A stretch of 64,000 nucleotides of DNA from Halorubrum californiense DSM 19288. Its GTDB lineage: Archaea; Halobacteriota; Halobacteria; Halobacteriales; Haloferacaceae. Below the pieces are notes generated by a model. That model was not told where the DNA came from and did not search any database. It was given only the letters and a program-made list of their open reading frames with translations. The first letter of the stretch is position 1. Each line of letters begins with the position of its first letter. Of the stretch, positions 1 to 64,000 are shown piece by piece. Both the position numbers and the translations under genes were made by a program. The DNA lies in contig NZ_AOJK01000025.1 of NCBI RefSeq assembly GCF_000336875.1, forward strand, positions 74,850 through 138,849, written 5' to 3'.

Positions 1-1264
1 CGTGCCCGACGAGCGGTGCGACGACCTCCATCAGACGAAAGACCAGTTTCTCCACTGCGCGAACACGACCGCGGCGTGGGCGTGGAGACACCCCGACGAG
101 TACTGCGTCACCTCGAAACAACAAGCCGAGAACGCGCTCTACGAGCGCCTTCGCAACGAAACAGCACTCACTGCGAACCTCGTTCAAAAGGGGATTCGAC
201 GCGCTATTGAGGCTATGAAAAGCGGTGTCGCCCGACTCAAAAAGGGCGAGACCACCAGTCAACCACACTTCGACGCGTGGAGCGTCGTCTACGATAAGAG
301 AAGTGCGACGTTCCACCGCGATCATGTGTCTCTTTCAACGGTAAACGGCCGTGTCGAGTGTGAGTACGTGATTCCTGACGATCCCGAGGAGACACCGATC
401 GGTGGGTACCTACTGAACGAGGACTACGAGTTCCGGATGTCCACGCTTCAGTACGACCGCTCGACCGACTCGTTCTACCTCCACGCGCGAATGTGCCGGA
501 CCACAGACGAACACGAACAGTCCACGGGTGTGTCTTCTGACGCCAAGCACAGAACAGTCCTTGGCGTCGATCTGAACGTGGACGGCTCGCTTGCTGTGAC
601 TTCCACGGGAGAATTCATCGGAAACGCCGACGAGATGAACCATCGCCGCCGCGAGTTCGAGAAGACGCGCGGGTCGATGTAGCAGGCAGGAACGCGGTCG
701 GCACACTTATCAATTCAGTCGATGGACGACCGCGAACACCGCTGGATGCAAGACGAACTCCACCGCGCGTCAAACCAGATTCTCGATGAGGCTCGCGACC
801 ACGAGTGTACGCACATCGCGTTCGAGAATCTGACGGATATTCGCGAGCGAATGGCTGGTGTCAAGCGATTCCACGCGTGGGCGTTCCGTCGTTTGTACGA
901 GTACGTGGAGTACAAAGCCGAGATGCTCGATATTAAAATCGAGCAGGTGAGTCCGGCGTACACGAGTCAGCGGTGCTCGAAGTGCGGCTTTACCCACGAG
1001 AGGAATCGGCGTTCGAAACACCGGTTCGTATGTCAAAAATGCGAGTACGAGCTGAACGCGGATTATAACGCAAGCAAGAACATCGCTCGGAAACTATTGA
1101 AACGTCTCCGCTCGGGGCAGAAGTCTTCGAGTGGAGGCGCACCCTGTCAGTGTGCGCTGACGTCAGGGACGGTGAACCTGAACGGCGAATTTATCGCCTC
1201 CGTGGATTCGACGGCAGAAGGGGAGTCCACTGACAAGCCCACGACTTCAGTCGTGGGTCACTGA
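1..1264 (+). pseudogene. tnpB: IS1341-type TnpB (IS200/IS605 superfamily), in-frame stop, 5' end outside window
   Basis: TnpB is an RNA-guided RuvC nuclease of IS605-type elements. The frame is open from the left edge, so the start lies outside the window. It is broken by a TAG at 680-682 and then continues in the same frame to TGA 1262-1264. The residues around the stop (RGSM-stop-QAGTRSAHL) match the usual TnpB segment in which Gln or a similar residue stands at the stop, so a single C-to-T change can explain it. The RuvC Asp (GVDLNVDG), the Glu (AFENLTDIRERM), the zinc knuckle (CSKC...CQKC) and the last Asp (ADYNASKN) are all intact. No tnpA is visible. Re-initiation at ATG 722 would give only a C-terminal fragment lacking the first catalytic Asp. 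Confidence 0.9.
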
Positions 1265-1276
1265 CGTGGACCTTTT
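1140..1276 (+). ncRNA. Probable TnpB right-end (omega/re) RNA region plus guide
   Basis: In IS605/IS1341 elements the guide RNA comes from the 3' end of tnpB and the right end, and the guide is the flanking DNA just past the element. Here the tnpB tail overlaps a right-end hairpin, and the DUF2270 reading resumes at 1261. A guide would therefore begin about 1261 and match the interrupted gene. The 5' limit is a guess. Confidence 0.35.
1238..1257 (+). repeat. IS1341 right-end palindromic hairpin, copy 1
   Basis: A perfect palindrome with a 9-bp stem (CCCACGACT/AGTCGTGGG) and a 2-nt loop lies at the end of tnpB. The identical 20 nt recur at 13138-13157. Such subterminal hairpins are recognised by TnpA in single-strand transposition of this superfamily. 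Confidence 0.85.
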
Positions 1277-1773
1277 CGAACGAGTCGCGGCCGCATTACG
1301 TGCTGCTCATCGGGCTCGTGATGCTCGGCGTCTTCCTCGGCATCGAGACGCGCCGGTACCGCACCTTCGACGTGTGGCGGTCGCGCGTCCGGCTCTTGGA
1401 GGAGAACGTGTTGGCGAACGCGCTCGATCCGGAGGGCGTCGAGCAGTCGAACTGACGGGAGTTGCTGAGCGAGGACCTCCGGGAGCCGACGATCAAGATG
1501 CCGACCGTCGAGGCGGTGTCACGGCGGCTTCGTCGGGTGTACGCGCCGCTCTTCTCCGTCTTCGTCGCCGCGTGGGTCGTCAGGCTCACCGTGTTCACGC
1601 CCCCGGGCAGCGGCGTCGTCGAGACGGCCGCGGTCGGCGCGCTTCCGGGTGCGCTCGTGCTCGCGGTCGTCGCCGCGTTCTACGTCGCCGCGCTGGCGCT
1701 GACGCTCCGGCGGGCTCCGCGGCGGGCCAAAGGCGAGATGCAGACGACCGAAGACATCGACGAGTGGAAGTAG
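1261..1773 (+). pseudogene. DUF2270 membrane protein, split by TnpB element and carrying an in-frame stop
   Basis: Reading in the frame of 1261 gives LTWTFSNESRPHYVLLIG, then a long stretch typical of the haloarchaeal DUF2270 family (two transmembrane pairs with a charged loop containing RRYRTFDVWRSRVRLLEENV). The N-terminal part, with the first membrane segment, must lie left of the element, outside the window. A TGA at 1453-1455 stands where the family normally has Trp (N-stop-RELLSEDLREP). The frame then continues with two hydrophobic segments to TAG 1771-1773. The gene is therefore broken twice. A C-terminal piece could start from TTG 1462 but is unlikely to function. Confidence 0.85.
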
Positions 1774-1830
1774 CCCGCCTGCGTCCCCGCTTCCCGCAAC
1801 CCCTTTTCGCCCGGGGTACTACCCAACGGT

Positions 1831-3207
1831 ATGACCCAGTTACCGGACCGCGTCGTGGGCGACGCGCGGACGAGCGACTTCGGGTGGAACCTCCTCACAG
1901 ACCTCACCGACATCGGGAACCGGATGGCGGGGTCGACCGGTGAGCGCCGCGGCGCCGAGCGGGTCGTCGAGGCGTTCGAGGCGGCCGGCCTGCGGAACGC
2001 CGGCCTCGACGAGTTCGAGATCCCCGGCTGGTGGCGCGGCGAGTCGTCGCTGTCGGTGTCGGGGGCCGTGGAGCGGCACCACGAGAACTCCCACGAGGTG
2101 ATCGCGCTGCCGGGCACGCCGAGCGGCGAGGTCACCGCCCCGCTCGTCGATGTCGGCGACGGCACCGACGAGGAGTTCGCGGCCGCGGGCGATGCGTTGG
2201 AGGGCGCGGTCGCGATGGCCTCCTCGCGCACGCCGGAGAGCCACGACCGGTGGATCCACCGGATGGAGAAGTACGTCGCGGCGGCGGAGCGCGGCGCGGT
2301 CGGGTTCGTCTTCCGCAACCACATCGAGGGGGCGCTCCCGCCGACCGGCGAGATCGGCTACCACAACCGACCGGGGCCGATCCCCGCGGTCGGCGTCTCG
2401 AAGGAGGTCGGGGACCGGCTCTCCCGGCTGGCCGGGGAGGCCGACGTTGACGGTGCTTGGGAGGGAGACCGGCCGACCGTCTCGCTCGACGTCGACTGCC
2501 GGAACGAGCCGACGACCTCGGTGAACGCGGTCGCGGAGGTCGGCCCGGACACCGAGGAGGCGGTGTACCTCACCGCCCACGTCGACGCCCACGACGTGAG
2601 CGACGGCGCCAACGACAACGGCGCGGGATCGGCGCTCGTCGCGGAGGTCGGCCACCTGCTCGCGGGCGTCGAGGACGACCTCGACACGCGGGTGCGCCTC
2701 GTCACGTTCGGCTCGGAAGAGATCGGGCTGTGGGGGGCGTACCACGCGGCGGAGACGACCCCGAAGGAGGATATCGCCTGCGTGGTGAACCTCGACGGCG
2801 CGTGTAGCTCGCGGAACCTCCGCGTGGGGACGAACGGGTTCGAGGGGATGCGGTCGACGTTCGAGGCGGTCGCGGACGCGTTCGACGCGCCCCTGACGAC
2901 CGGGGAGACGATCTCGCCGCACGGCGACCAGTGGGCGTTCGTCCAAGAAGGGATCCCGGCCGTGATGGCCTCGGCGACGAGCGATCAGTCCGGGCGCGGC
3001 TGGGGGCACACCCACGCCGACACCCTCGACAAGCTGGACTCGCGGGACCTCCGCGAGGTGGCGACGCTCGTGACCGCGGCGGTCTACCGGTTCGCGACGG
3101 GAGAGGTCGAGGCGGAACACCGGTCGCGGGAGTCGATCCGCGACGCCATCGACGAGGGGTACGTCGAGGAACTGAAGACGGGCGGGCGGTGGCCCTACGA
3201 CGAGTAA
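1831..3207 (+). CDS. M28 family zinc metallopeptidase (aminopeptidase-like)
   Basis: This 458-residue protein is a probable aminopeptidase or carboxypeptidase-like di-zinc hydrolase. The metal site is recognisable in order: TAHVDAHD (His/Asp), GANDNGAG (bridging Asp region), FGSEEIGLWG (general-base Glu-Glu), NLDGA (Asp) and GHTHADTLDKLD (last His). A PA-like insert (about residues 95-190, VGFVFRNHIEGALPPTGEIGYH) precedes the catalytic domain, as in many archaeal M28 proteins. There is no signal peptide, so it is probably cytoplasmic. The ATG start at 1831 follows a short intergenic stretch after the broken DUF2270 gene. Substrate is unknown. Confidence 0.9.
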   Translation: MTQLPDRVVGDARTSDFGWNLLTDLTDIGNRMAGSTGERRGAERVVEAFEAAGLRNAGLDEFEIPGWWRGESSLSVSGAVERHHENSHEVIALPGTPSGEVTAPLVDVGDGTDEEFAAAGDALEGAVAMASSRTPESHDRWIHRMEKYVAAAERGAVGFVFRNHIEGALPPTGEIGYHNRPGPIPAVGVSKEVGDRLSRLAGEADVDGAWEGDRPTVSLDVDCRNEPTTSVNAVAEVGPDTEEAVYLTAHVDAHDVSDGANDNGAGSALVAEVGHLLAGVEDDLDTRVRLVTFGSEEIGLWGAYHAAETTPKEDIACVVNLDGACSSRNLRVGTNGFEGMRSTFEAVADAFDAPLTTGETISPHGDQWAFVQEGIPAVMASATSDQSGRGWGHTHADTLDKLDSRDLREVATLVTAAVYRFATGEVEAEHRSRESIRDAIDEGYVEELKTGGRWPYDE

Positions 3208-3289
3208 ACAAAGCGAGGTAGCGGCGAGGACGGGTTCGGACGAGCCGGGCGCGGCGGCTCGCGGGTCTCTCGCCGACGCGGCGCCCGGC

Positions 3290-3481
3290 TCACCCCTCGT
3301 CGGAGTCGTCGCAGACGCCGAGCGGGAGCGACTCGGGAGCGTCGCCGTCGGCGTCGAGGCCGGCGTACGCGTCGTCGATGAGCCGGGCCAGCTGCGTCTC
3401 GGGGCTCACGCCGCGGGCGGCGGCGAGGGCCGCGAGGCGCTCGCACTGCTCGTCCGGCACGGAGACGGTTCCGTCGTCCAT
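3290..3481 (-). CDS. Small ribbon-helix-helix-like protein
   Basis: This 63-residue reading begins MDDGTVSVPDEQCERLAALA. A short beta-strand followed by two helices (ERLAALAAARG, PETQLARLIDDAY) is the pattern of CopG/MetJ-type ribbon-helix-helix DNA-binding proteins, followed by an acidic tail. An in-frame start lies further upstream, but the ATG at 3481 is preferred because the fold begins there. It is convergent with the M28 gene. DNA binding is inferred from the pattern only. Confidence 0.6.
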   Translation of the reverse strand: MDDGTVSVPDEQCERLAALAAARGVSPETQLARLIDDAYAGLDADGDAPESLPLGVCDDSDEG

Positions 3482-3529
3482 GCGCGTCGCTCCGTCCCGA
3501 AGCAACAAAAGCGTTGGTCTGCGTCCAAT

Positions 3530-4270
3530 TTAGGCCGAATCCGCCCGATCCGTCTCACGGACGGCGCCGACCGGCTCGCCCTCCGCGAACCGTTCGAACA
3601 GCGCGTTCATCACCGCCGACTCGGCGCGCGAGAGGTGTTCCCACACGGTCGTCGAGCCGAGCCCCAGCTCGGCGGCGACCTCTTCGACGCCCACGCCGCC
3701 CCCGTGGTCGTAGTAGCCCGCCGCGATGGCGGTCGCGAGGACCTCTCGCTGCCGGTCGGTGAGGCCGTCGAGGAGCCCGGACGTCGGGAGCTGCGGCGAG
3801 CGCTCGATCGACGCGAGCTCCACGTTCCGCGCCAGCTCGACCTCGTTGCCGCCGCGTTCGAGCTCGCGCATCACGGCCGAGAGGTCGTCGTCGTTCCCGA
3901 GGTACGCCGTCCAGCGCTCCACGCCGCCGGAGATGGTCGTCCCCGTCCGGTAGTGGATCCCCATCCGCGAGAACCGGTCGCCGATCCCGTCCCAGTCGGC
4001 GGCCGCGGCGTCGATCGTCAGGGCGACGTAGGCGTGGGTGCCCTCGATCGGCGCGAGCGGCTCCGCGGAGACGATCAGGTCGAACTCGCGGAACTCCTCG
4101 ACGAACGCCTCGATCTCTTCCGGCGGCCCGGTGAGTTCGGCGATCCGCTTCCGCTCGGGCCCGCTGCCGGTCATCGACGAGACGGAGCGGTACCGCACCT
4201 CCGGGTGGCGCGCGCTCACCTCGCACTCCGGCTCCCCCGCGTGGTGGATCCGGAACGTCACTTCCCGCAT
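3530..4270 (-). CDS. Bat-type helix-turn-helix transcriptional regulator (HTH_10)
   Basis: The C-terminal 60 residues carry the bacterio-opsin-activator-type HTH: LTDRQREVLATAIAAGYYD, then GVEEVAAELGLGSTTVWEHL. Archaeal members of this family put a similar HTH behind a sensory or acyl-binding-like N-terminal half. The N-terminal ~190 residues here have no PAS or GAF motif that I recognise. Start chosen at ATG 4270 (MREVTFRIHH); nine extra upstream residues are possible. Monocistronic. The ligand and target genes are unknown. Confidence 0.85.
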   Translation of the reverse strand: MREVTFRIHHAGEPECEVSARHPEVRYRSVSSMTGSGPERKRIAELTGPPEEIEAFVEEFREFDLIVSAEPLAPIEGTHAYVALTIDAAAADWDGIGDRFSRMGIHYRTGTTISGGVERWTAYLGNDDDLSAVMRELERGGNEVELARNVELASIERSPQLPTSGLLDGLTDRQREVLATAIAAGYYDHGGGVGVEEVAAELGLGSTTVWEHLSRAESAVMNALFERFAEGEPVGAVRETDRADSA

Positions 4271-4569
4271 GGCCGGTCCGAGGTCGCCGAGGTTCAAACG
4301 GGTTCCGGACCGTCGCGAGCCATTTATCCCCCCGACCGTGCTACGGTCGGCGTGGTGGCGATGACGAGTCGGTTACCCCCACCGAGCCCCTTGTGACGAT
4401 GGGTTTCGACCGAGCCACCGTTTCCACGTCCGCCAGCGGCGCGGCCGAACCGGAGCGGAGTGAAAGTGATCCTACTCGACGAGAACCGTCCGCAGTCGGG
4501 CGGTTTCGAGGCGAAAGGAGCGGGTGGCGTCAGGGCGTCGACGCGCTGACGCGGCGGGGGGCTCGCCGC
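4271..4569. other. Intergenic gap without a recognised gene
   Basis: About 300 bases lie between the Bat-type regulator and the aldo/keto reductase stop. The overlapping readings have no recognisable protein family and look like frames opposite GC-rich DNA. I see no RNA gene here. Confidence 0.5.
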
Positions 4570-5643
4570 TCAGTACGAGACCGCGCGCTTGTCGAGGCCG
4601 GCCGCCTCGATGTCCTCGCCGTCCACGGAGGTGCGGAGAACGTCCATCCCGTCGTCGCGGTCGACGTCGAAGTTGCGGGCGTACAGCTCTTCGAGACGCT
4701 CGTACTCCGCGTCGGAGATCGGCGGCACGTCGGCGGCGGCGCTCCACTCGGCGATGTCGTCGCCGTCGCGGAAGGTGGGCGTGACGGAGGCGACCTCGTC
4801 GTGCGCGAGCAGCCAGCGGATCGCGGCCTGCGCCATCGTTCGCGTCCCCCTGGTGCCGTCCGGGTCTTCGAGGAAGCGGATCGCGTCGACCTTCTCCCAC
4901 CCCGTCTCGTACCACTCCTTCGGGCGGTGCGAGCGGTGGTCGCCGTCTTCGAGGACCGTGTCGGGCGTCACCTGCTCGTTGAGCAGGCCGGAGGAGTGCG
5001 GGACGCGGGCGATGACGGAGGTATCGGAGTCGCTCTCGCGGATGCTCTCGACGAAGTGGCGACCGGGTTCCTGCTCGAAGAGGTTGAAGACGGTCTGGAC
5101 CGCGTCGAACTCCTCGTACTCGACGGCGGCGTCGCCCTCGGCGAGCCAGCCGATCGAGGGGCCGAGCGCCCAGCCGAGCGCGCGGACGCGCCCCGACTCC
5201 TTCCACTCGCGGAGGAGGTCGCGCACCTCGGGCGTGATGTCATCGACGTTCGCGTTGTGTAACTGGAGCAGGTCGACGTAGTCGGTGTCGAGGCGGTCGA
5301 GCGAGCGCTCGAAGGCCGTTTCGAGGTACTCTCGGTCGAGTTCTTTCGGGAGCTCGCCGTGTCCGGCCTGCGGGTTGTTGTAGAAGTCGTAGCCGATCTT
5401 CGTCGCGAGCGTCACCTCGTCGCGGCGGCCGTCGATCGCTCTCCCGATGATCTCCTCGCTGTCGCCGTGGCCGTACACATCGCCGGTGTCGACGTAGGTG
5501 ACGCCGGCGTCGAGCGCCTCCTCGACCATCCCGACCGCCTGCTCGTCCGAGCGGTCGCCCCACCAGTCGGTGCCGACGACCCACGCGCCGAAGCCGATCT
5601 CCGAGACCTCGACGCCCGAGTTACCGAGTTCGCGGTGTTGCAT
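4570..5643 (-). CDS. Aldo/keto reductase
   Basis: This 357-residue NAD(P)H-dependent oxidoreductase of the AKR (beta/alpha)8 family has the conserved N-terminus (MQHRELGNSGVEVSEIGFG). The catalytic tetrad is visible as Asp in YVDTGDVYG, Tyr in DVYGHG, Lys in TLATKIGYD and His in LLQLHNANVDD. The C-terminal cofactor-binding helix region (QAAIRWLLAHDEVASVTPTF) is present. Length and motifs fit the YajO/oxidoreductase-type AKRs common in haloarchaea. Substrate cannot be deduced. The ATG at 5643 is well placed and there is no operon partner. Confidence 0.93.
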   Translation of the reverse strand: MQHRELGNSGVEVSEIGFGAWVVGTDWWGDRSDEQAVGMVEEALDAGVTYVDTGDVYGHGDSEEIIGRAIDGRRDEVTLATKIGYDFYNNPQAGHGELPKELDREYLETAFERSLDRLDTDYVDLLQLHNANVDDITPEVRDLLREWKESGRVRALGWALGPSIGWLAEGDAAVEYEEFDAVQTVFNLFEQEPGRHFVESIRESDSDTSVIARVPHSSGLLNEQVTPDTVLEDGDHRSHRPKEWYETGWEKVDAIRFLEDPDGTRGTRTMAQAAIRWLLAHDEVASVTPTFRDGDDIAEWSAAADVPPISDAEYERLEELYARNFDVDRDDGMDVLRTSVDGEDIEAAGLDKRAVSY

Positions 5644-5786
5644 GCCCAGCGGTTAGCGGTCGGGACACTTATCGGGCGCGGTCGCTCCCGGAACGGCGGA
5701 ATCGGGCGGGACCGCGACCGGGAGGGTCAGTCCGGGGGCGACCGCGCATCGCCGGATATTACTCGCTCGCGGCGCGTCGGCCGCCC

Positions 5787-5963
5787 ATGGACGACGCCCT
5801 CCGCCGACGCCTCGACGCCGTCGTCGCGCTGCTCGCGGTCATCGCCACCGTCTCGGTCGTCGCGCTGCTGCTCTCGTTCGGCGCCGGCGCGATCGGCCCC
5901 GCCTTCTTGACCGCCTTCACGGGCGTCCTCGTCGCCATATTCGTCAACGCCGGCCTGTACTGA
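5787..5963 (+). CDS. Small two-helix membrane protein
   Basis: This 58-residue reading begins MDDALRRRLDAVVALLAVIA. A basic N-terminus is followed by two hydrophobic segments (AVVALLAVIATVSVVALLLS and AFLTAFTGVLVAIFVNAG), giving a hairpin-like membrane protein. It sits between two well-supported genes and ends at TGA 5961-5963. Similar tiny two-TM proteins are common in haloarchaeal genomes. No function can be assigned. Confidence 0.65.
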   Translation: MDDALRRRLDAVVALLAVIATVSVVALLLSFGAGAIGPAFLTAFTGVLVAIFVNAGLY

Positions 5964-6026
5964 CCTGATGAGGCGTCGCGTTCGCACAACCGAATCCCTT
6001 TGAGTGATGGCGACGAAAGTGGGCCG

Positions 6027-6965
6027 ATGACAAAGCGACACGTGTCCCTGCCCGACGGCGCCGAGGCCGGGGTCCGCGGGTTCATCGACGAGGTGGACGA
6101 GCGGCTCTCCTCGGACGAGGACACCTGCGAGGTCGTCCGCGACGTGCTGGTCGACCTCCACGGCGACCGCGAGGCGTGGGAGGCGTGGCAGGACGGGGAG
6201 TCGGTGTCGCGCGCCGAGCGCGTTCGGCTCCAGGGGTACGACCCGTGTAACGCGACGCTGGAGTCGGAGTACTACGCCGAGAAGGACGAGGACCGCTTCC
6301 AGCGCTCCAAACACCTCCAGTGGCTCTGGCGCCAGTTCGACGCCACGTCCATGGCCGACAACGTCGAGTTCGCGCTCCGCTTCCGGCAGATGCTCGGCAA
6401 CCACCTCTTCGCCGAGTGCGGGGACGGCTGCCGCTTCTTCAAGGGGATCTCCGTCACCTACGGCCACAACATCGAGGTCGGCGACAACGTCGTGATCCAC
6501 GACGACGTCCATCTCGACGACCGCGGGAAGCTGACGATCGGCGACCGCGCCTCTATCTCTGACGGCGTCCACCTCTACAGCCACGACCACGACATCGTCG
6601 ACCAGACCGAGGTCCGGAACTTCCACACGATCGTCGGCGAGGACGCCCGCGTCACCTACGACGCGATGGTCCGGGCCGGCTGCCGCGTCGGCGAGAACAG
6701 CGTCGTCGGCGCGCGCTCCGTGGTCCAAGGCGACGTGCCAGACCACCACGTCGTCGTCGGGTCGCCCGCCCGCAGCGTCCGCGTGAAGCCGGGATGGGAG
6801 GAGGCCGCCGAGGAGATCGAGGACGGCCGGCTCCCCGACAACCAAGGCGACCGCGAGATCGAGTACGACCTCCCGGACGACCTCGAACAGTTCGACGAGT
6901 TTCAGCGGGATCTTCAACCCCCGGACGTGGAGAACCCCTCGCCGCCGACCTCGAGCGACCGCTGA
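6027..6965 (+). CDS. Left-handed beta-helix acyltransferase (maltose O-acetyltransferase type)
   Basis: The central part shows hexapeptide repeats typical of trimeric LbH acyl-CoA transferases (NIEVGDNVVIHDDVHLDD, KLTIGDRASISDGVHLYSHDH, CRVGENSVVGARSVVQGDVP, VVVGSPARSVRVKPGW). A likely catalytic His lies in LYSHDHDIV. An unusual ~110-residue acidic and aromatic N-terminal region precedes the helix, and a Pro/Asp-rich tail follows. The start is placed at ATG 6027 (MTKRHVSLPDG) because the upstream TTG lies in promoter-like sequence. Substrate is unknown; surface sugar acetylation is one possibility. Confidence 0.85.
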   Translation: MTKRHVSLPDGAEAGVRGFIDEVDERLSSDEDTCEVVRDVLVDLHGDREAWEAWQDGESVSRAERVRLQGYDPCNATLESEYYAEKDEDRFQRSKHLQWLWRQFDATSMADNVEFALRFRQMLGNHLFAECGDGCRFFKGISVTYGHNIEVGDNVVIHDDVHLDDRGKLTIGDRASISDGVHLYSHDHDIVDQTEVRNFHTIVGEDARVTYDAMVRAGCRVGENSVVGARSVVQGDVPDHHVVVGSPARSVRVKPGWEEAAEEIEDGRLPDNQGDREIEYDLPDDLEQFDEFQRDLQPPDVENPSPPTSSDR

Positions 6966-7249
6966 GACGCCAGAACGAGTTTTCGCGAACGCCTCGTAGC
7001 GACTATCGACGAGCGCATCGATCGGTCGGTCGACGGTAGTTCTGCTTGTGGGTCGGGATCGGTAGCGAACGCCACCGAAGCCCCAGCCGCGAGGACTCGA
7101 TGCGCTCCCCGGCCGCGCTCGCGGCCGCAGAGGCGCGCGCCACCGCGAGCCGTGGTCGCGGTCGGTCGTCGCGGCTATTCCGTGGTGTGCTACCGCTCGC
7201 CAGTATCGTTATGAGATTGCGACGCGTACGGTCACATGGTGTTACGCAC

Positions 7250-7843
7250 ATGACAGGAAAGCGGCTACTGATGATCGTCGGCGACTTCGGCGAGGACTAC
7301 GAGATAATGGTGCCGTTCCAGGCGCTTCAGGCGGTCGGCCACGAGGTCCACGCCGTCTGCCCCGAACGGGAGGCGGGTGAGACCGTCAAGACCGCGATCC
7401 ACGACTTCCGCGGCGACCAGACGTACCTCGAGACGCGCGGGCACGACTTCGAACTCACGCACGGGTTCGACGACGTGGACCCGACAGAGTACGACGCGCT
7501 GGTCGTCCCCGGCGGGCGCGCGCCGGAGTACCTCCGCGGCTACGACGAGGTCCTCGACGCGGTACGGCACTTCTTCGAGGCGGACAAGCCGGTCGCGTCG
7601 ATCTGTCACGGCCCCCAGATCCTCGCCGCGGCGGGCGTCCTCGACGGCTACGAGCTGACGGCGTACCCGGCGGTCAGGCCCGAGGTCGAGGCCGCCGGCT
7701 GCTCGTGGGTCGACGGCGTGACCACCGACGGCAACCTCGTCACCGGGCAGGCGTGGCCCGACCACCCCGAGTGGATCGCGCAGTTCCTCGACCTGCTCGG
7801 GACCGAGATCGAACACGAGGGGGCCGCCGCGACGGCGGACTGA
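7250..7843 (+). CDS. DJ-1/PfpI family protein
   Basis: This 197-residue class I glutamine amidotransferase-like protein of the DJ-1/PfpI group has its nucleophile elbow at [13 protein letters not shown]. The upstream Glu ([14 protein letters not shown]) and the [12 protein letters not shown] loop complete the family active site. Family members act as proteases, glyoxalases or deglycases. The ATG at 7250 is the correct start because the family fold begins immediately ([11 protein letters not shown]); the in-frame sequence upstream is not family-like. The Nmad3-like gene follows 18 nt later, so co-transcription is likely. Confidence 0.92.
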
Positions 7844-7861
7844 GTCACCCGACTTCCCATC

Positions 7862-8689
7862 ATGCCCGGTCCCCGCGCGGTCGCCGTCAACGTCGCCGCC
7901 AACACGAACGAACCGGGGTTCCGCGGCCCCGTCTATCCCGACGGCTCGTTCGCGTACGTCCCGATCCCGGAGTCGGCCGCGACGCTCTCGCGCGAGGGAT
8001 TCCCGGTCGACGAGACGCTCCCGACCTACGGCGACCTCGACCTCCCGTTCGCGGTTCCGGCGGCCCTGCGCGAGACACCCGTTCACGCCGACCCCGAGTT
8101 CCCCCGCGTCCACGGCCGCGAGCGCGCGACGTACGGCGACCCGCACGGCGTGAAGGCCGGGCGGATCGCGGCCCTCGACCCCGGCGACTGGCTCCTGTTC
8201 TACGCGACGCTGTCGCTGCGGCCGCGCGACTGGGCCGGACCGGGGGCAGAGCGCCCCGGCGACGAGGGGGCCGACGACCGCGGCGGCGCGTGGCTTCGGG
8301 AACGCGGCGTCGACGTCGACGACGACCTCGCGCCCGACTGGGGCGCCTACCTCTTCGCGGGGATCCGGATCGAGCGGGTGCTCTCGGCCGGGGACGACGG
8401 TGGGGACGGCGCCGTCGTCGACCGCGCGGCCGCCGCCGCGGCCGCGCCGACGAACGCGCACCTGAAGCGCGATCCGTTCGACGCCCGCGCGATAGCGGTC
8501 GGCGATCCCGCGGCGTCGGGCCCGTTCGACCGCGTCGTCCCGCTGAGCGCGTCCGATGGCGGGAGCGAGGCGAACCGGCTCGTCACCGACCTGTCGAGCG
8601 ACTCCGGGAAGGGGCCGTGGTGGCGCCGGCCGATGGCGTTCGACGCGGCGGCGACGAGTCGGGTGCTGGAGCGTATCGACGGGATCTGA
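7862..8689 (+). CDS. Nmad3-like protein (putative nucleotide-modification-associated domain)
   Basis: This 275-residue protein begins with a pattern (AVNVAANTNEPGFRGPVYPDG, then FAYVPIPES) that I recall for Nmad3, a domain linked by comparative genomics to modified-nucleotide handling. Other supporting patches are TYGDLDLPFAV, YGDPHGVKAGRIAALDPGDWLLFYATL and NAHLKRDPFD near the C-terminus. No experimental function is known to me. It follows the PfpI gene by 18 nt. If the family call is wrong, it remains a conserved-looking soluble protein of unknown function. Confidence 0.65.
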   Translation: MPGPRAVAVNVAANTNEPGFRGPVYPDGSFAYVPIPESAATLSREGFPVDETLPTYGDLDLPFAVPAALRETPVHADPEFPRVHGRERATYGDPHGVKAGRIAALDPGDWLLFYATLSLRPRDWAGPGAERPGDEGADDRGGAWLRERGVDVDDDLAPDWGAYLFAGIRIERVLSAGDDGGDGAVVDRAAAAAAAPTNAHLKRDPFDARAIAVGDPAASGPFDRVVPLSASDGGSEANRLVTDLSSDSGKGPWWRRPMAFDAAATSRVLERIDGI

Positions 8690-8771
8690 CGGGCCGGGTG
8701 CGACGCGGCGGGGCGGGGGTCCGCTCCCGCCGCCACCGCGATTTATGGGGTTCGCCGCCGTTGCGGAAAGT

Positions 8772-9182
8772 ATGAGCGACGAAGACACAGATACGAGCGA
8801 CGAAGCGACCGGCCGCGGTGCGCCGTCGCGGCTCGGCCGCGTCCTGCTCGGCGTCGGCCTCGCCGCGCAGGCCTCGGAGGACTTCCGCGACATGGACGAC
8901 ACGATCGAGTACGCCGAGTCGGCGGGCGTCCCGCTGCCGGACGTCGCCGCGCCGTTCGCCTCCGGCATGATGGTCGTCGCCGGCCTCGGCATCGCGCTCT
9001 GGCGGCTCCCCCGGGTCGCGACCGGCGCGGCGGTCGCGTTCCTGACCGCCGTGACCGCGACGATGCACGACTTCTGGAACGCCGACGAGGACGACAAAAG
9101 CGGCGAGCGACTCGCCTTCTTCGGCAACCTCGCGATGCTGGGCGGAGCGCTGGTGTTCCTGCGCGACGCGTACAAAAACTAA
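8772..9182 (+). CDS. DoxX family membrane protein
   Basis: This 136-residue protein has a disordered Asp/Thr-rich N-terminus and then four hydrophobic segments in the order seen in DoxX proteins: RVLLGVGLAAQASEDF, PFASGMMVVAGLGIALW, VATGAAVAFLTAVTATMHDFWN and LAFFGNLAMLGGALVFL. The HDFW motif after the third segment is characteristic. The start is ATG 8772 (MSDEDTDTSDE); the longer in-frame reading upstream lies antisense to non-coding DNA and is not credible. Its role in haloarchaea is unclear, and redox-related functions are proposed for the family. Confidence 0.85.
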   Translation: MSDEDTDTSDEATGRGAPSRLGRVLLGVGLAAQASEDFRDMDDTIEYAESAGVPLPDVAAPFASGMMVVAGLGIALWRLPRVATGAAVAFLTAVTATMHDFWNADEDDKSGERLAFFGNLAMLGGALVFLRDAYKN

Positions 9183-9321
9183 CCGACGGCGACCGAGACG
9201 CTCCAACTTCCTCCCGCTTTCGTAGCGCCCGGTGATCCAGCGCTCGATGATCAGGACCGACCGTGCCACCGCTCACCGACGAGCGCAGCGTGAAAAATCG
9301 GGGAACGGTTCGGGTGAACGC

Positions 9322-10722
9322 CTACTCGTTCAGCACGCTCGACCACTGACTGGTGTACGTGGCCTGGTTCGGCTCGAAGGAGACGCGCTGGTCGATCGTT
9401 CCGTCGCGCTCCTCGAAGGCGTTCACGTACGCCTCCTCCAGCGACTGCCCGTAGGCGTCGTTGAGGTACAGCGTGCCGGAGCTCTCGGCGCCGACGGTGT
9501 CGCCCACGGCGAGGTCGGCCATCGCGGGCCCCTGAAGCAGGTCGGAGGGCGCGGTCCGGAAGATGTAGCCGTTGTCCTCGAGGTCCGTCACGTTCGGGTC
9601 GGTCGAGGACGGCGAGATGCCGACGACGCCGTTGGGGATGAACACCTGCTCGGAGACCTGAAGGTTGACGTTGGACGACGCCGGGCCGACGACCGCGCCG
9701 AAGCCGGCGTTGACGAGGGCGTTCGCGCCCGAAATCCCCGCCTGCGGGTCGGTCTGCGTGTCCTCCACTCTGGTCTCGACGTCGACGTTGATACCGGCGT
9801 CGTTGACCTGCGTGGCCGCGAGCAGCGCGCCGTCGCGGATCGGCACGCCGAGCGGGCCGAGGTCACCGGTCTCGGGCATCAGAACGCCGATCCGAGCGGT
9901 GAAGGAGTCGACGCCGACCGGGTCCGCGGCGGTGGCGTTCAGGTCCTCCTCGGAGAGATCGTTCCCGAACTCGACGGTGTCGAGGGTGACGAGTTCGCCG
10001 TCTTGGAAGTCGATGATGTCGTACGCGGCGGTGGCGATGTCGCCGTTGACGTCGAAGTTGACGCTCGAGGACGCGCCCACGTAGTGGACGGGATCGCCCG
10101 CCGCGACCGTCTCGACCGCCTCCGGGAGGTCCGCGGGGCCGAACTCGTCGCCGCCGGGGTTCGCGACCGTGCGGACGCGGTCGCGGATCGCCTCGCCGTT
10201 GTTCTCGCCCGCGGCGGTCGCCGCGAGGATCTCGACCGCCATCGCGTCGTACGCCTGCGCCGTGAACACGCCGGGCTCCTCGCCGTACTCCTCCTGATAC
10301 GACTCGGTGAAGAACTCCGCCCCGGGACCGCCCGCGGAGGGTGCGGTGCCGATGACGTTGTTCATGTCGTTGTCGACCTCGCCGGGGAGGTCGCCGTCGA
10401 TCAGCCCGTCGGGGACGATGATGTCCAGGTCCGGCGCGCTGTCGGCGAAGTCCGAGTAGAAGTCGCGGAACAGTTGGATACCGGACTGCGGGAACCCGAC
10501 GACCATCACGGCGTCGGGGACGTTGCTTCCGTCGCCGCCGTCCATGTCGTCGCCGCCGTCGGAGCCGTCGCCCCCGTCGCCGCCGTCCATGCCGTCGCCG
10601 CCGTCGGAGCCGTCGCCTCCGTCGCCCCCGTCGCCGCTCTCCGTCGAGCAGCCGGCGATCCCCGCGATGCCGACAGCGCCGGCGCCCTTGAGTACGTCGC
10701 GTCGCTGGATTCTTCGCTTCAT
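9322..10722 (-). CDS. Branched-chain amino-acid-type ABC substrate-binding lipoprotein with halves in swapped order
   Basis: Starting at ATG 10722 (466 aa), residues 1-24 form a signal (MKRRIQRRDVLKGAG...) with a lipobox ending at Cys25 (GIAGCS), followed by a Gly/Asp/Ser linker to about residue 66. From about residue 70 comes sequence that normally forms the C-terminal half of Liv-type binding proteins (PDAVMVVGFPQSGIQLFRDF, GTAPSAGGPGAEFF, FTAQAYDAMAVEILA). At about residue 278 the normal mature N-terminus begins (IGVLMPETGDLGPLG), running through FRTAPSD and TYTSQWSSVL to the stop. This is the usual domain order permuted. No permease or ATPase gene is adjacent. Ligand is unknown. Confidence 0.85.
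   Translation of the reverse strand: MKRRIQRRDVLKGAGAVGIAGIAGCSTESGDGGDGGDGSDGGDGMDGGDGGDGSDGGDDMDGGDGSNVPDAVMVVGFPQSGIQLFRDFYSDFADSAPDLDIIVPDGLIDGDLPGEVDNDMNNVIGTAPSAGGPGAEFFTESYQEEYGEEPGVFTAQAYDAMAVEILAATAAGENNGEAIRDRVRTVANPGGDEFGPADLPEAVETVAAGDPVHYVGASSSVNFDVNGDIATAAYDIIDFQDGELVTLDTVEFGNDLSEEDLNATAADPVGVDSFTARIGVLMPETGDLGPLGVPIRDGALLAATQVNDAGINVDVETRVEDTQTDPQAGISGANALVNAGFGAVVGPASSNVNLQVSEQVFIPNGVVGISPSSTDPNVTDLEDNGYIFRTAPSDLLQGPAMADLAVGDTVGAESSGTLYLNDAYGQSLEEAYVNAFEERDGTIDQRVSFEPNQATYTSQWSSVLNE
10525..10635 (-). repeat. Gly/Asp/Ser-encoding low-complexity linker repeat
   Basis: Short GGCGACGG/TCCGAC-type units repeat to encode the (GDGGDGSDGGDG)-like spacer between the lipid anchor and the folded part of the substrate-binding protein. 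Such linkers are common in haloarchaeal lipoproteins and prone to slippage. Confidence 0.8.
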
Positions 10723-10931
10723 GCTGTGAGCGTATACCATACGGGTCGTTATAAGTGTATCCACGACCACAAATACGACGCCGATCAGATTCTCACGCGT
10801 CAGGTGCGTTCCATTCGCTACAGGTGCGCTCTACGGACCGTTCACCGATTGACTGTCGAGCGCGAAACCGGCGTTATTCCCGCCCGCTGATATGATATCT
10901 CTCGGGGATCGCGGACGCGGTCGCCGGCGCC

Positions 10932-12590
10932 TCAGTACCCCTGCGCGTTCCCGTCCTTCCGGGGTTCCGTAGCGGCCGAGAGGACCCCGTCCCGGTTCCG
11001 CGCGATCTGTGCGCCGCCGAACATGACCGGCGAGAGCGTCCGCACGTCGTGGTCCTTCCGGACGAGCTTCTCCGCGGCGTCGCCGCCGAAGTGGGGTTCG
11101 AGCGCCAGTTCGCCGCTCTCGCGGTAGCGCCACCGCGGCTCGTCGAGCGCGCGCTGGAGCGGCATGTCGTAGTCGACGAGGTTCGAGATCACTTGGACGT
11201 GTCCCTGCGGCTGCATGTACCCGCCCATCACGCCGAAGGCGGCCCAGTCGTCCTCGTCGAACTTGACGACGCCCGGGATGAGCGTGTGGAACGGACGCTT
11301 GCCGGGTTCGAGCGCGTTGGGGTGGTCCGGGTCGAGCGAGAACGACGCGCCGCGGTTCTGGAGCGCGATGCCCGTGTCGCCGGCGACCAGCCCGGAGCCG
11401 AAGCCGGCGAACCGGGAGTTGATGTACGAGACGACGTTGCCCGCGTCGTCGGCGACGGTGAGGAGGACGGTGTCCGCGTCCTCGGCGTTCGCGTTCGGCA
11501 CGCCGAAGGAGACGTCGTGCGATGCGGTCTCACCGATTCCGGCGGCGCGCTCGGCCGCCCACTCCGCCGACGCGAGCGGCGGTATCTCCTCGTACTCGGG
11601 GTCGGTGATGTAGCGGTGGCCGTCGTGGAAGGCGCGCTTCAGCGCCTCGGCGAAGTAGTGGACGCGCTCCGGCGAGTCGTAGTCGTACTCGCCCGCGCCC
11701 AGTTCGCTCGCGACGTTGAGCGCCTCCAGCGCGATGAGCCCCTGGTTGTTCGGCGGCAGCTCGTACACCTCGGCGCCGTTGTAGGTCGTCGACACCGGGT
11801 CGGGCCACTCGACCTCGAAGTCGGCGAGGTCGTCGACCGTCATGAACCCGCCCTGCGACTGGACCTCGTCGGCGATCTCCTCGGCGATCTCGCCCTCGTA
11901 CACGACGTCGGCCCCTTCCTCGGCGATCTCACGCATCGACTCGCCGAGCCGCGGGAGCGTCACCGTCTCGCCGACGCTCGGCGGTTCACCGTCGAACAGG
12001 AACGCCTCGCGAGCGTGGTCGTCGGTGAACAGCGCGTCGGCGCTCGCCCAGTAGGAGGCGATCACCTCGGACACCGGATACCCCTCGGTCGCGTAGCGGA
12101 TCGCCGGCGCGAGCGCGTCGGCGAGCGTGAGCCGCCCCAACTCCTCGACCGTCGCCTCCCAGCCGCGGGCCGTCCCCGGGACCGTGACCGCGTGGGGGCC
12201 GTAGAACGGCATCCCGGCCTCGCTCGCGTCGTCGACCGCGTAGCCGCCGTCGTCGGGGTAGTACGAGTCCGCGTCCTCGTCCTCCGCGAGCGCCGCCCGG
12301 ACGTTCTCTATCGTCGCGTCCGCTGGGGCGCCGCCGCAGGAACGCATCGCGCCGACCTCGCCGTCGGCGGTCCGGTACAGCGCGAACACGTCGCCGCCCA
12401 GCCCGGTCGAGGTGGGCTCGACGACGTTGAGTGCGGCGGCGGTCGCCACCGCGGCGTCGAACGCGTTGCCGCCCTCGCGTAACACCTCGATCCCCGCCTC
12501 GCTGGCGAGCGGTTGACTGGTCGCCACCACGCCGCGCTGACCGTACACGGTGGACCGGCGCGACGTGAATCGGTCTAAGTCTGGCTCCAT
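10932..12590 (-). CDS. ggt: Gamma-glutamyltransferase family protein
   Basis: This 552-residue N-terminal-nucleophile hydrolase cleaves and transfers gamma-glutamyl groups, or belongs to a GGT-like amidase group. Family landmarks are VATSQPLASEAGIEVLREGGNAFDAAVA near the N-terminus, NVVEPTSTGLGGDVFALY, the autoprocessing region DTVLLTVADDAGNVVS with Thr at the nucleophile position, SRFAGFGSGLVAGDTGIALQNRG, and the C-terminal GVMGGYMQPQGHVQV. The residues after the nucleophile (TVLL rather than T-T-H-F/L) are less typical of true GGTs. Start at ATG 12590. No obvious signal peptide, so cytoplasmic. Confidence 0.9.
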   Translation of the reverse strand: MEPDLDRFTSRRSTVYGQRGVVATSQPLASEAGIEVLREGGNAFDAAVATAAALNVVEPTSTGLGGDVFALYRTADGEVGAMRSCGGAPADATIENVRAALAEDEDADSYYPDDGGYAVDDASEAGMPFYGPHAVTVPGTARGWEATVEELGRLTLADALAPAIRYATEGYPVSEVIASYWASADALFTDDHAREAFLFDGEPPSVGETVTLPRLGESMREIAEEGADVVYEGEIAEEIADEVQSQGGFMTVDDLADFEVEWPDPVSTTYNGAEVYELPPNNQGLIALEALNVASELGAGEYDYDSPERVHYFAEALKRAFHDGHRYITDPEYEEIPPLASAEWAAERAAGIGETASHDVSFGVPNANAEDADTVLLTVADDAGNVVSYINSRFAGFGSGLVAGDTGIALQNRGASFSLDPDHPNALEPGKRPFHTLIPGVVKFDEDDWAAFGVMGGYMQPQGHVQVISNLVDYDMPLQRALDEPRWRYRESGELALEPHFGGDAAEKLVRKDHDVRTLSPVMFGGAQIARNRDGVLSAATEPRKDGNAQGY

Positions 12591-12665
12591 GCTCTCCCGT
12601 CCGGCGCGCGGAAAAATAAACCACTGACCGGATCTATCCGGTGTCCGATGACGAGACCGTCCCGC

Positions 12666-12971
12666 TCAGGAGTGCTTCGCGGCCAGCACGTCGATCTCGT
12701 CGATCTGCGGCTCCTCGACGAGCAGTTCGTCGGCGCGCTCCAGCAGCTCCGCCGCGATCTCGCCGTCGAGGTGCGCCTGTCGGCCAGCCTCGTCGGGGAA
12801 CGTGTCGAAGCTCCCGAACGTGGTCTCGTCGAGGCGCAGCGCGAACCACGTCGTCGTCTGCTCCTCGGCCTCGGCCGCGGGGAGCGCGGACTCGAGGAAC
12901 TCGGCAACCTCGTCGGCTTTCTCGGGCTTCGCTTCGAGCCGTGCCTGAAGCGCGTACTCGGAGTCGGACAT
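12666..12971 (-). CDS. Putative quinol monooxygenase (ABM domain)
   Basis: This 101-residue ferredoxin-like (dimeric alpha/beta barrel) protein shows the ABM pattern: ALQARLEAKPEKADEVAEFLESALPAA, then TTWFALRLDETTFGSFDTFPDEAGRQAHL. The family includes YgiN-type quinol monooxygenases and heme-related enzymes. Convergence with or separation from neighbours gives no functional clue. Start at ATG 12971 (MSDSEYALQ). Confidence 0.85.
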   Translation of the reverse strand: MSDSEYALQARLEAKPEKADEVAEFLESALPAAEAEEQTTTWFALRLDETTFGSFDTFPDEAGRQAHLDGEIAAELLERADELLVEEPQIDEIDVLAAKHS

Positions 12972-13065
12972 TTCGGTCGAACGGAGGGCTGCGAGGCGTA
13001 TAGCCTCGGTAAAACCGGGTGTTTTGGCTCCTGACGACGGCCGTTCCGGGCGGCCCGCCGGTCCG

Positions 13066-13116
13066 TCACTCCTCGAACTCGGCGTAGTGACGCACCAGCC
13101 CGCACTCGGGACACAT
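13066..13116 (-). pseudogene. Truncated zinc-ribbon gene fragment
   Basis: The 16 codons from ATG 13116 read MCPECGLVRHYAEFEE then TGA. A CPEC knuckle followed by LVRHYAEF looks like the C-terminal half of a small haloarchaeal zinc-ribbon protein whose first CxxC half is missing. The preceding bases run directly into the IS1341 right-end hairpin, which suggests truncation by that element. Confidence 0.45.
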
Positions 13117-13137
13117 TACAGTAGTTTGAGGAGAAAG

Positions 13138-13157
13138 CCCACGACTTCAGTCGTGGG
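13138..13157 (+). repeat. Solo IS1341 right-end hairpin, copy 2
   Basis: These 20 nt are identical to 1238-1257, but no tnpB coding sequence lies beside them. It is therefore a solo right end or a deletion scar. It sits exactly between a truncated zinc-ribbon gene and an integrase tail. Confidence 0.85.
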
Positions 13158-13159
13158 AG

Positions 13160-13318
13160 GATGTCAGGACGCTGATGCGGAACCAGGGGATGAAATCTCA
13201 CACTCTGCGTTACATTCGAGGAGACGCGGAGAGTGAGACGATGGACATCTACACGCGAGTCGATAGAGACGAAGCCCGGGAAGAGTATCTGGACTGTGTC
13301 AAACCGCTCGGATTATAA
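13160..13318 (+). pseudogene. C-terminal fragment of a tyrosine integrase
   Basis: The frame reads DVRTLMRNQGMKSHTLRYIR, GDAESETMDIYTRV and EEYLDCVKPLGL before TAA 13316-13318. This matches the end of haloarchaeal phage-type integrases: a RYIRGD segment, a Tyr nucleophile in MDIYTRV and a terminal LGL. The intact integrase at 49568 ends similarly (QYLRGD...YIHTYYEDVEDAYVESVFKLGI). The upstream catalytic Arg and His are absent, and homology begins where the IS right end stops. It is an inactive remnant. Confidence 0.75.
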
Positions 13319-13363
13319 ATAGGCATTCGGAACCGCTGAAATCGACTGAATAGCAGCAAGGCT

Positions 13364-14766
13364 CTAAGTCACTCTTTGTTTGACTTGGTCGTAGGCTTGG
13401 TCGACTCTTATCTGGTTTACTGTTTCTTGTGTGGTGGCTCTGATTTCCGGGCTTTGTATGGTTCCTGTGATTGCGAGTGGTGTTTGCCAGCCTTGGCCTG
13501 TTTGTTGTCGGAGTTGGTAGAGTCCGCGGCTGATGTTTTCAAGTTGCTGTCTTGTTTCCGGGTCCGGATCCTCCATGTATGCTTCTACAGAGTCTCCAAA
13601 TTCGTGTGAGACTACTCTTCCGCCTATTCCTGGTCTTTGTTCTTTTAGGTCTACGTCCGGGTTTTTTCCGTAGCCCTGTATTCCGACGTCGTCTACCAGT
13701 CCGTCGATTGCTTCTATGAAGTAGTCTCCGACCGCTGTGTAGTTCTCATTTTCTTCCAACTTGTCTTCATCTCCGAGTCCGAGTATGTCCTGGCTTTCGA
13801 GTTCCCTTGCTTTTCTGTAGGCGAGTGGTGAGACGTAGTTTTCAGGGAATCTGATGTTTAGGGTACCGGCTTCTGCTGGTGTTTCTGCGTCTACTTCTTC
13901 GAGTGGGATTGTGGTTACTCGGTCTTGGTCTAGGCTGGCGTGGTAAAGGCTGTCTTCCGGGGTTCTTATTACATATTTGAATCTTCCTTGGTTGGTTGCG
14001 TCTGTTTGTTCTACGTATTTTACTTTTGTTTCCCCGTTTTTTCGTACTGTAGTATTGCGGCTAGGTGTCTGAATCCTGAGTTTCCATATTCTTTTCCTGT
14101 TTCTTCTACGGTTCGTGATTCGCTGACGTATCCGCTTGTTGAAGGGTCTGTTGCTTTTCCTGTGTTTACGGTTGTTAATTTATAGTTGTTGAAGCTGGTT
14201 TCCGGGATCTCTGTTACTGCGTGTTCTGCAAGGTTTGAGACTAGGTCGTCTGCTAGTCCGGATGAGGTTGTTCCGGCGTTTTGTGTTGCTCTGACTAGTG
14301 CTCTTGTGAATGTGATTTCGTCGTCTTCCTGTTCCAGGTCTCTTCCGAGTGTTTGTGTCAGGTCGGTTTGCAGGTGTTGTACCGGGTTTTGGTAGATTTC
14401 CTGTGTGTCTTGGATTATATCATCTACTGTGGTGTTTAGTCCTTGTGCGTTAGGCATTGTTCCGTCTTTGAGGGCTTCTTCTGTGAATTGTACGTCGTTT
14501 GTTTGTTTTTCCCGCCATTCGTCTTCTTCCAGCGTGTTTTCTATGATCTGCCAGTCCTCTGCGTCCTCTGGCGGGTTTTCTGTGCCTATGTGTCCGAGTG
14601 TACCGGTTTCACTTTCGTCTTGGAAGTAGTACAGCTGGCCGTTCTTCTCGATAGTCTCGTCTTCCTCTTCTGTCGTGTTGTTGCTGTTGCCAGAAGTGGA
14701 GCATCCGGCTACTGAAACGGTGATCCCGGCTAAAGCTGCGTTTCGGAGGAAGATGCGTCGTTTCAT
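13364..14766 (-). pseudogene. AT-rich Tat-type lipoprotein gene with a frameshift at an A6 tract
   Basis: From ATG 14766 the protein has a haloarchaeal lipoprotein signal (MKRRIFLRNAALAGITVS, lipobox VAGCS), an acidic linker and about 220 further residues, then stops at 14020. At the A6 run (T6 on the plus strand, 14037-14042), moving one base back gives an open frame (KNGETKVKYVEQTDATNQGR...) that continues without a stop to 13364, ending QVKQRVT. Joined, it is about 466 residues. It could be a broken gene, a sequencing indel, or a programmed -1 shift. Codon use favours A/T-ending codons, unlike core neighbours. Function unrecognised. Confidence 0.75.
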
Positions 14767-15142
14767 TGAATTGTATCGGTTTGTTTCCCAGCTGTCATAG
14801 AAGTAATGGACAGTTTGGAGAAAATCGTATTGTCCACGAGTTTTGGTGTCTTCCTATTAGAATTGTGTCGCTGCATTCGGACGTTTTCGGAGCCAGCAAT
14901 ACCAATCTATCAGAACAAATTTTTGGAAGGTGGCAATTATATTCGTTCTAACGAGAGCGCTGAAAGTTACAAGCCAAATAATGGTCCTAGAGTCGAAGGC
15001 CTCGGCACTCGGACCTGTGGGGTACACCAGTACCGCCGTTCGGTTTGATACCGTCCTGCCGAAAACAGCACAGAGAAGCACTCAATACGCAGCCGTTTAT
15101 TTGTCTTCAGTGACATTCCGGGTTTCGAAGCGGTAGCGAGCT
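14767..15142. other. AT-richer intergenic segment
   Basis: About 375 bases lie between the frameshifted lipoprotein and the TrmB-type regulator. Short open readings exist (for example 14930-15136 on the plus strand, containing ALGPVGYTSTAVRFDTVLPK), but I recognise none. The segment probably belongs to the degraded accessory patch. Confidence 0.5.
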
Positions 15143-15925
15143 TCACTCCACCGGTGTCGCGTCGGTCCAAAGCTCGTCGAAAACGTCGTCCAACTCGGCC
15201 GCGACGGTCGGATTCCTAACCTCGATGAATCCGAACCGTCGGTCCTCGGCTGAGGGGTATGGGATGTCGATATACGTCTCTGTCCCATCGAGGACTGCGA
15301 ACGTCATTTTCAGCCGATCGGTCCGGCGAACTGTAACATCAGCATCAGTCCGTTTTGCAAGCTCAAGCTGGCCTCCGAGAGACTCGAGAAGAGCTCTCTC
15401 TAGAAGGAGTTCGACCGTAACACTGTGCGGGACATTTTCGAGCAAGAGCTCATATTCCTCGATGTACTCAGACAATGGTGCTTGGGTATAAGGCGGCCCG
15501 ATGGCTGCTCTTATCTGTTCAGTAACGACTGAAGACTGTTCGCTGATTAGTGTCGTCGAATCGTCAACGCCAAAATCAGCGAGCCAGAGGTTCGCATCGA
15601 TCGGTGGACTTGGTGTAAATGTCGAACGCGCTTGCGCGGCGAGTTTCCGATATCGGTCCGCCTTTGTATCGAGTTCATCGAGCCGCTCCTCAAGAAGAAG
15701 GTCAACAGCCTGCGTCGGGTCGACGGCTACGTAATGCTTCGGTTCCCCTGGCCGAGTCTCTACTAGTCCGCGATTTTGTAATCCGTTGAAAACATCGTAG
15801 ATACGTCCGAGCGGCACCTCACTTCGAGCAGCAACCGTCCGGGCAGTCGCTTTTCCGGTCTGTAGGAGTGTTCGATACGTCTGTTCCTCGTAACTGGAGA
15901 GGCCAAGCTCCGGTAATGCGTTCAT
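15143..15925 (-). CDS. TrmB family transcriptional regulator
   Basis: This 260-residue regulator opens with a winged HTH (LGLSSYEEQTYRTLLQTG, ATARTVAARSEVPLGRIYDV, LQNRGLVETRPGEPKHYVAV), the TrmB arrangement, followed by a coiled-coil stretch (LDELDTKADRYRKLAAQA) and a C-terminal PLD-like effector domain. Start placed at ATG 15925 (MNALPELGLSS), where the HTH begins. It diverges from the SMR transporter gene, and paired inverted repeats lie beside both start codons. It probably represses both itself and the efflux gene. The ligand is unknown. Confidence 0.9.
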   Translation of the reverse strand: MNALPELGLSSYEEQTYRTLLQTGKATARTVAARSEVPLGRIYDVFNGLQNRGLVETRPGEPKHYVAVDPTQAVDLLLEERLDELDTKADRYRKLAAQARSTFTPSPPIDANLWLADFGVDDSTTLISEQSSVVTEQIRAAIGPPYTQAPLSEYIEEYELLLENVPHSVTVELLLERALLESLGGQLELAKRTDADVTVRRTDRLKMTFAVLDGTETYIDIPYPSAEDRRFGFIEVRNPTVAAELDDVFDELWTDATPVE

Positions 15926-15926
15926 A

Positions 15927-16030
15927 CAGGGTGGTGAGTGCAGTGGCACATAGTCCTTCAGCTTCGAGTCGGAACCACGCGGCACAAGTTGCATCATATT
16001 TGAGCATCGTTAATGCCCAGCACCACCCTG
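15927..16030. promoter_or_regulatory. Divergent promoter region with paired inverted repeats (putative TrmB-type operators)
   Basis: CAGGGTGGTG at 15927-15936 lies 1 nt upstream of the regulator start codon. Its reverse complement CACCACCCTG at 16021-16030 lies 8 nt upstream of the SMR start. An AT-rich possible TATA element (CATATTTG) sits at about 15994-16001. The symmetric placement suggests one repressor binding at each start. Confidence 0.6.
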
Positions 16031-16038
16031 CTCCGAAT

Positions 16039-16374
16039 ATGTCGTCGTACATCTACCTTGCCGGTGCAATCGTGACCGAGGTGATCGGTACAACCGTACT
16101 GAAACTATCGGACGGATTCGAGAACGTCGCGTTCGCTCTCTCGGCGGTCGGCCTGTACATACTCTCGTTTTATTTCGTGAGCCTCGCGCTCACCGAGTTA
16201 CCTGTTGGCCTCGTGTACGCAACGTGGTCAGCATTTGGTATCCTACTACTCGCTGTCATCGGAATCGTATTTTTCGACGAGGCTATCGATATCGCCGCAA
16301 TCATTGGATTTGCGCTTGTCCTCGCAGGGATTTTCCTCCTCAATGTCTACTCAGAGGCCTATCAGCCCGCGTGA
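16039..16374 (+). CDS. SMR family multidrug efflux protein
   Basis: This 111-residue, four-helix small multidrug resistance protein has the essential TM1 Glu in AIVTEVIGTTVLKLSDGF, matching EmrE Glu14. TM2 (ALSAVGLYILSFYFVSLALTE), TM3 (VGLVYATWSAFGILLLAVIG) and TM4 (IIGFALVLAGIFLLNVYS) follow the family layout. It would export cationic compounds by proton antiport as an antiparallel dimer. The start is ATG 16039; the longer in-frame reading crosses the promoter. It diverges from a TrmB-type regulator. Confidence 0.93.
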   Translation: MSSYIYLAGAIVTEVIGTTVLKLSDGFENVAFALSAVGLYILSFYFVSLALTELPVGLVYATWSAFGILLLAVIGIVFFDEAIDIAAIIGFALVLAGIFLLNVYSEAYQPA

Positions 16375-16576
16375 AACCTTGCGAGGACACAACGAATATT
16401 CATCTCTCAGTACGACGGTATTGAGGCGGTCGTCGGCTGTGACTGCCAGTAAATCGGTGGCCTCGGTACTCATAGGGCTCGTCGTCGCCGGGTGCCGAGT
16501 CCGGCTCGGAGCGGTAGTTCGTCATCGGCCGCTCGTCGGTAGTCGCGCCGTCGAATAAAAGGATCCGGCCGCGGCG

Positions 16577-16852
16577 TCAGTGCGACGAGCCGGTGTACTC
16601 GTTCCAGCGGTCGGTCCCGTTCGCGATCCGCCGGGTGTCGGACGGATCGAACGTCGCCGCCGCCCCCGCGACCGCCTCGGCGGCGGTCGGCAGGTCGTCG
16701 CTCGCGTCGGTCGGCTCGCTCGCGTCGTCCGCGTCCGGAGTCGTCGATGGACCCGATCGGTCGGTCGTCGGTTCGGTCTCGGTCGCCTCGCGCGTGCTCG
16801 GACCGCCGGGACCGGCCGCCGTCCCCGCCGTCGAGCGTGCGTCAGTCGTGTA
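16577..16852 (-). pseudogene. Orphan C-terminal coding fragment
   Basis: On the minus strand an open frame follows an in-frame TAG at 16853-16855 and runs 91 codons to TGA 16577-16579. It is Thr/Pro/Asp-rich and then more structured (AAATFDPSDTRRIANGTDRW, NEYTGSSH). There is no convincing start codon context, and the composition looks like a linker plus a real protein end. It is probably the remaining tail of a deleted gene. Family not recognised. Confidence 0.4.
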
Positions 16853-16968
16853 CTACGGGTGGCACGACTACCCCGAAGGGCGTATCCTTAATAATTGTTT
16901 ATGTTAGTATGAGGATCGCCGCGGGGGTACCGCGGCCGCCGAGGGTGAGACGCGGAGCGGCGCTCGGC

Positions 16969-17625
16969 CTACCAGGCCGACCACGCGGTGAGCGTCTCGT
17001 CGCGGGCGTACACCCGCTTGAGGTCCTTCGCGTAGGCGAGGTCGCCGGGGTGGTCGAGCTTCTCGTGGCGGTACTCGGGCGCGTCCTCGCGGATCTGGAG
17101 CCCCTCGACGGTGAACTCCTCCTCGCCGAACTCGACGGTCTCGTCGACAGTGAACTCGTAGTCGCCGGGGACGTTCACGCGCAGCGAGCGCGTCTGGTCC
17201 GCCTCGCCGTCCTTCGGGTGGAGCGTGACCGGGACCGCGACGTTGTCGACCGCGCGGGTCCACAGCGTCTCCACGTCGGTGATGTCCGCCTCCTCGACGC
17301 GGTTCTCCGGCCCGAGTTCGATCCCCGTGATCCGCACCTGCATCAGCGCCTCGTCGGTGTCGACGACGAACTCCTCCCCCGTGCCGACGTCGCTCTCGAC
17401 GGGCACGTCCATCGTCGTCGTGAACGAGTCGCCGTCCTGCGAGACGACGATCGTCACGGCGACGGTCTCCTCCTCGGGGATCTCGGTCTTGTGGGTGTGG
17501 TCGCACTCGGTGCAGCGGACGGTGGCCTGCCCGCCCGGGCTGAGTACCTCGTGGACGGTCGGCTCGGCGGGCGAACACGACGGACAGGGGAGTCCGACGC
17601 GCGCGCCGGCTTCGGTGTCGCTCAT
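16969..17625 (-). CDS. HVO_0476-type zinc finger protein (COG1326)
   Basis: This 218-residue protein has an N-terminal zinc ribbon: PCPSCSP, then VRCTECDHTHKTEI. Beta-rich domains follow (VAVTIVVSQDGDSFTTTMDV, LMQVRITGIELGPENRVEEA), with a conserved C-terminal KLDHPGDLAYAKDLKRVYAR. This architecture matches the archaeal HVO_0476 family. The function is not known; the ribbon suggests nucleic-acid or protein binding. It is divergent from prs, about 160 nt away. Confidence 0.85.
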   Translation of the reverse strand: MSDTEAGARVGLPCPSCSPAEPTVHEVLSPGGQATVRCTECDHTHKTEIPEEETVAVTIVVSQDGDSFTTTMDVPVESDVGTGEEFVVDTDEALMQVRITGIELGPENRVEEADITDVETLWTRAVDNVAVPVTLHPKDGEADQTRSLRVNVPGDYEFTVDETVEFGEEEFTVEGLQIREDAPEYRHEKLDHPGDLAYAKDLKRVYARDETLTAWSAW

Positions 17626-17784
17626 TGGGCGCTCGTACCCGCCGCGCCCGTAAATATCCGCCCCTGTGGGGCCGGTGTGAGTCGCGCTCGCGTGGCGCGC
17701 GGCGACGGGACGGACCGCGGAAGCGCCGCGACGGCACCGCGCGGTAAGGAAACTGGTTTACCGGAGTCCGCGGAACGGTCGCCC

Positions 17785-18645
17785 ATGATCGTACCCGGGT
17801 CCAGCTCGCAGCAGCTCGCGGCCGCGCTCGCCGAGGAGACGGACCGGGCGCTCGCGACCCCGACCTACGACCGGTTCCCCGACGGAGAGGGGCTCGCCGC
17901 GGTGCCCGACTTCGACGCCGACGAGGCCGTGATCGTCGCCGCGACCGACGCTGACGAGGCGTGGGTCGAACTGCTCCAGCTTCAGGACGCCGTCCGCGAG
18001 GCCGGCGCGACGGACGTGACGACGGTGATCCCGTACATGGGCTACGCGCGCCAAGACGCCTCCTTCGGCGACGGCGAGCCCGTCTCCGCCCGCGCGATGG
18101 CGCGAGCGATCTCGACCGGCACCGACCGCGTCCTGCTCGTCAACCCCCACGAGGCGACCGTCGCCGGCTTCTTCGACGTCCCCGTCGAGGCGGTCGACGC
18201 CGCGGGCGTCCTCGCGGACCCGCTCCCGGCCGACCTCGACGACCCGCTCTTCCTCGCGCCCGACGAGGGGGCGATCGACGCGGCCGCGACCCTCCGCGAC
18301 GCGTACGGCGCCGGCGAGACGGACTACTTCGAGAAGCACCGCGACCGCGAGACGGGTGCCGTCGCTGTGTCGCCCTCCGACGCGCCCGTCGCCGACCGAG
18401 ACGTGGTGGTCGTCGACGACATCATCGCGACCGGATCGACGATGAGCGAGTCGGTCGGGGTCCTCACCGACCGCGGCGCCGCACGGGTGCTGACCGCCTG
18501 TGTCCACCCGGTCCTCGCGGCCAACGCGGTGACGAAGCTCAGCGTCGCCGGCGTCGACCGGATCGTCGGCACCGACACCGTCGAGCGCGGCTGTAGCGTC
18601 GTCAGCGTCGCGTCCCCCGTGGCCGACGCGCTCGACGCTCTGTAA
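17785..18645 (+). CDS. prs: Ribose-phosphate diphosphokinase
   Basis: PRPP synthetase converts ribose 5-phosphate and ATP to PRPP, the precursor for purine, pyrimidine, His and Trp pathways. At 286 residues it fits the compact archaeal enzymes. Landmarks are PGSSSQQLAAALAEE, the ATP/metal region YMGYARQDASFGDGEPVSAR, LVNPHEATVAGFF and the PRPP-binding loop VVVVDDIIATGSTM. The start is ATG 17785; a much longer in-frame extension upstream overlaps the opposite zinc-finger gene and is rejected. The DxGA/flexible-loop Lys region reads DEGAIDAAATL. Confidence 0.95.
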   Translation: MIVPGSSSQQLAAALAEETDRALATPTYDRFPDGEGLAAVPDFDADEAVIVAATDADEAWVELLQLQDAVREAGATDVTTVIPYMGYARQDASFGDGEPVSARAMARAISTGTDRVLLVNPHEATVAGFFDVPVEAVDAAGVLADPLPADLDDPLFLAPDEGAIDAAATLRDAYGAGETDYFEKHRDRETGAVAVSPSDAPVADRDVVVVDDIIATGSTMSESVGVLTDRGAARVLTACVHPVLAANAVTKLSVAGVDRIVGTDTVERGCSVVSVASPVADALDAL

Positions 18646-18664
18646 CCGATCACTCGTTAACTGG

Positions 18665-19231
18665 TCACTCGTCGTCGTCGATTTCTCGGATCACTTCGGC
18701 CGGGTTGCCGCCGACCACCGTCCGCGCCGGCACGTCGTCGACCACGACTGCGCCCGCGGCGACGACCGCGCCGTCGCCGATCTCGACCCCGGGCGTGATC
18801 ACGGCCCGCCCGCCGACCCAGACGTCGTCACCGACCGTGACCGGATCGCCGAACTCAAGGCCGGTCGCGCGCTCCTCGGGGTCGAGCGGGTGCGTCGGGG
18901 TGTAGACGTGGACGCCGGGCCCGAGCATACAGTTCTCGCCGAACGCGATCGGTCCGGCGTCGAGGAAGACGCAGCCGAAGTTCGCGAAGAAGTCGTCGCC
19001 GACGCCGATGTTCTCGCCGTAGTCACAGTGGAACGGCGGCAGCACCGTCGCGTCGCCCTCGACGGCCCCGAACAGTTCGCGAAGGAGTCGATCCCGGCGG
19101 TCGGTCTCCGTCTGGGCGGTCTCGTTGTACCGCCCGCAGCGGTCCCGAGCGCGCCGGCGGTCGGCGACCAGTTCGGGAGCCGACGGATCGTACGCCTCGC
19201 CGGCCAGCATCCGTTCCTTCTCGCGTCCCAT
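18665..19231 (-). CDS. maa: Maltose/galactoside O-acetyltransferase-like protein
   Basis: This 188-residue hexapeptide-repeat acetyltransferase has the Maa-type N-terminus (EKERMLAGEAYDPSAPELVADRRRA), then CDYGENIGVGDDFFANFGCV, the catalytic-His segment HVYTPTHPLDPEERATG, and C-terminal repeats DVWVGGRAVITPGVEIGDGA and VVVDDVPARTVVGGNPAEVI. It would transfer acetyl from acetyl-CoA to a sugar hydroxyl. It is shorter and more canonical than the acyltransferase at 6027. It is convergent with prs, with 19 nt between. Confidence 0.92.
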   Translation of the reverse strand: MGREKERMLAGEAYDPSAPELVADRRRARDRCGRYNETAQTETDRRDRLLRELFGAVEGDATVLPPFHCDYGENIGVGDDFFANFGCVFLDAGPIAFGENCMLGPGVHVYTPTHPLDPEERATGLEFGDPVTVGDDVWVGGRAVITPGVEIGDGAVVAAGAVVVDDVPARTVVGGNPAEVIREIDDDE

Positions 19232-19308
19232 ACGACTCCCGGCGCGGCCAGCGACAAAGCCCTGTCCGTCGCGTCCGCGCCGGCCGACCGCCGGACGCCG
19301 CGGCCGCG

Positions 19309-20463
19309 TCAGACGATCTTCATCATCCGCGTCTCGAACTTCCCGACGCGGACGCGGACCCAGCCCGCCAGCTCGTCGTCGAGGTCCGGGTCGTCGGTGT
19401 CGACGCGGAGCGCGCGCACGTCGTCGAGTTTGGCGCGCGACGCGACGACTCGGAGGTCGCAGCGCCGGATCACTTCCGGCGAGATCTGGGGATTGCCGCG
19501 GCCGAAGACGAACCCCTGCCCGCCGATGGGGGAGACGACGATCACGTTCTCCTCGCCGAGCGCGCCGAGTATCTCCGCCTCCGTCGCGTCGCGGACGATC
19601 ACCTCGCCGTCGCGCCAGACGTCGACGCCGATCGGCGACGGCTCGAAGCCGAGTTCGTCCTTGATCGCGCCGACGGTCGAACCCGGCCCGAGGACGAAGG
19701 TGACCCCCTCGCCGTCACGCTCGCGGATGTCGGCCGCGACCCCCTCCGCCAGCGACTCGACGGTCCCGCTCGCGGTCTGTTTCGACGACTGGAGGGTGTC
19801 CGCGACGGGGACGTGCGCGACGCCGCGGAGCGTCGGGTTCACCTCGCCCTCTCGGTAGGCGTCCTCGTCGATGTCCATCACCTCGCGGCGCTCGGTCCGC
19901 GAGAACGACGCGGCGACCCCGGCGACGTCCTCCGGCGACACCGCGAACACCGACGAGTACACCTTCACGCCGGCGGGCACGCCGAGCATCGGCACGTCGG
20001 TCCCTTCCAGCGCGTCCGCGACGTCCGCGGCGGTCCCGTCGCCGCCGACGAACAGGACGAGGTCGACGGGGTCGTCGTCGGCCGCTTCGGATCCTCCGTC
20101 TCCCTCTTTGCCCCTGCCGGTCCCAGCGAACGCCCGGACGACCGCCGCGGTGTGGGCCGCGGTCGTCGCCGTCGGCTCGGGGGGCGCCGCAGACGCCGAC
20201 GCCTCGCCCCCGAACGGGTCGACGACGCGGACCGGGTCGAAGCCGGCCTCGCGGACGACGGATTCGCCCATCGGATCCGCGGCCACCGAGACGGCCGCGT
20301 CCGGGGCGACCGCGGCCAGTCGGTCGACCATCCGCTTCGCTCGCTCCGGCGCCCGCGGCTCGGCGCCGCGCTCGACCGCCTCGGCCACCTTCCCATCGGT
20401 TCCCTTCAGCCCGACGCGGCCGCCCATGCCCGCGACCGGGTTCACGACGATCCCCACGTACAT
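19309..20463 (-). CDS. ATP-NAD kinase-like protein (COG3199, AcoX type)
   Basis: This 384-residue protein starts with the diacylglycerol/NAD kinase-like fold (VGIVVNPVAGMGGRVGLKGTDG) and has the nucleotide-binding GGDGT motif (VDLVLFVGGDGTAADVADAL), plus MLGVPAGVKVYSSVFAVSP and VVSPIGGQGFVFGRGNPQISPEV. COG3199 proteins are annotated as ATP-NAD kinase family. True NAD kinase activity is unproven for many members. A low-complexity, variable insert (EASASAAPPEPTATTAAH... to EAADDD) precedes the GGDGT motif. Confidence 0.88.
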   Translation of the reverse strand: MYVGIVVNPVAGMGGRVGLKGTDGKVAEAVERGAEPRAPERAKRMVDRLAAVAPDAAVSVAADPMGESVVREAGFDPVRVVDPFGGEASASAAPPEPTATTAAHTAAVVRAFAGTGRGKEGDGGSEAADDDPVDLVLFVGGDGTAADVADALEGTDVPMLGVPAGVKVYSSVFAVSPEDVAGVAASFSRTERREVMDIDEDAYREGEVNPTLRGVAHVPVADTLQSSKQTASGTVESLAEGVAADIRERDGEGVTFVLGPGSTVGAIKDELGFEPSPIGVDVWRDGEVIVRDATEAEILGALGEENVIVVSPIGGQGFVFGRGNPQISPEVIRRCDLRVVASRAKLDDVRALRVDTDDPDLDDELAGWVRVRVGKFETRMMKIV

Positions 20464-20565
20464 GCCCGACGTTCACCGCGCCGGCCTCTTAAGCGAGCCG
20501 CGTCCCGTCGAGGCGCGCCCGCCCGAGAATCAACGCTTAAGATGCCCCCAGAACAACCCCGAGAT

Positions 20566-20679
20566 ATGATCCTCGAAGCCGCCGTGACGGAGCCGCTGCC
20601 GATCAGCGCGACCGCGGGCGCGGTCCTGCTCGCGAGCCTCGCGCTCGTCGCCGTGTGGGTCGCGTACCTGTACCGTTAG
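20566..20679 (+). CDS. Small single-pass membrane protein
   Basis: This 37-residue reading (MILEAAVTEPLPISATAGAV...) has one hydrophobic helix (ATAGAVLLASLALVAVWVAYLY) and a short basic end. The start at 20566 is preferred over ATG 20542 because a TATA-like CTTAAG lies about 25-30 nt upstream, as in leaderless haloarchaeal transcripts. Function unknown. Confidence 0.6.
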   Translation: MILEAAVTEPLPISATAGAVLLASLALVAVWVAYLYR

Positions 20680-20719
20680 CGCGCGTCTCCACTGCCGGCC
20701 TCCCGCCCTCCGCGGAATC

Positions 20720-21418
20720 TCAGGCGGACCGCTCTTCGACCGCGTTCGCGTGCTCGCGGACCCACGCCGCCGCGCGTTCCGCCTCCGCCTCGCTCTCGGC
20801 GGTGATCTTCACCGTCACGACCTCGCCCGGGTACGAGCCCACGCGCACGTCGAACCGCTCCCGCAGCGACGCGAACCGATCGAGCAGCGCGCTCTCCGGC
20901 TCGTCGACGTCGACGGTGAGCACGTGGGTGCGCGTCCCCGCGAACTCGGCTTCGACTATTTCGAACATCGCCTTCATCTCCCCCGGAACGCCGGGCAGGA
21001 CATAGACGGACTCGACGACGGCGCCCGGTGCGACCCCGGCCTCGTTCGGCAGCGGCCGGCAGTCCGCGGGCAGGTGCGTCGTCTCCGCCGCGAGGTCGCT
21101 CCCGCTGTACCCGCGCTCGGCGAGCCACGCGGCGGCCTCCTCGTTCTCGGTCAGGTCGCGCCCGAACGCGGCCGCGACCGCCGCCATCGTCACGTCGTCG
21201 TGCGTCGGCCCGAGGCCGCCGGTGACGACCACCGCGTCGTACTCGGCGTGGTATTCGTTCACTACGCGCGCTATCTCGGCGACCTCGTCCGGCACGACGG
21301 TCACCCGCCGGACCGTGACGCCGCGGGCGTCGAGGCGGTCACAGAGCCAGGTCGCGTTCGTGTTCTCGGTGTCCCCGACGAGGAGTTCGTCCCCGACGGT
21401 GACGACGGCAGCGTTCAT
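20720..21418 (-). CDS. CinA-like molybdopterin-binding domain protein
   Basis: This 232-residue MoaB/MogA-fold protein has the start MNAAVVTVGDELLVGDTENT, DAVVVTGGLGPTHDDVTM, LPNEAGVAPGAV and YVLPGVPGEMKAMFE, the pattern of the N-terminal domain of CinA/competence-damage proteins. It lacks the C-terminal nicotinamide-nucleotide amidase domain, as in many archaeal stand-alone versions. A role in nucleotide-repair hydrolysis (ADP-ribose or NMN recycling) or molybdopterin metabolism is possible; the sequence cannot decide between them. Confidence 0.9.
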   Translation of the reverse strand: MNAAVVTVGDELLVGDTENTNATWLCDRLDARGVTVRRVTVVPDEVAEIARVVNEYHAEYDAVVVTGGLGPTHDDVTMAAVAAAFGRDLTENEEAAAWLAERGYSGSDLAAETTHLPADCRPLPNEAGVAPGAVVESVYVLPGVPGEMKAMFEIVEAEFAGTRTHVLTVDVDEPESALLDRFASLRERFDVRVGSYPGEVVTVKITAESEAEAERAAAWVREHANAVEERSA

Positions 21419-21496
21419 ACCGGACGCACGCGCCGCGCGGTAAAAAAGGACCGCGGCGCGGGCGGGCGGAGCGGCGACGGTGGTCGGTCCCGCCGC

Positions 21497-22279
21497 TCAG
21501 AGCAGCCCGTCATCGTCCTCGTCGTCCTCGTAGACGCCGAGGCCGAGGTCGCGGCGGCGCTCGCGGAGCGCCTCCAGCTGTCGCCGGAAGTAGGCCGTCC
21601 CGGCGACCGCGGCGATCGCCGCGATGACGAGGATGACGCCGAACACCACGAGGTCGCCCTCGCGGTACGACTGGACGACGATCGAGCCGCCCGACACCTC
21701 CTCCCAGACGATCCGGTCGCGGTCGCCGACCGTCTCGACGCTGTGGTCGCGCGGCGACACGTGGCCGACGATCGGCACCTCGGTGCTGAACTCCGGCGGC
21801 AGCGTCACGGCGTACGACCCCTCGACGTACGCCCGCATCGTGAACCGGCGCGGCGACCCGGCGCCCGAGAACGCCGCCTTGCCGCCCGCCATGTCGTCCG
21901 CGAAGCGGATCCACGTCTCGTCGGTCGTCTGTTCGATTTCGCCGCCGCGGGCGCGGAACTCGCTGCCGTTGATCACCTCGCCGTCGGGGTACTGGTACCG
22001 GAACGCCTCGAACTCCAGCGGCTGGTCGCCCGCGTACGGCGTCTGCTCGTACAGCCGGATCTCCTCTCGGTCGCGGACCGCGTACACGGCGGTGTACGTC
22101 ACGTCCGTCGAGAGGTCGAACGCGGCGTCGCGGTCCGTGTCGAAGTCGTACTCGCGGGGCGGCTCGGCGTCGAGGGTCTCGTTCGTCACCTCGCCGCCGC
22201 CGGTCGCGTAGCCGAGACAGCCGGCGCTGACCGCGAGGAGGGCGACCGCCGCCACCGCGAGCGCGAAGCGTCTGTTCAC
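21497..22279 (-). CDS. DUF5803 family membrane-anchored lipoprotein
   Basis: This 260-residue protein starts from GTG 22279 with a signal and lipobox (LLAVSAGCLGY). An extracytoplasmic beta-rich domain follows (TYTAVYAVRDREEIRLYEQT, EFRYQYPDGE-like segment, FSTEVPIVGHVSPRDHSVET). A C-terminal transmembrane helix (GDLVVFGVILVIAAIAAVAG) leads to a charged cytoplasmic tail. I recall this combination as the haloarchaeal DUF5803 family. It lies 12 nt after the DUF2110 gene, so all three genes (TFE, DUF2110, this) are probably one transcript. Confidence 0.8.
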   Translation of the reverse strand: MNRRFALAVAAVALLAVSAGCLGYATGGGEVTNETLDAEPPREYDFDTDRDAAFDLSTDVTYTAVYAVRDREEIRLYEQTPYAGDQPLEFEAFRYQYPDGEVINGSEFRARGGEIEQTTDETWIRFADDMAGGKAAFSGAGSPRRFTMRAYVEGSYAVTLPPEFSTEVPIVGHVSPRDHSVETVGDRDRIVWEEVSGGSIVVQSYREGDLVVFGVILVIAAIAAVAGTAYFRRQLEALRERRRDLGLGVYEDDEDDDGLL

Positions 22280-22291
22280 GTGTGGATGGGT

Positions 22292-22987
22292 TCAGACGAC
22301 GCAGCGCATCTCGGCCGGGAGGTACGAGCCGATGGCGGCGAGTAACCCCGGTGGGTCGGTCCCTTCGGCGCAGACGATGCTCTGTTCGAGGAGTCCCAGC
22401 CGCTCGACGGTGACGATGTCCTGCGCGTGGCCCGCGCGGTTCACCGTCGCGCGCGTCTCGCCGCGGGTCGCCGAGTTGACGTTCACTCGGCCGTCGCCGC
22501 GCTGCCAGTCGTACAGGCGGTCTCGCTCCGCGTCGGCGAGCCGGCTCGGCTCCGCGTCGGAGTCGCCGGCGTCGCCGCCGTAGACGAACCGCATCGGGAG
22601 GTGCTGGACGAGCCCGAACCGCTCGACGACCTGTTGCGGCGAGCCGACGCCGAGACCGAGTTCGTCGGCCGGGACGAACACGTCGACGCCGGCGTCGAGC
22701 GTGAACCCGACGTCGTCCCACGATTCGAGGGTGCCGACGTACGTCTCGCCCGCTTCGAGGCCGCCGTCGTGGGCGACGACTTCGCCCCACGTCTCCGCGA
22801 GGACGTTGCGCGCGACCGGTGCGTCCTCCCCGCTCACGTCGATCTGGACGAACTCGTCGTCGCGGACGCCCACTTGCCAGTCGACGTCGAGTTCGCCGAC
22901 GTCGTTGGCCACGAGCGAGTTCATGCCGTCGAGCGCGCGCTCGCGGGCGTCGCCCTCCACGTAGCACTTGGTTGCGAGGACGACCAT
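22292..22987 (-). CDS. DUF2110 family protein
   Basis: This 231-residue archaeal protein (MVVLATKCYVEGDARERALD, QVGVRDDEFVQIDVSGEDAP, VGTLESWDDVGFTLDAGVDVFVPADELG) has the pattern of DUF2110, usually encoded beside TFE. The middle segment resembles an S1/OB-like beta-barrel. Its ATG overlaps the TFE stop by one base (TGATG), so translation is probably coupled. A role linked to transcription or RNA is suggested only by this neighbourhood. Confidence 0.88.
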   Translation of the reverse strand: MVVLATKCYVEGDARERALDGMNSLVANDVGELDVDWQVGVRDDEFVQIDVSGEDAPVARNVLAETWGEVVAHDGGLEAGETYVGTLESWDDVGFTLDAGVDVFVPADELGLGVGSPQQVVERFGLVQHLPMRFVYGGDAGDSDAEPSRLADAERDRLYDWQRGDGRVNVNSATRGETRATVNRAGHAQDIVTVERLGLLEQSIVCAEGTDPPGLLAAIGSYLPAEMRCVV

Positions 22988-23511
22988 CAGCCGGTCACGT
23001 CCACGTTGAGTTCGTCGCGGAGCCGCTCGATGCGCTGGTCCATCGCGTCGCGGAGCCGGTCGTTGTCCATCGCCTCCAGCGGCGAGCCGCACTCGGGGCA
23101 CTCGAAGCCGAAGTCCATCGCCTCGCCGAACTCGAAGCGGATCGAACACACCTCACAGAGGTAGAACTCGTGGGTGCGCTCGTACTCCTCGCGCTCCTCC
23201 AAGGCGTCGAGCAGCCGGTACATCTCTTCCTGAAGGTTCTCCGGGATGTTGTCGTAGTGGAACGTCCACAGGTACGTGAGCCACCCGGAGTCCTCGTCGC
23301 GGACGCGGCGGTACGTCGCCAGGTCGTTCTCGTACAGGATGAACAGCGCGCGCCGCACGTCGTTGAGCTCCAGGCCCAGCTCCTCGGCCAGCTCCTCGTC
23401 GGTGACCTCGCCGTCGGGCGGCGCGGCCGCGACCGGCATCCCCGTCGGCCCCACCAGCTCGTGGAGGTACTTCTGGATGACGGGGTCGTTCAGTAGATCC
23501 TCAAAAGCCAT
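22987..23511 (-). CDS. tfe: Transcription factor E (TFE alpha)
   Basis: This 174-residue protein is the archaeal counterpart of TFIIE-alpha, helping open promoters with RNA polymerase, TBP and TFB. It has an N-terminal winged helix (EELAEELGLELNDVRRALFILYENDLATYRRV), a linker helix (NLQEEMYRLLDALEEREEYERT) and a C-terminal zinc ribbon (LCEVCSIRFEF, FECPECGSPLEAMD). Length and domain order are standard. It is the first gene of a likely TFE-DUF2110-DUF5803 operon. Confidence 0.96.
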   Translation of the reverse strand: MAFEDLLNDPVIQKYLHELVGPTGMPVAAAPPDGEVTDEELAEELGLELNDVRRALFILYENDLATYRRVRDEDSGWLTYLWTFHYDNIPENLQEEMYRLLDALEEREEYERTHEFYLCEVCSIRFEFGEAMDFGFECPECGSPLEAMDNDRLRDAMDQRIERLRDELNVDVTG

Positions 23512-23659
23512 TACGGGAAACTGGTGGAGGAATCCGGTTAAAACCTCCGAAAGGCGCGGTCGCGCACCGCATTCGAATCCGGAAGGGTCACCCCTTCGCC
23601 CCCGTGGCCGACCCGCGGGTCCGGCAGAGCTTTACGCGCCGTGGCTCACACTCGCCCGT

Positions 23660-24625
23660 ATGGCAGACTCGGTCGACAGACGGGGACGACGCGGGCTCGG
23701 GGCGCTCGCGCTCCTCGCGGTTCCGGCGGTGCTCGCGGCGGTCCCGCTGGTCCCGCTCGCCGCGCTGCTCGGCCCCGGCGGGCTCGGACTCGTCCCGCTC
23801 GGCGCGTCCGGGGGACTGCTCGCGGCCGTCCTCGTCGGCCCGGCCGCCGCCGCGCTCCTCGGCCCGGTCCTCGTCGACCGGCGGATCGCGCGGCTCCCCC
23901 GCGCCGACCTCGACGACCGCCGCGCCGACTTCGTCGCCGACCGCGTCGAGGCGCTCGCGGGCGAGGTCGGCGTCGACGCGCCGGAGATCACCGCGGTCCG
24001 CGCCGACGCCGCGAACGTCGCCGTCGCGGACGGCTACCGCGGGTCGCGGCTGGTGGTCTCCACGCGGCTGCTCGCCCTCCCGAAGGCCGACCGCGACGCC
24101 GCGCTGCGCCACGCCCTCGTCAGGCTCCGGACGCGGCAGGCGCTGCTCACGACGGCGACGCTCCCGGCGCTGGCGGCCGTCGAGACCGCGGCGCTGCTCG
24201 CGACCCTGCTCGTGGGGCGCCGCGGCGACCGCACCGCCGCCGACCGGCGCGTCAACCGGATCCACGGGTACGAGCCGGACCGCGAGCGCGTCCCGTCGTG
24301 GGCGTACGCGGCCGCCGGCGTCCTGTGCTGGCTGCTGCTCCTCCCCGCGTGGATCCCCGCAACGGTCGGCGATCGGTTCTCCATCGCGGGCGGGCGGCGG
24401 GCCGCGGACGCGCTGGTCTCGCGGGTCGGGAGCGAGGACCGCGAGGGGCTCGGCAACGCGGTCGCGTTCGCCAGCGACGCCGCGGGCGCCGGCGACTGGC
24501 CCCCGCTCCTCGACCGGCTCTCCCTCGTTTCCATGGCCGACGCCGAGACGGGGCGGGTTCGCGGGACGAGCCGGCAGGAGGCCCGGACGCGGCTCGCGCG
24601 CCTCCGTTCGAAGCGGGCGCTGTAG
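23660..24625 (+). CDS. M48 (HtpX)-like membrane protein lacking the HEXXH motif
   Basis: This 321-residue protein has two N-terminal hydrophobic segments (ALALLAVPAVLAAVPLVPLAALL, LLAAVLVGPAAAALLGPVL), then an HtpX-like pattern: RADFVADRVEALAGEVGVDAPEITAV, NVAVADGYRGSRLVVSTRLL, and ADRDAALRHALVRLRTRQAL where M48 proteases have a HELAH motif. A further TM pair surrounds the ERVPSWAYAAAGVLCWLLLLP segment. The zinc motif is degenerate (RHALVRL), so protease activity is unlikely. The ATG at 23660 is supported by the adjacent promoter. It runs toward the LOV kinase gene (convergent). Confidence 0.75.
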   Translation: MADSVDRRGRRGLGALALLAVPAVLAAVPLVPLAALLGPGGLGLVPLGASGGLLAAVLVGPAAAALLGPVLVDRRIARLPRADLDDRRADFVADRVEALAGEVGVDAPEITAVRADAANVAVADGYRGSRLVVSTRLLALPKADRDAALRHALVRLRTRQALLTTATLPALAAVETAALLATLLVGRRGDRTAADRRVNRIHGYEPDRERVPSWAYAAAGVLCWLLLLPAWIPATVGDRFSIAGGRRAADALVSRVGSEDREGLGNAVAFASDAAGAGDWPPLLDRLSLVSMADAETGRVRGTSRQEARTRLARLRSKRAL

Positions 24626-24652
24626 GAGAAGCGGCTCGGAGCATCGGCCGAC

Positions 24653-26176
24653 TCAGGGCCGCACCGGGACTTCCAGACGGACCGTCGTCCCCTCAGCGTC
24701 GGTGTCGATGTCGAACTCGCCGCCCGCCTTGGCGACGACCCAGTACATGAGCCAGATGCCGAGCCGGTCCGCGTGGGTCAGCGAGGTCTCGCCAGCCTCC
24801 AGCACCTGCGTCTCGTGGTCCGGGATCCCGGGCCCGTCGTCCTCGACCTCGATCGCGATCCACTCCGGCGGACGGCGCTCGACGCGCACCACGACCGACG
24901 GCGTCGCCGCGTCGTTGTGCTTCACCGCGTTCTCGGCCGCCTCGGAGACGGCGACGGGCAGGCCCACGGCGGTCGTCTCGATCGGTCCGTCATCGGGGAG
25001 CGACAGGGCCACCTCTGCGTCCGGGTAGCGGCTGCGGAGCCGGTCTCGGAGCTCGACCAGTTCGTCCCGGAGGTTGATCGGGTCGTCGAGCCCGGGCGCG
25101 GAGACCGTCTCGTCGACGGTCTGGACGGTGGAGGCAATACTGATGAGGTCCGCGGCCGTCTCGGAGATGATGTCCAGCGACCGCCGCCGCGACTCCTCGT
25201 CGGGGTCGCCTTGGAGGAGGTCGGTGTACCCCTCGATAAGGTTCATCTTGTTCCGAAGGTTGTGGTTGAGTACCCGGCCCATCACCTCCAGCCGCCGCTC
25301 ACGGATCTTCCGTTCCGTGATCTCCGACTGGAACCCGACGTAGCCCGTCACCTCGCCTGCCGCGTCGCGCAGCGGCGCGATGGAGAGCCGGTTCCAGAAC
25401 TTCTGGCCGTTCGCCCGGTAGTTGAGGATGTCGACCTCGACCGGCCGGTCCTCGTCGAGCGCCCGCCGTATCCTCGCCCGGGGCTCATCGCCCGTGTCCG
25501 GCCCTTGGAGGAACCGGCAGTCCTCACCGAGCACCTCGTCGCCGTAGCCGGTCACCTCCTCGAACCGCTCGTTGTGGTATATCAGGGGGTTGTCGTCGCC
25601 GTCGCCCGCCCGCGCGAGGGTGATCCCGACGGGCGCCTCGTCCATCGCCCGCTCTTTGCGCCGCAGTTCCGCGACGGTCCGGCGGAACCGAAGCGACGTC
25701 CGCCGCCGCTCGATCAGGTTCGAGACGCGCGTCACGAGCGCGCGGCGTCCGACCGGGAGCTCGACGACGTCGTCGACGCGCTCCCACGCGGCGTGGCCGA
25801 GATCGGCCCGCGACCCCTCGCTCACCAGCAGCACGAACGGGAGGAACGCGGGGTCGGCGCGTCCGCGCCGGGCGTCGACCGCGTCCGCAGCGGCCTCGAA
25901 GGCCCCGGCGTCGAGGAGACAGCAGTCGAACTCGCTCTCCAGCGCGTCCGGTGAAGCGCCGGTCCGGACGGCGTATCGCTCGGAGAGCGCTTCGGACAGG
26001 AGTTCGCGGTCGCGGTCGTCGTCCATCAGGAGGAGGACCGTCGCGCGATGGTCGTCCGGCTCCCGCGCGGTCCGGGACGCGCCCCCGGCGCCCTCGACGG
26101 GGTCCGCGGCCGCGCTCGCTTCGGGGCGGCCCGCGGCCTCGCCGCCGCTGGACTCCGCGTCCGGCTTCGAGTCCAT
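24653..26176 (-). CDS. LOV-domain sensor histidine kinase (putative blue-light receptor)
   Basis: This 507-residue soluble sensor kinase has a degenerate receiver-like region (about 45-160; LLLMDDDRDRELL, CCLLDAGAF), then a PAS/LOV domain (about 175-290). Its GEDCRFLQG motif holds the flavin-reactive Cys220, with FWNRLSIAPLRD and GYVGFQSEIT following as in LOV proteins. The kinase core has the H-box (GRVLNHNLRNKMNLIEGY, His305), N-box (SEAAENAVKHND) and G-box (VEDDGPGIPDHE). No transmembrane segment. It is divergent from a KaiC-like ATPase gene 75 nt away. Confidence 0.9.
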   Translation of the reverse strand: MDSKPDAESSGGEAAGRPEASAAADPVEGAGGASRTAREPDDHRATVLLLMDDDRDRELLSEALSERYAVRTGASPDALESEFDCCLLDAGAFEAAADAVDARRGRADPAFLPFVLLVSEGSRADLGHAAWERVDDVVELPVGRRALVTRVSNLIERRRTSLRFRRTVAELRRKERAMDEAPVGITLARAGDGDDNPLIYHNERFEEVTGYGDEVLGEDCRFLQGPDTGDEPRARIRRALDEDRPVEVDILNYRANGQKFWNRLSIAPLRDAAGEVTGYVGFQSEITERKIRERRLEVMGRVLNHNLRNKMNLIEGYTDLLQGDPDEESRRRSLDIISETAADLISIASTVQTVDETVSAPGLDDPINLRDELVELRDRLRSRYPDAEVALSLPDDGPIETTAVGLPVAVSEAAENAVKHNDAATPSVVVRVERRPPEWIAIEVEDDGPGIPDHETQVLEAGETSLTHADRLGIWLMYWVVAKAGGEFDIDTDAEGTTVRLEVPVRP

Positions 26177-26216
26177 CTCGATGTAACTGAAGGGGGGGAC
26201 GCACTAAGAACTACCC

Positions 26217-26228
26217 CATATATATCAC
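26217..26228 (+). promoter_or_regulatory. TATA box of the KaiC-like gene
   Basis: CATATATATCAC is centred about 28 nt upstream of ATG 26251, the spacing for a leaderless haloarchaeal promoter. It lies in the 75-nt divergent gap shared with the LOV kinase. Confidence 0.7.
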
Positions 26229-26250
26229 GGTCGCGGCCGAGTACCACGGT

Positions 26251-27741
26251 ATGACAACGTCGCTATCTGATCGAGTATCGACCGGCGTCGACGGTCTCGA
26301 CGAAGTGTTGTCCGGGGGGCTCGTCCCGACGCGGAGCTACATGGTCCGCGGACAGGCCGGGAGCGGGAAGACCATTCTGGGGTTCCACTTCCTCCAGCGG
26401 GGGATCGAGGAGGGCGAGACGGCGCTGTTCATCAACCTCGAAGAGGATCTCCGCGACCTGAAGGCGAACGCCGACTCGCTCGGCTTCGACACCGACGCCA
26501 TCGAGTTCCTCGACCTGAGCCCCGGCGCGGACGCGTTCGTCGAGGACGAGTCGTACGAGGTGTTCGCGCCCTCGGAGGTCGAACGCGAGCCGCTGACCGA
26601 CCGGATCGTCGAGGGCGTGACGGCGGTCGACCCCGACCGGGTCGTCGTCGACCCGCTGACGCAGCTCCGTTTTCTCCTCTCCGACGACTACCAGTTCCGG
26701 AAGCAGGTGGTCGGGTTCATGCGATTCCTGAAAGACAGGGGGGCGACGGTGCTGTTCACCGTCCAGAACACGCCGTCGCTGCCGACCGACGACCTCGAGT
26801 TCATCACGGACGGGACGATCCGGCTCGACGCGGGGGCGTACGGCAAGACGGTCAGCGTCCCCAAGTTCCGGGGGTCGTCGACCCAGAGCGGGGACCACGC
26901 CTACCGGATCACCGACGCGGGAATGGAGGTGTTCCCCGCGCTCCAGCCCGGCACGCGCGAGACGGACCTGACGTTCGAGCAGGTCTCGTCGGGGATCCCC
27001 GAGATAGACGAGTTGCTCCACGGCGGGATCGAGCGCGGCACGGTCACCATCGTGAGCGGCCCGACCGGCGTGGGGAAGACGACCCTCAGCACGCAGTTCA
27101 TGAAGGAGGCCGCTGGCCGCGGGGAGCGCTCCGTGATCTACCTGTTCGAGGAGAACCGGGAGACGTTTCTCGCCCGGTCGCGGGCGGTCAACATCCCCGT
27201 CGACGAGATGCTGGAGAAGGGGACGCTTCAGGTGACGGAGGTGGAGGCGCTGGAGCGGTCGCCGCAGGAGTTCGCGCGGATGGTCCGCGACGAGGTCGAA
27301 GGGGAGGGGGCCGACATCGTCATGATCGACGGCATCGCCGGCTATCGGCTGACGCTGCGGGGCGAGGACGAGCAGATGCTCCAGCAGATGCACGCGCTCG
27401 GTCGCTACCTCAAGAACGCCGGCGTCACCGGCGTCTTCATCGACGAGACGCGGAACGTCACCGGGGAGTTCCACGCGACGATGGAGAACATCAGCTACCT
27501 CGCCGACAACATCGTCTTCCTCCGGCACTTGGAGGTCGGCGGCGAACTCCGCAAGGCGATCGGGGTCCTGAAGAAGCGAACGAGCGACTTCGAGCGGACG
27601 ATCCGCGAGTTCAAGATCACGGAACACGGGATCACGGTCGGCGAGCCGATGTCCGGGCTCCGCGGCATCCTGAGCGGGACGCCGGAGGTCGTCGAGCGGG
27701 ACGCGGTGCGCCGGGCGGAGGGCGGCGACAGCGACGAGTAG
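26251..27741 (+). CDS. Double-domain KaiC-like RecA-family ATPase
   Basis: This 496-residue protein carries two KaiC/RadA-like ATPase domains. Each starts with a KaiC-type strand (STGVDGLDEVLSGGLVP and SSGIPEIDELLHGGIERG) and has a Walker A (GQAGSGKTIL, GPTGVGKTTL), catalytic Glu pairs (NLEED, LFEENRE) and Walker B (VVVDPLTQLRFLL, IVMIDGIAGYRL). Archaeal homologues usually lack KaiA/KaiB and may act as phosphorylating signalling switches. The final part (GEPMSGLRGILSGTPEVVE) resembles the KaiC C-terminal tail. Divergent from the LOV kinase. Confidence 0.93.
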   Translation: MTTSLSDRVSTGVDGLDEVLSGGLVPTRSYMVRGQAGSGKTILGFHFLQRGIEEGETALFINLEEDLRDLKANADSLGFDTDAIEFLDLSPGADAFVEDESYEVFAPSEVEREPLTDRIVEGVTAVDPDRVVVDPLTQLRFLLSDDYQFRKQVVGFMRFLKDRGATVLFTVQNTPSLPTDDLEFITDGTIRLDAGAYGKTVSVPKFRGSSTQSGDHAYRITDAGMEVFPALQPGTRETDLTFEQVSSGIPEIDELLHGGIERGTVTIVSGPTGVGKTTLSTQFMKEAAGRGERSVIYLFEENRETFLARSRAVNIPVDEMLEKGTLQVTEVEALERSPQEFARMVRDEVEGEGADIVMIDGIAGYRLTLRGEDEQMLQQMHALGRYLKNAGVTGVFIDETRNVTGEFHATMENISYLADNIVFLRHLEVGGELRKAIGVLKKRTSDFERTIREFKITEHGITVGEPMSGLRGILSGTPEVVERDAVRRAEGGDSDE

Positions 27742-27756
27742 TCGATTAGGGGCGGC

Positions 27757-28446
27757 TCAGTCGCGGTCGTCGGGCTCGTCGCTCTCGTCCTCGCCATCTC
27801 CTTCCGAGTCCTCGCCATCTCCTTCCGAGTCCTCGCCATCTCCTTCCGAGTCCCCGCGAGTCCCTTCCGAGTCTCCGTCCGCGTCGACCACCGTCTTGCC
27901 GGTCGCCTCCGGCACGACGCGCCGGTCGGCGTCCGCCCACTCGCGGTCCAGTTCCGCCCCGTCGAACAGGCGGTCGAGGAAGACGGCGAGCCCCGCGACC
28001 TCCGAGTGCGGCTGGTTCGTCACGCCCACGTTGAAGTCGGCGCGCTCGTACAGCGCCCACGGCACCTTCTCGCCGCCGACCACGACGAGGAGGTCGCGCG
28101 GCGCCGACGCCTCCCCGAGTACGTCCGGCTCGTCGAGACCGACCGCCTCGCGGATCGCTCCCGCCACGTCCTGAACCTGCTCGCCGTACATCGTGAGGTG
28201 GACGACGACCCCCTCGAAGTCCCGGACGATCGCCTTCTGGTCCTCGCGCAGTTCGACCGCGAACGGCCCGCCGAACCGGCCGGTGATGTCGCGGACCGTC
28301 TCGGCGGACTGCCCGGCGTTGTCGGGGAAGATCACCCGGTCGGCCCCGAGCGCCCGCGCCGTGAGGCCGACGTGCGTCGTCATGCGGTCGTCGCGCCCCG
28401 GCCGGTGGCCGTACCGGAGGACGACGACCTCGCGCGTCTCGTTCAT
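27757..28446 (-). CDS. trm56: tRNA (cytidine(56)-2'-O)-methyltransferase
   Basis: This SPOUT-class methyltransferase modifies C56 in the T-loop of archaeal tRNAs using S-adenosylmethionine. The archaeal Trm56 pattern is clear: VVVLRYGHRPGRDDRMTTHV, LTARALGADRVIF, VVHLTMYGEQVQDV, RDLLVVVGGEKVPWALYERA (the knot) and DFNVGVTNQPHSEVAGLAVFLDRLF. The core ends by about residue 190, and a highly acidic repeat tail (DSEGDGE units) follows. Start at ATG 28446. Confidence 0.95.
   Translation of the reverse strand: MNETREVVVLRYGHRPGRDDRMTTHVGLTARALGADRVIFPDNAGQSAETVRDITGRFGGPFAVELREDQKAIVRDFEGVVVHLTMYGEQVQDVAGAIREAVGLDEPDVLGEASAPRDLLVVVGGEKVPWALYERADFNVGVTNQPHSEVAGLAVFLDRLFDGAELDREWADADRRVVPEATGKTVVDADGDSEGTRGDSEGDGEDSEGDGEDSEGDGEDESDEPDDRD
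27788..27850 (-). repeat. Three 21-bp tandem repeats in the trm56 3' end
   Basis: Three identical 21-nt units (27788-27808, 27809-27829, 27830-27850) encode a repeated 7-residue acidic unit (DSEGDGE). The period is a multiple of three, so copy changes keep frame. Confidence 0.9.
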
Positions 28447-28625
28447 GCCACGGGCTGGGAGGCCGACCCGGGTGTCGCTTTCGATGCGAGCGCCCCGCGG
28501 TCGACCCCTCGGATCCGCGCTGGAGCCGAAAATCGATCCTCAGACGTGGATCAAATCGATCCGAAATCGGGCGAGGTGACCACGTAACTGAAAGCTTCAT
28601 GTGGGAGGCGGTCGCGGTGTGACGC

Positions 28626-29666
28626 ATGACGAGCGTCAAGGAGTTCCGCGTCGACGAGCCGGCGACCGCCGACGGGCTCGGTCGGGGGCGGTTCGTCTTC
28701 ACGGACGCCTACTCGGTGTTCGACTGGGGGCAGATGCCCGACGCGATCCCGAACAAGGGGGCGAGCCTCTGTGCGATGGGCGCGTTCAACTTCGAACTGC
28801 TGGAAGCCGAGGGCGTCCCGACCCACTACCGAGGGGTCGCAGACGCCGACCCCGGTGATATCGTCCCGCTCGACGAGGCGACCGCCCCGCCGACGGAGAT
28901 GGCCATCGACCTGACGCAGGTGCCGGACCTCCCGTACGAGGGGCCCCACGCCGGCTACGATTACGACGCCTTCCACGCCGCGGGCGGCGAGAACTACCTC
29001 GTGCCCCTAGAGGTCGTCTTCCGCAACCGGGTCCCCGTGGGGTCCAGCCTCCGGCGCCGCCGGGACCCCGCGGACTTCGGCCTCGACGACCTCGCCCACG
29101 GCGAGTGGCCCGCCGAGCCGGTCGACCTCCCGGAGCCGGTCGTGGAGTTCTCGACGAAGTACGAACAGCAGGACCGGTACCTCTCCCGCGCCGAGGCCGA
29201 GGAGGTCGCTGGCGTCGCCGACGTCGACGCGCTCGAATCGCTCGCGCGCGACGTGAACCGCGTCGTCACCGAGCGCGCCGCGGCGGCGGGGTTCGTCCAC
29301 GAGGACGGCAAGATCGAGTGCCTCTACGTCGACGGCGAGCTCCGCGTCGCCGACGTGGTCGGCACCTTCGACGAGAACCGGTTCTCCTACGGCGGCCGCG
29401 GGATCTCGAAGGAAGTCGTCCGCCAGTGGTACAAGGCGAACGACCCGGACTGGGTCGCGGCCGTCAAAGAGGCGAAGGAGTCGGTCGCGGGCCGCGAGAC
29501 GGACGACTGGCGCGAGCTCTGCGACCCCGACCCCGACCCGCTCCCGCCTGCGGTCGTCGACGCCGTTTCGGACCTGTACGCGGCCGGGACGAACGCGTAC
29601 ACCGACCGCGAGTGGTTCGACGTCCCCGATATCGAGGCGGCGCTCGACGCCGTCGACGCGCTGTAG
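28626..29666 (+). CDS. purC: Phosphoribosylaminoimidazolesuccinocarboxamide synthase (SAICAR synthetase)
   Basis: PurC joins CAIR and aspartate with ATP in purine synthesis. At 346 residues it is the long haloarchaeal version. Landmarks are [20 protein letters not shown] near the N-terminus, [84 protein letters not shown] and [10 protein letters not shown]. Start at ATG 28626, just after a weak promoter region. Divergent from trm56 with 179 nt between. Purine synthesis is also fed by prs earlier in this window. Confidence 0.95.
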
Positions 29667-29763
29667 GGCGCGGTCCCGAGAACCGATGGTAGCGACCGTC
29701 GGACCCTCACGATCGACGACACGCGAGGGAACCTCTTTACCGCCGACGCGCGTGGATTCGCGC

Positions 29764-30468
29764 ATGTCCACCGATGCTAACTTCGGGGAACGGTTGGAGA
29801 CGCAGACCGTCGCGTACCTCGACCGGATCGACGACTGCGTCGCCCTCCTCCCGCGGGCGCTCGACGAGTACGCGAGCGAGGGCGCGTACGACGAGACGGT
29901 CGACGAGATAGCCGCCGTCGAGAGCGAGTGCGACGAGCTCGTCCGCGGGCTCACGGCGCTCATCACCGACGCCGGACCCGACGACATCGGCCTGCTGAAC
30001 ACGCGGATCAACTTCAACGAGTCCGCGCTGCTCGACTTCTACAACGAGCTCGACGTGGTCGCGAACCACACCGAGCGGATCGTCCAGGAGGTGGCGATGA
30101 TGCGCCCCGACGCGGGCGTCGAACCGTTCGCCGACATGCGGGAGATGGCGACGCGGATCGCCGAGATGACCGCGGTCCTCGGCGACGTGGTCGCGGGGTT
30201 CGTCAGGGGGCTCGCGCGCGCCGACGCCACCGAGACGCTCGCCGAGGGAATCGACTCGATCCGCGCCCTCGAAAGCGAGTGCGACGACCTCCGCAACGAC
30301 GCCATCGAGACGGCCTTCGCCGACGGCGCGATCGACCAGCCGCTCGTCTACCGGGAGCTCGCGATCCTGCTGGACGAACTCGCGAACACGATCGAGGACC
30401 TCACCGACCGGATCGTCGTGATCGCGAGCAAGGAGCCGGGGATCGTCACCGACGCGGACGAGTCGTAG
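29764..30468 (+). CDS. DUF47 (PhoU-like) family protein
   Basis: This 234-residue all-helical protein has the PhoU-like repeat structure: DRIDDCVALLPRALDEYASE, DEIAAVESECDELVRGLTALI and FNESALLDFYNELDVVANHTE, then a second copy (LAEGIDSIRALESECDDLRND, LVYRELAILLDELANTIEDL). ExxxD metal-binding motifs in paired helices are characteristic. DUF47 proteins often partner with phosphate transporters, but none is adjacent here. The start at ATG 29764 follows a short AT-containing gap after purC. Confidence 0.88.
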   Translation: MSTDANFGERLETQTVAYLDRIDDCVALLPRALDEYASEGAYDETVDEIAAVESECDELVRGLTALITDAGPDDIGLLNTRINFNESALLDFYNELDVVANHTERIVQEVAMMRPDAGVEPFADMREMATRIAEMTAVLGDVVAGFVRGLARADATETLAEGIDSIRALESECDDLRNDAIETAFADGAIDQPLVYRELAILLDELANTIEDLTDRIVVIASKEPGIVTDADES

Positions 30469-30504
30469 CGTAGCCCAGCCGGCCCCCGCGTCGCGCTTCC
30501 GGGC

Positions 30505-33222
30505 TCACCGCCGCGCCCAGTCGAGCATCCGCGCGTAGAAGGGGTCCGTGCCGAGCGCGTCGGCGTCTCCCACCAGCGTCAGCTGCTTTTTCGCCCGCGT
30601 GAGCGCGACGTTCATCCGCCGGTGGTCCTCGAAGATGGGCCCGTCGAGGTCGCCGGTCGCGACCAAGGACACGACGATCACCTCCTTCGAGGAGCCTTGG
30701 AAGCGGTCGACGGTGTCGACCGTCACGTCGGTCCGGCGACCGATCTCCGCGACCTGCGCGCGGAACGGCGCGATCACGCCGATGTCGTCCGGCTCGACGC
30801 CCGCGGCGACGTAGGCGTCGACGATCGCGGCGACGCGTTCCGCCTCGCGCACGTTTCGGTTGCCGTCGCGCTCGCCGTCCGGGTCGACGAACCCCACGCA
30901 GCCGGTCAGGTCGGGCGCGAGCGCGTCGGGGTCGACGCCGAGGTCCGCGAGCGTCTGCCCGGCCACCTCGGGGGTCGCAGGGCGGAGCGCGCCGTCGTAG
31001 AACTCCGTCGAGGCGAACGCCTGTATCCGCTGGCTCATCCGGTACTGGCGGTCGAGCATCACGCTCGCGTCGGGGTATTCCTCGATGAGGCGCTGGAAGA
31101 GCGAGGTCTGGAGGTCGTTCTCGGCGCGCACGACCGGTGGAAGCTGCTCGTGGTCGCCGACGAGCACGAACCGGTCCGCGCGGTTGATCGCGGCGTGGGT
31201 CCCCGGCTCCGTGAGCTGGGAGGCCTCGTCGACGAGGGCCACGTCGAACTCGCACTCGCGCATGACCCGGGAGCCGCAGGCCGCGGTCGTGGCGGCGACG
31301 ACCGGCGCCTCGCGAAGCTCGGCCGCCTTCGCGTTCGGCTCGCCGCGCTGGACGAGCCGCACGTCCAGCATGTCCTCGCGGACGCCGGTTTCGGTCCCGA
31401 CCCGAAGCACCTCGTCGAACCCCTGGTCGCGCAGGGCTTCGAGCGCGTTATCGACCGCGCGGTTCGTGAACGCCGACAGCAGCACGCGGTTGCCCTCCGC
31501 GACCAGCGCGCGGATCGTCCGGGCGATGGTGTACGTCTTCCCCGTGCCCGGCGGGCCGTGGATCAGCGCGCAGTCCTCGGCGTCGACCGCGAGCTCGACG
31601 GCCTCGTTCTGGGCGTCGTTGTTGTCGATGTAGGCGTCCGTGTCCGGATCGTCGGTCCCCGGACTGCCCGGCGGTCGCTCGGTCGGGTCCCGGAACTCGG
31701 GCTCCCGACGGCCGAAGATCACGCCCTTGCGGTCGGGGTCGCCCTTCAGCACGGCGCCGTGGAGCGCGGTGAGCGAGCGGTCGACGGATATTTCCGAGGG
31801 ATAGACGTCGAGGCGGCGCAGTTCGACCGGCTCGTCCGTCTCGACGACGACCTCGTCGCTCCCGAGTTGGGTGATGCGGCCGAGTTCCGCGTGGCCGGAG
31901 ACGGGGTCGTCGTCGCTCGCGAGCGCCACGTCGCCCTCGCGGAGCTTCGAGACGGCGTCGTCCGGCTTCCGGGCGCGCAACTCCCACCGGGCGTCGTCGA
32001 TCTCGGTCTGCGCGACCGGCTCCAAGCCGATCAGCGCGCGGTCGTCCGCGGCGCGCTCCTCGGGGGTCTGCTCCCACAGCTTCCGGTACTCGGCGTGGGT
32101 CTCGCGGCGCTCCTCTTCGAGGGCGACGTAGAACCGGTCGAAGTAGTCGCGCTCCGCGTCGGGCACCGGCGTCCCGACCTGTCCCGCCTTCGACTCCTGG
32201 TCGAGCCGACCGGAGACGACCATACACGTGTCCTGCTCGAAGCAGTAGCTACACGTCGCGTCCGCCTCGTACCCCGTCGGGACGGTGGGACGCTCGCCGG
32301 GGTCGTTGAGCCCGCGCCACTCCATCGCGGCGAGGGCGTTGCGCTCGCGGACGACGAACTCCAGGAAGCCGCGCCCGACCGTGAACTCCTTGGCGGGCGC
32401 GAGGTCGCCCGACTCCTCGTTGCGGTCGAGGGCGGTGTTCTTCGTGTACAGCAGCGTGCCGATGTCCGGGTCGACGCCGCGCTCGTCGAGCATCAGCGCG
32501 TAGCAGGCGGCCTGGACCTTGTCGTGGAACCGCGGCTCCCGCTTGGTGTTCTTCCCCGTCTTCAGCTCGACCGGCGTGCCGCGCCGGAGCGCGTCCGCGC
32601 GCCCCTTCAGCCCGAACGTCGGCGAGATGAGGGAGAACTCCGAGCGCCACGTGTCCTCGTCGCTCAGGGTGCCCTGCGCGAGCCACCCCTCGACGGCGGC
32701 GGCGTTGCGCCGCACCTCGTCTTCCACCTCCGCGGTCTCGTAGCCGAGGAGGCCGAGTTCGAGGCCGGCCTCCGCGACGCGGTCTTCGACCGAGGCCTCC
32801 AGCTCCATCCCGCGGAGCAGGTCGCCGAACACCTCGTGGACGATGGTTCCCTTGACGACCGGGTAGTTGAGCGGGACGCCCGAGAGCTTGTTCAGGTAGT
32901 ACATCCGCGGGCACTGGACCCACGAGCGGATCCCCGTCACGTCGACGAGGAAGTCGGGTTCGAGGACGACCCACGACTCGTCGGTCGTCGCGTACCCCGT
33001 CTCCCCGCGGTACTCGTCTTCCTCGGGGTCGGTGACGAGCAGTTCCATCCCCGGCTCGGCGTGTTCGGCGGTCTCCGTCCACTTCCCCCACAGCGTCACG
33101 TCGACCGGGTCGCCCGCGCCGCGGTCGGGCCGGATCCGCACCTCGCGAAGGTCGCGCTCGCCGTACGACGTCGACACCGTCCGCGCCTCCCCGACGGAGA
33201 CGATTGGCCCCCGAACGTTCAC
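30505..33222 (-). CDS. dna2: Dna2-type nuclease-helicase (Cas4-like nuclease plus SF1 helicase)
   Basis: A ~905-residue DNA repair/replication enzyme. The N-terminal part has the iron-sulfur nuclease: Cys104 in WVQCPRMYYLNK, Asp in LKGRADALRRG, VELKTGK, QAACYAL, then the CSYCFEQDTC cluster ligands. The SF1 helicase follows: GPPGTGKTYTIART, ALVDEASQLTEP, GDHEQLPPV, QYRMSQRIQAFAS and DRFQGSSKEVIVVSLV. The GTG at 33222 (NVRGPIVSVGEAR) is preferred; an upstream in-frame extension overlaps the divergent neighbour's start and looks non-coding. It would process Okazaki flaps or DNA ends. Confidence 0.93.
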   Translation of the reverse strand: MNVRGPIVSVGEARTVSTSYGERDLREVRIRPDRGAGDPVDVTLWGKWTETAEHAEPGMELLVTDPEEDEYRGETGYATTDESWVVLEPDFLVDVTGIRSWVQCPRMYYLNKLSGVPLNYPVVKGTIVHEVFGDLLRGMELEASVEDRVAEAGLELGLLGYETAEVEDEVRRNAAAVEGWLAQGTLSDEDTWRSEFSLISPTFGLKGRADALRRGTPVELKTGKNTKREPRFHDKVQAACYALMLDERGVDPDIGTLLYTKNTALDRNEESGDLAPAKEFTVGRGFLEFVVRERNALAAMEWRGLNDPGERPTVPTGYEADATCSYCFEQDTCMVVSGRLDQESKAGQVGTPVPDAERDYFDRFYVALEEERRETHAEYRKLWEQTPEERAADDRALIGLEPVAQTEIDDARWELRARKPDDAVSKLREGDVALASDDDPVSGHAELGRITQLGSDEVVVETDEPVELRRLDVYPSEISVDRSLTALHGAVLKGDPDRKGVIFGRREPEFRDPTERPPGSPGTDDPDTDAYIDNNDAQNEAVELAVDAEDCALIHGPPGTGKTYTIARTIRALVAEGNRVLLSAFTNRAVDNALEALRDQGFDEVLRVGTETGVREDMLDVRLVQRGEPNAKAAELREAPVVAATTAACGSRVMRECEFDVALVDEASQLTEPGTHAAINRADRFVLVGDHEQLPPVVRAENDLQTSLFQRLIEEYPDASVMLDRQYRMSQRIQAFASTEFYDGALRPATPEVAGQTLADLGVDPDALAPDLTGCVGFVDPDGERDGNRNVREAERVAAIVDAYVAAGVEPDDIGVIAPFRAQVAEIGRRTDVTVDTVDRFQGSSKEVIVVSLVATGDLDGPIFEDHRRMNVALTRAKKQLTLVGDADALGTDPFYARMLDWARR

Positions 33223-33370
33223 GTCCCCGCTCGGCGGCGGCACCGAAAAACGCTGTCGGTGGGCGGGGTGGCAGGCGACGCGCGCCGCCGACGGGTCGCG
33301 GCGCGAACGCCCGTCGGCCCCGCCGGCACCGACACGCTCTTGCGCTCGGGTTCCCGAACTCTCGACCGAC

Positions 33371-33922
33371 ATGCGCGTACGAGACTGGGACGACATCCTC
33401 GCGGACGTCGCGAGCGACGCGACCGATCCCGACGGCTGGCGCGCGGTCGCCGGCTCCCGCCGCGGCGGCCTCGGCGAAGACCTCTACTTCGGCCACCCGA
33501 GCATCGGTCTCTACCACCTGAAGACGTACGCGAAGAACCCGCGCGACCTCCGCGGCGTCGGCGCGCAGGTCGCCCGGCGAGTCGACGACGGGCTCGACCC
33601 GCTCCTCCCGGACGCCGACAGCGACGGGCGGTTCGCGGTTCAGTCGGCGCCCGAAGACGAGGCCCACGCCGAGGAGATGGCGACCCGGCTCACGGAGGCG
33701 CTGCGGGTCCACGCCGAGGCGCCGACCGACCCGGACCACCTCTTCGAGGACGTGATGGAGGCCGTCGAGTCGCCCGCGTTCGGCCCGATGGAGTACGAGT
33801 TCGACGGCCGGCCCGACGAGCTCGACGAGCTCTCCGACACCTTCGAGGAGGCCGAGGAGCTGCTCACCAGCGAGCTCGACGACCTGATCGAGGACGACGA
33901 CGTCGACCGCGGCTTCCACTGA
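33371..33922 (+). CDS. Conserved-looking haloarchaeal protein of unknown function
   Basis: This 183-residue acidic soluble protein has no motif I recognise. It begins MRVRDWDDILADVASDATDP and contains GLGEDLYFGHPSIGLYHLKTYAKNPRDL and a strongly acidic C-terminus rich in DE pairs (ELDELSDTFEEAEELLTSEL). The coding signal is good (GC-rich third positions, clear start after a gap). Divergent from dna2 with 148 nt between the chosen starts. Role unknown. Confidence 0.75.
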   Translation: MRVRDWDDILADVASDATDPDGWRAVAGSRRGGLGEDLYFGHPSIGLYHLKTYAKNPRDLRGVGAQVARRVDDGLDPLLPDADSDGRFAVQSAPEDEAHAEEMATRLTEALRVHAEAPTDPDHLFEDVMEAVESPAFGPMEYEFDGRPDELDELSDTFEEAEELLTSELDDLIEDDDVDRGFH

Positions 33923-33965
33923 GGCTCGCCGTATCGATTTTGTCGCTCCGACCCCAACGGGGCGT

Positions 33966-34133
33966 ATGGGATTCAAAGAAGACACGGCGAACGGCATCAT
34001 TTCCCTCGGCATCGGCGTCGCGGTCACCTGGTTCACCGCCGGCGACGGCGACCACGACACGACCGACCTCCTCCTCGCGGTCGCGATCAGCTCCTTCCTC
34101 TCGGGCTACTTCACGAGCTACTTCGCGAAGTGA
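33966..34133 (+). CDS. Small membrane protein
   Basis: This 55-residue reading (MGFKEDTANGIISLGIGVAV...) has two hydrophobic segments (GIISLGIGVAVTWFTAG and LLLAVAISSFLSGYFTSYFA) separated by an acidic loop GDGDHDTTD. Start at ATG 33966, stop TGA 34131-34133. It is 43 nt downstream of the preceding gene and may be co-transcribed. Function unknown. Confidence 0.7.
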   Translation: MGFKEDTANGIISLGIGVAVTWFTAGDGDHDTTDLLLAVAISSFLSGYFTSYFAK

Positions 34134-34187
34134 CCCGCGGTCGGTGACGGGCGAGTCGTCCGGTGACATCCCGGCCGACCGCCCGCC

Positions 34188-34586
34188 TCAGATCGCCGTC
34201 ACCCACGCCCGGTACTCCCCGTCGAGGTCGTACACCTCGCGGAAGGCGCGCTCGACGAATCCGGCGACGCGGTTCGCGTCCGACCGCGCGGTGACGACCG
34301 CGTTCGTCCCCTCTGCCTCCTCCGGGCTCACGAGTTCGTCGATGCGGAACTCGGGGAACTCGTCGAGGAGCGCCTTCAGGCGTTCCAGCTCCTCGTCGGT
34401 ACAGTCCATGATGAGCTCCGTCCCGGCGAGCTGGATCCACGGCGGCACCTCGCCGCCCTCGGTGTCGTCGCTGTCGGGGTCGACGTCGACGGTCATCACG
34501 TCGCCGGAGCGCGCGCGGTGCGCGGCCGCGGCGTCGGCGAACAGCTTCAGCCGCTCGTCCTCGCTGGCCGCGTCGAATCGGGTCAT
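34188..34586 (-). CDS. Conserved haloarchaeal protein of unknown function
   Basis: This 132-residue protein starts MTRFDAASEDERLKLFADAA and has patches that look conserved (PWIQLAGTELIMDCTDEELERLKALLDEFPEF, DELVSPEEAEGTNAVVTARS). The ELIMDCTDEELERL segment suggests a helix-rich small domain. No family assigned. It sits between the small membrane protein and the coiled-coil gene, on the opposite strand to the former. Confidence 0.7.
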   Translation of the reverse strand: MTRFDAASEDERLKLFADAAAAHRARSGDVMTVDVDPDSDDTEGGEVPPWIQLAGTELIMDCTDEELERLKALLDEFPEFRIDELVSPEEAEGTNAVVTARSDANRVAGFVERAFREVYDLDGEYRAWVTAI

Positions 34587-34665
34587 ACCACCGCTCGGCC
34601 GCGACGGGGCTTAAAAATCCGCACTCCGCGGCGGCGAGGCCGCCAAAGACCGCGCCGGGTCGGAC

Positions 34666-35823
34666 CTACTCTCGCTCCGTTTCCGCCAGCACGTCGTCGA
34701 CCACCGAGAGCGTCTCCTCGGCCTCGGCGAGCCGCTCGGTCGCCTCGCCGCGCTCGATCAGCGCGAGGTCGTCGCCGTCGAGCGCGTGGCGCACCTCGGC
34801 GCCGCGCCGGAGCCGCTCGTACTCGTCGCTCCGGGCGAGCTCCCGGACCGAGCGCAGGGTCGCCACCGTGTCGTCGTCCGCGATCCGGCCGACGAGGGGG
34901 ACGAGTTCGTCGATTTCGTAGGCGAGCTCGTCGCCGGGCTTCGGCGGCCAGTCGAGCGTCAGCGGCTCGCCGTCGAGGCGTTCGAGGTACGTCCGGTGGA
35001 CCGCGACCGCGGTGCGGAGCGCTCCCGGGTCGTCGACGTAGTGTTCGAGCTTGGAGTTCGTGTAGTCCGCGTACTCCAACAGCGTCGCGGGCGGCTCCTC
35101 GCCGGCCGCGTGGGTCTCGACGTACTCCGCGAGGTCGGTCGGGGGCACGTCGGCGTCGACGAACGGCGTCCCGTCGGCCCGGTCGAGGAAGTCGAACACC
35201 TCGCGGGCGGACGTCGACTTGAAGAACTCCCGGAACGCCTCTCGGATCCCCTCGTCGTACGCCTCGATCGGGTCGCGGAGGCGGTCGAGGTCGGCGTCGA
35301 GGTCGGCGTCGGCCATCTCGGCGACCTCGCGCAGTTCGTCGAGCCGCGATTCCAGCCGCTTGCGGGCCTCCTTGGCCGCCTTCCGGCCGGCCCGGTAGTC
35401 GTCGACCGCGTCGTCGTACGCCTCCAACAGGTCGACGAACTCCCCCGCCGGCTCCAGCGCCTCGCGGGCGGCCGCGAAGTCCTCCTCGGAGAGCCGCCGC
35501 TTGTCGACCGCCTCGTCCGCCGCCTCGAACGCGTCCGCGGCGGGCATGTCGTCGTCGACGTCGACCGCGTCGCCGAACTCGCCCCGGAACCGGACGTACG
35601 ACTCGAAGTCGCCGGAGCCGACCGCGTCCTCCTCGAACCGGTCGAGGATGCGCTGCGCGCGGCGATACGCGTCCGCTGCCGCCTCGACGCGGTCGCGGCC
35701 GCGGTCGTCGATCCGCGACTCGATCCGGCGGAGCTCGTCATAACGCTCGCGGAGCCGCGCGGCCGCCTCCCCGGCCGCGGCCACGGGGTCGACGTCGTCG
35801 CTCGCTGCGACGGCCTCGGCCAT
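34666..35823 (-). CDS. Coiled-coil-rich haloarchaeal protein (possibly DUF7118-type)
   Basis: This 385-residue acidic protein is rich in helices with Ala/Glu/Arg heptad-like repeats (AAARLRERYDELRRIESRIDDRGR; KAAKEARKRLESRLDELREV). A central region (FFKSTSAREVFDFLDRADGTPFVDADVPP, EPPATLLEYADYTNSKLEHYV) looks conserved. Start at ATG 35823, 2 nt from the hisI stop. Because both genes are on the minus strand and abut, they are probably translated from one transcript. Function unknown; the family name is from memory and weak. Confidence 0.7.
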   Translation of the reverse strand: MAEAVAASDDVDPVAAAGEAAARLRERYDELRRIESRIDDRGRDRVEAAADAYRRAQRILDRFEEDAVGSGDFESYVRFRGEFGDAVDVDDDMPAADAFEAADEAVDKRRLSEEDFAAAREALEPAGEFVDLLEAYDDAVDDYRAGRKAAKEARKRLESRLDELREVAEMADADLDADLDRLRDPIEAYDEGIREAFREFFKSTSAREVFDFLDRADGTPFVDADVPPTDLAEYVETHAAGEEPPATLLEYADYTNSKLEHYVDDPGALRTAVAVHRTYLERLDGEPLTLDWPPKPGDELAYEIDELVPLVGRIADDDTVATLRSVRELARSDEYERLRRGAEVRHALDGDDLALIERGEATERLAEAEETLSVVDDVLAETERE

Positions 35824-35825
35824 GG

Positions 35826-36209
35826 TCAGTACACCTCGTCGGGGTCGAAGACGCGCTCGCCGACGTGCTCGCCGTCGATCGTCCGGTGGAAGCACGAGCG
35901 GTGGCCGGTGTGGCAGGCGCCGCCCGCCTGGTCGACGAGGTACAGGAGGGTGTCTGCGTCGCAGTCGACCCGGACCTCGCGGACCGACTGGGTGTGCCCC
36001 GAGGTGGCCCCCTTGTGCCACAGCTCCTCGCGGGACCGGGAGTAGTAGTGGGCCTCGCCGGTCTCGCGGGTGCGCGAGAGCGCCTCGGGCGAGACGTACG
36101 CGAGCATCAACACCTCGCCGGAGTCGGCGTCTTGGGCGACGGCCGGCACCAGCCCGTCGTCGCCGAAGTCGACGTCGATCGGCTCGGCCTCCGCGTCGGC
36201 GTCACTCAT
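35826..36209 (-). CDS. hisI: Phosphoribosyl-AMP cyclohydrolase
   Basis: HisI opens the ring of phosphoribosyl-AMP in the third step of histidine synthesis. The 127-residue protein has all landmarks: [45 protein letters not shown], and the metal-binding [31 protein letters not shown] with Asp and Cys ligands. Start at ATG 36209 ([11 protein letters not shown]). It lies upstream of the coiled-coil gene with 2 nt spacing. No other his genes are adjacent. Confidence 0.96.
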
Positions 36210-36283
36210 GGCTGTCCGGAGGCGTGGCGCTCGAATAGTCCTTGTGCCTGCGGTCACCGCGCGGGAGCGTCGACGGCGAGCCG

Positions 36284-36736
36284 CTACGGGACGCGTCGCA
36301 ACAGGATCCCGTCGCCGTCGGCGTACGCGTCCGGCCGCCGCTCGACGACCTCGAAGCCGAGCGACTCGTACAGCGAGAGCGCCGCGTCGTTGTCCGGGTG
36401 CGCCTGGAGCGTCACCGGCCCGTCGGCGTCCGCGATCGCGGCGCGGAGGAGCCCGCTCGCGCGCCCCTCGCGCCGGAAACCGGGCGCGACGACCAGTTCG
36501 GCGAGGTGAACGCCCGGCCGGTTCGGCGCGTCCACCGGGAGCAGGTAGCCGACGACGCGGCCGTCGGCGACGCTCACGCGGGCGGCGCCCACCGCGAGCC
36601 CGTACTCCAACAGGTCCGGACTCGGCTGCCGGAGGTGCGACTGGAGGTCGCGGATCCGGTCGGCGTCGGCGGGGCGCCCGGGGCGGACTCGGGAGCCGGA
36701 ACCGTCCCCGGTGTCGGGGTGGTCTTCGCCCGGCAC
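36284..36736 (-). CDS. GNAT family N-acetyltransferase
   Basis: This 150-residue GCN5-type acetyltransferase shows [19 protein letters not shown] at the N-terminus, [34 protein letters not shown] (the acetyl-CoA binding motif A with R-x-x-G-x-A/G) and [17 protein letters not shown]. The GTG start at 36736 immediately follows the DUF92 stop (TGAGTG), so the two are translationally linked. It fits an archaeal RimI-like or small-molecule acetyltransferase; substrate unknown. Confidence 0.88.
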
Positions 36737-38071
36737 TCACACCACCGCCCAGAGGGCGACGGCGACGACCCCGCCGCCCAGCGTCGCGAGGAAATTCACG
36801 GTCTGGTTGCCGATCCGGTCTCCCTCGATCAGGGCGCCGAGGAGGCTGTCGACGGTCATCCCGGCGACGCCCGCGGCGACGACCGCGCCGCCCGCCGCGA
36901 CGCCGCCCGGGACGACCGGGTCGAGGAGGGGTGTCCCGCCCGCGGCGAGGGCGCCGACGAGCAGGGCGCCGGAGAGGCCGGCGAGTTCGCCCTGCCAAGT
37001 GATCGCGCCGTCGGTGCCCGGTTCGACGCGGCGGAGCGTCGTCACCAGCCGCGGGCCGTCGAAGAGGCCGCCGATCTCGGAGGAGAGCGTGTCTGCCATC
37101 GCGGTCGCCGTCGCGCCCGCGAACGCGAAGCCGAAGGGCGCGGCCGGGACGGCGAGGTGCGGCGCGGTCGCGTAGCCGACCACCGCCGCGAGCGCGACCG
37201 CGGAGTTCGCCAGCACGTTGCCGGTGCCGCGGGCCCCCTCGTTCTCTTGGGCGACCCCCCGGGCCGCCTTCTCGTCGAACCGGTACTTCGAGGCGAGGCC
37301 GCCGATCGCGTAGAAGGACATCAGCGTGAGGAACCAGCCGACGCCGCCGAGGACCACCGCGAGCAGCGCCGAGACGACGCCGGTGAGCATCCCGGCGACC
37401 GAGGCGGTGCCGATGGCGAAGGAGACGTAGCCGAGCGCGCCGGTCACCGCGAGGCCGACGACGATGAGCGGGGCGTCGACGGTCGGATTCAGGACGAGGA
37501 ACCCCCACGTCACGAACGCGACGAGAATCGTCGTGATGTGCGCGTCCCGAGAGAACACCAGCGAACGGACGAGCGCGGCCGTCAGCGCGGCCGCCGCGGC
37601 GAGGAAGACGAGGACGGGGACCGTCTCCGCGTCGACGGGGGCGCCGGTCTGGAGCCGCACCGCGATCTGTCCGGCGAGGGCGGCGGCCGTTCCGGCGACG
37701 ACGTAACCCGCGACGAGCGGGAACTCGTCGGTCGTCCGCCGGGAGACGAGCGTTCGACCGAGGCGGCCGACGCCGACCGCGAGCGTCGCGGCCGCGAACG
37801 CCTCGTACGGGAGCGGCGCGCGTGGCAGCGAGGCGAACAGCGCGAGGCCCGCGCCGGCGAGCGCGAAGGAGACGAGCCCGTAGAGGCGCTCCGCCTCGCG
37901 GTCGCCGGGTAACGCGAGCGTCTCGAACCACTCCCCGTCGCGGACGCCGAAGAAGGCCGCGCCGGCGACGGCGAAGAAGGGGACGGCGGCGGCGGTGTCG
38001 AGCGACGGCGCGAGGACCGCGAGCGCGGCCACCGCGGCGAAGACGCTCGCGCGTCGGAGCCTCCGTATCAC
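36737..38071 (-). CDS. DUF92 family integral membrane protein
   Basis: This 444-residue protein has about 12 hydrophobic segments and the DUF92 (TIGR00297/TMEM19) signature in its C-terminal half: [62 protein letters not shown] and [31 protein letters not shown]. The N-terminal half is a membrane extension seen in haloarchaea. In other organisms relatives are linked to phytyl-phosphate or lipid kinase activity, which is not certain here. It precedes the GNAT gene. Confidence 0.92.
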
Positions 38072-38157
38072 GCCTTCGGCTACCCCCGACGACCACTTAA
38101 CGGTCCCGACAGCCGTCGGGCGGTCGATCGCGGACCGGAGCGGCCGCGACGCCGCCC

Positions 38158-38271
38158 TCAGTACCGGTACTCGTTGAACTGGACCGCGTGTCCCTCCAGC
38201 ACGCGGACGGACTCCTCCGGATCCTCTTCGTCGTCCCCGCTCCGGCTTTCGTGTGAGTCAACCACTCTCAT
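38158..38271 (-). CDS. Small acidic protein with its own promoter
   Basis: A 37-residue reading from ATG 38271 (MRVVDSHESRSGDDEEDPEE...) ending VQFNEYRY. A TATA-like element (TTATATTC, about 38294-38301) lies about 27 nt upstream, the leaderless spacing, which supports a real transcript. Too short for family assignment. Confidence 0.5.
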   Translation of the reverse strand: MRVVDSHESRSGDDEEDPEESVRVLEGHAVQFNEYRY

Positions 38272-38346
38272 GTGCGAGCGGTACGCTCGCTGGAATATAA
38301 CTGTTTCCCACACGATGAACGTTATTGGCGGCCCTTTGTGCGGCCC

Positions 38347-39126
38347 TCAGCCGACGACGCGGTCGATCTCGCCGAGGTGGTCGATCACGTGATCCGGGTC
38401 GATCGCGGACGCGGCGAGGTCGTCGTCGTCGGTGACGCCGGACCGGACGAGGACCGTCGTCATCCCGGCGCGCTCGCCCAGTGCGATGTCCGTGTCGAGC
38501 CGGTCGCCGATCACCAGACACTCCTCGGCGGGGTAGGGGAGCCGCTCGCGCACCATCTCGATAGCGGTGTCCGAGGGCTTGCCGAGGACCGCGTCGGGGT
38601 CGCGCTCGGCGACGCCCGCTATCGCGTTGATCACCGCTCCCGACCCGGGCATGTCGCGCTCGGGGGCCGGGATAACCACGTCGGGGTCGGTGCCGATGAA
38701 CGGGATGTCGCGCTCCAGGGCCCACAGCGCGGTACAGAGGTCGTCGTAGTCGAACCCGCGGTCGATGGAGGCGACCAGGGCGTCGGCGGCGTCGACGTCG
38801 TCGGTCGTCGAGAGGCCGGCGTCCGCGAACTGGTCGAGCAGCCCCGGGGCGCCGATACAGAGCAGGTCGTCGTCCGCGTGGTGTTCCCGGAGGTACCGCA
38901 TCGTCACGCTGCCGGCGGTGAAGACGCGGTCGGCGTCGATATCGTACCCCGCCGCGCCGAGGCGGTCGACGTACGCCGGCGGCGCCTTCGTCGGGTTGTT
39001 CGAAACGAACAGGGGCTCGATCCCGGCCTCGCCGAGCCGCTGGTACCCCGCCGGGGCACCCGGAATCGGATCGTCGCCGCGCACGACCGTGCCGTCGACG
39101 TCGATGACGGCGCCGCTGTATGCCAT
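38347..39126 (-). CDS. HAD-IIA family phosphatase (NagD-like)
   Basis: This 259-residue haloacid dehalogenase-type hydrolase has motif I as VIDVDGTVVRGDDPIPGA (DxDGT), motif II at FVSNNPTKAP, a C2 cap (YDDLCTALWALERDIPFIGTDPD), the Lys motif VLGKPSDTAIEM and motif IV CLVIGDRLDTDIALGERAGM. This is the NagD/4-nitrophenylphosphatase arrangement. Likely phosphosugar or nucleotide phosphatase; substrate unknown. Start ATG 39126. Monocistronic. Confidence 0.92.
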   Translation of the reverse strand: MAYSGAVIDVDGTVVRGDDPIPGAPAGYQRLGEAGIEPLFVSNNPTKAPPAYVDRLGAAGYDIDADRVFTAGSVTMRYLREHHADDDLLCIGAPGLLDQFADAGLSTTDDVDAADALVASIDRGFDYDDLCTALWALERDIPFIGTDPDVVIPAPERDMPGSGAVINAIAGVAERDPDAVLGKPSDTAIEMVRERLPYPAEECLVIGDRLDTDIALGERAGMTTVLVRSGVTDDDDLAASAIDPDHVIDHLGEIDRVVG

Positions 39127-39150
39127 ACTCCGAGTGGGGGCGCCACAACC

Positions 39151-39207
39151 GTAGGGGTTGTGCCCGGGGCGTAGGGGTTGCGCCGGGGTGGAGGGGTTGT
39201 GCCCGGA
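39151..39207. repeat. Three imperfect ~20-bp GTAGGGGTTG units
   Basis: Three tandem near-copies (starting about 39151, 39171 and 39190) share the core AGGGGTTGTGCCCGG with small changes. They lie upstream of the HAD start codon and about 130 nt ahead of the next gene. Confidence 0.75.
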
Positions 39208-39331
39208 CCCACGGCGGAGCGCCGCCGCCAGCCACCTCGACTACGATCGTCGCCGGCCACACCAATCACGAACCCGATACCAGTCCCACCTTCGGGATAA
39301 CGGAAGCATAAAGCGGCAGCGTTCCGTACCG

Positions 39332-40114
39332 ATGTTCACTGTGACGACGACCCAGGTGACCCTCGTCCAGATCGACAACTACGGGCCGTGGACGACGACG
39401 CCGGAGCCGCGCCGGGAGATGGACCTCCAGACGCTCCAGTCGCGGCTGTTCGCCGACGTCGCCCAGTTCCTCGGGCACCGCGACGCCTACGTCTTCTTCA
39501 CTCGGTTCGACAACATGATCGCGGTGACCAACGGCGTCGACGGCGCCGCCCACGCGACCCTTCAGGAGTCGATCGGCAACCGCTACCCGGTCAGCGTCAG
39601 CCTCGGCACCGCCGTCGCCGAGCGCCCCGTCGACGCGCTCGAGGCGGCGAACCGGCGGCTCCAGACCGAGGGCAGCGCGCAGGACGAGAACCGGACCGAG
39701 GTGCTCGCCGGCGAGTACCTCTCGGAGACGGAGCGGTCGGACCTTCAGGTCGCCCACTTCGACGTGGTCAACGCGACCGGCAAGTACACCGACCGACTCA
39801 ACGAGTTCGACACGTTCATCAACATCGAACGGGCGTACGGCTCGCTGATGCGCCACCTCCGCGAGGCGCACGGCGCCCTCTCCTTCTTCGTCGGCGGCGA
39901 CAACATCATCGCCGTCTGTCCCAACCTCCCCGAATCCGCATTCGCGTCGGCGGTCGCGCACGTCGAAGACAACGTCGACATCGAGCTTCAGGTCGGCGTC
40001 GGTCGCGGCGCCTCCGCCCACGAGGCCGGCTTCGCGGCCAAACACGCGCTCGAAGACTGCCGACACGACGGGACGAGCGTCGAGCTGTTCGGCGCACCTG
40101 CGGTCAGCGACTAG
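39332..40114 (+). CDS. gch3: GTP cyclohydrolase IIa (archaeal, ArfA-type)
   Basis: GTP cyclohydrolase IIa/III makes FAPy from GTP, first step of archaeal riboflavin/F420 pathway. The 260-residue protein begins FTVTTTQVTLVQIDNYGPWT and has LQSRLFADVAQFLGHRDAYVF, TRFDNMIAVTNGVD, HFDVVNATGKYTD, and SFFVGGDNIIAVCPNL, the two-domain cyclase-like pattern with Asp metal ligands. The start is ATG 39332; a further in-frame extension into the repeat region is rejected. Length and motifs agree with the family. Confidence 0.95.
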   Translation: MFTVTTTQVTLVQIDNYGPWTTTPEPRREMDLQTLQSRLFADVAQFLGHRDAYVFFTRFDNMIAVTNGVDGAAHATLQESIGNRYPVSVSLGTAVAERPVDALEAANRRLQTEGSAQDENRTEVLAGEYLSETERSDLQVAHFDVVNATGKYTDRLNEFDTFINIERAYGSLMRHLREAHGALSFFVGGDNIIAVCPNLPESAFASAVAHVEDNVDIELQVGVGRGASAHEAGFAAKHALEDCRHDGTSVELFGAPAVSD

Positions 40115-40221
40115 CGAGTCTGTCCGCGCAGTCGGTCGGTTCGGGTGGCGTCGATGTCGAATTCAAATCTGATAATTTCGGTGCGAGGTTTTTATACACC
40201 CGGCAGGAACCCTCGGTTAGC

Positions 40222-40461
40222 ATGTCAGAGGAAATAGTGTTCGTCTGTACGGCGGACGGCTGTGACGAGGGACCGTGGGAAGGTTCACACGACGCGATGG
40301 CGCACTGCTCCGAGCATCCGGACCACGGCTACACCGGGATGCCGCGGTCGGAAATTGACCCGACCCGCGAGGTCATCCCCGCGACCGCGACCCGGAAACG
40401 CGACAACCGCAACCTCCAGCATAAGGGGCACCCGAAGGGTGCGTACGCGCAGGACGACTGA
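40222..40461 (+). CDS. Small Cys/His-containing protein of unknown function
   Basis: This 79-residue protein (MSEEIVFVCTADGCDEGPW) has two Cys near the N-terminus, CSEHPDHGYTGMPRSEIDP in the middle and a basic C-terminus (ATRKRDNRNLQHKGHPKG). It may coordinate zinc. A TTTTTATA box at about 40189-40197 lies about 27 nt upstream of the ATG, supporting leaderless transcription. Function unknown. Confidence 0.75.
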   Translation: MSEEIVFVCTADGCDEGPWEGSHDAMAHCSEHPDHGYTGMPRSEIDPTREVIPATATRKRDNRNLQHKGHPKGAYAQDD

Positions 40462-40559
40462 CGAGCCTCGCCGGGCGAGCCGCGACTCCGGCGTCCGTCT
40501 CAGGCGCTGGGATCGGCTCCCCGTCCTCGTCGTGCGGCGCGGCGAAGAACATTCCTCCT

Positions 40560-40735
40560 GAACAGGCCAGTCTTTCCTCCGATCGCTCCCCCTTTCATTC
40601 TCTCCCCGTTCCTTCCCCGCTCCGTTCCGTTTCCCCTCCGCTCCTTTTGTGCTCTGTTTGCCTCCCCGCTCTGTTCCCTCCCTGTTCCCTTTTCAGTTCG
40701 ATCCGACGCTGTTTATTAGCGGCCGGGCCCACGGT
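40560..40735 (+). other. Pyrimidine-rich intergenic tract
   Basis: About 150 bases are nearly all C and T on the plus strand (TTTCCTCC, TTCCTTCCCCGC and similar blocks) before the menB promoter. No gene is visible. Such strand-biased tracts can act as terminators (poly-T runs) or adopt unusual DNA structure. Confidence 0.6.
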
Positions 40736-40740
40736 CCTCC

Positions 40741-41652
40741 ATGGTCTCGGAGATTTTCGATCCCGACGCGTGGGAGCCCGTCACCGACGAGTTCGACGAC
40801 ATCACCTACCACCGCGCCGTCGACGTCCCCGCGGTCCGGATCGCCTTCGACCGCCCCGCGGTCCGCAACGCCTTCCGGCCCGGCACGGTCGACGAGCTGT
40901 ACGCCGCGCTCGACCACGCGCGCAAGCAGGCCGACGTGGGCTGCGTCCTCCTCACCGGGAACGGTCCCTCGGAGAAGGACGGCGGCTGGGCGTTCTGCTC
41001 CGGCGGCGACCAGTCGGTGCGGGGCGGCTCCGGCTACGAGTACCGCGACGACGACGAGGCGGGCGACGACGACGACGACCTCGTCCGCTCGGCGCGCGCC
41101 GGGCGGCTCCACATCCTCGAAGTCCAGCGACTGATCCGGTTCATGCCGAAGCCGGTCGTCGCGGTCGTCCCCGGCTGGGCGGTCGGCGGCGGCCACTCGC
41201 TCCACGTCGTCTGCGACATGACGCTCGCCAGCGAGGAATACGGGAAGTTCCTCCAGACGGACCCCGACGTGGGCTCGTTCGACGGCGGGTTCGGCTCCGC
41301 CTACCTCGCGAAACAGATCGGCCAGAAGAAGGCCCGCGAGGTGTTCTTCCGCGGGAAGACCTACTCGGCCGAGGAGGCCGCGGACATGGGGATGGTCAAC
41401 GAGGTCGTCGAACACGAGGAGCTAGAGGACGTGGCGCTGGCGTGGGCCGACGAGATGACGCGGAAGTCGCCGACCGCGATGCGGATGCTGAAGTACGCGT
41501 TCAACATGGCCGACGACGGAATGGTCGGCCAGCAGGTGTTCGCTGGCGAGGCGACGCGGCTCGCGTACATGACGGAGGAGGCCCAGGAGGGCCGCGACGC
41601 GTTCTTGGAGGGACGCGAGCCGCAGTTCCGCGACTACCCGTGGCACTACTGA
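40741..41652 (+). CDS. menB: 1,4-dihydroxy-2-naphthoyl-CoA synthase
   Basis: MenB cyclises o-succinylbenzoyl-CoA in menaquinone synthesis. This crotonase-fold protein of 303 residues has VRIAFDRPAVRNAFRPGTVDELYAAL, WAFCSGGDQSVRGGSGY (CoA/oxyanion region), KPVVAVVPGWAVGGGHSLHV, TDPDVGSFDGGFGSAYLAKQ and AREVFFRGKTYSAEEAADMGMVN, all typical of MenB rather than generic enoyl-CoA hydratases. An Asp-rich insert (EYRDDDEAGDDDDDL) is a halophilic feature. Start at ATG 40741. Confidence 0.95.
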   Translation: MVSEIFDPDAWEPVTDEFDDITYHRAVDVPAVRIAFDRPAVRNAFRPGTVDELYAALDHARKQADVGCVLLTGNGPSEKDGGWAFCSGGDQSVRGGSGYEYRDDDEAGDDDDDLVRSARAGRLHILEVQRLIRFMPKPVVAVVPGWAVGGGHSLHVVCDMTLASEEYGKFLQTDPDVGSFDGGFGSAYLAKQIGQKKAREVFFRGKTYSAEEAADMGMVNEVVEHEELEDVALAWADEMTRKSPTAMRMLKYAFNMADDGMVGQQVFAGEATRLAYMTEEAQEGRDAFLEGREPQFRDYPWHY

Positions 41653-41695
41653 GCGGCGGAGACACCTACAAGTGCGCCGGCGCGGTACCCGGCGT

Positions 41696-42139
41696 ATGCT
41701 CGTCGAGGAGGTGATGACGACGGACCTCGTGACCTGCGACGTCGACGCCACGGTCCGCGACGCCACCGAGCGGATGCTCCGCAACCGGGTCGGCAGCGTC
41801 GTCGTCACCGACGACGGGACGCCGGCCGGGATCCTCACGGAGAGCGACGTGCTCCGCGCCGGCTACGCCACCGACGACCCGCTGTCGACGATTCCGGTCC
41901 GGAAGGCGGCCAGCGCCCCGCTCGTCACGGTCCGCCCGAGCGCGACGCTCCGGACGGCGACGAAGCGGATGCGGTCGGAGGGCGTGAAGAAGCTCGTCGC
42001 CGTCGACGGGATGACCCCGGAGGGGATCGTCACCACGCAGGACATCGTCGACAACTACGCGGGGATCCGCAAGGAGGTCCGCGACCTCGCGACGGACGCC
42101 ACGGGGTGGTCGGAGCGCTCCGACCGGCTCCGCGACTGA
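41696..42139 (+). CDS. CBS-domain pair protein
   Basis: This 147-residue protein consists of two CBS domains: VEEVMTTDLVTCDVDATVRDATERMLRNR, VGSVVVTDDGTPAGILTESDVL, then PVRKAASAPLVTVRPSATLR and EGVKKLVAVDGMTPEGIVTTQDIVDNY. Such stand-alone pairs bind adenosine ligands and regulate partners. No partner is evident; it follows menB by 43 nt. Start ATG 41696. Confidence 0.93.
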   Translation: MLVEEVMTTDLVTCDVDATVRDATERMLRNRVGSVVVTDDGTPAGILTESDVLRAGYATDDPLSTIPVRKAASAPLVTVRPSATLRTATKRMRSEGVKKLVAVDGMTPEGIVTTQDIVDNYAGIRKEVRDLATDATGWSERSDRLRD

Positions 42140-42205
42140 GCGGCCTCCACTCGGTCCCGCCCGCCCGATGCGCTCCGTTATGTACGCGAGCGTCGTAGGA
42201 GGGAT

Positions 42206-42715
42206 ATGAGCCGGTGGCGTCGAGTCGAGCGCCACGTGCCGGCACACGCGACGGGCGCTGGGCTCCTCGCCGGCGCCTCTGCGCTCGTCGCGGCGCTCTG
42301 TTACCTCGCCGCCCTCTGGATCCTTCGTCCGACCCGAAGGGTTCCGTTCAGCACCGACCTGTACCTGCTCGGGTACACCGGGTTCGTCTTCTACGCGACC
42401 CTCGCCGCTCCGATCGCGGGGTTCGCGATCGGGAGGGTGCTGTGGCGACGGCGACTGTCGGCCGCGTCCACGCCCCGACGGGGTGCTATCGCGGGTGCCG
42501 TGACGGCCCTCGGAACCGTCCTCGCGGTTCCGGTCCCGTTCGGACTGCTGTTCGCCGTTCGAGAGCTCGCGGGGGCGACCCCCGCGGTCTTCCGCGATCC
42601 GGTCACGGCGTTCGCGGTCCTCGCTCGGGGTGGCCTCGTCTACTGGAGCCTTCCCGTCGGTGCGGTCCTCGTGCCGCTCTGCGCTCTCGCGGGGTGGCTG
42701 TACCAGCGCCGTTGA
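42206..42715 (+). CDS. Four-helix membrane protein of unknown function
   Basis: This 169-residue protein has four hydrophobic segments (about residues 15-38, 50-75, 90-115 and 135-165), a basic N-terminus (MSRWRRVERHV) and a basic end (WLYQRR). No family recognised. It sits between the CBS gene and the tRNA-Leu locus. The start is ATG 42206. Confidence 0.7.
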   Translation: MSRWRRVERHVPAHATGAGLLAGASALVAALCYLAALWILRPTRRVPFSTDLYLLGYTGFVFYATLAAPIAGFAIGRVLWRRRLSAASTPRRGAIAGAVTALGTVLAVPVPFGLLFAVRELAGATPAVFRDPVTAFAVLARGGLVYWSLPVGAVLVPLCALAGWLYQRR

Positions 42716-42790
42716 CCGTCCTCCCCGTGCTGACGGCGACAATCCATTCTAGGCTCACCCTACTGCTCGCGAAGTGCTCGCCGCAGGAGT

Positions 42791-42861
42791 GCGGGGGAAG
42801 GGATTCGAACCTCACTCACTCCGCTCGCTGCGCTCGCTTCGTTCCCTGTTTCGAATCCCTT
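42791..42861. repeat. tRNA-Leu 3'-end-derived palindromic repeat, unit A
   Basis: GCGGGGGAAGGGATTCGAAC (42791-42810) equals the acceptor plus T-arm end of the tRNA-Leu at 43036. Its part AAGGGATTCGAA is followed by the inverse TTCGAATCCCTT at 42850-42861. A 49-nt stretch ending in this sequence recurs at unit B. Confidence 0.8.
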
Positions 42862-42904
42862 CTATGCTGATTGCTGCTGCTCGCGAAGTGCTCGCCGCAG
42901 GAGT

Positions 42905-42992
42905 GCGGGGGAAGGGATTCGAACCACAGTCGCTCCCGTTCGCTCGCCGCGTCGCGGCTCGCTCACCTCCCGCTCCTTGGTTCGAATCCCTT
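42905..42992. repeat. tRNA-Leu 3'-end-derived palindromic repeat, unit B
   Basis: A second copy of the tRNA 3'-end sequence (42905-42924), with inverse TTCGAATCCCTT at 42981-42992. The preceding TGCTCGCGAAGTGCTCGCCG block is shared with unit A, so the units are direct repeats of each other. Confidence 0.8.
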
Positions 42993-43035
42993 CTGTTCCG
43001 AGCGCTGTCGCTCACGGTGTGTTCGCGACAGCGAT

Positions 43036-43119
43036 GCGGGGGAAGGGATTCGAACCCTCGAACCTCTACAGGAGCGGATCTTAAGTCCGCCGCTTTTGGC
43101 CAGGCTCAGCCACCCCCGC
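43036..43119 (-). tRNA. tRNA-Leu (anticodon UAA)
   Basis: 84 nt on the minus strand. The acceptor pair GCGGGGG/CCCCCGC, the anticodon stem GCGGA/TCCGC with loop CTTAAGA (anticodon TAA; complement at 43081-43083), a long class II variable arm typical of Leu, and the T-arm GAGGG-TTCGAAT-CCCTT are all present. CCA is not encoded. It reads UUA codons, which are rare in this GC-rich genome. Confidence 0.97.
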
Positions 43120-43174
43120 GCGAGTCGGGCTACCCGCGGCGCGGTGAAACCCCTTTCGGAAGTTCGACCGAACC

Positions 43175-43546
43175 CTACCAGTCGACCGAGAGCGTTCCGT
43201 CGCCGTGCGGATCCGGCGCGATCTCCTCGTCCGTCCGCCGGTCGACGACGTGGATCACGCCGGCGTCCTTCTTGGCGGGACACGCCTCGGCCGCGCGGAC
43301 GTTCTCGTCGAGGTCCTCCTCGCCGATGTAGTACGCCTCCGGCTTCGCCATGCCGCTCACCACGTCCATCACCCAGTTGTCCGCGACCTCGGCGCACTTC
43401 CCCGCCCCGAAGCACTTGTTCGCCTCGAACACGATCTTGTAGGGCTTCTCCTCGATCGGCGGCCCCTCGCCGCCGATGTCGCTGGCGCGGAGCACCTCGT
43501 CGCCGCCGTCGGTCGCGGCCTCGTCGCCGTCGGCCTCGTCGCTCAT
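43175..43546 (-). CDS. Ferredoxin-like iron-sulfur protein
   Basis: This 123-residue acidic protein has Cys ligands spaced as NKCFGAGKCAEVADNW and, later, RAAEACPAKKDAG. The C-x5-C...CP arrangement suits a single [3Fe-4S] or [4Fe-4S] cluster as in small ferredoxins. The N- and C-terminal extensions are acidic. It starts at ATG 43546, 1 nt after the preceding gene's stop, so both are one transcript. Electron partner is unknown. Confidence 0.82.
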   Translation of the reverse strand: MSDEADGDEAATDGGDEVLRASDIGGEGPPIEEKPYKIVFEANKCFGAGKCAEVADNWVMDVVSGMAKPEAYYIGEEDLDENVRAAEACPAKKDAGVIHVVDRRTDEEIAPDPHGDGTLSVDW

Positions 43547-43547
43547 G

Positions 43548-43847
43548 TCACTCCCTCGGCGGCCGCGGGACTTTCGTCTGTCGGTCGTTCCCGCGCGTCT
43601 GGTACCCCCATCCCTCGACGTGATCCGCGAGCAGCCGCTCGGCGTGGTCGGGCGAGTCGGCCAGCTCCCAGCGCACCTTCGCGGCGTCGCCGTACGCGAC
43701 CGCCTCCTTCAGTTCGTCGCGGAGGACGCCCGTGCCGAACCCGACCGTGTCGCCGTCGGCGTCGCCGAGCTCGTAGAGGGCGTAGCGGTCGGGCGCGCTC
43801 CCGACCGTCGAGCGGTCGAGGTCGCGCCAGGGTTTCGCGAGGCTCAT
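43548..43847 (-). CDS. Conserved haloarchaeal protein of unknown function
   Basis: This 99-residue protein (MSLAKPWRDLDRSTVGSAPD) contains RYALYELGDADGDTVGFGTGVLRDELKEAVAYG and VRWELADSPDHAERLLADHV. The ALYELGD...FGTGVLRDELKEA segment suggests a GIY-YIG-like or DUF fold, but no catalytic pattern is complete. Encoded directly before the ferredoxin with 1 nt spacing. Function unknown. Confidence 0.75.
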   Translation of the reverse strand: MSLAKPWRDLDRSTVGSAPDRYALYELGDADGDTVGFGTGVLRDELKEAVAYGDAAKVRWELADSPDHAERLLADHVEGWGYQTRGNDRQTKVPRPPRE

Positions 43848-43872
43848 CTGACCGGTCCCGTCGGCGTCGGGC

Positions 43873-44331
43873 TCACCGGTGCGCGTCGAGGCCGTCCTCG
43901 GGACCCTCGACGATCTCGTAGCTCCCCTCGGTCCAACCGTCCTCGACGAAGACGAACACGCGTCCGCCGGCGACCTCGGGGTCGGCGACGACCTCGTTGC
44001 GCTTGCCGTCGCGGCCGACGATCACGCCGGGGAACACCTCGTCGCGCTCGCCGTCCTCGACGATGACGCGGCCGACGCCGGACTCCTCGAGGATCTCGTC
44101 GTCCGTCTTGTAGTCGTTCACGTACGTCATCACGCCCTCCGTCTCCGTGGGGTCGGTGACGAGGACGTGGGTCTCCTTGCCGGGGCCGGCGGTCACCGAT
44201 CCCTCGGCTGACTCGGGGACGCCCCGGTAGAGGGTCGTCCGGCCGTCGAGGTACTCGACGACGATTCCCTCCTCGCGGAGGTCGACGCCGATCGACGTCG
44301 GCGGCACGTCGCTGCGTGATGGCGCGGACAT
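43873..44331 (-). CDS. DUF5796 family protein
   Basis: This 152-residue protein (VPPTSIGVDLREEGIVVEYL, DGRTTLYRGVPE, THVLVTDPTETEGVMTYVND, VFPGVIVGRDGKRNEVVADP, RVFVFVEDGWTEGSYEIVE) matches what I recall of the haloarchaeal DUF5796 family: conserved small beta-rich cytoplasmic proteins with no known activity. Start at ATG 44331; a much longer in-frame extension upstream runs antisense to the next operon and is rejected. First gene of the 44.3-43.2 kb minus-strand set (25 nt gap). Confidence 0.85.
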   Translation of the reverse strand: MSAPSRSDVPPTSIGVDLREEGIVVEYLDGRTTLYRGVPESAEGSVTAGPGKETHVLVTDPTETEGVMTYVNDYKTDDEILEESGVGRVIVEDGERDEVFPGVIVGRDGKRNEVVADPEVAGGRVFVFVEDGWTEGSYEIVEGPEDGLDAHR

Positions 44332-44514
44332 ACGCGACGTTCGGGGTGCCGGCCTCAAAAGGAACGCGCTCGGGGCTCGCCCCGGAGTGCGCCGGCCCAC
44401 GCCCGCAGACGACCCGTCCACAGATGACCCGACTGCGACGGTGCGCGACGGGGCGCCCTCAACCGCGAGAATCGGCGTGCCACATTTAAGTCCCTGCCGC
44501 GGGGAGTGCGTGTC

Positions 44515-45900
44515 ATGGAACGGACGCGACGGACGCTTCTGGGCGTCGGCGCCGCCCTCGTCGGGACCGCCGGGTGTCTCGGCGTCGAAGGCGTCGAGTA
44601 CCCCGACGCCCCGGAGAGCGCCGACGCGCCGGGCGACGGAGACGGTTCCGGCGACCCGTCCGAAGACGGCCCTCCCGACGACCCGCCAGATCAGACCGAC
44701 GGCGACCCGTCGGTGACGAACGCCGCGCTCGCCGACGCGACCCGTGAGGTCGTCGACGACGCGGTGTGGTTCGCGACCGAGTACCCGGAGGCGGTGGCGA
44801 CCTACCGCGACGCGGTCGCCGGCGCGGTCTCGACCGTCCGGTCGGTCCGCACGACCGTCGACGAGGAGGCGGCGATCTCGACCGAACAGGTCGACGCGGT
44901 CGCGGCCGCGGGGGAGGCCGCTGCGTCCCGCGCGGCCGCGGCCCTCGAACCGCACTTCTCGCCCGGCCCGCGGATCCGCGCCCGGGTCGACCGCCACGTC
45001 GAGGTCCTCCGGGAGTTCGCGCCGCGCGGCGACGTCGACCGCGCCCTCGAAGAACTCGACCGGCTGCGCACCGGCCTCGCGAGCATCGGCACGACCACGT
45101 ACGTCGAGGAGGCGTTCTCTCGGAACCCGATTCACAACCGGCTGTTCCGACGCCTGCTGGCGCCGCTGCCGCCCGAAGACCCCGAGCGGGGCCGCGTCAC
45201 GACCGGAACGCTGGTCGAACTCGCGGTCGCGAGCCGGAACTTCTCGACGTTCGCGCACCGGCCGTACGACCGCGACGAGATCGACCGCGACCGGATCCCG
45301 CGCATCTACGGCGACGCGTTCGGCCCCGAGCGACGGCGAGAGCTGCGCGCTCGGCTCGGCCCGATCCCGCGGCCGGCGGACCGAGTCGAGGAGCTGTTCG
45401 TCGCGTTCGCGGACCGCCCCCCGGTTGGCAATCGCCGCCGAGAGGCGTTCGAGGGCTGGGCCCGCGAACTCGACGGCGTCCCGGTCCACGTCCAGCGGTA
45501 CCCGGACGCGGAGACCGCCGAGGAGCGGCTGTCGGCGGCGCTCGACGAGGGCTCGACCGAGGGGCGCGCGCCGATCGACCCCGAGGCCACCCTCGCCGGC
45601 TCCGACTTCAGCGGGAACCGTTCGGCGACCGAGAACAGTACGACCGCCGACGGGAACAGTTCCGACACGGAGAGCGGAGAAACGCCCGAAACCGACGACG
45701 GCCCGACCGCCTGGGACCGGTTCTACCACCGCGAGGCGGAGGGCGAGCGGTACGGCTTCGACGAGCACGCCGGCGTCCAGTACGGCTACGTCGTCCGGGC
45801 CGGCGAGTTCCTGCTCGCGACCGGCTTCTCCGGCGACGCGTGGGAGGAGCGGACCGGCTGGCACGGCAGCTTACGGCACGGGTGGGTGACCGGCGCGTGA
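44515..45900 (+). CDS. Lipoprotein of unknown function
   Basis: This 461-residue protein has a twin-arginine-like signal (MERTRRTLLGVGAALVG) with lipobox GTAGCLGV, an acidic Pro/Asp linker and a helix-rich extracellular domain (VDDAVWFATEYPEAVATYRD, EVLREFAPRGDVDRALEELD, RLFRRLLAPLPPEDPE). It ends in a region with YHREAEGERYGFDEHAGVQYGY. A TATA-like ATTTAAG lies about 28 nt upstream of ATG 44515. The stop overlaps the next GTG start (GTGA), indicating a translationally coupled operon. Function unknown. Confidence 0.8.
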   Translation: MERTRRTLLGVGAALVGTAGCLGVEGVEYPDAPESADAPGDGDGSGDPSEDGPPDDPPDQTDGDPSVTNAALADATREVVDDAVWFATEYPEAVATYRDAVAGAVSTVRSVRTTVDEEAAISTEQVDAVAAAGEAAASRAAAALEPHFSPGPRIRARVDRHVEVLREFAPRGDVDRALEELDRLRTGLASIGTTTYVEEAFSRNPIHNRLFRRLLAPLPPEDPERGRVTTGTLVELAVASRNFSTFAHRPYDRDEIDRDRIPRIYGDAFGPERRRELRARLGPIPRPADRVEELFVAFADRPPVGNRRREAFEGWARELDGVPVHVQRYPDAETAEERLSAALDEGSTEGRAPIDPEATLAGSDFSGNRSATENSTTADGNSSDTESGETPETDDGPTAWDRFYHREAEGERYGFDEHAGVQYGYVVRAGEFLLATGFSGDAWEERTGWHGSLRHGWVTGA

Positions 45901-46358
45901 ACGCGAACCAGATCGGTCTCGTGGCCGCGGTGTTCGCCTTGATCGGCGCCGGCGTCGGCATCGTCGGCGCGGCCGCGACGGGCTGGGCCGAGGCCGCGCT
46001 CGCGACCGCCGCCACCGGCGAGACCGCGCGGTTCGGGCCGGTGTTCATCGCGCAGTCGTACCTCGCCGCGACCGCGACCGTCCTCGTCGCGGCGGTCCCG
46101 CTGGCCGGCGTCCTCGGCGTCCTCGTCGGGTCGCGGGCTCGCGGCGTCGTCGCCGCGGCGACGACCTGCGGGTTCGGGACCGGCCTCGGCGCGCTGGCGT
46201 ACGGACTGATCGCGGTCACGGTGATCGTCGTCTCGCAGGGCGACGCCGCCGCGCAGGCCCACGGGCTCGCGGACGCGGCCCTGCCGACGCTCGCGACGGC
46301 GTTCGTCTCCGGCGCCGTCGGCGCGTCGACCGGCGTCCTCGGGACGGTGATGCGATGA
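45897..46358 (+). CDS. Integral membrane protein of unknown function
   Basis: A 153-residue protein from GTG 45897, with four hydrophobic segments (LVAAVFALIGAGVGIVGAAA, YLAATATVLVAAVPLAGVLGVLVG, TCGFGTGLGALAYGLIAVTVIVV, LPTLATAFVSGAVGASTGVLGT). Overlaps the preceding lipoprotein (GTGA) and following gene (ATGA at 46355). No family recognised. Possibly a membrane partner of the flanking lipoproteins. Confidence 0.75.
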   Translation: MNANQIGLVAAVFALIGAGVGIVGAAATGWAEAALATAATGETARFGPVFIAQSYLAATATVLVAAVPLAGVLGVLVGSRARGVVAAATTCGFGTGLGALAYGLIAVTVIVVSQGDAAAQAHGLADAALPTLATAFVSGAVGASTGVLGTVMR

Positions 46359-47011
46359 CCGACCCACGAAGCGGCGCGGACCGTGGCGACGACCGCCGCG
46401 ACGGCGGAGAGACCCACCGACATAGCCGACGGGCGTCGCGGCGGGGCGTCCTCGCGGTCGGCGCCGCCGGACTGCTCGCCGGCTGCCTCGTGACCTCCGA
46501 GGAGGAGGACGGGGCCGACGCCCGACAGACGGGCGACGGGGCGGGCGGCGACGAGTCGGACGCCGACGGCGGTGACGGAACGGGCTCCGACGGCGACGGG
46601 GGATCCGGTGACGACTCGGGAAGCGACGGCGACGACGAGTCCACACCGGACGAGGTCGGTCCAGACGGATCGGGGCTCGTCGTCACCGACGCGACGGTTC
46701 TGGACGTGAGCGACGGCGGGAGCCGGACGACCGTCCGGGCTCGCTTGACCGTCGAGAACGCGGGGCGGTTCGAGTACGGGACCGTCGAGTTCCGGGTCGA
46801 CGCGTACGCGACGCCGGCGGGGAGCGACGAGCGCGAGGCGGTCGGGTTCGAGTACGACACCGAGCGGTTCACGGGCGACGACCGGTTCGGCGGCTCGCAG
46901 ACCCGCCGGTTCACCGTCGAGATCACGTTCCCGAGCCGACGGAGCAGCGTTCGGCCCGAGTCGGACCGGTACGCGGTCGACGCGGCGGTCAGGCGCGCCG
47001 AGCCGATCTGA
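46355..47011 (+). CDS. Lipoprotein with FxLYD-like C-terminal domain
   Basis: A 218-residue protein. The N-terminal segment ends in a hydrophobic signal with a lipobox (LAVGAAGLLAGCLV). A long Gly/Asp/Ser linker leads to a C-terminal beta-sandwich-like domain: LVVTDATVLDVSDGGSRTTV, RARLTVENAGRFEYGTVEFRVDAYA and RRFTVEITFPSRRS, which resembles FxLYD/DUF3426-type sandwich domains. It overlaps the previous gene by 4 nt. The third member of a lipoprotein-membrane-lipoprotein operon; role unknown. Confidence 0.75.
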   Translation: MTDPRSGADRGDDRRDGGETHRHSRRASRRGVLAVGAAGLLAGCLVTSEEEDGADARQTGDGAGGDESDADGGDGTGSDGDGGSGDDSGSDGDDESTPDEVGPDGSGLVVTDATVLDVSDGGSRTTVRARLTVENAGRFEYGTVEFRVDAYATPAGSDEREAVGFEYDTERFTGDDRFGGSQTRRFTVEITFPSRRSSVRPESDRYAVDAAVRRAEPI

Positions 47012-47100
47012 GCCGGCGCGGGGCGTCGCGACCGCGGTCCGCCCGTGAGAGACTCGCCGTGATCGCTACCTCTTTGTCCGCGCTCGCGAGCCGTGAACCC

Positions 47101-48027
47101 ATGGAGGGACGGGCGGCGGCGCTCGGCGCCGGAACGGTGTTGAACGCGCTCGCGACCGGCACGGGCGCGGCGTTCGGCATCGACGTCGAGACGCGCGCGA
47201 CGGTCGAACTCGACCCCGCGGCGGACGGCGTCGAGGGAAAGATCGCCGAGGACGCCGACGCCGACACCGACCTGATCGAGCGCTGCGTCGCGCTCGCGAC
47301 GGAGCGCTGGGGCGACGGCGAGGGCGGCCGCGTCCGGACCGACAGCGACGTGCCGCTGGCCGCGGGGCTGAAAAGCTCCAGCGCGGCCGCCAACGCGACC
47401 GTCCTCGCGACCTGCGACGCGCTCGGGCTCGCGGTCGGCGACGGCGGCCGCGCAAGTGACGACGCGGTCGGCGACGACGCCGACGACCCCGCGGTCGACG
47501 TCACCCGCTTGGCGGCCTGCCGGCTCGGCGTGCGGGCGGCCCGTGAGGCCGGCGTCACCGTCACCGGCGCCTTCGACGACGCGACCGCGTCGATGCTCGG
47601 CGGCGTCACCGTCACCGACAACGACGCCGACGAACTGCGCGTCCGCGAGGCGGTCGACTGGGACGTCCTCGTCTGGACGCCGCCCGAGCGCGCGTACAGC
47701 GCGGACGCCGACGTGGCGCGCTGCGAGGCCGTGGCGCCGATGGCGGACCTCGTCGCCGACCTCGCGCTCGACGGCCGGTACGGCGAGGCGATGACCGTGA
47801 ACGGGCTGGCGTTCTCGGCCGCGCTCGGCTTCGACGCCGACCCGGCCGTCGAGGCGATGCCGCACGCGACCGCGGTGTCGCTGTCGGGAACCGGTCCGAG
47901 CGTCGTCGCCGTGGCCGACTCCGACGACCCCGAGACCGACCTCGACGCGGTCGCCGACGCGTGGGGCGACCGCCCCGGGACGCTGCGGCGAACGACGACC
48001 AGAAACGACGGCGCGGCCGTCGAGTGA
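47101..48027 (+). CDS. aroK: Shikimate kinase, archaeal GHMP type
   Basis: Phosphorylates shikimate in aromatic amino-acid synthesis; archaea use a GHMP-fold enzyme. The 308-residue protein has GRAAALGAGTVLNALATGTGAAFGID, DVPLAAGLKSSSAAANATVLA (the GHMP phosphate loop PxxxGLxSSxA), GVTVTGAFDDATASMLGGVT, and the C-terminal AVSLSGTGPSVVAVADSD. Start ATG 47101; an acidic variable insert (GDGGRASDDAVGDDADDP) is typical of halophiles. Chorismate mutase follows 31 nt later, so the pair probably forms one operon. Confidence 0.94.
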   Translation: MEGRAAALGAGTVLNALATGTGAAFGIDVETRATVELDPAADGVEGKIAEDADADTDLIERCVALATERWGDGEGGRVRTDSDVPLAAGLKSSSAAANATVLATCDALGLAVGDGGRASDDAVGDDADDPAVDVTRLAACRLGVRAAREAGVTVTGAFDDATASMLGGVTVTDNDADELRVREAVDWDVLVWTPPERAYSADADVARCEAVAPMADLVADLALDGRYGEAMTVNGLAFSAALGFDADPAVEAMPHATAVSLSGTGPSVVAVADSDDPETDLDAVADAWGDRPGTLRRTTTRNDGAAVE

Positions 48028-48058
48028 CCGTCCGCGAACACCACCCACCCCACTACCA

Positions 48059-48361
48059 ATGAGCGACACACCCAACGCTGAGGACCGGAGCCTCGACGAA
48101 CTGCGACACGAGATCGAAGACATCGACCGCGAGATAGTCGAACTGATCGCCCGCCGAACGTACGTCGCCGACACGGTCGCGGCCGTGAAAGACGAGCGCG
48201 ACCTCCCGACCACCGACGAGGGCCAAGAGGAGCGCGTGATGGAGCGCGCGGGAGAGAACGCCGAGCGCTTCGACGTGGACGCGAACCTCGTGAAGGCGAT
48301 CTTCCGGCTGCTGATCGAGTTGAACAAGGTAGAGCAAAGACATAATAGGAAAACCGACTGA
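48059..48361 (+). CDS. aroQ: Chorismate mutase (AroQ type)
   Basis: The 100-residue AroQ-class all-helical chorismate mutase converts chorismate to prephenate for Phe/Tyr. Pattern: SLDELRHEIEDIDREIVELIARRTYVADTV, AAVKDERDLPTTDEGQEERV and VDANLVKAIFRLLIELNKVEQRH. The catalytic Arg/Lys residues in R-x..-AAVK-x..-RV are present. It is the last gene of core character before base composition drops; its final codons lie at the apparent island boundary. Confidence 0.93.
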   Translation: MSDTPNAEDRSLDELRHEIEDIDREIVELIARRTYVADTVAAVKDERDLPTTDEGQEERVMERAGENAERFDVDANLVKAIFRLLIELNKVEQRHNRKTD

Positions 48362-48460
48362 CCGCGGCCGAATTGGCGATTCTCAGAACAGGTGTTTATA
48401 TACTGTTTAAATAGTAATCAGCAAAATCAGCAGACTGCGCGGACCCATTAGATATCAAGT

Positions 48461-48670
48461 CTAAATCCCTGAGTCTGTCAGAATATCCCAAGCGACTTGT
48501 CCCGGCCCAATAACAAGAAATCCACTAATCAGTACAACTGCGGCTTTAAGCTGCCAACTGAGGCTTCCAAATACTCCTTCTTTAGGGAGGTATGGCCAAA
48601 GAAATGCGAACACCGTAATAAATACTAATACAGAAAGAAGGCTCCCCCCAATCTGTTGACCTGTGACCAT
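48461..48670 (-). CDS. Small two-helix membrane protein
   Basis: A 69-residue protein from ATG 48670 (MVTGQQIGGSLLSVLVFITV). Two hydrophobic segments (SLLSVLVFITVFAFLWPYL and LKAAVVLISGFLVIGPGQVAW) flank a short charged loop. AT-rich codon use matches the island. Function unknown. Confidence 0.65.
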   Translation of the reverse strand: MVTGQQIGGSLLSVLVFITVFAFLWPYLPKEGVFGSLSWQLKAAVVLISGFLVIGPGQVAWDILTDSGI

Positions 48671-48740
48671 ATCTCAATATTCTCTGTTTATCGAAATAAG
48701 CACTTGGTATACTAACAACCTCGACTGATTGGTGAATCTC

Positions 48741-48797
48741 CTGTACTGACCAGACCCCGGTCAGAATGTATCACCTCCTAAGGTTTTCAACAGAACC
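48741..48797. repeat. Diverged IS-end-like repeat, copy 1
   Basis: These 57 bases ending TTTTCAACAGAACC align without gaps to 57825-57881 (end TTTCAACAGAGCC), roughly three quarters identical by eye. They look like a decayed terminal region of an insertion sequence. No transposase is beside it. Confidence 0.6.
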
Positions 48798-48817
48798 TGA
48801 ATATCCTATTGATGATT

Positions 48818-49459
48818 CTAACTGTTATTTCGCCGCAATTCGATAAAATCTGACGAGGCGAGCTCCCTCATCGCTTTATCCGCCTCAACATAGTCATCAG
48901 TTTCGACGTGAACGCGGTATAGGTCATCCCACAGCTCATTTACAGAACCGACAACTGGCACAGCCTCTCCTACCCTTGGCCCCTCGTACAGTGTGCCTAT
49001 ATCGGTTTCTTCAACTGTCTCATTCATTCGTATTCGGCACCGTTCAGTTTGAATGAGGAGCTCAACCTCCGTCTTTATTCCAGCATATGGGACAAAATTT
49101 CGGTAAAGCAAATATTGTCCCTTCGCGGCAAATGCTTTAATTCGTCGTTTTACCCGCTGATAAGTCTCCTTAGGGTCGGCGAGAATATAGGGGTCCGTTC
49201 TGTCTCCGATTCGCAGCCACCAGTAGTTCTCATTGATTTCAATCCCCTTCACAACCAATCTCGAATCGGTTGCTTCTGGTGATAGCTGTCCGGGTGCGTA
49301 TGGTAGGTCAACAGAGTGGTTTATCCAGAATTGGGTTCTCATCTCTCTTCTCACCTTTTCATGTGTCGTCCGTGTCCGAAGTGTGAACGTCCACCAGCCT
49401 CCAATAAGCAGGGTTGTGAACACGGAGAGTGCCTGTAATTGCGAAAATCCGAATACCAT
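48818..49459 (-). CDS. Membrane-anchored protein of unknown function
   Basis: A ~213-residue protein. Start placed at ATG 49459 (MVFGFSQLQALSVFTTLLIG), where a signal-anchor helix (LQALSVFTTLLIGGWWTFTL) begins; an alternative TTG start adds four residues. The remainder is soluble, with NYWWLRIGDRTDPYILADPKE and YLLYRNFVPYAGIKTEVELL. No recognised domain. AT-rich island codon use. Transcribed toward the membrane gene downstream. Confidence 0.65.
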   Translation of the reverse strand: MVFGFSQLQALSVFTTLLIGGWWTFTLRTRTTHEKVRREMRTQFWINHSVDLPYAPGQLSPEATDSRLVVKGIEINENYWWLRIGDRTDPYILADPKETYQRVKRRIKAFAAKGQYLLYRNFVPYAGIKTEVELLIQTERCRIRMNETVEETDIGTLYEGPRVGEAVPVVGSVNELWDDLYRVHVETDDYVEADKAMRELASSDFIELRRNNS

Positions 49460-49567
49460 GTGAGGATACAAATCCGTGTTATCCCATTATTTGTTCGGCT
49501 GGTCTCTTCCACATAGTTGTCTCTAATTTATACGTCAAATAGACAAGACAGCAGACGAGGCCACCCA

Positions 49568-50707
49568 CTAGATACCGAGTTTGAACACCGATTCCACATA
49601 CGCATCCTCTACGTCTTCGTAGTACGTGTGGATATACCGATGAATCGCTGCTCGACCTGACCCGTGTTCATGCCCCGTTCTATCACCGCGAAGATATTGA
49701 ACCCACAATTCAGGCATATTCGCTGTCACGCGGAACCACGTCGTGAACCAGTGCCGAGCATAATGTGGACTAATCGAGCGGAACTCATCCTCCACGCCAT
49801 ACTGGTACTGTGGATGCCAGTGCTTTGTCCATACGTGTCGCAGTGAATTGCGCCCTAACGGTTTCCCCTTCTGAGTAAAGAATACGTGTGGGTCACCGTT
49901 GTCTGGACGAATCAACAACCAATCGACCAGTACCCGCTGCGTCTCTCCATCCAGTGGAATAACCGTCGGCATCTTCCGTTTGTTTCCCGCATGCTCAGCA
50001 CCATCATCCGGTGGGATATACACGGCATTTGCGTAGTCCTCTAACTGGTCATGTGAGCCCATAGCCTCGTGACGTTGTCCGTCCCGACCGTCGAAGTGAG
50101 CCCGAACATCTGCATTCGAGAGGTGAAGTTCTTCAAGCCGAATATTCGACAGCTCTGTTGACCTCACACCAGTCTTTAATTGGAATACCGTGGCTGCACG
50201 CTCACCAATATGCTTAATTGACTTGACTTGCTCAATAATATCCTCTAACACGAGCTTCGGATAATCATCTGGTTCAGATTCCCGGAGTTCGTATTCATTC
50301 TTGGCGATGATAAACGGATTATAGTGCGTTGGGTGCTTGAACGCAGGCTTACCTTGTAGCCATTCGTATACCTTCTTCACATAATTGACCTTGTCCAGTG
50401 CGACTCCCTCATTCATTGACCTGCACAGATATTGAATCCAGTCCTTGACGTTCTTCACACTCGGCAAGGTCGGATGTCGCGTCGAATTCACCGACATCCA
50501 TTCCTGCCAGTCTCGGTACGCTCTGCGATAATGGTCTTTCGTGGTTTCCTTGAGTCGACGGTTACCGAGTATTTCGCGCTCGTAGTAATCGAAGATAGGC
50601 TCCCCCAACTCTCGCTCAATAGCTTCCGTCTGCGGTTGTAGTTCCAGAAGTGGGTCAGCCTCTGTGCCAAACTGAGCTGATGCAATCTCCTCTATGTCTT
50701 TATTCAT
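49568..50707 (-). CDS. int: Tyrosine recombinase/integrase
   Basis: A 379-residue site-specific recombinase with an N-terminal core-binding domain (YYEREILGNRRLKETTKDHYRRAYRDWQEWM, KVNYVKKVYEWLQ) and C-terminal catalytic domain. Catalytic residues visible: Arg in FQLKTGVRSTELSNIR, His/Arg in SISPHYARHWFTTWF, and a nucleophile Tyr in IHRYIHTYYEDVEDAY. It overlaps the upstream core-binding gene by 8 nt. It likely integrated the island, with the integration site perhaps near the chorismate mutase 3' end (not proven). Confidence 0.93.
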   Translation of the reverse strand: MNKDIEEIASAQFGTEADPLLELQPQTEAIERELGEPIFDYYEREILGNRRLKETTKDHYRRAYRDWQEWMSVNSTRHPTLPSVKNVKDWIQYLCRSMNEGVALDKVNYVKKVYEWLQGKPAFKHPTHYNPFIIAKNEYELRESEPDDYPKLVLEDIIEQVKSIKHIGERAATVFQLKTGVRSTELSNIRLEELHLSNADVRAHFDGRDGQRHEAMGSHDQLEDYANAVYIPPDDGAEHAGNKRKMPTVIPLDGETQRVLVDWLLIRPDNGDPHVFFTQKGKPLGRNSLRHVWTKHWHPQYQYGVEDEFRSISPHYARHWFTTWFRVTANMPELWVQYLRGDRTGHEHGSGRAAIHRYIHTYYEDVEDAYVESVFKLGI

Positions 50708-51224
50708 AGCTCTCAGGTACGTTCTTTCGGTCTCCTAGCCGCAGCGCCCACACGTCGTATACTGCTCCGCCGAGCAACACTGCCATCACACACGGGTTAT
50801 ATCGATGGTCGTAGTCCGGGTGGAACTGCATCCACCGGTACCACAAGTAGAGTGGACGGAACCGAGCCGTATGTACCGTTCCTAGTGACGGTACTAATTC
50901 CAGCTGTTCAGCGATGTGATTCTCGATATCCTGTGGGTCGGCTAACGCTGGATGGACACCGTGTTCATCACAGTAACTGCGCCACTCTCGCCAAGCCTTC
51001 TCATACTTGTACTTCCGCGTCGAATACGACATACCTTCTAACTCAGCCGCATCGAAGGCTTCCCACTCTTTCTCCGCATCTATGTCGTCTTTGAATGTCT
51101 CAAACCGATACCGTTGAGATACGGCTTCAACACTCTTGTAGACGCCCAAGAACGCGCGTGCATCCTGCTCAACCATTGTTCCCTCATGATACCCTGACGC
51201 GTACTCGTAGTTCGTCTCAATCAT
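50700..51224 (-). CDS. Integrase core-binding-like protein without a catalytic domain
   Basis: A 174-residue protein (FETFKDDIDAEKEWEAFDAA, MSYSTRKYKYEKAWREWRSY, LADPQDIENHIAEQLELVPS, HTARFRPLYLWYRWMQFHPDYDHRYNP) resembling the SAM-like N-terminal core-binding domain of tyrosine recombinases but lacking any catalytic Arg/His/Tyr domain. It overlaps the integrase gene by 8 nt and its own start overlaps the upstream HTH gene (ATGA), so the three are translated together. May assist DNA binding or control directionality. Confidence 0.8.
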   Translation of the reverse strand: MIETNYEYASGYHEGTMVEQDARAFLGVYKSVEAVSQRYRFETFKDDIDAEKEWEAFDAAELEGMSYSTRKYKYEKAWREWRSYCDEHGVHPALADPQDIENHIAEQLELVPSLGTVHTARFRPLYLWYRWMQFHPDYDHRYNPCVMAVLLGGAVYDVWALRLGDRKNVPESYE

Positions 51225-51646
51225 AGTCGGTTTACGCGGCCCTCTTCGTCTATTTCGATTTCTTCGCCATCCAGTGCGTCAAGCAACTTTGTTAACCGTG
51301 ACCCACGATTCTTCGCGAGGTGTTGAGCGATTTCCTTATACCGACATCCCTGATTCTCCTCCACGAACTCAACTATCGCCCGTCGTTCAGTTTGGTGTAA
51401 CTGTGTCTCTAGCTTATCGCGTTCTTTGCGAACTTTTTCATAATCGTTCCAGAGCTGTGTGTTCCTTTTTCGAAGGTCGCTCTTCGATTCTTCAGGTTGG
51501 ATATCACGGTCGAATTTTTTCAAGCCCGCTTCGACCATTGCGTTCGCCCACTGACTCATTGACATTCCCAACTCGTCGGCTTCCTGCTTCCACATCTCGT
51601 ACCGGTCCTGTGGAGTATATACGCCGATGTGGTGTTTTTCCGTCAT
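51221..51646 (-). CDS. RHH/winged-HTH DNA-binding protein, first gene of integrase operon
   Basis: A 141-residue protein with an N-terminal RHH-like segment (GVYTPQDRYEMWKQEADELG, MSMSQWANAMVEAGLKKF), a central coiled coil (RKRNTQLWNDYEKVRKERDK, LETQLHQTERRAIVEFV), and a C-terminal winged helix (QGCRYKEIAQHLAKNRGSRLTKLLDAL, DGEEIEIDEEGRVNRL). The architecture suits an excisionase-like or regulatory protein. The stop overlaps the next gene (ATGA). Confidence 0.82.
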   Translation of the reverse strand: MTEKHHIGVYTPQDRYEMWKQEADELGMSMSQWANAMVEAGLKKFDRDIQPEESKSDLRKRNTQLWNDYEKVRKERDKLETQLHQTERRAIVEFVEENQGCRYKEIAQHLAKNRGSRLTKLLDALDGEEIEIDEEGRVNRL

Positions 51647-51741
51647 AGAGTGGCTAGGATGCTTTAGATTGTATAATAGTTTTCAGTTACTACACGGGTG
51701 AAGTTAGTGGAATAATTAGTCAGGATGACCGTGCCCACTAT

Positions 51742-52053
51742 TCATGCGGGATTAATCAGCAGTACCCCACCCACAATCTGGACTTCTACACTATTCACAC
51801 CCGGAGGAACGCCGAGTTTCCGTAGGTCATCACTGTCCAGCGTTGCAGTGAGAAGTTCAAGGTCCCCATCACGAAACCTCTGAACAGGTTCCTTCCAACC
51901 GCCACAGGTTTCTTGATTTGTTTTTACCTCCGAATCCTTGGTCTGACCACTATTTTCAGTAGGTAGAAAGTTGCTAACGGGCTTCGTAGCGCCTTCAATA
52001 TCTAAGTTGGGCAGACTCGTATTTTCGTCATCCGATTCTGTATTACTCATCAA
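51742..52053 (-). CDS. Small hypothetical protein, possible HalX/HTH-associated region
   Basis: A 103-residue protein, Ser/Asn/Thr-rich at the N-terminus (MMSNTESDDENTSLPN), then more ordered (KEPVQRFRDGDLELLTATL, DSDDLRKLGVPPGVNSVEVQIVGGVLLINPA). The LRKLGVPPG-VEVQIVGGVL pattern resembles an AbrB/SpoVT-like swapped hairpin, which would make it a DNA-binding or antitoxin-like protein; uncertain. It lies 95 nt upstream of the integrase operon, same strand. Confidence 0.6.
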   Translation of the reverse strand: MMSNTESDDENTSLPNLDIEGATKPVSNFLPTENSGQTKDSEVKTNQETCGGWKEPVQRFRDGDLELLTATLDSDDLRKLGVPPGVNSVEVQIVGGVLLINPA

Positions 52054-52488
52054 CAGTAAATACGCTGATTGTCAACATAAGTGTACCTAAATATTGAATT
52101 TCCCAAAAGTAGCAATAGTTAAATACTAGTTCGAGTTCATTCCAAAAGTAGAAGACCTTAAGTACCCAAAATCAGTTTCAGACGCTGTTTGAGCCTATAT
52201 AACCCGTATTGGAAATATGCTCAATCTCACCTCAGAGCGTATTCTGCTGTATTGATGTCGTTCCCCAGTAGCAAATATTATTGGACATTTAAAAAATTCC
52301 GGAATTTTGCTGTTCAGAGTGTAGCTACGAATAGAAAATAAGCAATAGCGGAGTTGGCTGTACTTCTCTTTCGGCTAATTGCGCTTGAGAAGACACATCA
52401 TCGTTTAAACAGCAGATACAATTAGTTCACACCCACATAGCCGTAGTAATATTTGTTCTTTTTATCGGTCTGAAACTCTATTGGGCAT
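52054..52488. other. AT-rich non-coding segment
   Basis: About 435 bases with low GC and no convincing reading frame. The segment contains many AT-rich stretches suited to promoters. I see no RNA gene or repeat beyond scattered short runs. Confidence 0.5.
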
Positions 52489-52644
52489 ATGGACAAACAG
52501 TGCCGCCTGCAAAAAGACGGAACTACTGTCGTCGTAATCGGAGGAAAAGACGACTCCGTTCAAGATGTTGTCCGAGCAGCCCATCATGAGTACCAGTGGT
52601 TACAGGAGAACGAGCGCGTACAGGTATTTGCATCTCACCAATAA
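52489..52644 (+). CDS. Small protein of unknown function
   Basis: A 51-residue reading from ATG 52489 (MDKQCRLQKDGTTVVVIGGK), ending VQVFASHQ. Beta-hairpin then helix (DSVQDVVRAAHHEYQWLQEN) could form a compact fold. A TTTTTAT box at about 52459-52464 lies about 26 nt upstream, as in leaderless genes. No family known. Confidence 0.55.
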   Translation: MDKQCRLQKDGTTVVVIGGKDDSVQDVVRAAHHEYQWLQENERVQVFASHQ

Positions 52645-52659
52645 CACACTGTTTAGAAA

Positions 52660-52854
52660 TCAGATATCATCTGAACCGCCAGTGTCGTTTCGTTTAGCAC
52701 CTTCTCTTCCGGTACATCTGTGATAGTGAATCATCTCTTCAATCGAGCGTGCAGATGTCTTCAAATGGCAAGCTCTACATCGATAATACTGTCCTTCAAT
52801 TCTGTCATAGAACAAATCCCCATCAGTTAGAACTTTTCCCCGTCCATTATCCAT
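52660..52854 (-). CDS. Small zinc-finger-like protein
   Basis: A 64-residue protein (MDNGRGKVLTDGDLFYDRIE) with YYRCRACHLKTSARSIEEMIHYHRCTG. The CxxC pair and later His and Cys could bind one zinc ion. Similar tiny zinc-finger proteins are common in haloarchaeal plasmids and viruses. Convergent with the 51-residue gene; function unknown. Confidence 0.6.
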   Translation of the reverse strand: MDNGRGKVLTDGDLFYDRIEGQYYRCRACHLKTSARSIEEMIHYHRCTGREGAKRNDTGGSDDI

Positions 52855-52976
52855 ATCATAGATAGAATCTCCGATAGCTTTGGTTTAGTTCAGACTTTCC
52901 CATCTGTAATATTGTTTCTATATTATATACAAATCAGCCGTGTTGGAGTATGTAGTTGCTAAAACTACTGAATTAA

Positions 52977-53840
52977 ATGTCCACGATACGCGATGAGACA
53001 TGGAATATCGTGCTTGAACAGATAGCTGAGAGAGGGGAATTCAGAATTTCCGACCTCCCATTTGAGGAAGGGTCCAGAGCGACCGTGCGGAGAACCCTAC
53101 GTGAGATGGAGTCGCACTCGTGGCTCACACGGGACTCGGAACACTCGTCGATTTGGCGTGTCGGTCCGAAGGCCGAACTGCTATTAAATATCTCACAAGA
53201 GGAGTTGAAAGGACCGGCGAGTAATGTAATTTCGTGGAGTACACAGGTCCACCCAGATGAAGTCCCGGAACTGATACGACCTCCACGACGGGAAAACCTC
53301 CGTCTGAAAAATCTAGTTGCTGAGGGTTACATTTCAGTGGATTGCTGTTCCTTTGAGATGTCATCGATACCTACTAGCGAATTTCGACGTATCCGGAGAA
53401 ATGCAGCCGCTAGCGAGGCAATAAGCGAACCTCATGCTGACTTGAAGGCGGTTGGAGGCTGGCTCCTCAGTCAGTTAGGGTGCGAATCAATTGAGTACGA
53501 AGCTACCTACCCGAGAGACGGTCGTATTGCTGATGTCGCCTGTCGGAATGCTGGTTTCTACGTTGAGGTGGGAATGGTGGAAGATGTGACCCGATTCTAT
53601 GAAAATTTGAACATCGATATCAAGACATCTGGACGCGAGATTCAGACGGTCTATCAACGGTATCCAGAGCCAACAGAGAAATCAAACCAAGTACAGGCGA
53701 TGTTCTACGTCCCATATCCTGTAGATGGTCCTGAAAAGCGTGAGTGGAAATCGGAAAGCCTCCACGCTTACCGATTCACCCTTGGAGAAAACAAACCACT
53801 CGTTTCTAACCGAAATAATCGATACTGGGGAGAAGAATAG
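52977..53840 (+). CDS. Winged-HTH protein with possible PD-(D/E)XK-like domain
   Basis: 287 residues. The N-terminal 75 residues form a wHTH (RDETWNIVLEQIAERGEFRI, SDLPFEEGSRATVRRTLREM, ESHSWLTRDSEHSSIWRVG). The C-terminal half has GGWLLSQLGCESIEYEATYP, RDGRIADVACRNAGFYVEVG, the Asp...Glu spacing of restriction-type nucleases but ending EVG rather than ExK. It may be a nuclease, a decayed one, or a regulator. Island codon use. Convergent with the UvrD operon, 90 nt between stops. Confidence 0.6.
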   Translation: MSTIRDETWNIVLEQIAERGEFRISDLPFEEGSRATVRRTLREMESHSWLTRDSEHSSIWRVGPKAELLLNISQEELKGPASNVISWSTQVHPDEVPELIRPPRRENLRLKNLVAEGYISVDCCSFEMSSIPTSEFRRIRRNAAASEAISEPHADLKAVGGWLLSQLGCESIEYEATYPRDGRIADVACRNAGFYVEVGMVEDVTRFYENLNIDIKTSGREIQTVYQRYPEPTEKSNQVQAMFYVPYPVDGPEKREWKSESLHAYRFTLGENKPLVSNRNNRYWGEE

Positions 53841-53930
53841 TTAATGAATCAGCTTCGCTATTAACACCTTAGAAGCAGTATATCATGTCCCGACCGTGTC
53901 CAAGACGGTGCCTCATTAGCACAACTTATC

Positions 53931-55682
53931 TCAGAGGAAAATTGGACACGGTTCATATCCATTCCACTTAGTAACGATGTACAACTGGTTAGCTGCACGA
54001 GTTACCGCGACATGGTATAGTCGTCGCTCTTCCTTCTCAACACCCGGTTTGTTCCGATACCGTTGTGCTTGCCGATACGAATATCCAGCCAGCAAGAGAA
54101 TACGGGCGCTCTCTTGCCCCTTTGCAGAGTGAATGGTTCCCACCCTAATTTGGTCCGGTCGAATATCGTGCGTGTTATCGAGCGCTTGTCGGAGAGCCTC
54201 GCGTCGGGTGTCATCAAGCTGAATATTGTTGAGAACCGATTCTGTGGACTCCGGAGAATCAAAAACCTCGTCGATTATATCCGGTGAATACAGAGCTCCA
54301 TCGTGTAGTTCCGGATACTCGTGATACCCTTCATCTGCTTTTGAATACTTAACGAGCGACCCGGAAATAGCATGTTCAACCCACGGATGGTCGATATCTG
54401 TAGTCGAGAGCAATTTCTCAACGTATCGAGGATAGAGTTGTTCACCTACAAGCCAGCGACGAAGTGTGTGCAGAATTTCAGGAGCTGGTGTTTCCCAATA
54501 CCAGAGACCACTTTTAAGTTCACTATCCGCCGGTACAATAGGCTGGTTCGGATATCCAAGGTCATTCAGGGCCTTTGCGACACGCTGTACGTCGAGGTTG
54601 GTACGTCCAAGAATCATCACTGACCTATTCCTTGGGAGGTCAGCCACCAGTTTCTCAACCACCGGATGGAGGTCTTCAGCAGTTCTTCCAGCTACCGGAA
54701 GTGAGTCTACAACTTCATCAACGTCTTCTCGATGCGAAGATAGCGTCTCATCGAAGTACCCGTATCCCGCGATGATTTCTTGCGCTTTTTCGACGATTTC
54801 GGGAGCACATCGCCAACTCTCAGACAACTCTATTGATTTATCACAGTAGGTCTCACGAAGGTATCGTCCTGTGCTTCCTCTGAATCCGTAGATGGCCTGT
54901 GCTTCGTCACCAGCAATGATGACGTGGTCAAACTCCTGACTGTCTCGCCAGAGCTTGTACAGTCGATACTGGAGTGGTGAAAGGTCCTGAAATTCATCGA
55001 TGACAAGCACCGAGCCTGAGGGAACCTTCCCCAATTTGATTGCACCGCGAACACAATCGTCGTGCTGGACAATCCCATTCGCTTGTTTCCACTCGTCCCA
55101 CTGTTGCATCACTTCAATTACGCTACTTTCAGGCGCTGCCACCTGTGCATCCATTCGCGAATAGGCCCGGTATTCTTCCGGCGTATTACCATACCCGAGC
55201 GCACGGAGGTAGTTGTACGCCCGAAGAATCTGGTTGGCTGCTGGGAGACTTTCTCTGCCAGCAGTCTCGTCTACCCTTGACGGAGGCACATACTTGAATT
55301 CGAATTGAGGCGCACATTCCTCAAAGAATTGCTGGAAGACCTCTTCATCAGACTCTCGGTCCATTACCACCAACCGGTCGAACTGGAACTTCTCGTCTCC
55401 GTAAACAAGATTGTAGCAGATACTGTTGAACGTACGGACCGTAATCCCGTCGTCATCGAATTCCCCTTCGTCTACTAGCGCGTCCAATCTCTGGACTCCC
55501 TCTATCAAATCAGGGTCCTCCAACCGTGTGATGATATCGTAGGTATTCGCCTTGTTGAACGAAGTGATGAGAATGTCGCTCGGCTCTATTACACCGGCCT
55601 TGAGTAGCTTCAAAAGGCGCTGATTACACTCCCACGACTTACCCGCACCAGCCATTCCAATTATTCGAGTTACAGTAGTCAT
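53931..55682 (-). CDS. UvrD/Rep-like superfamily 1 DNA helicase
   Basis: A 583-residue SF1A helicase. Motif I is RIIGMAGAGKSWECN (residues 7-20), II VLVIDEFQDLSPLQ, III IIAGDEAQAIYGFRG, IV/Va region SIELSESWRCAPEI, V VGTIHSAKGQESARILLLAG and VI RRLYHVAVTRAANQLYIVT. It is shorter than UvrD/PcrA (about 700 residues), lacking parts of the 1B/2B inserts. It follows the 466-residue gene by 2 nt, the last of three same-strand genes. In defence islands such helicases act with a partner nuclease or sensor. Specific role unknown. Confidence 0.9.
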   Translation of the reverse strand: MTTVTRIIGMAGAGKSWECNQRLLKLLKAGVIEPSDILITSFNKANTYDIITRLEDPDLIEGVQRLDALVDEGEFDDDGITVRTFNSICYNLVYGDEKFQFDRLVVMDRESDEEVFQQFFEECAPQFEFKYVPPSRVDETAGRESLPAANQILRAYNYLRALGYGNTPEEYRAYSRMDAQVAAPESSVIEVMQQWDEWKQANGIVQHDDCVRGAIKLGKVPSGSVLVIDEFQDLSPLQYRLYKLWRDSQEFDHVIIAGDEAQAIYGFRGSTGRYLRETYCDKSIELSESWRCAPEIVEKAQEIIAGYGYFDETLSSHREDVDEVVDSLPVAGRTAEDLHPVVEKLVADLPRNRSVMILGRTNLDVQRVAKALNDLGYPNQPIVPADSELKSGLWYWETPAPEILHTLRRWLVGEQLYPRYVEKLLSTTDIDHPWVEHAISGSLVKYSKADEGYHEYPELHDGALYSPDIIDEVFDSPESTESVLNNIQLDDTRREALRQALDNTHDIRPDQIRVGTIHSAKGQESARILLLAGYSYRQAQRYRNKPGVEKEERRLYHVAVTRAANQLYIVTKWNGYEPCPIFL

Positions 55683-55684
55683 GA

Positions 55685-57085
55685 TTAGACTGAGACATTC
55701 GGCGACAGCTCACCATCACCACTCCAATCTCTTCCATCCTCAGAGAGCGACTCCGGGTCGAAGTCCAGTCGAGAAGCACAAACCATCCATACAGAAGGTT
55801 TGGCATCCAACCCCTCAGCACAGAGTAATTTGTTCGCCGAAGTTCTGTTTCCGGGACGTTCAACGAGAACTCCATCCTGAAACAGAAGGTCAGAGATAGA
55901 CCTGTGAACCTCGTGGCGATGCTGGTCTACGAAGTTCTTGATGTACTGTCCCCCAACAACGACATACGGAACACCGTCGTCAGGCTCGATGTAGATTCCC
56001 CGCGTGTTGTTCGGTTTCCACCATTCGGTAGCCACATGCTCCGTCAGAGGCCCAATTTTTAGATTACTCATTTGAGACAAAAACAGCTCAATGAGCGCTT
56101 GCTCCTGCTCATTCTCGACCGTTTCCTCCTGAGCCATTTCATCCCAGTAATCGAACAACCACTCTGCTGCCCAGTCTGCCTCGAATCCACGAAGCATGCC
56201 TGAAAGACGGTTAGAGTATACATCGGCGATGACCCTCGCAGAGGGGTCATTTGCGAAGGCCACATCAAAGCGGACAGACCCAGATTCGCCGATGTTTCGA
56301 CGAGGGTCTGGCTTGAACGTCACCTCATACTCAGCATCATCGGCCTCGATACCCGTCGGAACAATAAGACGGACAGAGTCGGTCTGTTGCTTGAGGAAAC
56401 TAGCTGCGGAGGGCACAATATAATTCTGTATGTTCCCCTCATCGTAATCTTGTACCGCGTCAGCAAATGCGGATTCAATAGCTTTCCTAGCTGCTTCTGT
56501 CTCATCCGGAGTTAACCTCATAGCCCATTTGGGGACAAATTGATTGAGTTGAGCGGACGACCGAACCTTGTCAAATGCCTTGTATTCTGAAACGGCAATC
56601 TCTTCCTCACTAGTATCGACGATAGCAAAGAGAGGATTCTCATCTGCCGGAATAATCTGTAACTCCAAGTTTTTACCAACAGAGTAGGCAGGATACCTAA
56701 TATCAAGAATTTGGTCTTCCTGCGTCTCGTAGGCGTCTATCAGAATTGACGACTCACGACGGACACGCTGAGCAAGCCCAAGAGTAGGGTCCAATTCTTC
56801 AAGCGAAATGATTCGGTGAGCCTTGAGGTCTGGCTTGGCCACTACATCAGTTTCTTCGTCTTTTTGCCCATCGGTACCAGTGACTTCGGCAGATGGCTCT
56901 CGAAGCTCGTGAGAGGGCTCTGAATTAGTCTCTGGTTGCGAAGAATCTGCCACCTCCTGTGTAGAAGGGTGGTAACGTGACTGCGAATCTTCTGGCGACT
57001 GTCTCTTCTCATCAACTCCTCCATCCGTGAGGAGTCGAGACGGCGATACAGTTATACTGTCTGTAGATGTATCTATAGGTGACAT
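55685..57085 (-). CDS. Unrecognised partner protein of the UvrD-like helicase
   Basis: A 466-residue protein from ATG 57085. The first ~85 residues are Ser/Thr/Glu-rich and probably disordered. The rest is folded (ISLEELDPTLGLAQRVRRES, LDIRYPAYSVGKNLELQIIP, FADAVQDYDEGNIQNYIVPS, VRFDVAFANDPSARVIADVY) and ends with GVPYVVVGGQYIKNFVDQHR and SDLLFQDGVLVERPGNRT. I see no Walker, nuclease, TOPRIM or HTH motif. Two nt separate it from the helicase gene, implying tight co-translation. Confidence 0.8.
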   Translation of the reverse strand: MSPIDTSTDSITVSPSRLLTDGGVDEKRQSPEDSQSRYHPSTQEVADSSQPETNSEPSHELREPSAEVTGTDGQKDEETDVVAKPDLKAHRIISLEELDPTLGLAQRVRRESSILIDAYETQEDQILDIRYPAYSVGKNLELQIIPADENPLFAIVDTSEEEIAVSEYKAFDKVRSSAQLNQFVPKWAMRLTPDETEAARKAIESAFADAVQDYDEGNIQNYIVPSAASFLKQQTDSVRLIVPTGIEADDAEYEVTFKPDPRRNIGESGSVRFDVAFANDPSARVIADVYSNRLSGMLRGFEADWAAEWLFDYWDEMAQEETVENEQEQALIELFLSQMSNLKIGPLTEHVATEWWKPNNTRGIYIEPDDGVPYVVVGGQYIKNFVDQHRHEVHRSISDLLFQDGVLVERPGNRTSANKLLCAEGLDAKPSVWMVCASRLDFDPESLSEDGRDWSGDGELSPNVSV

Positions 57086-57118
57086 TGCTGGCTTTTTCTT
57101 CCTCAGGTAGCTGAGGTC

Positions 57119-57430
57119 TTATTCGGTAGGCCGGTGAGATTCCGAAACCGGGTGGAATCTTAGCGTTGAATCGCCGCTGACGACAATTCGAAACGTTCGC
57201 GCTTCCACGATATCACGAATCTCAGCAGGGAGTGTCCCTCGACCATAGCTGTCGATACTCCACTGGACAGTTGGCCCATCCTCCATAACCACCGTTAGGT
57301 CATGACCGGAGAGCTCGTCCCTGATACGGGGAGGGAGACGACCGCGTGGGCGGACTCTCTCCCCTTCTTTTGTCTTGAAGGTCACATCCGCCGTCACAGG
57401 CGGCAGACCACGACTGTACGTGTCGGCCAT
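57119..57430 (-). CDS. Small first gene of the UvrD-like helicase operon
   Basis: A 103-residue protein from ATG 57430 (MADTYSRGLPPVTADVTFKT). It has two related-looking halves: LPPVTADVTFKTKEGERVRP then GTLPAEIRDIVEARTFRIVVSGDSTLRFHP, with GRLPPRIRDELSGHDLTVVM between; the repeated LPP/AEIRD motif suggests an internal duplication, resembling small beta-rich DNA-binding or AbrB-type folds. A TATA-like TATAACC lies about 30 nt upstream. The next gene starts 33 nt later. Function unknown. Confidence 0.7.
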   Translation of the reverse strand: MADTYSRGLPPVTADVTFKTKEGERVRPRGRLPPRIRDELSGHDLTVVMEDGPTVQWSIDSYGRGTLPAEIRDIVEARTFRIVVSGDSTLRFHPVSESHRPTE

Positions 57431-57597
57431 ACTATGACAGATGACACGAGTGGTTATAGCTATTCGGGTTGACAACAACCCTATAGAGGCCGAAATAGAG
57501 CGTTTAGTGGTCTTTCCATACAGTAGCCAATTTCTCAAACAAGGTAAAGAATCTGTTAGTTAGTCGCTGTCCAAGCGTAATCTATACACTATTCATC

Positions 57598-57881
57598 GGC
57601 TCTGTTGAAACTATATTATTGTCTGAACCAGCTGGTCGCTAAGACTACCAATAAAACGAATTTTCGGGCGGCTACCACCCCGCCCGACTACCGGGGTAAC
57701 CCTACCATGAGGTACCATTGGTGGTTCCAAACGACAGAGGTTCCGTCTAATTTGGAACACACTGTGTACGCCGTAAGAATATATAAAGTGAGTTATAGGG
57801 TATCCTAGTGGGTCAGTTAGTACCCTGTATTGACCGTCACCGAGCCAGAATGAATCACCCGCTGAGGATTTCAACAGAGCC
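57598..57881. mobile_element. IS-end-bounded non-coding element (MITE-like), 284 bp
   Basis: GGCTCTGTTGAAA at 57598-57610 is the exact reverse complement of TTTCAACAGAGCC at 57869-57881. No transposase lies inside. The last 57 bp align with 48741-48797. I recall GGCTCTGTTGAAA-type ends for haloarchaeal IS5-group elements, which would make this a deletion derivative or MITE. Flanks share ATTCA but a clean target duplication is not visible. Confidence 0.6.
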
Positions 57882-57907
57882 AATTCACCCTATTATTGCG
57901 CGTGGAC

Positions 57908-57948
57908 GTACACCCACCCCCCTTCAGAAGCAAATTGGGGGGGTGTAC
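57908..57948. other. Strong C-rich hairpin in intergenic region
   Basis: GTACACCC-A-CCCC pairs with GGGGGGGTGTAC (57937-57948) around a 14-nt loop, with one bulged base. Further repeats of AGCTGAAGC/GCTTCAG type follow to about 58060, and no gene is visible between 57882 and 58224. It could be a terminator or part of a structured RNA. Confidence 0.5.
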
Positions 57949-58224
57949 TGGTTGAGAGCCTTACAGCCTCACAAAGCAAGTGACCTCGGCGGTGTCTCAC
58001 GGTTTTTTGGGAAAGCTGAAGCCTTCCAGCAGAGCTTCAGAGCCTTCCAATCCATCCATTCGGAGGCGTAAATTGTTCTATTGACTCTGGCAGGCAAAGC
58101 TCAATAAAGCTCTCAGAAGGTGGGTGTAAGCTCCCTCTTGCGCGCAATATGTAGAGAGGGCAATCTCCCGCCGCTAAGTTATCCTTTACACCCCCTTTGT
58201 GGGCGGAAAGGGACCGGCCACTCC

Positions 58225-58386
58225 TCAAAAATTGTCGTCTCTAACAAGGTGGTCTTTCCACCGTGTGATTGTTTGACGATACCTCTGACCGAAAATCTGA
58301 CCACATCCGGAACAGACCCAGTAGCCAGAGGGTTGTATCTGAAGCTCCGGTTTTTCATCCTGTTCTTCTGGACAATATCGAGCCAT
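58225..58386 (-). CDS. Small zinc-ribbon-like protein
   Basis: From ATG 58386, 53 residues (MARYCPEEQDEKPELQIQPS) with GYWVCSGCGQIFGQRYRQTI. The CSGCG knuckle plus an earlier Cys could hold zinc. Overlapping reading in another frame exists; this one is preferred for the CxxC motif. Low certainty because of the tiny size and no clear promoter. Confidence 0.4.
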   Translation of the reverse strand: MARYCPEEQDEKPELQIQPSGYWVCSGCGQIFGQRYRQTITRWKDHLVRDDNF

Positions 58387-58490
58387 ACCCACAAGAAGCG
58401 GAGAGAGTGCAAAGGAGCACCTCTGCCATGTGGACTCGGGAAGTTGAGATACGCCATACAACTATCATCCCAAATCTAGAATAGGTCTGT

Positions 58491-59105
58491 ATGAATATTG
58501 AGGGCTCAATCCAACAACTTGAACAGCGCTTCGTGGAGAGGCCTGCAAACTATCTTGTCGAAGCAGAGCTCGCTTTCGAGTTGAAACAGATTCTTAATGA
58601 CCAGCTCCAGTCCGCTCATCTCACAGGAAATCACGACTCAGGAAACGCACGCGGGAATATTCCAGACCATAGCGAGTACGCCGATGAAATCATCTCAACA
58701 ACGGGTATCGACCGTGCTCATTGTGAGGTGAGTGGGACAAATTTCGGTCTCGGGAGTAGTCAGATGAAGCTTGACCTCGTGCTTTTCGCTGATGAGGTAG
58801 AGCTCTCGCTGGAGGGTGGTAGTAAGAAGTTCAGAGTTGAGGACCTCGTCACTGCTGTCGAATTCAAGTTTATCAAGAACGCGAAGTACCTCCGAGAAGA
58901 TTCTAAGCGATATAATCTAATTGCTGACGACATTGACCGATTAGCTGGCTTACCCCATCACGTCGATACGTACTGTCTCGTTTTCGCGAACTTTGACCTC
59001 GCTCGTCGGCCAGACACGGAAGAAGCTCTCCAGAGCCTCAAATCCAGAAGCAGCCGAGTCGAAGTTCGGCATACACACCCGAAGACGGTGGATTTACTCG
59101 ACTAA
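58491..59105 (+). CDS. PD-(D/E)XK nuclease-like protein
   Basis: A 204-residue protein (MNIEGSIQQLEQRFVERPAN). It contains an Asp then Glu-x-Lys pattern: GSSQMKLDLVLFADEVELSL followed by VEDLVTAVEFKFIKNAKYLR, the order of restriction-endonuclease-like active sites (D...ExK). A helical N-terminus (VEAELAFELKQILNDQLQSA) supports this fold. Convergent with and overlapping by 12 nt the large helicase gene. Likely a nuclease component of the adjacent defence-like locus; not proven. Confidence 0.65.
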   Translation: MNIEGSIQQLEQRFVERPANYLVEAELAFELKQILNDQLQSAHLTGNHDSGNARGNIPDHSEYADEIISTTGIDRAHCEVSGTNFGLGSSQMKLDLVLFADEVELSLEGGSKKFRVEDLVTAVEFKFIKNAKYLREDSKRYNLIADDIDRLAGLPHHVDTYCLVFANFDLARRPDTEEALQSLKSRSSRVEVRHTHPKTVDLLD

Positions 59106-62100
59106 TGTTTCGTACCTTTTCAGCCAGTCACCGATTTCTCGTTTCCCAGTGGATTCATCTGGTAGAGGTACATCAAGCGTCAAACGACGCTGCGCCTCTG
59201 TCGCGTAGGTAGCAACGCGGGCATCGGAGACTGCAGATGGCTCGGTCCAGACCTTGGTGCCGTGTTCATCCAGTTGTCCAGCAACACGGACGACTTCGCC
59301 TTCAATGGTTCCGTCAAGTTCCTCTTTGAGTTCCGTGAGGAGGTACTCAAACAGCTTCTGGTGCGGGAGGGGAATCACCACGGAGGGATACCACTCCAAC
59401 ACCTCTGGGTCGAACGAGACCAACACCTCATCTGTATCAGCATATATCGCTTGTACCGTGTCTTCAGGAGGTTCACGAGATATTGGTGGGTTCGCATCTT
59501 CCGGGATGTTCAGGCGGTAGAGTTTCTGGTACGGAGCATCTTCATCTTCGGTTAGCTGGCGGTCGAGCATTTCGAACGTCCAGCCCTTATTCCGGAGAAC
59601 CTGACTCTGGGTAAAGAGCCGTTTTACCACGTCTGGGTCGATAAGGGGGTCGAACGGCCGGTCGGGATATCCGATACGACCAACGTCAGGATGCGAAGTC
59701 GTCCACCCGTAGAGCTTGGCTTCTTCGATTATATCCTCTGCATGGACCTCGTCGAGGTCCTGTGTCAATCCCACTTGCCGGACTTTCTGTTCCGCCTCTT
59801 TCGACTGTTCTTCCGCTTCAGAGGCGATATCCTCTCCCGACTTCACCGACTCTCCCATCGCGACACTCTGAACCTCGCCCTCTAACCCATCCAAAATCGG
59901 ACGTAGGGGTCCGACTGCCTGCTCGAATAGACTGATTCGCTCTCCAAGACGCTCATAGATGTCTTCCTCAACGGTATCGTCGTAGATGTAGTTCCACACG
60001 AGCACCTTCTCGTTTTTCTGTCCAATACGGTCAATTCGGCCAATCCGCTGTTCTACGACCTGAGGATTCCAAGGCATATCGTAGTTTATCATCGCATCAC
60101 AGGTCTGGAGATTCAACCCTTCACTCGCCGAATCCGTACAAACGAGAATAGTGAGGTCTCCGTCAGGGTCGGTGAATTCGCGCTTCACACGTTCCTTACT
60201 CACGCCGGACCATTCGTCCTCAGCAGCGTCATATATCTCGCCACCGCTGCCCGAGTACGTACCAACACCGTGGTGGCTGAGAGAGACCTTCTGCTTGATT
60301 GCATCAAGCGTGTCTGAATACTGTGTGAAGATAATAACCGTGTCCCGGGCTTTCGCGCTGAGCTCGTTCAGGTCTTGCATCAACTGCTCCAACTTGGGGT
60401 CCTCGGGAACGTCGTAGAGTTGCGCGATGAAGGCCTCTAATTCGCTCAGTTCGAACTGCCGGACTCGTTCACCAGCAGGACTGTTAGCTCCGATTTGGTC
60501 CACACGCAGGCCGTATTCTCGCCGAAGCACTTCCTCGCGACCGGCGATATCTCCTGTCTGAAGGTCGCTTTCTGAAACTCCCGATACGTCTTGAAGCTCG
60601 GAGCTGAGGTTCTCTCGGCGACGTTTGAGAGACTCCTCGATAGCATGGAGACTCGAAGTAAGGCGCTGCCGGTACGTAGTCATCACAAAGCCGAGAGCAG
60701 TTCTCTCTTTACCCTCCAAGAGCTTCTTCGACTGGTCGTATACGTCACTAATGTACGACTCTACACGGTCATAGAGTGGCTCAGCGTCTCCGAGTTCAAC
60801 CGACCGTGTTTCGATGTCCCGCCGAGGGATATTCTGGTTAAGAAGGCCCGCCTTCTGACACATGCGGAGGGTCTGCCGAGTGTTCCGGAATACCCGAGAC
60901 TTGACTGGGGTCGTCTCGTCTCCAAGTTCGAGAAGGAAATAGAGACTGTCGACAGAGAGATTCGAGAATTTGGTTTCCCAGTCACGAGTACCAAGCTTAC
61001 CAGTACCAAGCACACGATTTAGTTGGCGACGTTCGCTCAGCCCGAAGTCGCTATCATCGACCTGCTCCTCGACCCATTCAGCTACGTCCTCGTGCTCCTG
61101 TACAAATGATTGAATCATCCCCGCCCATGTACGGAGATGGGTGAGTCCCTCATACGGTTCGTAGGTCCACTTCGATGCGAGGTCGGGGAGAACTTCCTCG
61201 ACAGTCTCTGAACCATCCGCATCGATTTCGTCAAGCGCCTCTGCGAGGTCCTGCTGCATCTCGAAATACGTGTCAAACGACTCGCGGTCGTTCCACCCGT
61301 CGGGGAGGTCGCAGAGACGCAGGAGGTCGAATAGCTCAGTAATTTCGAGCTGCATCGGCGTCGCCGTCAACACGTAGTTACACACCGTGTCGTTCTGTAA
61401 CTCCGTGAGTAGCTCGTAGAGATTCGTTCCCTCGCGACCGTGGTGAGCCTCGTCGACGAGCGTCAGGTCCCACTCGAAGCTATCCTTCGGCGGGTCGCCC
61501 GGATGCTCCTCCTGCCAGTGAACGGAGGGTGAGAACATCCCCATGTTCCCTGAGCGCCGTGCGGTATGCCACGAGGCAAGTACCACTGTCGGCTCGTCCC
61601 GGTCAGAGACGAACTCACCGATGTGCGAGTCTTCCCACGCGTCGATGGTCTCATAGTCCGACAGGGAGTGTTCGATGCCGTAGGCGTCCCGCAGGACGCG
61701 CTGTGCGCCGCTGTACTCGTAAGAGTAGGCGTTGATGTTGAACTTCTCAAGCAGCTCCTCCTGCCACTGTGGCTGGACCGTAGCGGGCACGAGAAGCAGG
61801 GCGTCGCTCACCTCACCGATGGTGAGGAGTCGAGAGAGAGTCAGTCCGGCCTCGATAGTCTTCCCGAGGCCGACCTCGTCACAGAGGAGGAGACTCTCGG
61901 GATAGATGCTCGCCGCCGTGTCTGCGATGACACGCTGGTGAGGCCACGGCTCAATCGAACTGATGTCCTCGGCGATGTGCATCGCACCGGGGAGGAGCTC
62001 ACGCTCGTTGGCGATACGGGTAACCGTCGCCTCGGAGGCAGGCGGCTCGCTCGATTTCTTCAGGCGTTCGACGTGCTCCTCGACTTCCTCGTCGGACTCG

Positions 62101-62726
62101 GGCTGCCAGTCGAGAATGTCTCGCTCGATGGCATCGTCAATATTCGTGACCTCGACATCGTCGTGCTCCTCGTTCCAGAGACGCTCGAAAGTCTTCACGT
62201 CCTCCTCGACGTACTCGTTCTCGACCTCGTCCCACGAGCGGTGGACTTTGAATCGCTCGTAGTTGCGATACCACGCGTTGTAGGTCTCATTGATGCTTCC
62301 CTCGAACGTGATTCGATTCCCGTCGGCGTCGGTCGCGATGCCGAGCTTGGGATGGAAGATTCCCGAATCGGAGTTATTCCGCGGTTCCCCGATTTTTAGC
62401 TGAAGCCGTCCCTCGTCCAGCATTTGGGCGATGAGGGCGAGCCGTGACTCGCCTTCCTCGGAGAGGGGAGCGTCGTCGGTGAGAACCGGTTTGTTCTCTT
62501 GACTTAGGCGCTTTGAGGCGATGATGCGGATTTCACCATCAGATTCGAATGCGGATTCGACTCCCTGTAGCGCGTCGGCGAGGTTCTGGAGGCTCAGGTA
62601 GCCGGCGAGACGGTCGTACTGGACAGAATGTGCGAGAAGTGGGCGATAGAAGTCGCCTACAAGGGTCTGATTACCCCGAAAGTTGCTCTCATAGATTCGG
62701 TTCCAGTTCAAATTCTGAAAAGGCAT
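59094..62726 (-). CDS. PLD-like/SNF2 helicase (phage-defence-associated type)
   Basis: A 1,210-residue protein. Residues about 1-200 are a phospholipase-D-like domain (RIIASKRL; FHPKLGIATDADGNRITFEG, SINETYNAWYRNYE). A SNF2-type SF2 helicase follows: WPHQRVIADTAASIYPESLLLC, DEVGLGKTIEAGL (283-295), LTLVDEAHHGRE, VLTATPMQ, TVIIFTQYSDTLDAIKQ, LVCTDSASEGLNLQTCD and RIGRIDRIGQKN. A C-terminal ~250 residues are unassigned. It is 6 nt downstream of the DUF1156 methyltransferase gene. This is the helicase type found in methyltransferase-linked anti-phage loci. Confidence 0.88.
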   Translation of the reverse strand: MPFQNLNWNRIYESNFRGNQTLVGDFYRPLLAHSVQYDRLAGYLSLQNLADALQGVESAFESDGEIRIIASKRLSQENKPVLTDDAPLSEEGESRLALIAQMLDEGRLQLKIGEPRNNSDSGIFHPKLGIATDADGNRITFEGSINETYNAWYRNYERFKVHRSWDEVENEYVEEDVKTFERLWNEEHDDVEVTNIDDAIERDILDWQPESDEEVEEHVERLKKSSEPPASEATVTRIANERELLPGAMHIAEDISSIEPWPHQRVIADTAASIYPESLLLCDEVGLGKTIEAGLTLSRLLTIGEVSDALLLVPATVQPQWQEELLEKFNINAYSYEYSGAQRVLRDAYGIEHSLSDYETIDAWEDSHIGEFVSDRDEPTVVLASWHTARRSGNMGMFSPSVHWQEEHPGDPPKDSFEWDLTLVDEAHHGREGTNLYELLTELQNDTVCNYVLTATPMQLEITELFDLLRLCDLPDGWNDRESFDTYFEMQQDLAEALDEIDADGSETVEEVLPDLASKWTYEPYEGLTHLRTWAGMIQSFVQEHEDVAEWVEEQVDDSDFGLSERRQLNRVLGTGKLGTRDWETKFSNLSVDSLYFLLELGDETTPVKSRVFRNTRQTLRMCQKAGLLNQNIPRRDIETRSVELGDAEPLYDRVESYISDVYDQSKKLLEGKERTALGFVMTTYRQRLTSSLHAIEESLKRRRENLSSELQDVSGVSESDLQTGDIAGREEVLRREYGLRVDQIGANSPAGERVRQFELSELEAFIAQLYDVPEDPKLEQLMQDLNELSAKARDTVIIFTQYSDTLDAIKQKVSLSHHGVGTYSGSGGEIYDAAEDEWSGVSKERVKREFTDPDGDLTILVCTDSASEGLNLQTCDAMINYDMPWNPQVVEQRIGRIDRIGQKNEKVLVWNYIYDDTVEEDIYERLGERISLFEQAVGPLRPILDGLEGEVQSVAMGESVKSGEDIASEAEEQSKEAEQKVRQVGLTQDLDEVHAEDIIEEAKLYGWTTSHPDVGRIGYPDRPFDPLIDPDVVKRLFTQSQVLRNKGWTFEMLDRQLTEDEDAPYQKLYRLNIPEDANPPISREPPEDTVQAIYADTDEVLVSFDPEVLEWYPSVVIPLPHQKLFEYLLTELKEELDGTIEGEVVRVAGQLDEHGTKVWTEPSAVSDARVATYATEAQRRLTLDVPLPDESTGKREIGDWLKRYETLVE

Positions 62727-62732
62727 GCGTGC

Positions 62733-64000
62733 TCAGAACTCGTCTAGAGTGGTCCGAGAGCTTTCCACATCGTCCGGACTCTGAAGGACAGCAATGTTTA
62801 TTTCCAGCAACTCGCCGGTTTCTCCCGAAACTAAATTCTTCAAGAGGTCGTAATCATCGTGTTGCTCCGGCAGCACTTGTAGTAACCCTTCTATGGTACT
62901 CTTGAAAGCAGAGTCATTCTGCAAGTCACGTTCCTTCAACCAGTTCCATGCAAAGTCGCTTCCTTTGGTGCTCAATACATCTAATGCCGCATGGACTGCG
63001 TCGATTCTATTCTCGAATGACTGCTCTCTCGGGTCAACAGGATACTTTCTGGCTCGTCTTTTGACCCCGCTTTCCAATTCAGAGTAGCTCTGTACACGGC
63101 CCTGATGTCCAGATAAGACCACGTCATCCCTACTTTTGCTCCAGATTTTGGTATCGCTCTTTACCTCATCAATCTGGACTCCAACACCGAGGCCAAGTTG
63201 TCGTGCCTCATCGTATGGGATTGACTGCTGCTCATAGACCAACCATGAAAGAATGTACCACGTTGATAGGGAATCTACATCGTCGAGGGACCCAGCCAGC
63301 TCCCGTTGTATCAGGACCTCGGTGACTGCTGTCCTTGCCTCACGGAGCGCTTCTCGCGGTCGAACCAGCTCGTCCTTATCATCGACCACGGGATAGTTCT
63401 CCGTGAACACTCGTAACGTGGGGCCGAATGCGCTGATTATTGTATCCGTCTTAGTCAAGTTGTGTTCAGATTCGAGCAAGGAACTTGCCTTCTCGCGGGC
63501 TACCTGTCTGGTTTCATCCTTTATGTCCCGCCAAAGGGTTGGCATTCGGTCGTCGGGCTGAGTAGTAGGCTTCCTACAAGTTAGAAGAAGGGTACTATCT
63601 GCGGAAGCGTCTTGTTGTACACCAATCCGCTGTGGCATTTCGCTGGTAATGGTGTGGGTTGCCGTTATATTGAACCCGGAATTTATGATAGACATAGTGA
63701 GCGAGTCCCACGCAGCAATTTCCTTGTCTGTAAAGTAAATTGTGAGAACACCTCCCTCTTCGAGGACTCGGTACGCCTCGCCGAAGATGTCACTCATTCT
63801 ATTCTCGTATTTATTCCGTGCCACTTCACGCTTAGAGCCAGACTCCGTATCTGATACCAAAGAGGGGTTCTCAACAGCCTCGTCTTCTTTGTTAGTTTCT
63901 GGTGTGCTGAACTCTTCAGGATAGATGTCCCCCAGATACTCGCGGAACCAGACATAGAACGCATCGGCGACCTCGGAGTAGATGATATTGTCTCCATACG
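62733..64000 (-). CDS. DUF1156-type adenine-specific DNA methyltransferase, C-terminal part
   Basis: The frame is open to the right edge (further residues YGDNIIYSEVADAFYVWFRE precede the first internal candidate start), so this is the C-terminal ~420 residues of a larger protein of perhaps 900-1000. YGDNIIYSEVADAFYVWF, MSDIFGEAYRVLEEGGVLTIYFTDKE and ITSEMPQRIGVQ match DUF1156 methyltransferases. The second half (STWYILSWLVYEQQSIPYDE; NWLKERDLQNDSAFKSTIEG) is helical. Upstream SAM motifs lie outside the window. Pairs with the PLD-SNF2 helicase gene. Confidence 0.85.
   Translation of the reverse strand, partial: YGDNIIYSEVADAFYVWFREYLGDIYPEEFSTPETNKEDEAVENPSLVSDTESGSKREVARNKYENRMSDIFGEAYRVLEEGGVLTIYFTDKEIAAWDSLTMSIINSGFNITATHTITSEMPQRIGVQQDASADSTLLLTCRKPTTQPDDRMPTLWRDIKDETRQVAREKASSLLESEHNLTKTDTIISAFGPTLRVFTENYPVVDDKDELVRPREALREARTAVTEVLIQRELAGSLDDVDSLSTWYILSWLVYEQQSIPYDEARQLGLGVGVQIDEVKSDTKIWSKSRDDVVLSGHQGRVQSYSELESGVKRRARKYPVDPREQSFENRIDAVHAALDVLSTKGSDFAWNWLKERDLQNDSAFKSTIEGLLQVLPEQHDDYDLLKNLVSGETGELLEINIAVLQSPDDVESSRTTLDEF

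What the first reader, a model, noticed from the sequence alone, without database searches (positions are those of the whole stretch)
53931..57430. Candidate undescribed defence operon: small duplicated protein, 466-aa orphan, UvrD-like helicase
Three genes on one strand, spaced 33 and 2 nt, sit in an AT-rich integrase-bearing island next to methyltransferase/helicase defence genes. Gabija also pairs UvrD with a partner, but that partner is an OLD ATPase-TOPRIM nuclease, and the 466-residue protein here shows no such motif. This could be a new helicase-dependent anti-virus or plasmid system.
Basis: partly seen in the sequence, partly recalled or inferred. Interest (0 to 1): 0.75.

Follow-up and report, generated by a model that had tools for sequence, protein, structure and literature searches.

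The report
Captured replication helicase in defence locus
In a salt-loving archaeon, a three-gene operon that looked like a brand-new antivirus system is a cut-down copy of the DNA-replication machinery of archaeal plasmids and viruses, with the primase lost, kept beside a known type of antivirus gene cluster; its own function is untested.

Summary
In detail: 103-, 466- and 583-aa genes, spaced 33 and 2 nt, in a ~38-kb low-GC island beside methyltransferase/helicase genes. The 466-aa 'orphan' is a divergent relative of an unnamed protein encoded immediately upstream of (or fused to the primase before) the same SF1-helicase clade in 14 of 14 haloarchaeal replication modules (profile-profile P = 2.8e-10, score 80.5 against at most 19.9 in 99 shuffles). 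The helicase nests in that clade (99/98). Those 14 modules all have a primase; the trio has none. The trio recurs once, in Halorarius halobius, under purifying selection (dN/dS 0.10-0.30), at the edge of a conserved 16.4-kb block holding a complete Hma (BREX-related) locus; block similarity stops at the helicase stop codon, and the integrases differ. A third Hma (DL31 plasmid, HmaA 86%) lacks it. So this is a primase-less replication-type helicase cassette kept with Hma. Whether it defends (my choice, about 50%) or replicates/maintains the unit (about 30%) is untested. It is not Gabija. It is a new variant of a known kind, of moderate interest.

The parts
57119..57430 (-). 103-aa duplicated small protein, predicted DNA-binding pseudobarrel (B3/AbrB-like); probable operon regulator
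   Evidence: 80% id in Halorarius; AF2 pLDDT 71, two beta-beta-alpha-beta halves; best PDB fold match is a plant B3 domain, prob 0.99, TM 0.51, E 0.02; other B3 and LlaJI.R1 N-domain hits are weaker
55685..57085 (-). 466-aa helicase partner: ~130-aa low-complexity N-terminus, then the domain shared with haloarchaeal replication modules (res 135-447), ending in a winged-HTH-like region
   Evidence: hhalign prob 96.8, P 2.8e-10; 73% id in Halorarius; dN/dS 0.16
53931..55682 (-). 583-aa SF1 (UvrD/Rep-type) helicase, all motifs present (GMAGAGKS, VIDEFQD, GDEAQAIYGFRG, HSAKGQE, YHVAVTRA)
   Evidence: PF00580, PF13361; PHROG_1967 7.8e-60; tree nested in replication-module clade 99/98
57887..58205 (.). 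conserved non-coding, inverted-repeat-rich element upstream of the trio (candidate origin, operator or ncRNA)
   Evidence: 73% id to L050:8958-9489 (that match also covers the Zn-finger ORF) with no shared ORF in the element itself; alifold z about -2.7 to -3.0 on both strands; no Rfam match
58225..58461 (-). 78-aa small ORF with a CxxC zinc-finger-like motif, conserved in Halorarius
   Evidence: phmmer 2.4e-24 between the two loci
58491..59105 (+). 204-aa protein, PD-(D/E)XK-like motif (LDLVLF..VEFKF), likely auxiliary nuclease of the Hma locus
   Evidence: motif read from sequence; 86% id in Halorarius; no family hit
59094..62726 (-). HmaA: PLD (HKD)-SNF2 helicase, 1210 aa
   Evidence: PDLC00659 HmaA 2e-54, NF042964 2.4e-83; 89% id in Halorarius
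62733..64000 (-). HmaB: DUF1156 N6-methyltransferase, 957 aa, continues past the window; then DUF7680 (211 aa) and HmaC DUF499 ATPase
   Evidence: NF042963 2.4e-12; extended ORFs; HmaC 6e-86; DUF499, DUF7680

Best explanation
The trio is a captured, primase-less version of the replication module of haloarchaeal plasmids and viruses, kept as an optional accessory cassette at one edge of an Hma (BREX-related, DUF499-centred) defence locus. SHOWN by sequence comparison: homology of the 466-aa partner and the helicase to the partner and helicase of replication modules; absence of any detectable primase; purifying selection; linkage to Hma and not to an integrase. INFERRED: the partner's C-terminal winged-helix-like part binds DNA or replication intermediates and delivers the 3'-5' SF1 helicase, which, having no primase of its own, unwinds or derails replicating invader DNA (or feeds it to the HKD helicase or 204-aa nuclease of the Hma locus) instead of copying it; the 103-aa DNA-binding protein autoregulates the operon, perhaps through the conserved 300-bp element. 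Identity part about 0.88; defence/Hma-accessory role about 0.5.
For: Partner-family homology 286 columns, P 2.8e-10, score 80.5 (reversed 16.6, best of 99 shuffles 19.9). Partner present in all 14 other genomes that have this helicase, adjacent to it or fused to the primase. Primase in 14/14 modules, none in either trio island. Helicase inside the module clade 99/98, sister to the primase-partner fusion type 93/90. dN/dS 0.10-0.30; dS 1.15-1.27 for partner and helicase against 1.08 for HmaA and 1.40 for the 204-aa gene, so a shared history. Syntenic block 53930-70327 from the trio through HmaC, ending at the helicase stop codon; integrases unrelated. Hma identified by PADLOC HmaA/B/C. Hma = DUF499-centred BREX-related defence, with auxiliary nucleases alongside (PMC12839542).
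Against: No functional data. Only two trio loci are known and they descend from one event, so co-location with Hma is a single observation. A closely related Hma (DL31 plasmid phalar01) exists without it. Primase-less replicons of this helicase type exist (pEXT9a-like plasmids, PMC3543421), so loss of the primase does not prove loss of replication function. The 466-aa fold could not be modelled (pLDDT 37).
Confidence: 0.5

Rival explanations
1. The trio is a working minimal replication or maintenance module: the 300-bp element is an origin, the 103-aa protein or the 466-aa partner binds it and loads the helicase, and the host supplies the primase. It keeps the Hma-bearing unit replicating on excision or on a plasmid.
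For: Anatomy (conserved non-coding repeat-rich element, DNA-binding protein, partner, helicase) resembles a replicon; relatives are all replication modules; primase-less pEXT9a-like plasmids carry the related helicase with a non-homologous replication protein (PMC3543421; profile test negative).
Against: Integrases are not shared between the two islands; the shared block is the Hma locus plus the trio, not an integration or partition set. No partition gene noticed nearby.
Confidence: 0.3
2. A hitch-hiking relic of an old plasmid replication module, no longer doing anything selectable.
For: Primase lost; a short inverted-repeat element inserted upstream in the window copy.
Against: All three ORFs intact in two genera with dN/dS 0.10-0.30 and all helicase motifs kept.
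Confidence: 0.08
3. A Gabija variant (UvrD-like GajB plus a divergent nuclease partner).
For: GajB models hit the helicase (best 1.2e-24).
Against: PHROG_1967 hits far better (7.8e-60); the partner is not an OLD/TOPRIM protein and is homologous to a replication-module protein.
Confidence: 0.02

Closest known systems
Haloarchaeal plasmid/provirus replication modules (partner - SF1 helicase - primase; PHROG_1967 helicase family)
   Same: same helicase clade (25-29% identity by BLASTP), homologous partner in the same position and orientation, overlapping or nearly overlapping genes
   Different: no primase; extra ~130-aa low-complexity N-terminus on the partner; 103-aa DNA-binding protein in front; sits in a chromosomal Hma locus
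pTN2 / pEXT9a-like Thermococcus plasmids and pMETVU01 (SF1 helicase + replicase)
   Same: related SF1 helicase with a large replication protein immediately upstream; pEXT9a-like ones lack the prim-pol domain
   Different: replicase C-terminal domains show no profile match to the haloarchaeal partner; free plasmids
[quoted passage not shown]
   Same: the neighbouring locus is a complete HmaABC with an HKD-SNF2 helicase
   Different: the trio is not a core Hma gene and is absent from DL31 Hma; DUF7680 where Type-2 BR has DUF3780
Gabija (GajA-GajB)
   Same: UvrD-like helicase with a partner gene
   Different: no OLD ATPase-TOPRIM nuclease

Membership tests
Haloarchaeal replication module | SF1 helicase of the PHROG_1967 / halo-MGE clade | tested here: met
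   7.8e-60; nested in clade 99/98
Haloarchaeal replication module | partner protein directly upstream of the helicase | tested here: met
   hhalign prob 96.8, P 2.8e-10 with negative controls; gap 2 nt
Haloarchaeal replication module | primase (PriS-like, PrimPol-like or DnaG-like) next to or fused to the pair | tested here: not met
   present 14/14 elsewhere, none in either trio island
Haloarchaeal replication module | autonomous replication | not testable with these tools
   needs an ARS assay
Gabija | GajA: OLD-family ATPase with TOPRIM nuclease | tested here: not met
   no Pfam or PADLOC hit in the 466-aa protein; it is homologous to another family
Gabija | GajB UvrD-like protein | tested here: inconclusive
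   1.2e-24, but the phage SF1 helicase profile fits far better
Hma / BR system (neighbour locus) | HmaA helicase, HmaB DUF1156 MTase, HmaC DUF499 ATPase in one operon | tested here: met
Hma / BR system (neighbour locus) | trio as a constant component | tested here: not met
   absent from DL31 Hma, HmaA 86% identical
B3/AbrB-type DNA-binding pseudobarrel (103 aa) | duplicated beta-beta-alpha-beta pseudobarrel fold | tested here: inconclusive
   moderate AF2 model (71), best PDB match B3 TM 0.51, E 0.02
Anti-virus defence system | protection against a virus or plasmid | not testable with these tools
   none

The most novel reading that the evidence does not exclude
A new helicase-based anti-mobile-element system made by domesticating a plasmid/virus replication helicase and its loading partner: primase removed, DNA-binding regulator added, 300-bp target or ncRNA element alongside, working with or beside Hma.
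Probability: 0.3. Interest if true: 0.75.

Novelty: new variant of a known kind. Interest (0 to 1): 0.45.

Why it matters
It points out a so far unannotated helicase-partner family common to haloarchaeal replication modules and shows that such a pair can leave its primase and settle in a defence locus. If it defends, replication machinery of mobile elements is being turned against them; if it replicates, it would be a clue to how Hma-bearing islands move. Either way the operon is small, intact and testable in Haloferax volcanii.

Tried and rejected
Gabija membership (no GajA). Weak 466-aa matches in 392 genomes: the four inspected regions were out-of-frame or unrelated ORFs. IMG/VR scans with the 466-aa protein, helicase, partner alignment and one partner: no relatives. 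Phage and plasmid records: no 466-aa match in plasmids; none for the partner in phages or plasmids. Thermococcus replicase C-domain as homologue of the partner: negative. AF2 of the 466-aa protein with two sequences: unusable, so no fold search. Conserved 300-bp element as a known RNA: no Rfam hit; structure signal equal on both strands, so RNA not claimed. A 21-nt match of the element in G342: chance, inside coding DNA. Island att repeats: none of 13 nt or more. First column-shuffle control failed to parse and was repeated.

Full report
OBSERVATION. An integrase lies at 49568-50707. The 583-aa protein is an SF1 UvrD/Rep-type helicase with all motifs; the 466-aa protein matches no library family significantly.

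RECURRENCE. A scan of 84,980 species genomes found one relative of the 466-aa protein: Halorarius halobius ZY10 (73% identity). All three genes are there in the same order (80/73/78% identity). None was found among 170 other genomes of the window's family or 145 others of the Halorarius family; 391 other genomes of the order gave only weak matches, of which the four inspected were spurious. The trio is rare. The pattern-based scan can miss distant relatives.

WHAT THE PARTNER IS. Helicase relatives at 29-35% identity (by the search tool's alignments) occur in 14 other genomes of the order. In each, a 320-440-aa ORF lies directly upstream of the helicase, or a homologous domain is fused to the C-terminus of the primase just upstream (one of the 14, L055, is a gapped contig where only fragments are seen); a profile of it finds exactly those 14 genomes. 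Each also has a primase gene adjacent (14/14): DnaG-like (PF08275; phage DNA-primase families), PrimPol-like (PHROG DNA primase/helicase) or a PriS-like type recognised by its invariant DxD and H motif residues only. These are virus/plasmid replication modules. The 466-aa pair against the partner profile gives prob 85, P 6e-6, and with the fused members added prob 96.8, P 2.8e-10, score 80.5 over 286 collinear columns; the reversed profile scores 16.6 and the best of 99 column shuffles 19.9. The helicase tree puts the trio inside the module clade (99/98), next to the primase-partner fusion type (93/90). The likely history is therefore loss of the primase part of a fusion: the 466-aa protein has ~130 low-complexity residues where the primase would be. 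That last step is inference.

WHAT THE 103-AA PROTEIN IS. A duplicated beta-beta-alpha-beta protein; a moderate model (pLDDT 71) best matches a plant B3 DNA-binding domain (prob 0.99, TM 0.51, E 0.02). DNA binding is likely, not shown.

CONTEXT. The neighbour locus is a complete Hma (BREX-related) system: HmaA (PLD-SNF2 helicase), HmaB (DUF1156 MTase, 957 aa), DUF7680, HmaC (DUF499) (PMC12839542). Window 53930-70327 (coordinates extended past the window end) is syntenic with Halorarius from the trio to a small gene beyond HmaC; similarity stops at the helicase stop codon. dS of partner and helicase (1.15, 1.27) is like that of HmaA and the 204-aa gene (1.08, 1.40), dN/dS 0.10-0.30: one shared history under purifying selection. 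The integrases of the two islands are unrelated. DL31 plasmid phalar01 has a Hma with HmaA 86% identical and no trio. So the trio is an optional accessory of this Hma lineage, not of an integrase.

A conserved 300-bp non-coding, inverted-repeat-rich element (57887-58205) and a small zinc-finger-like ORF lie upstream. Structure scores are modest and similar on both strands; it may be an operator, origin or RNA.

HOW IT LIKELY WORKS. Partner binds DNA through its winged-helix-like end and delivers the helicase. Without a primase it either acts against invader replication beside Hma (0.5) or still serves as a minimal replicon using host primase, as in pEXT9a-like plasmids (0.3; PMC3543421). The two-genome association is one evolutionary event and cannot decide.

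VERDICT. Real, conserved and partly explained: a new variant of a known kind (replication module without primase, parked in a defence locus). Not Gabija, not an unrelated new partner.

Noticed in passing
57595-57884: A ~290-bp element with 13-nt terminal inverted repeats (GGCTCTGTTGAAA) and an imperfect 8-bp target duplication sits between the conserved 300-bp element and the trio; 12 similar ends elsewhere in the genome and in 10 haloarchaeal plasmids: a MITE or IS-end insertion absent from Halorarius.
   Followed up: partly
L050:6364-8433: Halorarius carries a Pycsar-like set (PycTM effector PF18967, two nucleotide cyclases) between the 204-aa gene and the trio, absent in the window.
   Followed up: partly
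58491-59105: 204-aa gene convergent with hmaA has a PD-(D/E)XK-like motif and no family match; likely auxiliary nuclease of the Hma locus, dN/dS 0.06.
   Followed up: partly
52977-53840: 287-aa wHTH protein convergent with the helicase; Halorarius has a different protein there sharing only the N-terminal wHTH (36% over 69 aa). C-terminal part looks PD-(D/E)XK-like.
   Followed up: partly
L066:13054-14808: HEC-06-like DUF262 gene (PADLOC 2.9e-87; Orf5 1.3e-115) in the same island, beyond the window.
   Followed up: no
L051-L064: An unannotated helicase-partner family (no Pfam or significant PHROG match) present in every haloarchaeal SF1 replication module found, sometimes fused to the primase.
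   Followed up: partly
62733-65606 (window coordinates extended): HmaB is far more diverged (55% aa) than HmaA (89%), DUF7680 (87%) and HmaC (86%) between the two islands: the methyltransferase, which sets specificity, has been swapped or evolves fast.
   Followed up: no
L107, about 8.1-8.9 kb: Halorarius holds a second, rearranged fragment of the 204-aa / zinc-finger region and of the 287-aa gene end.
   Followed up: no
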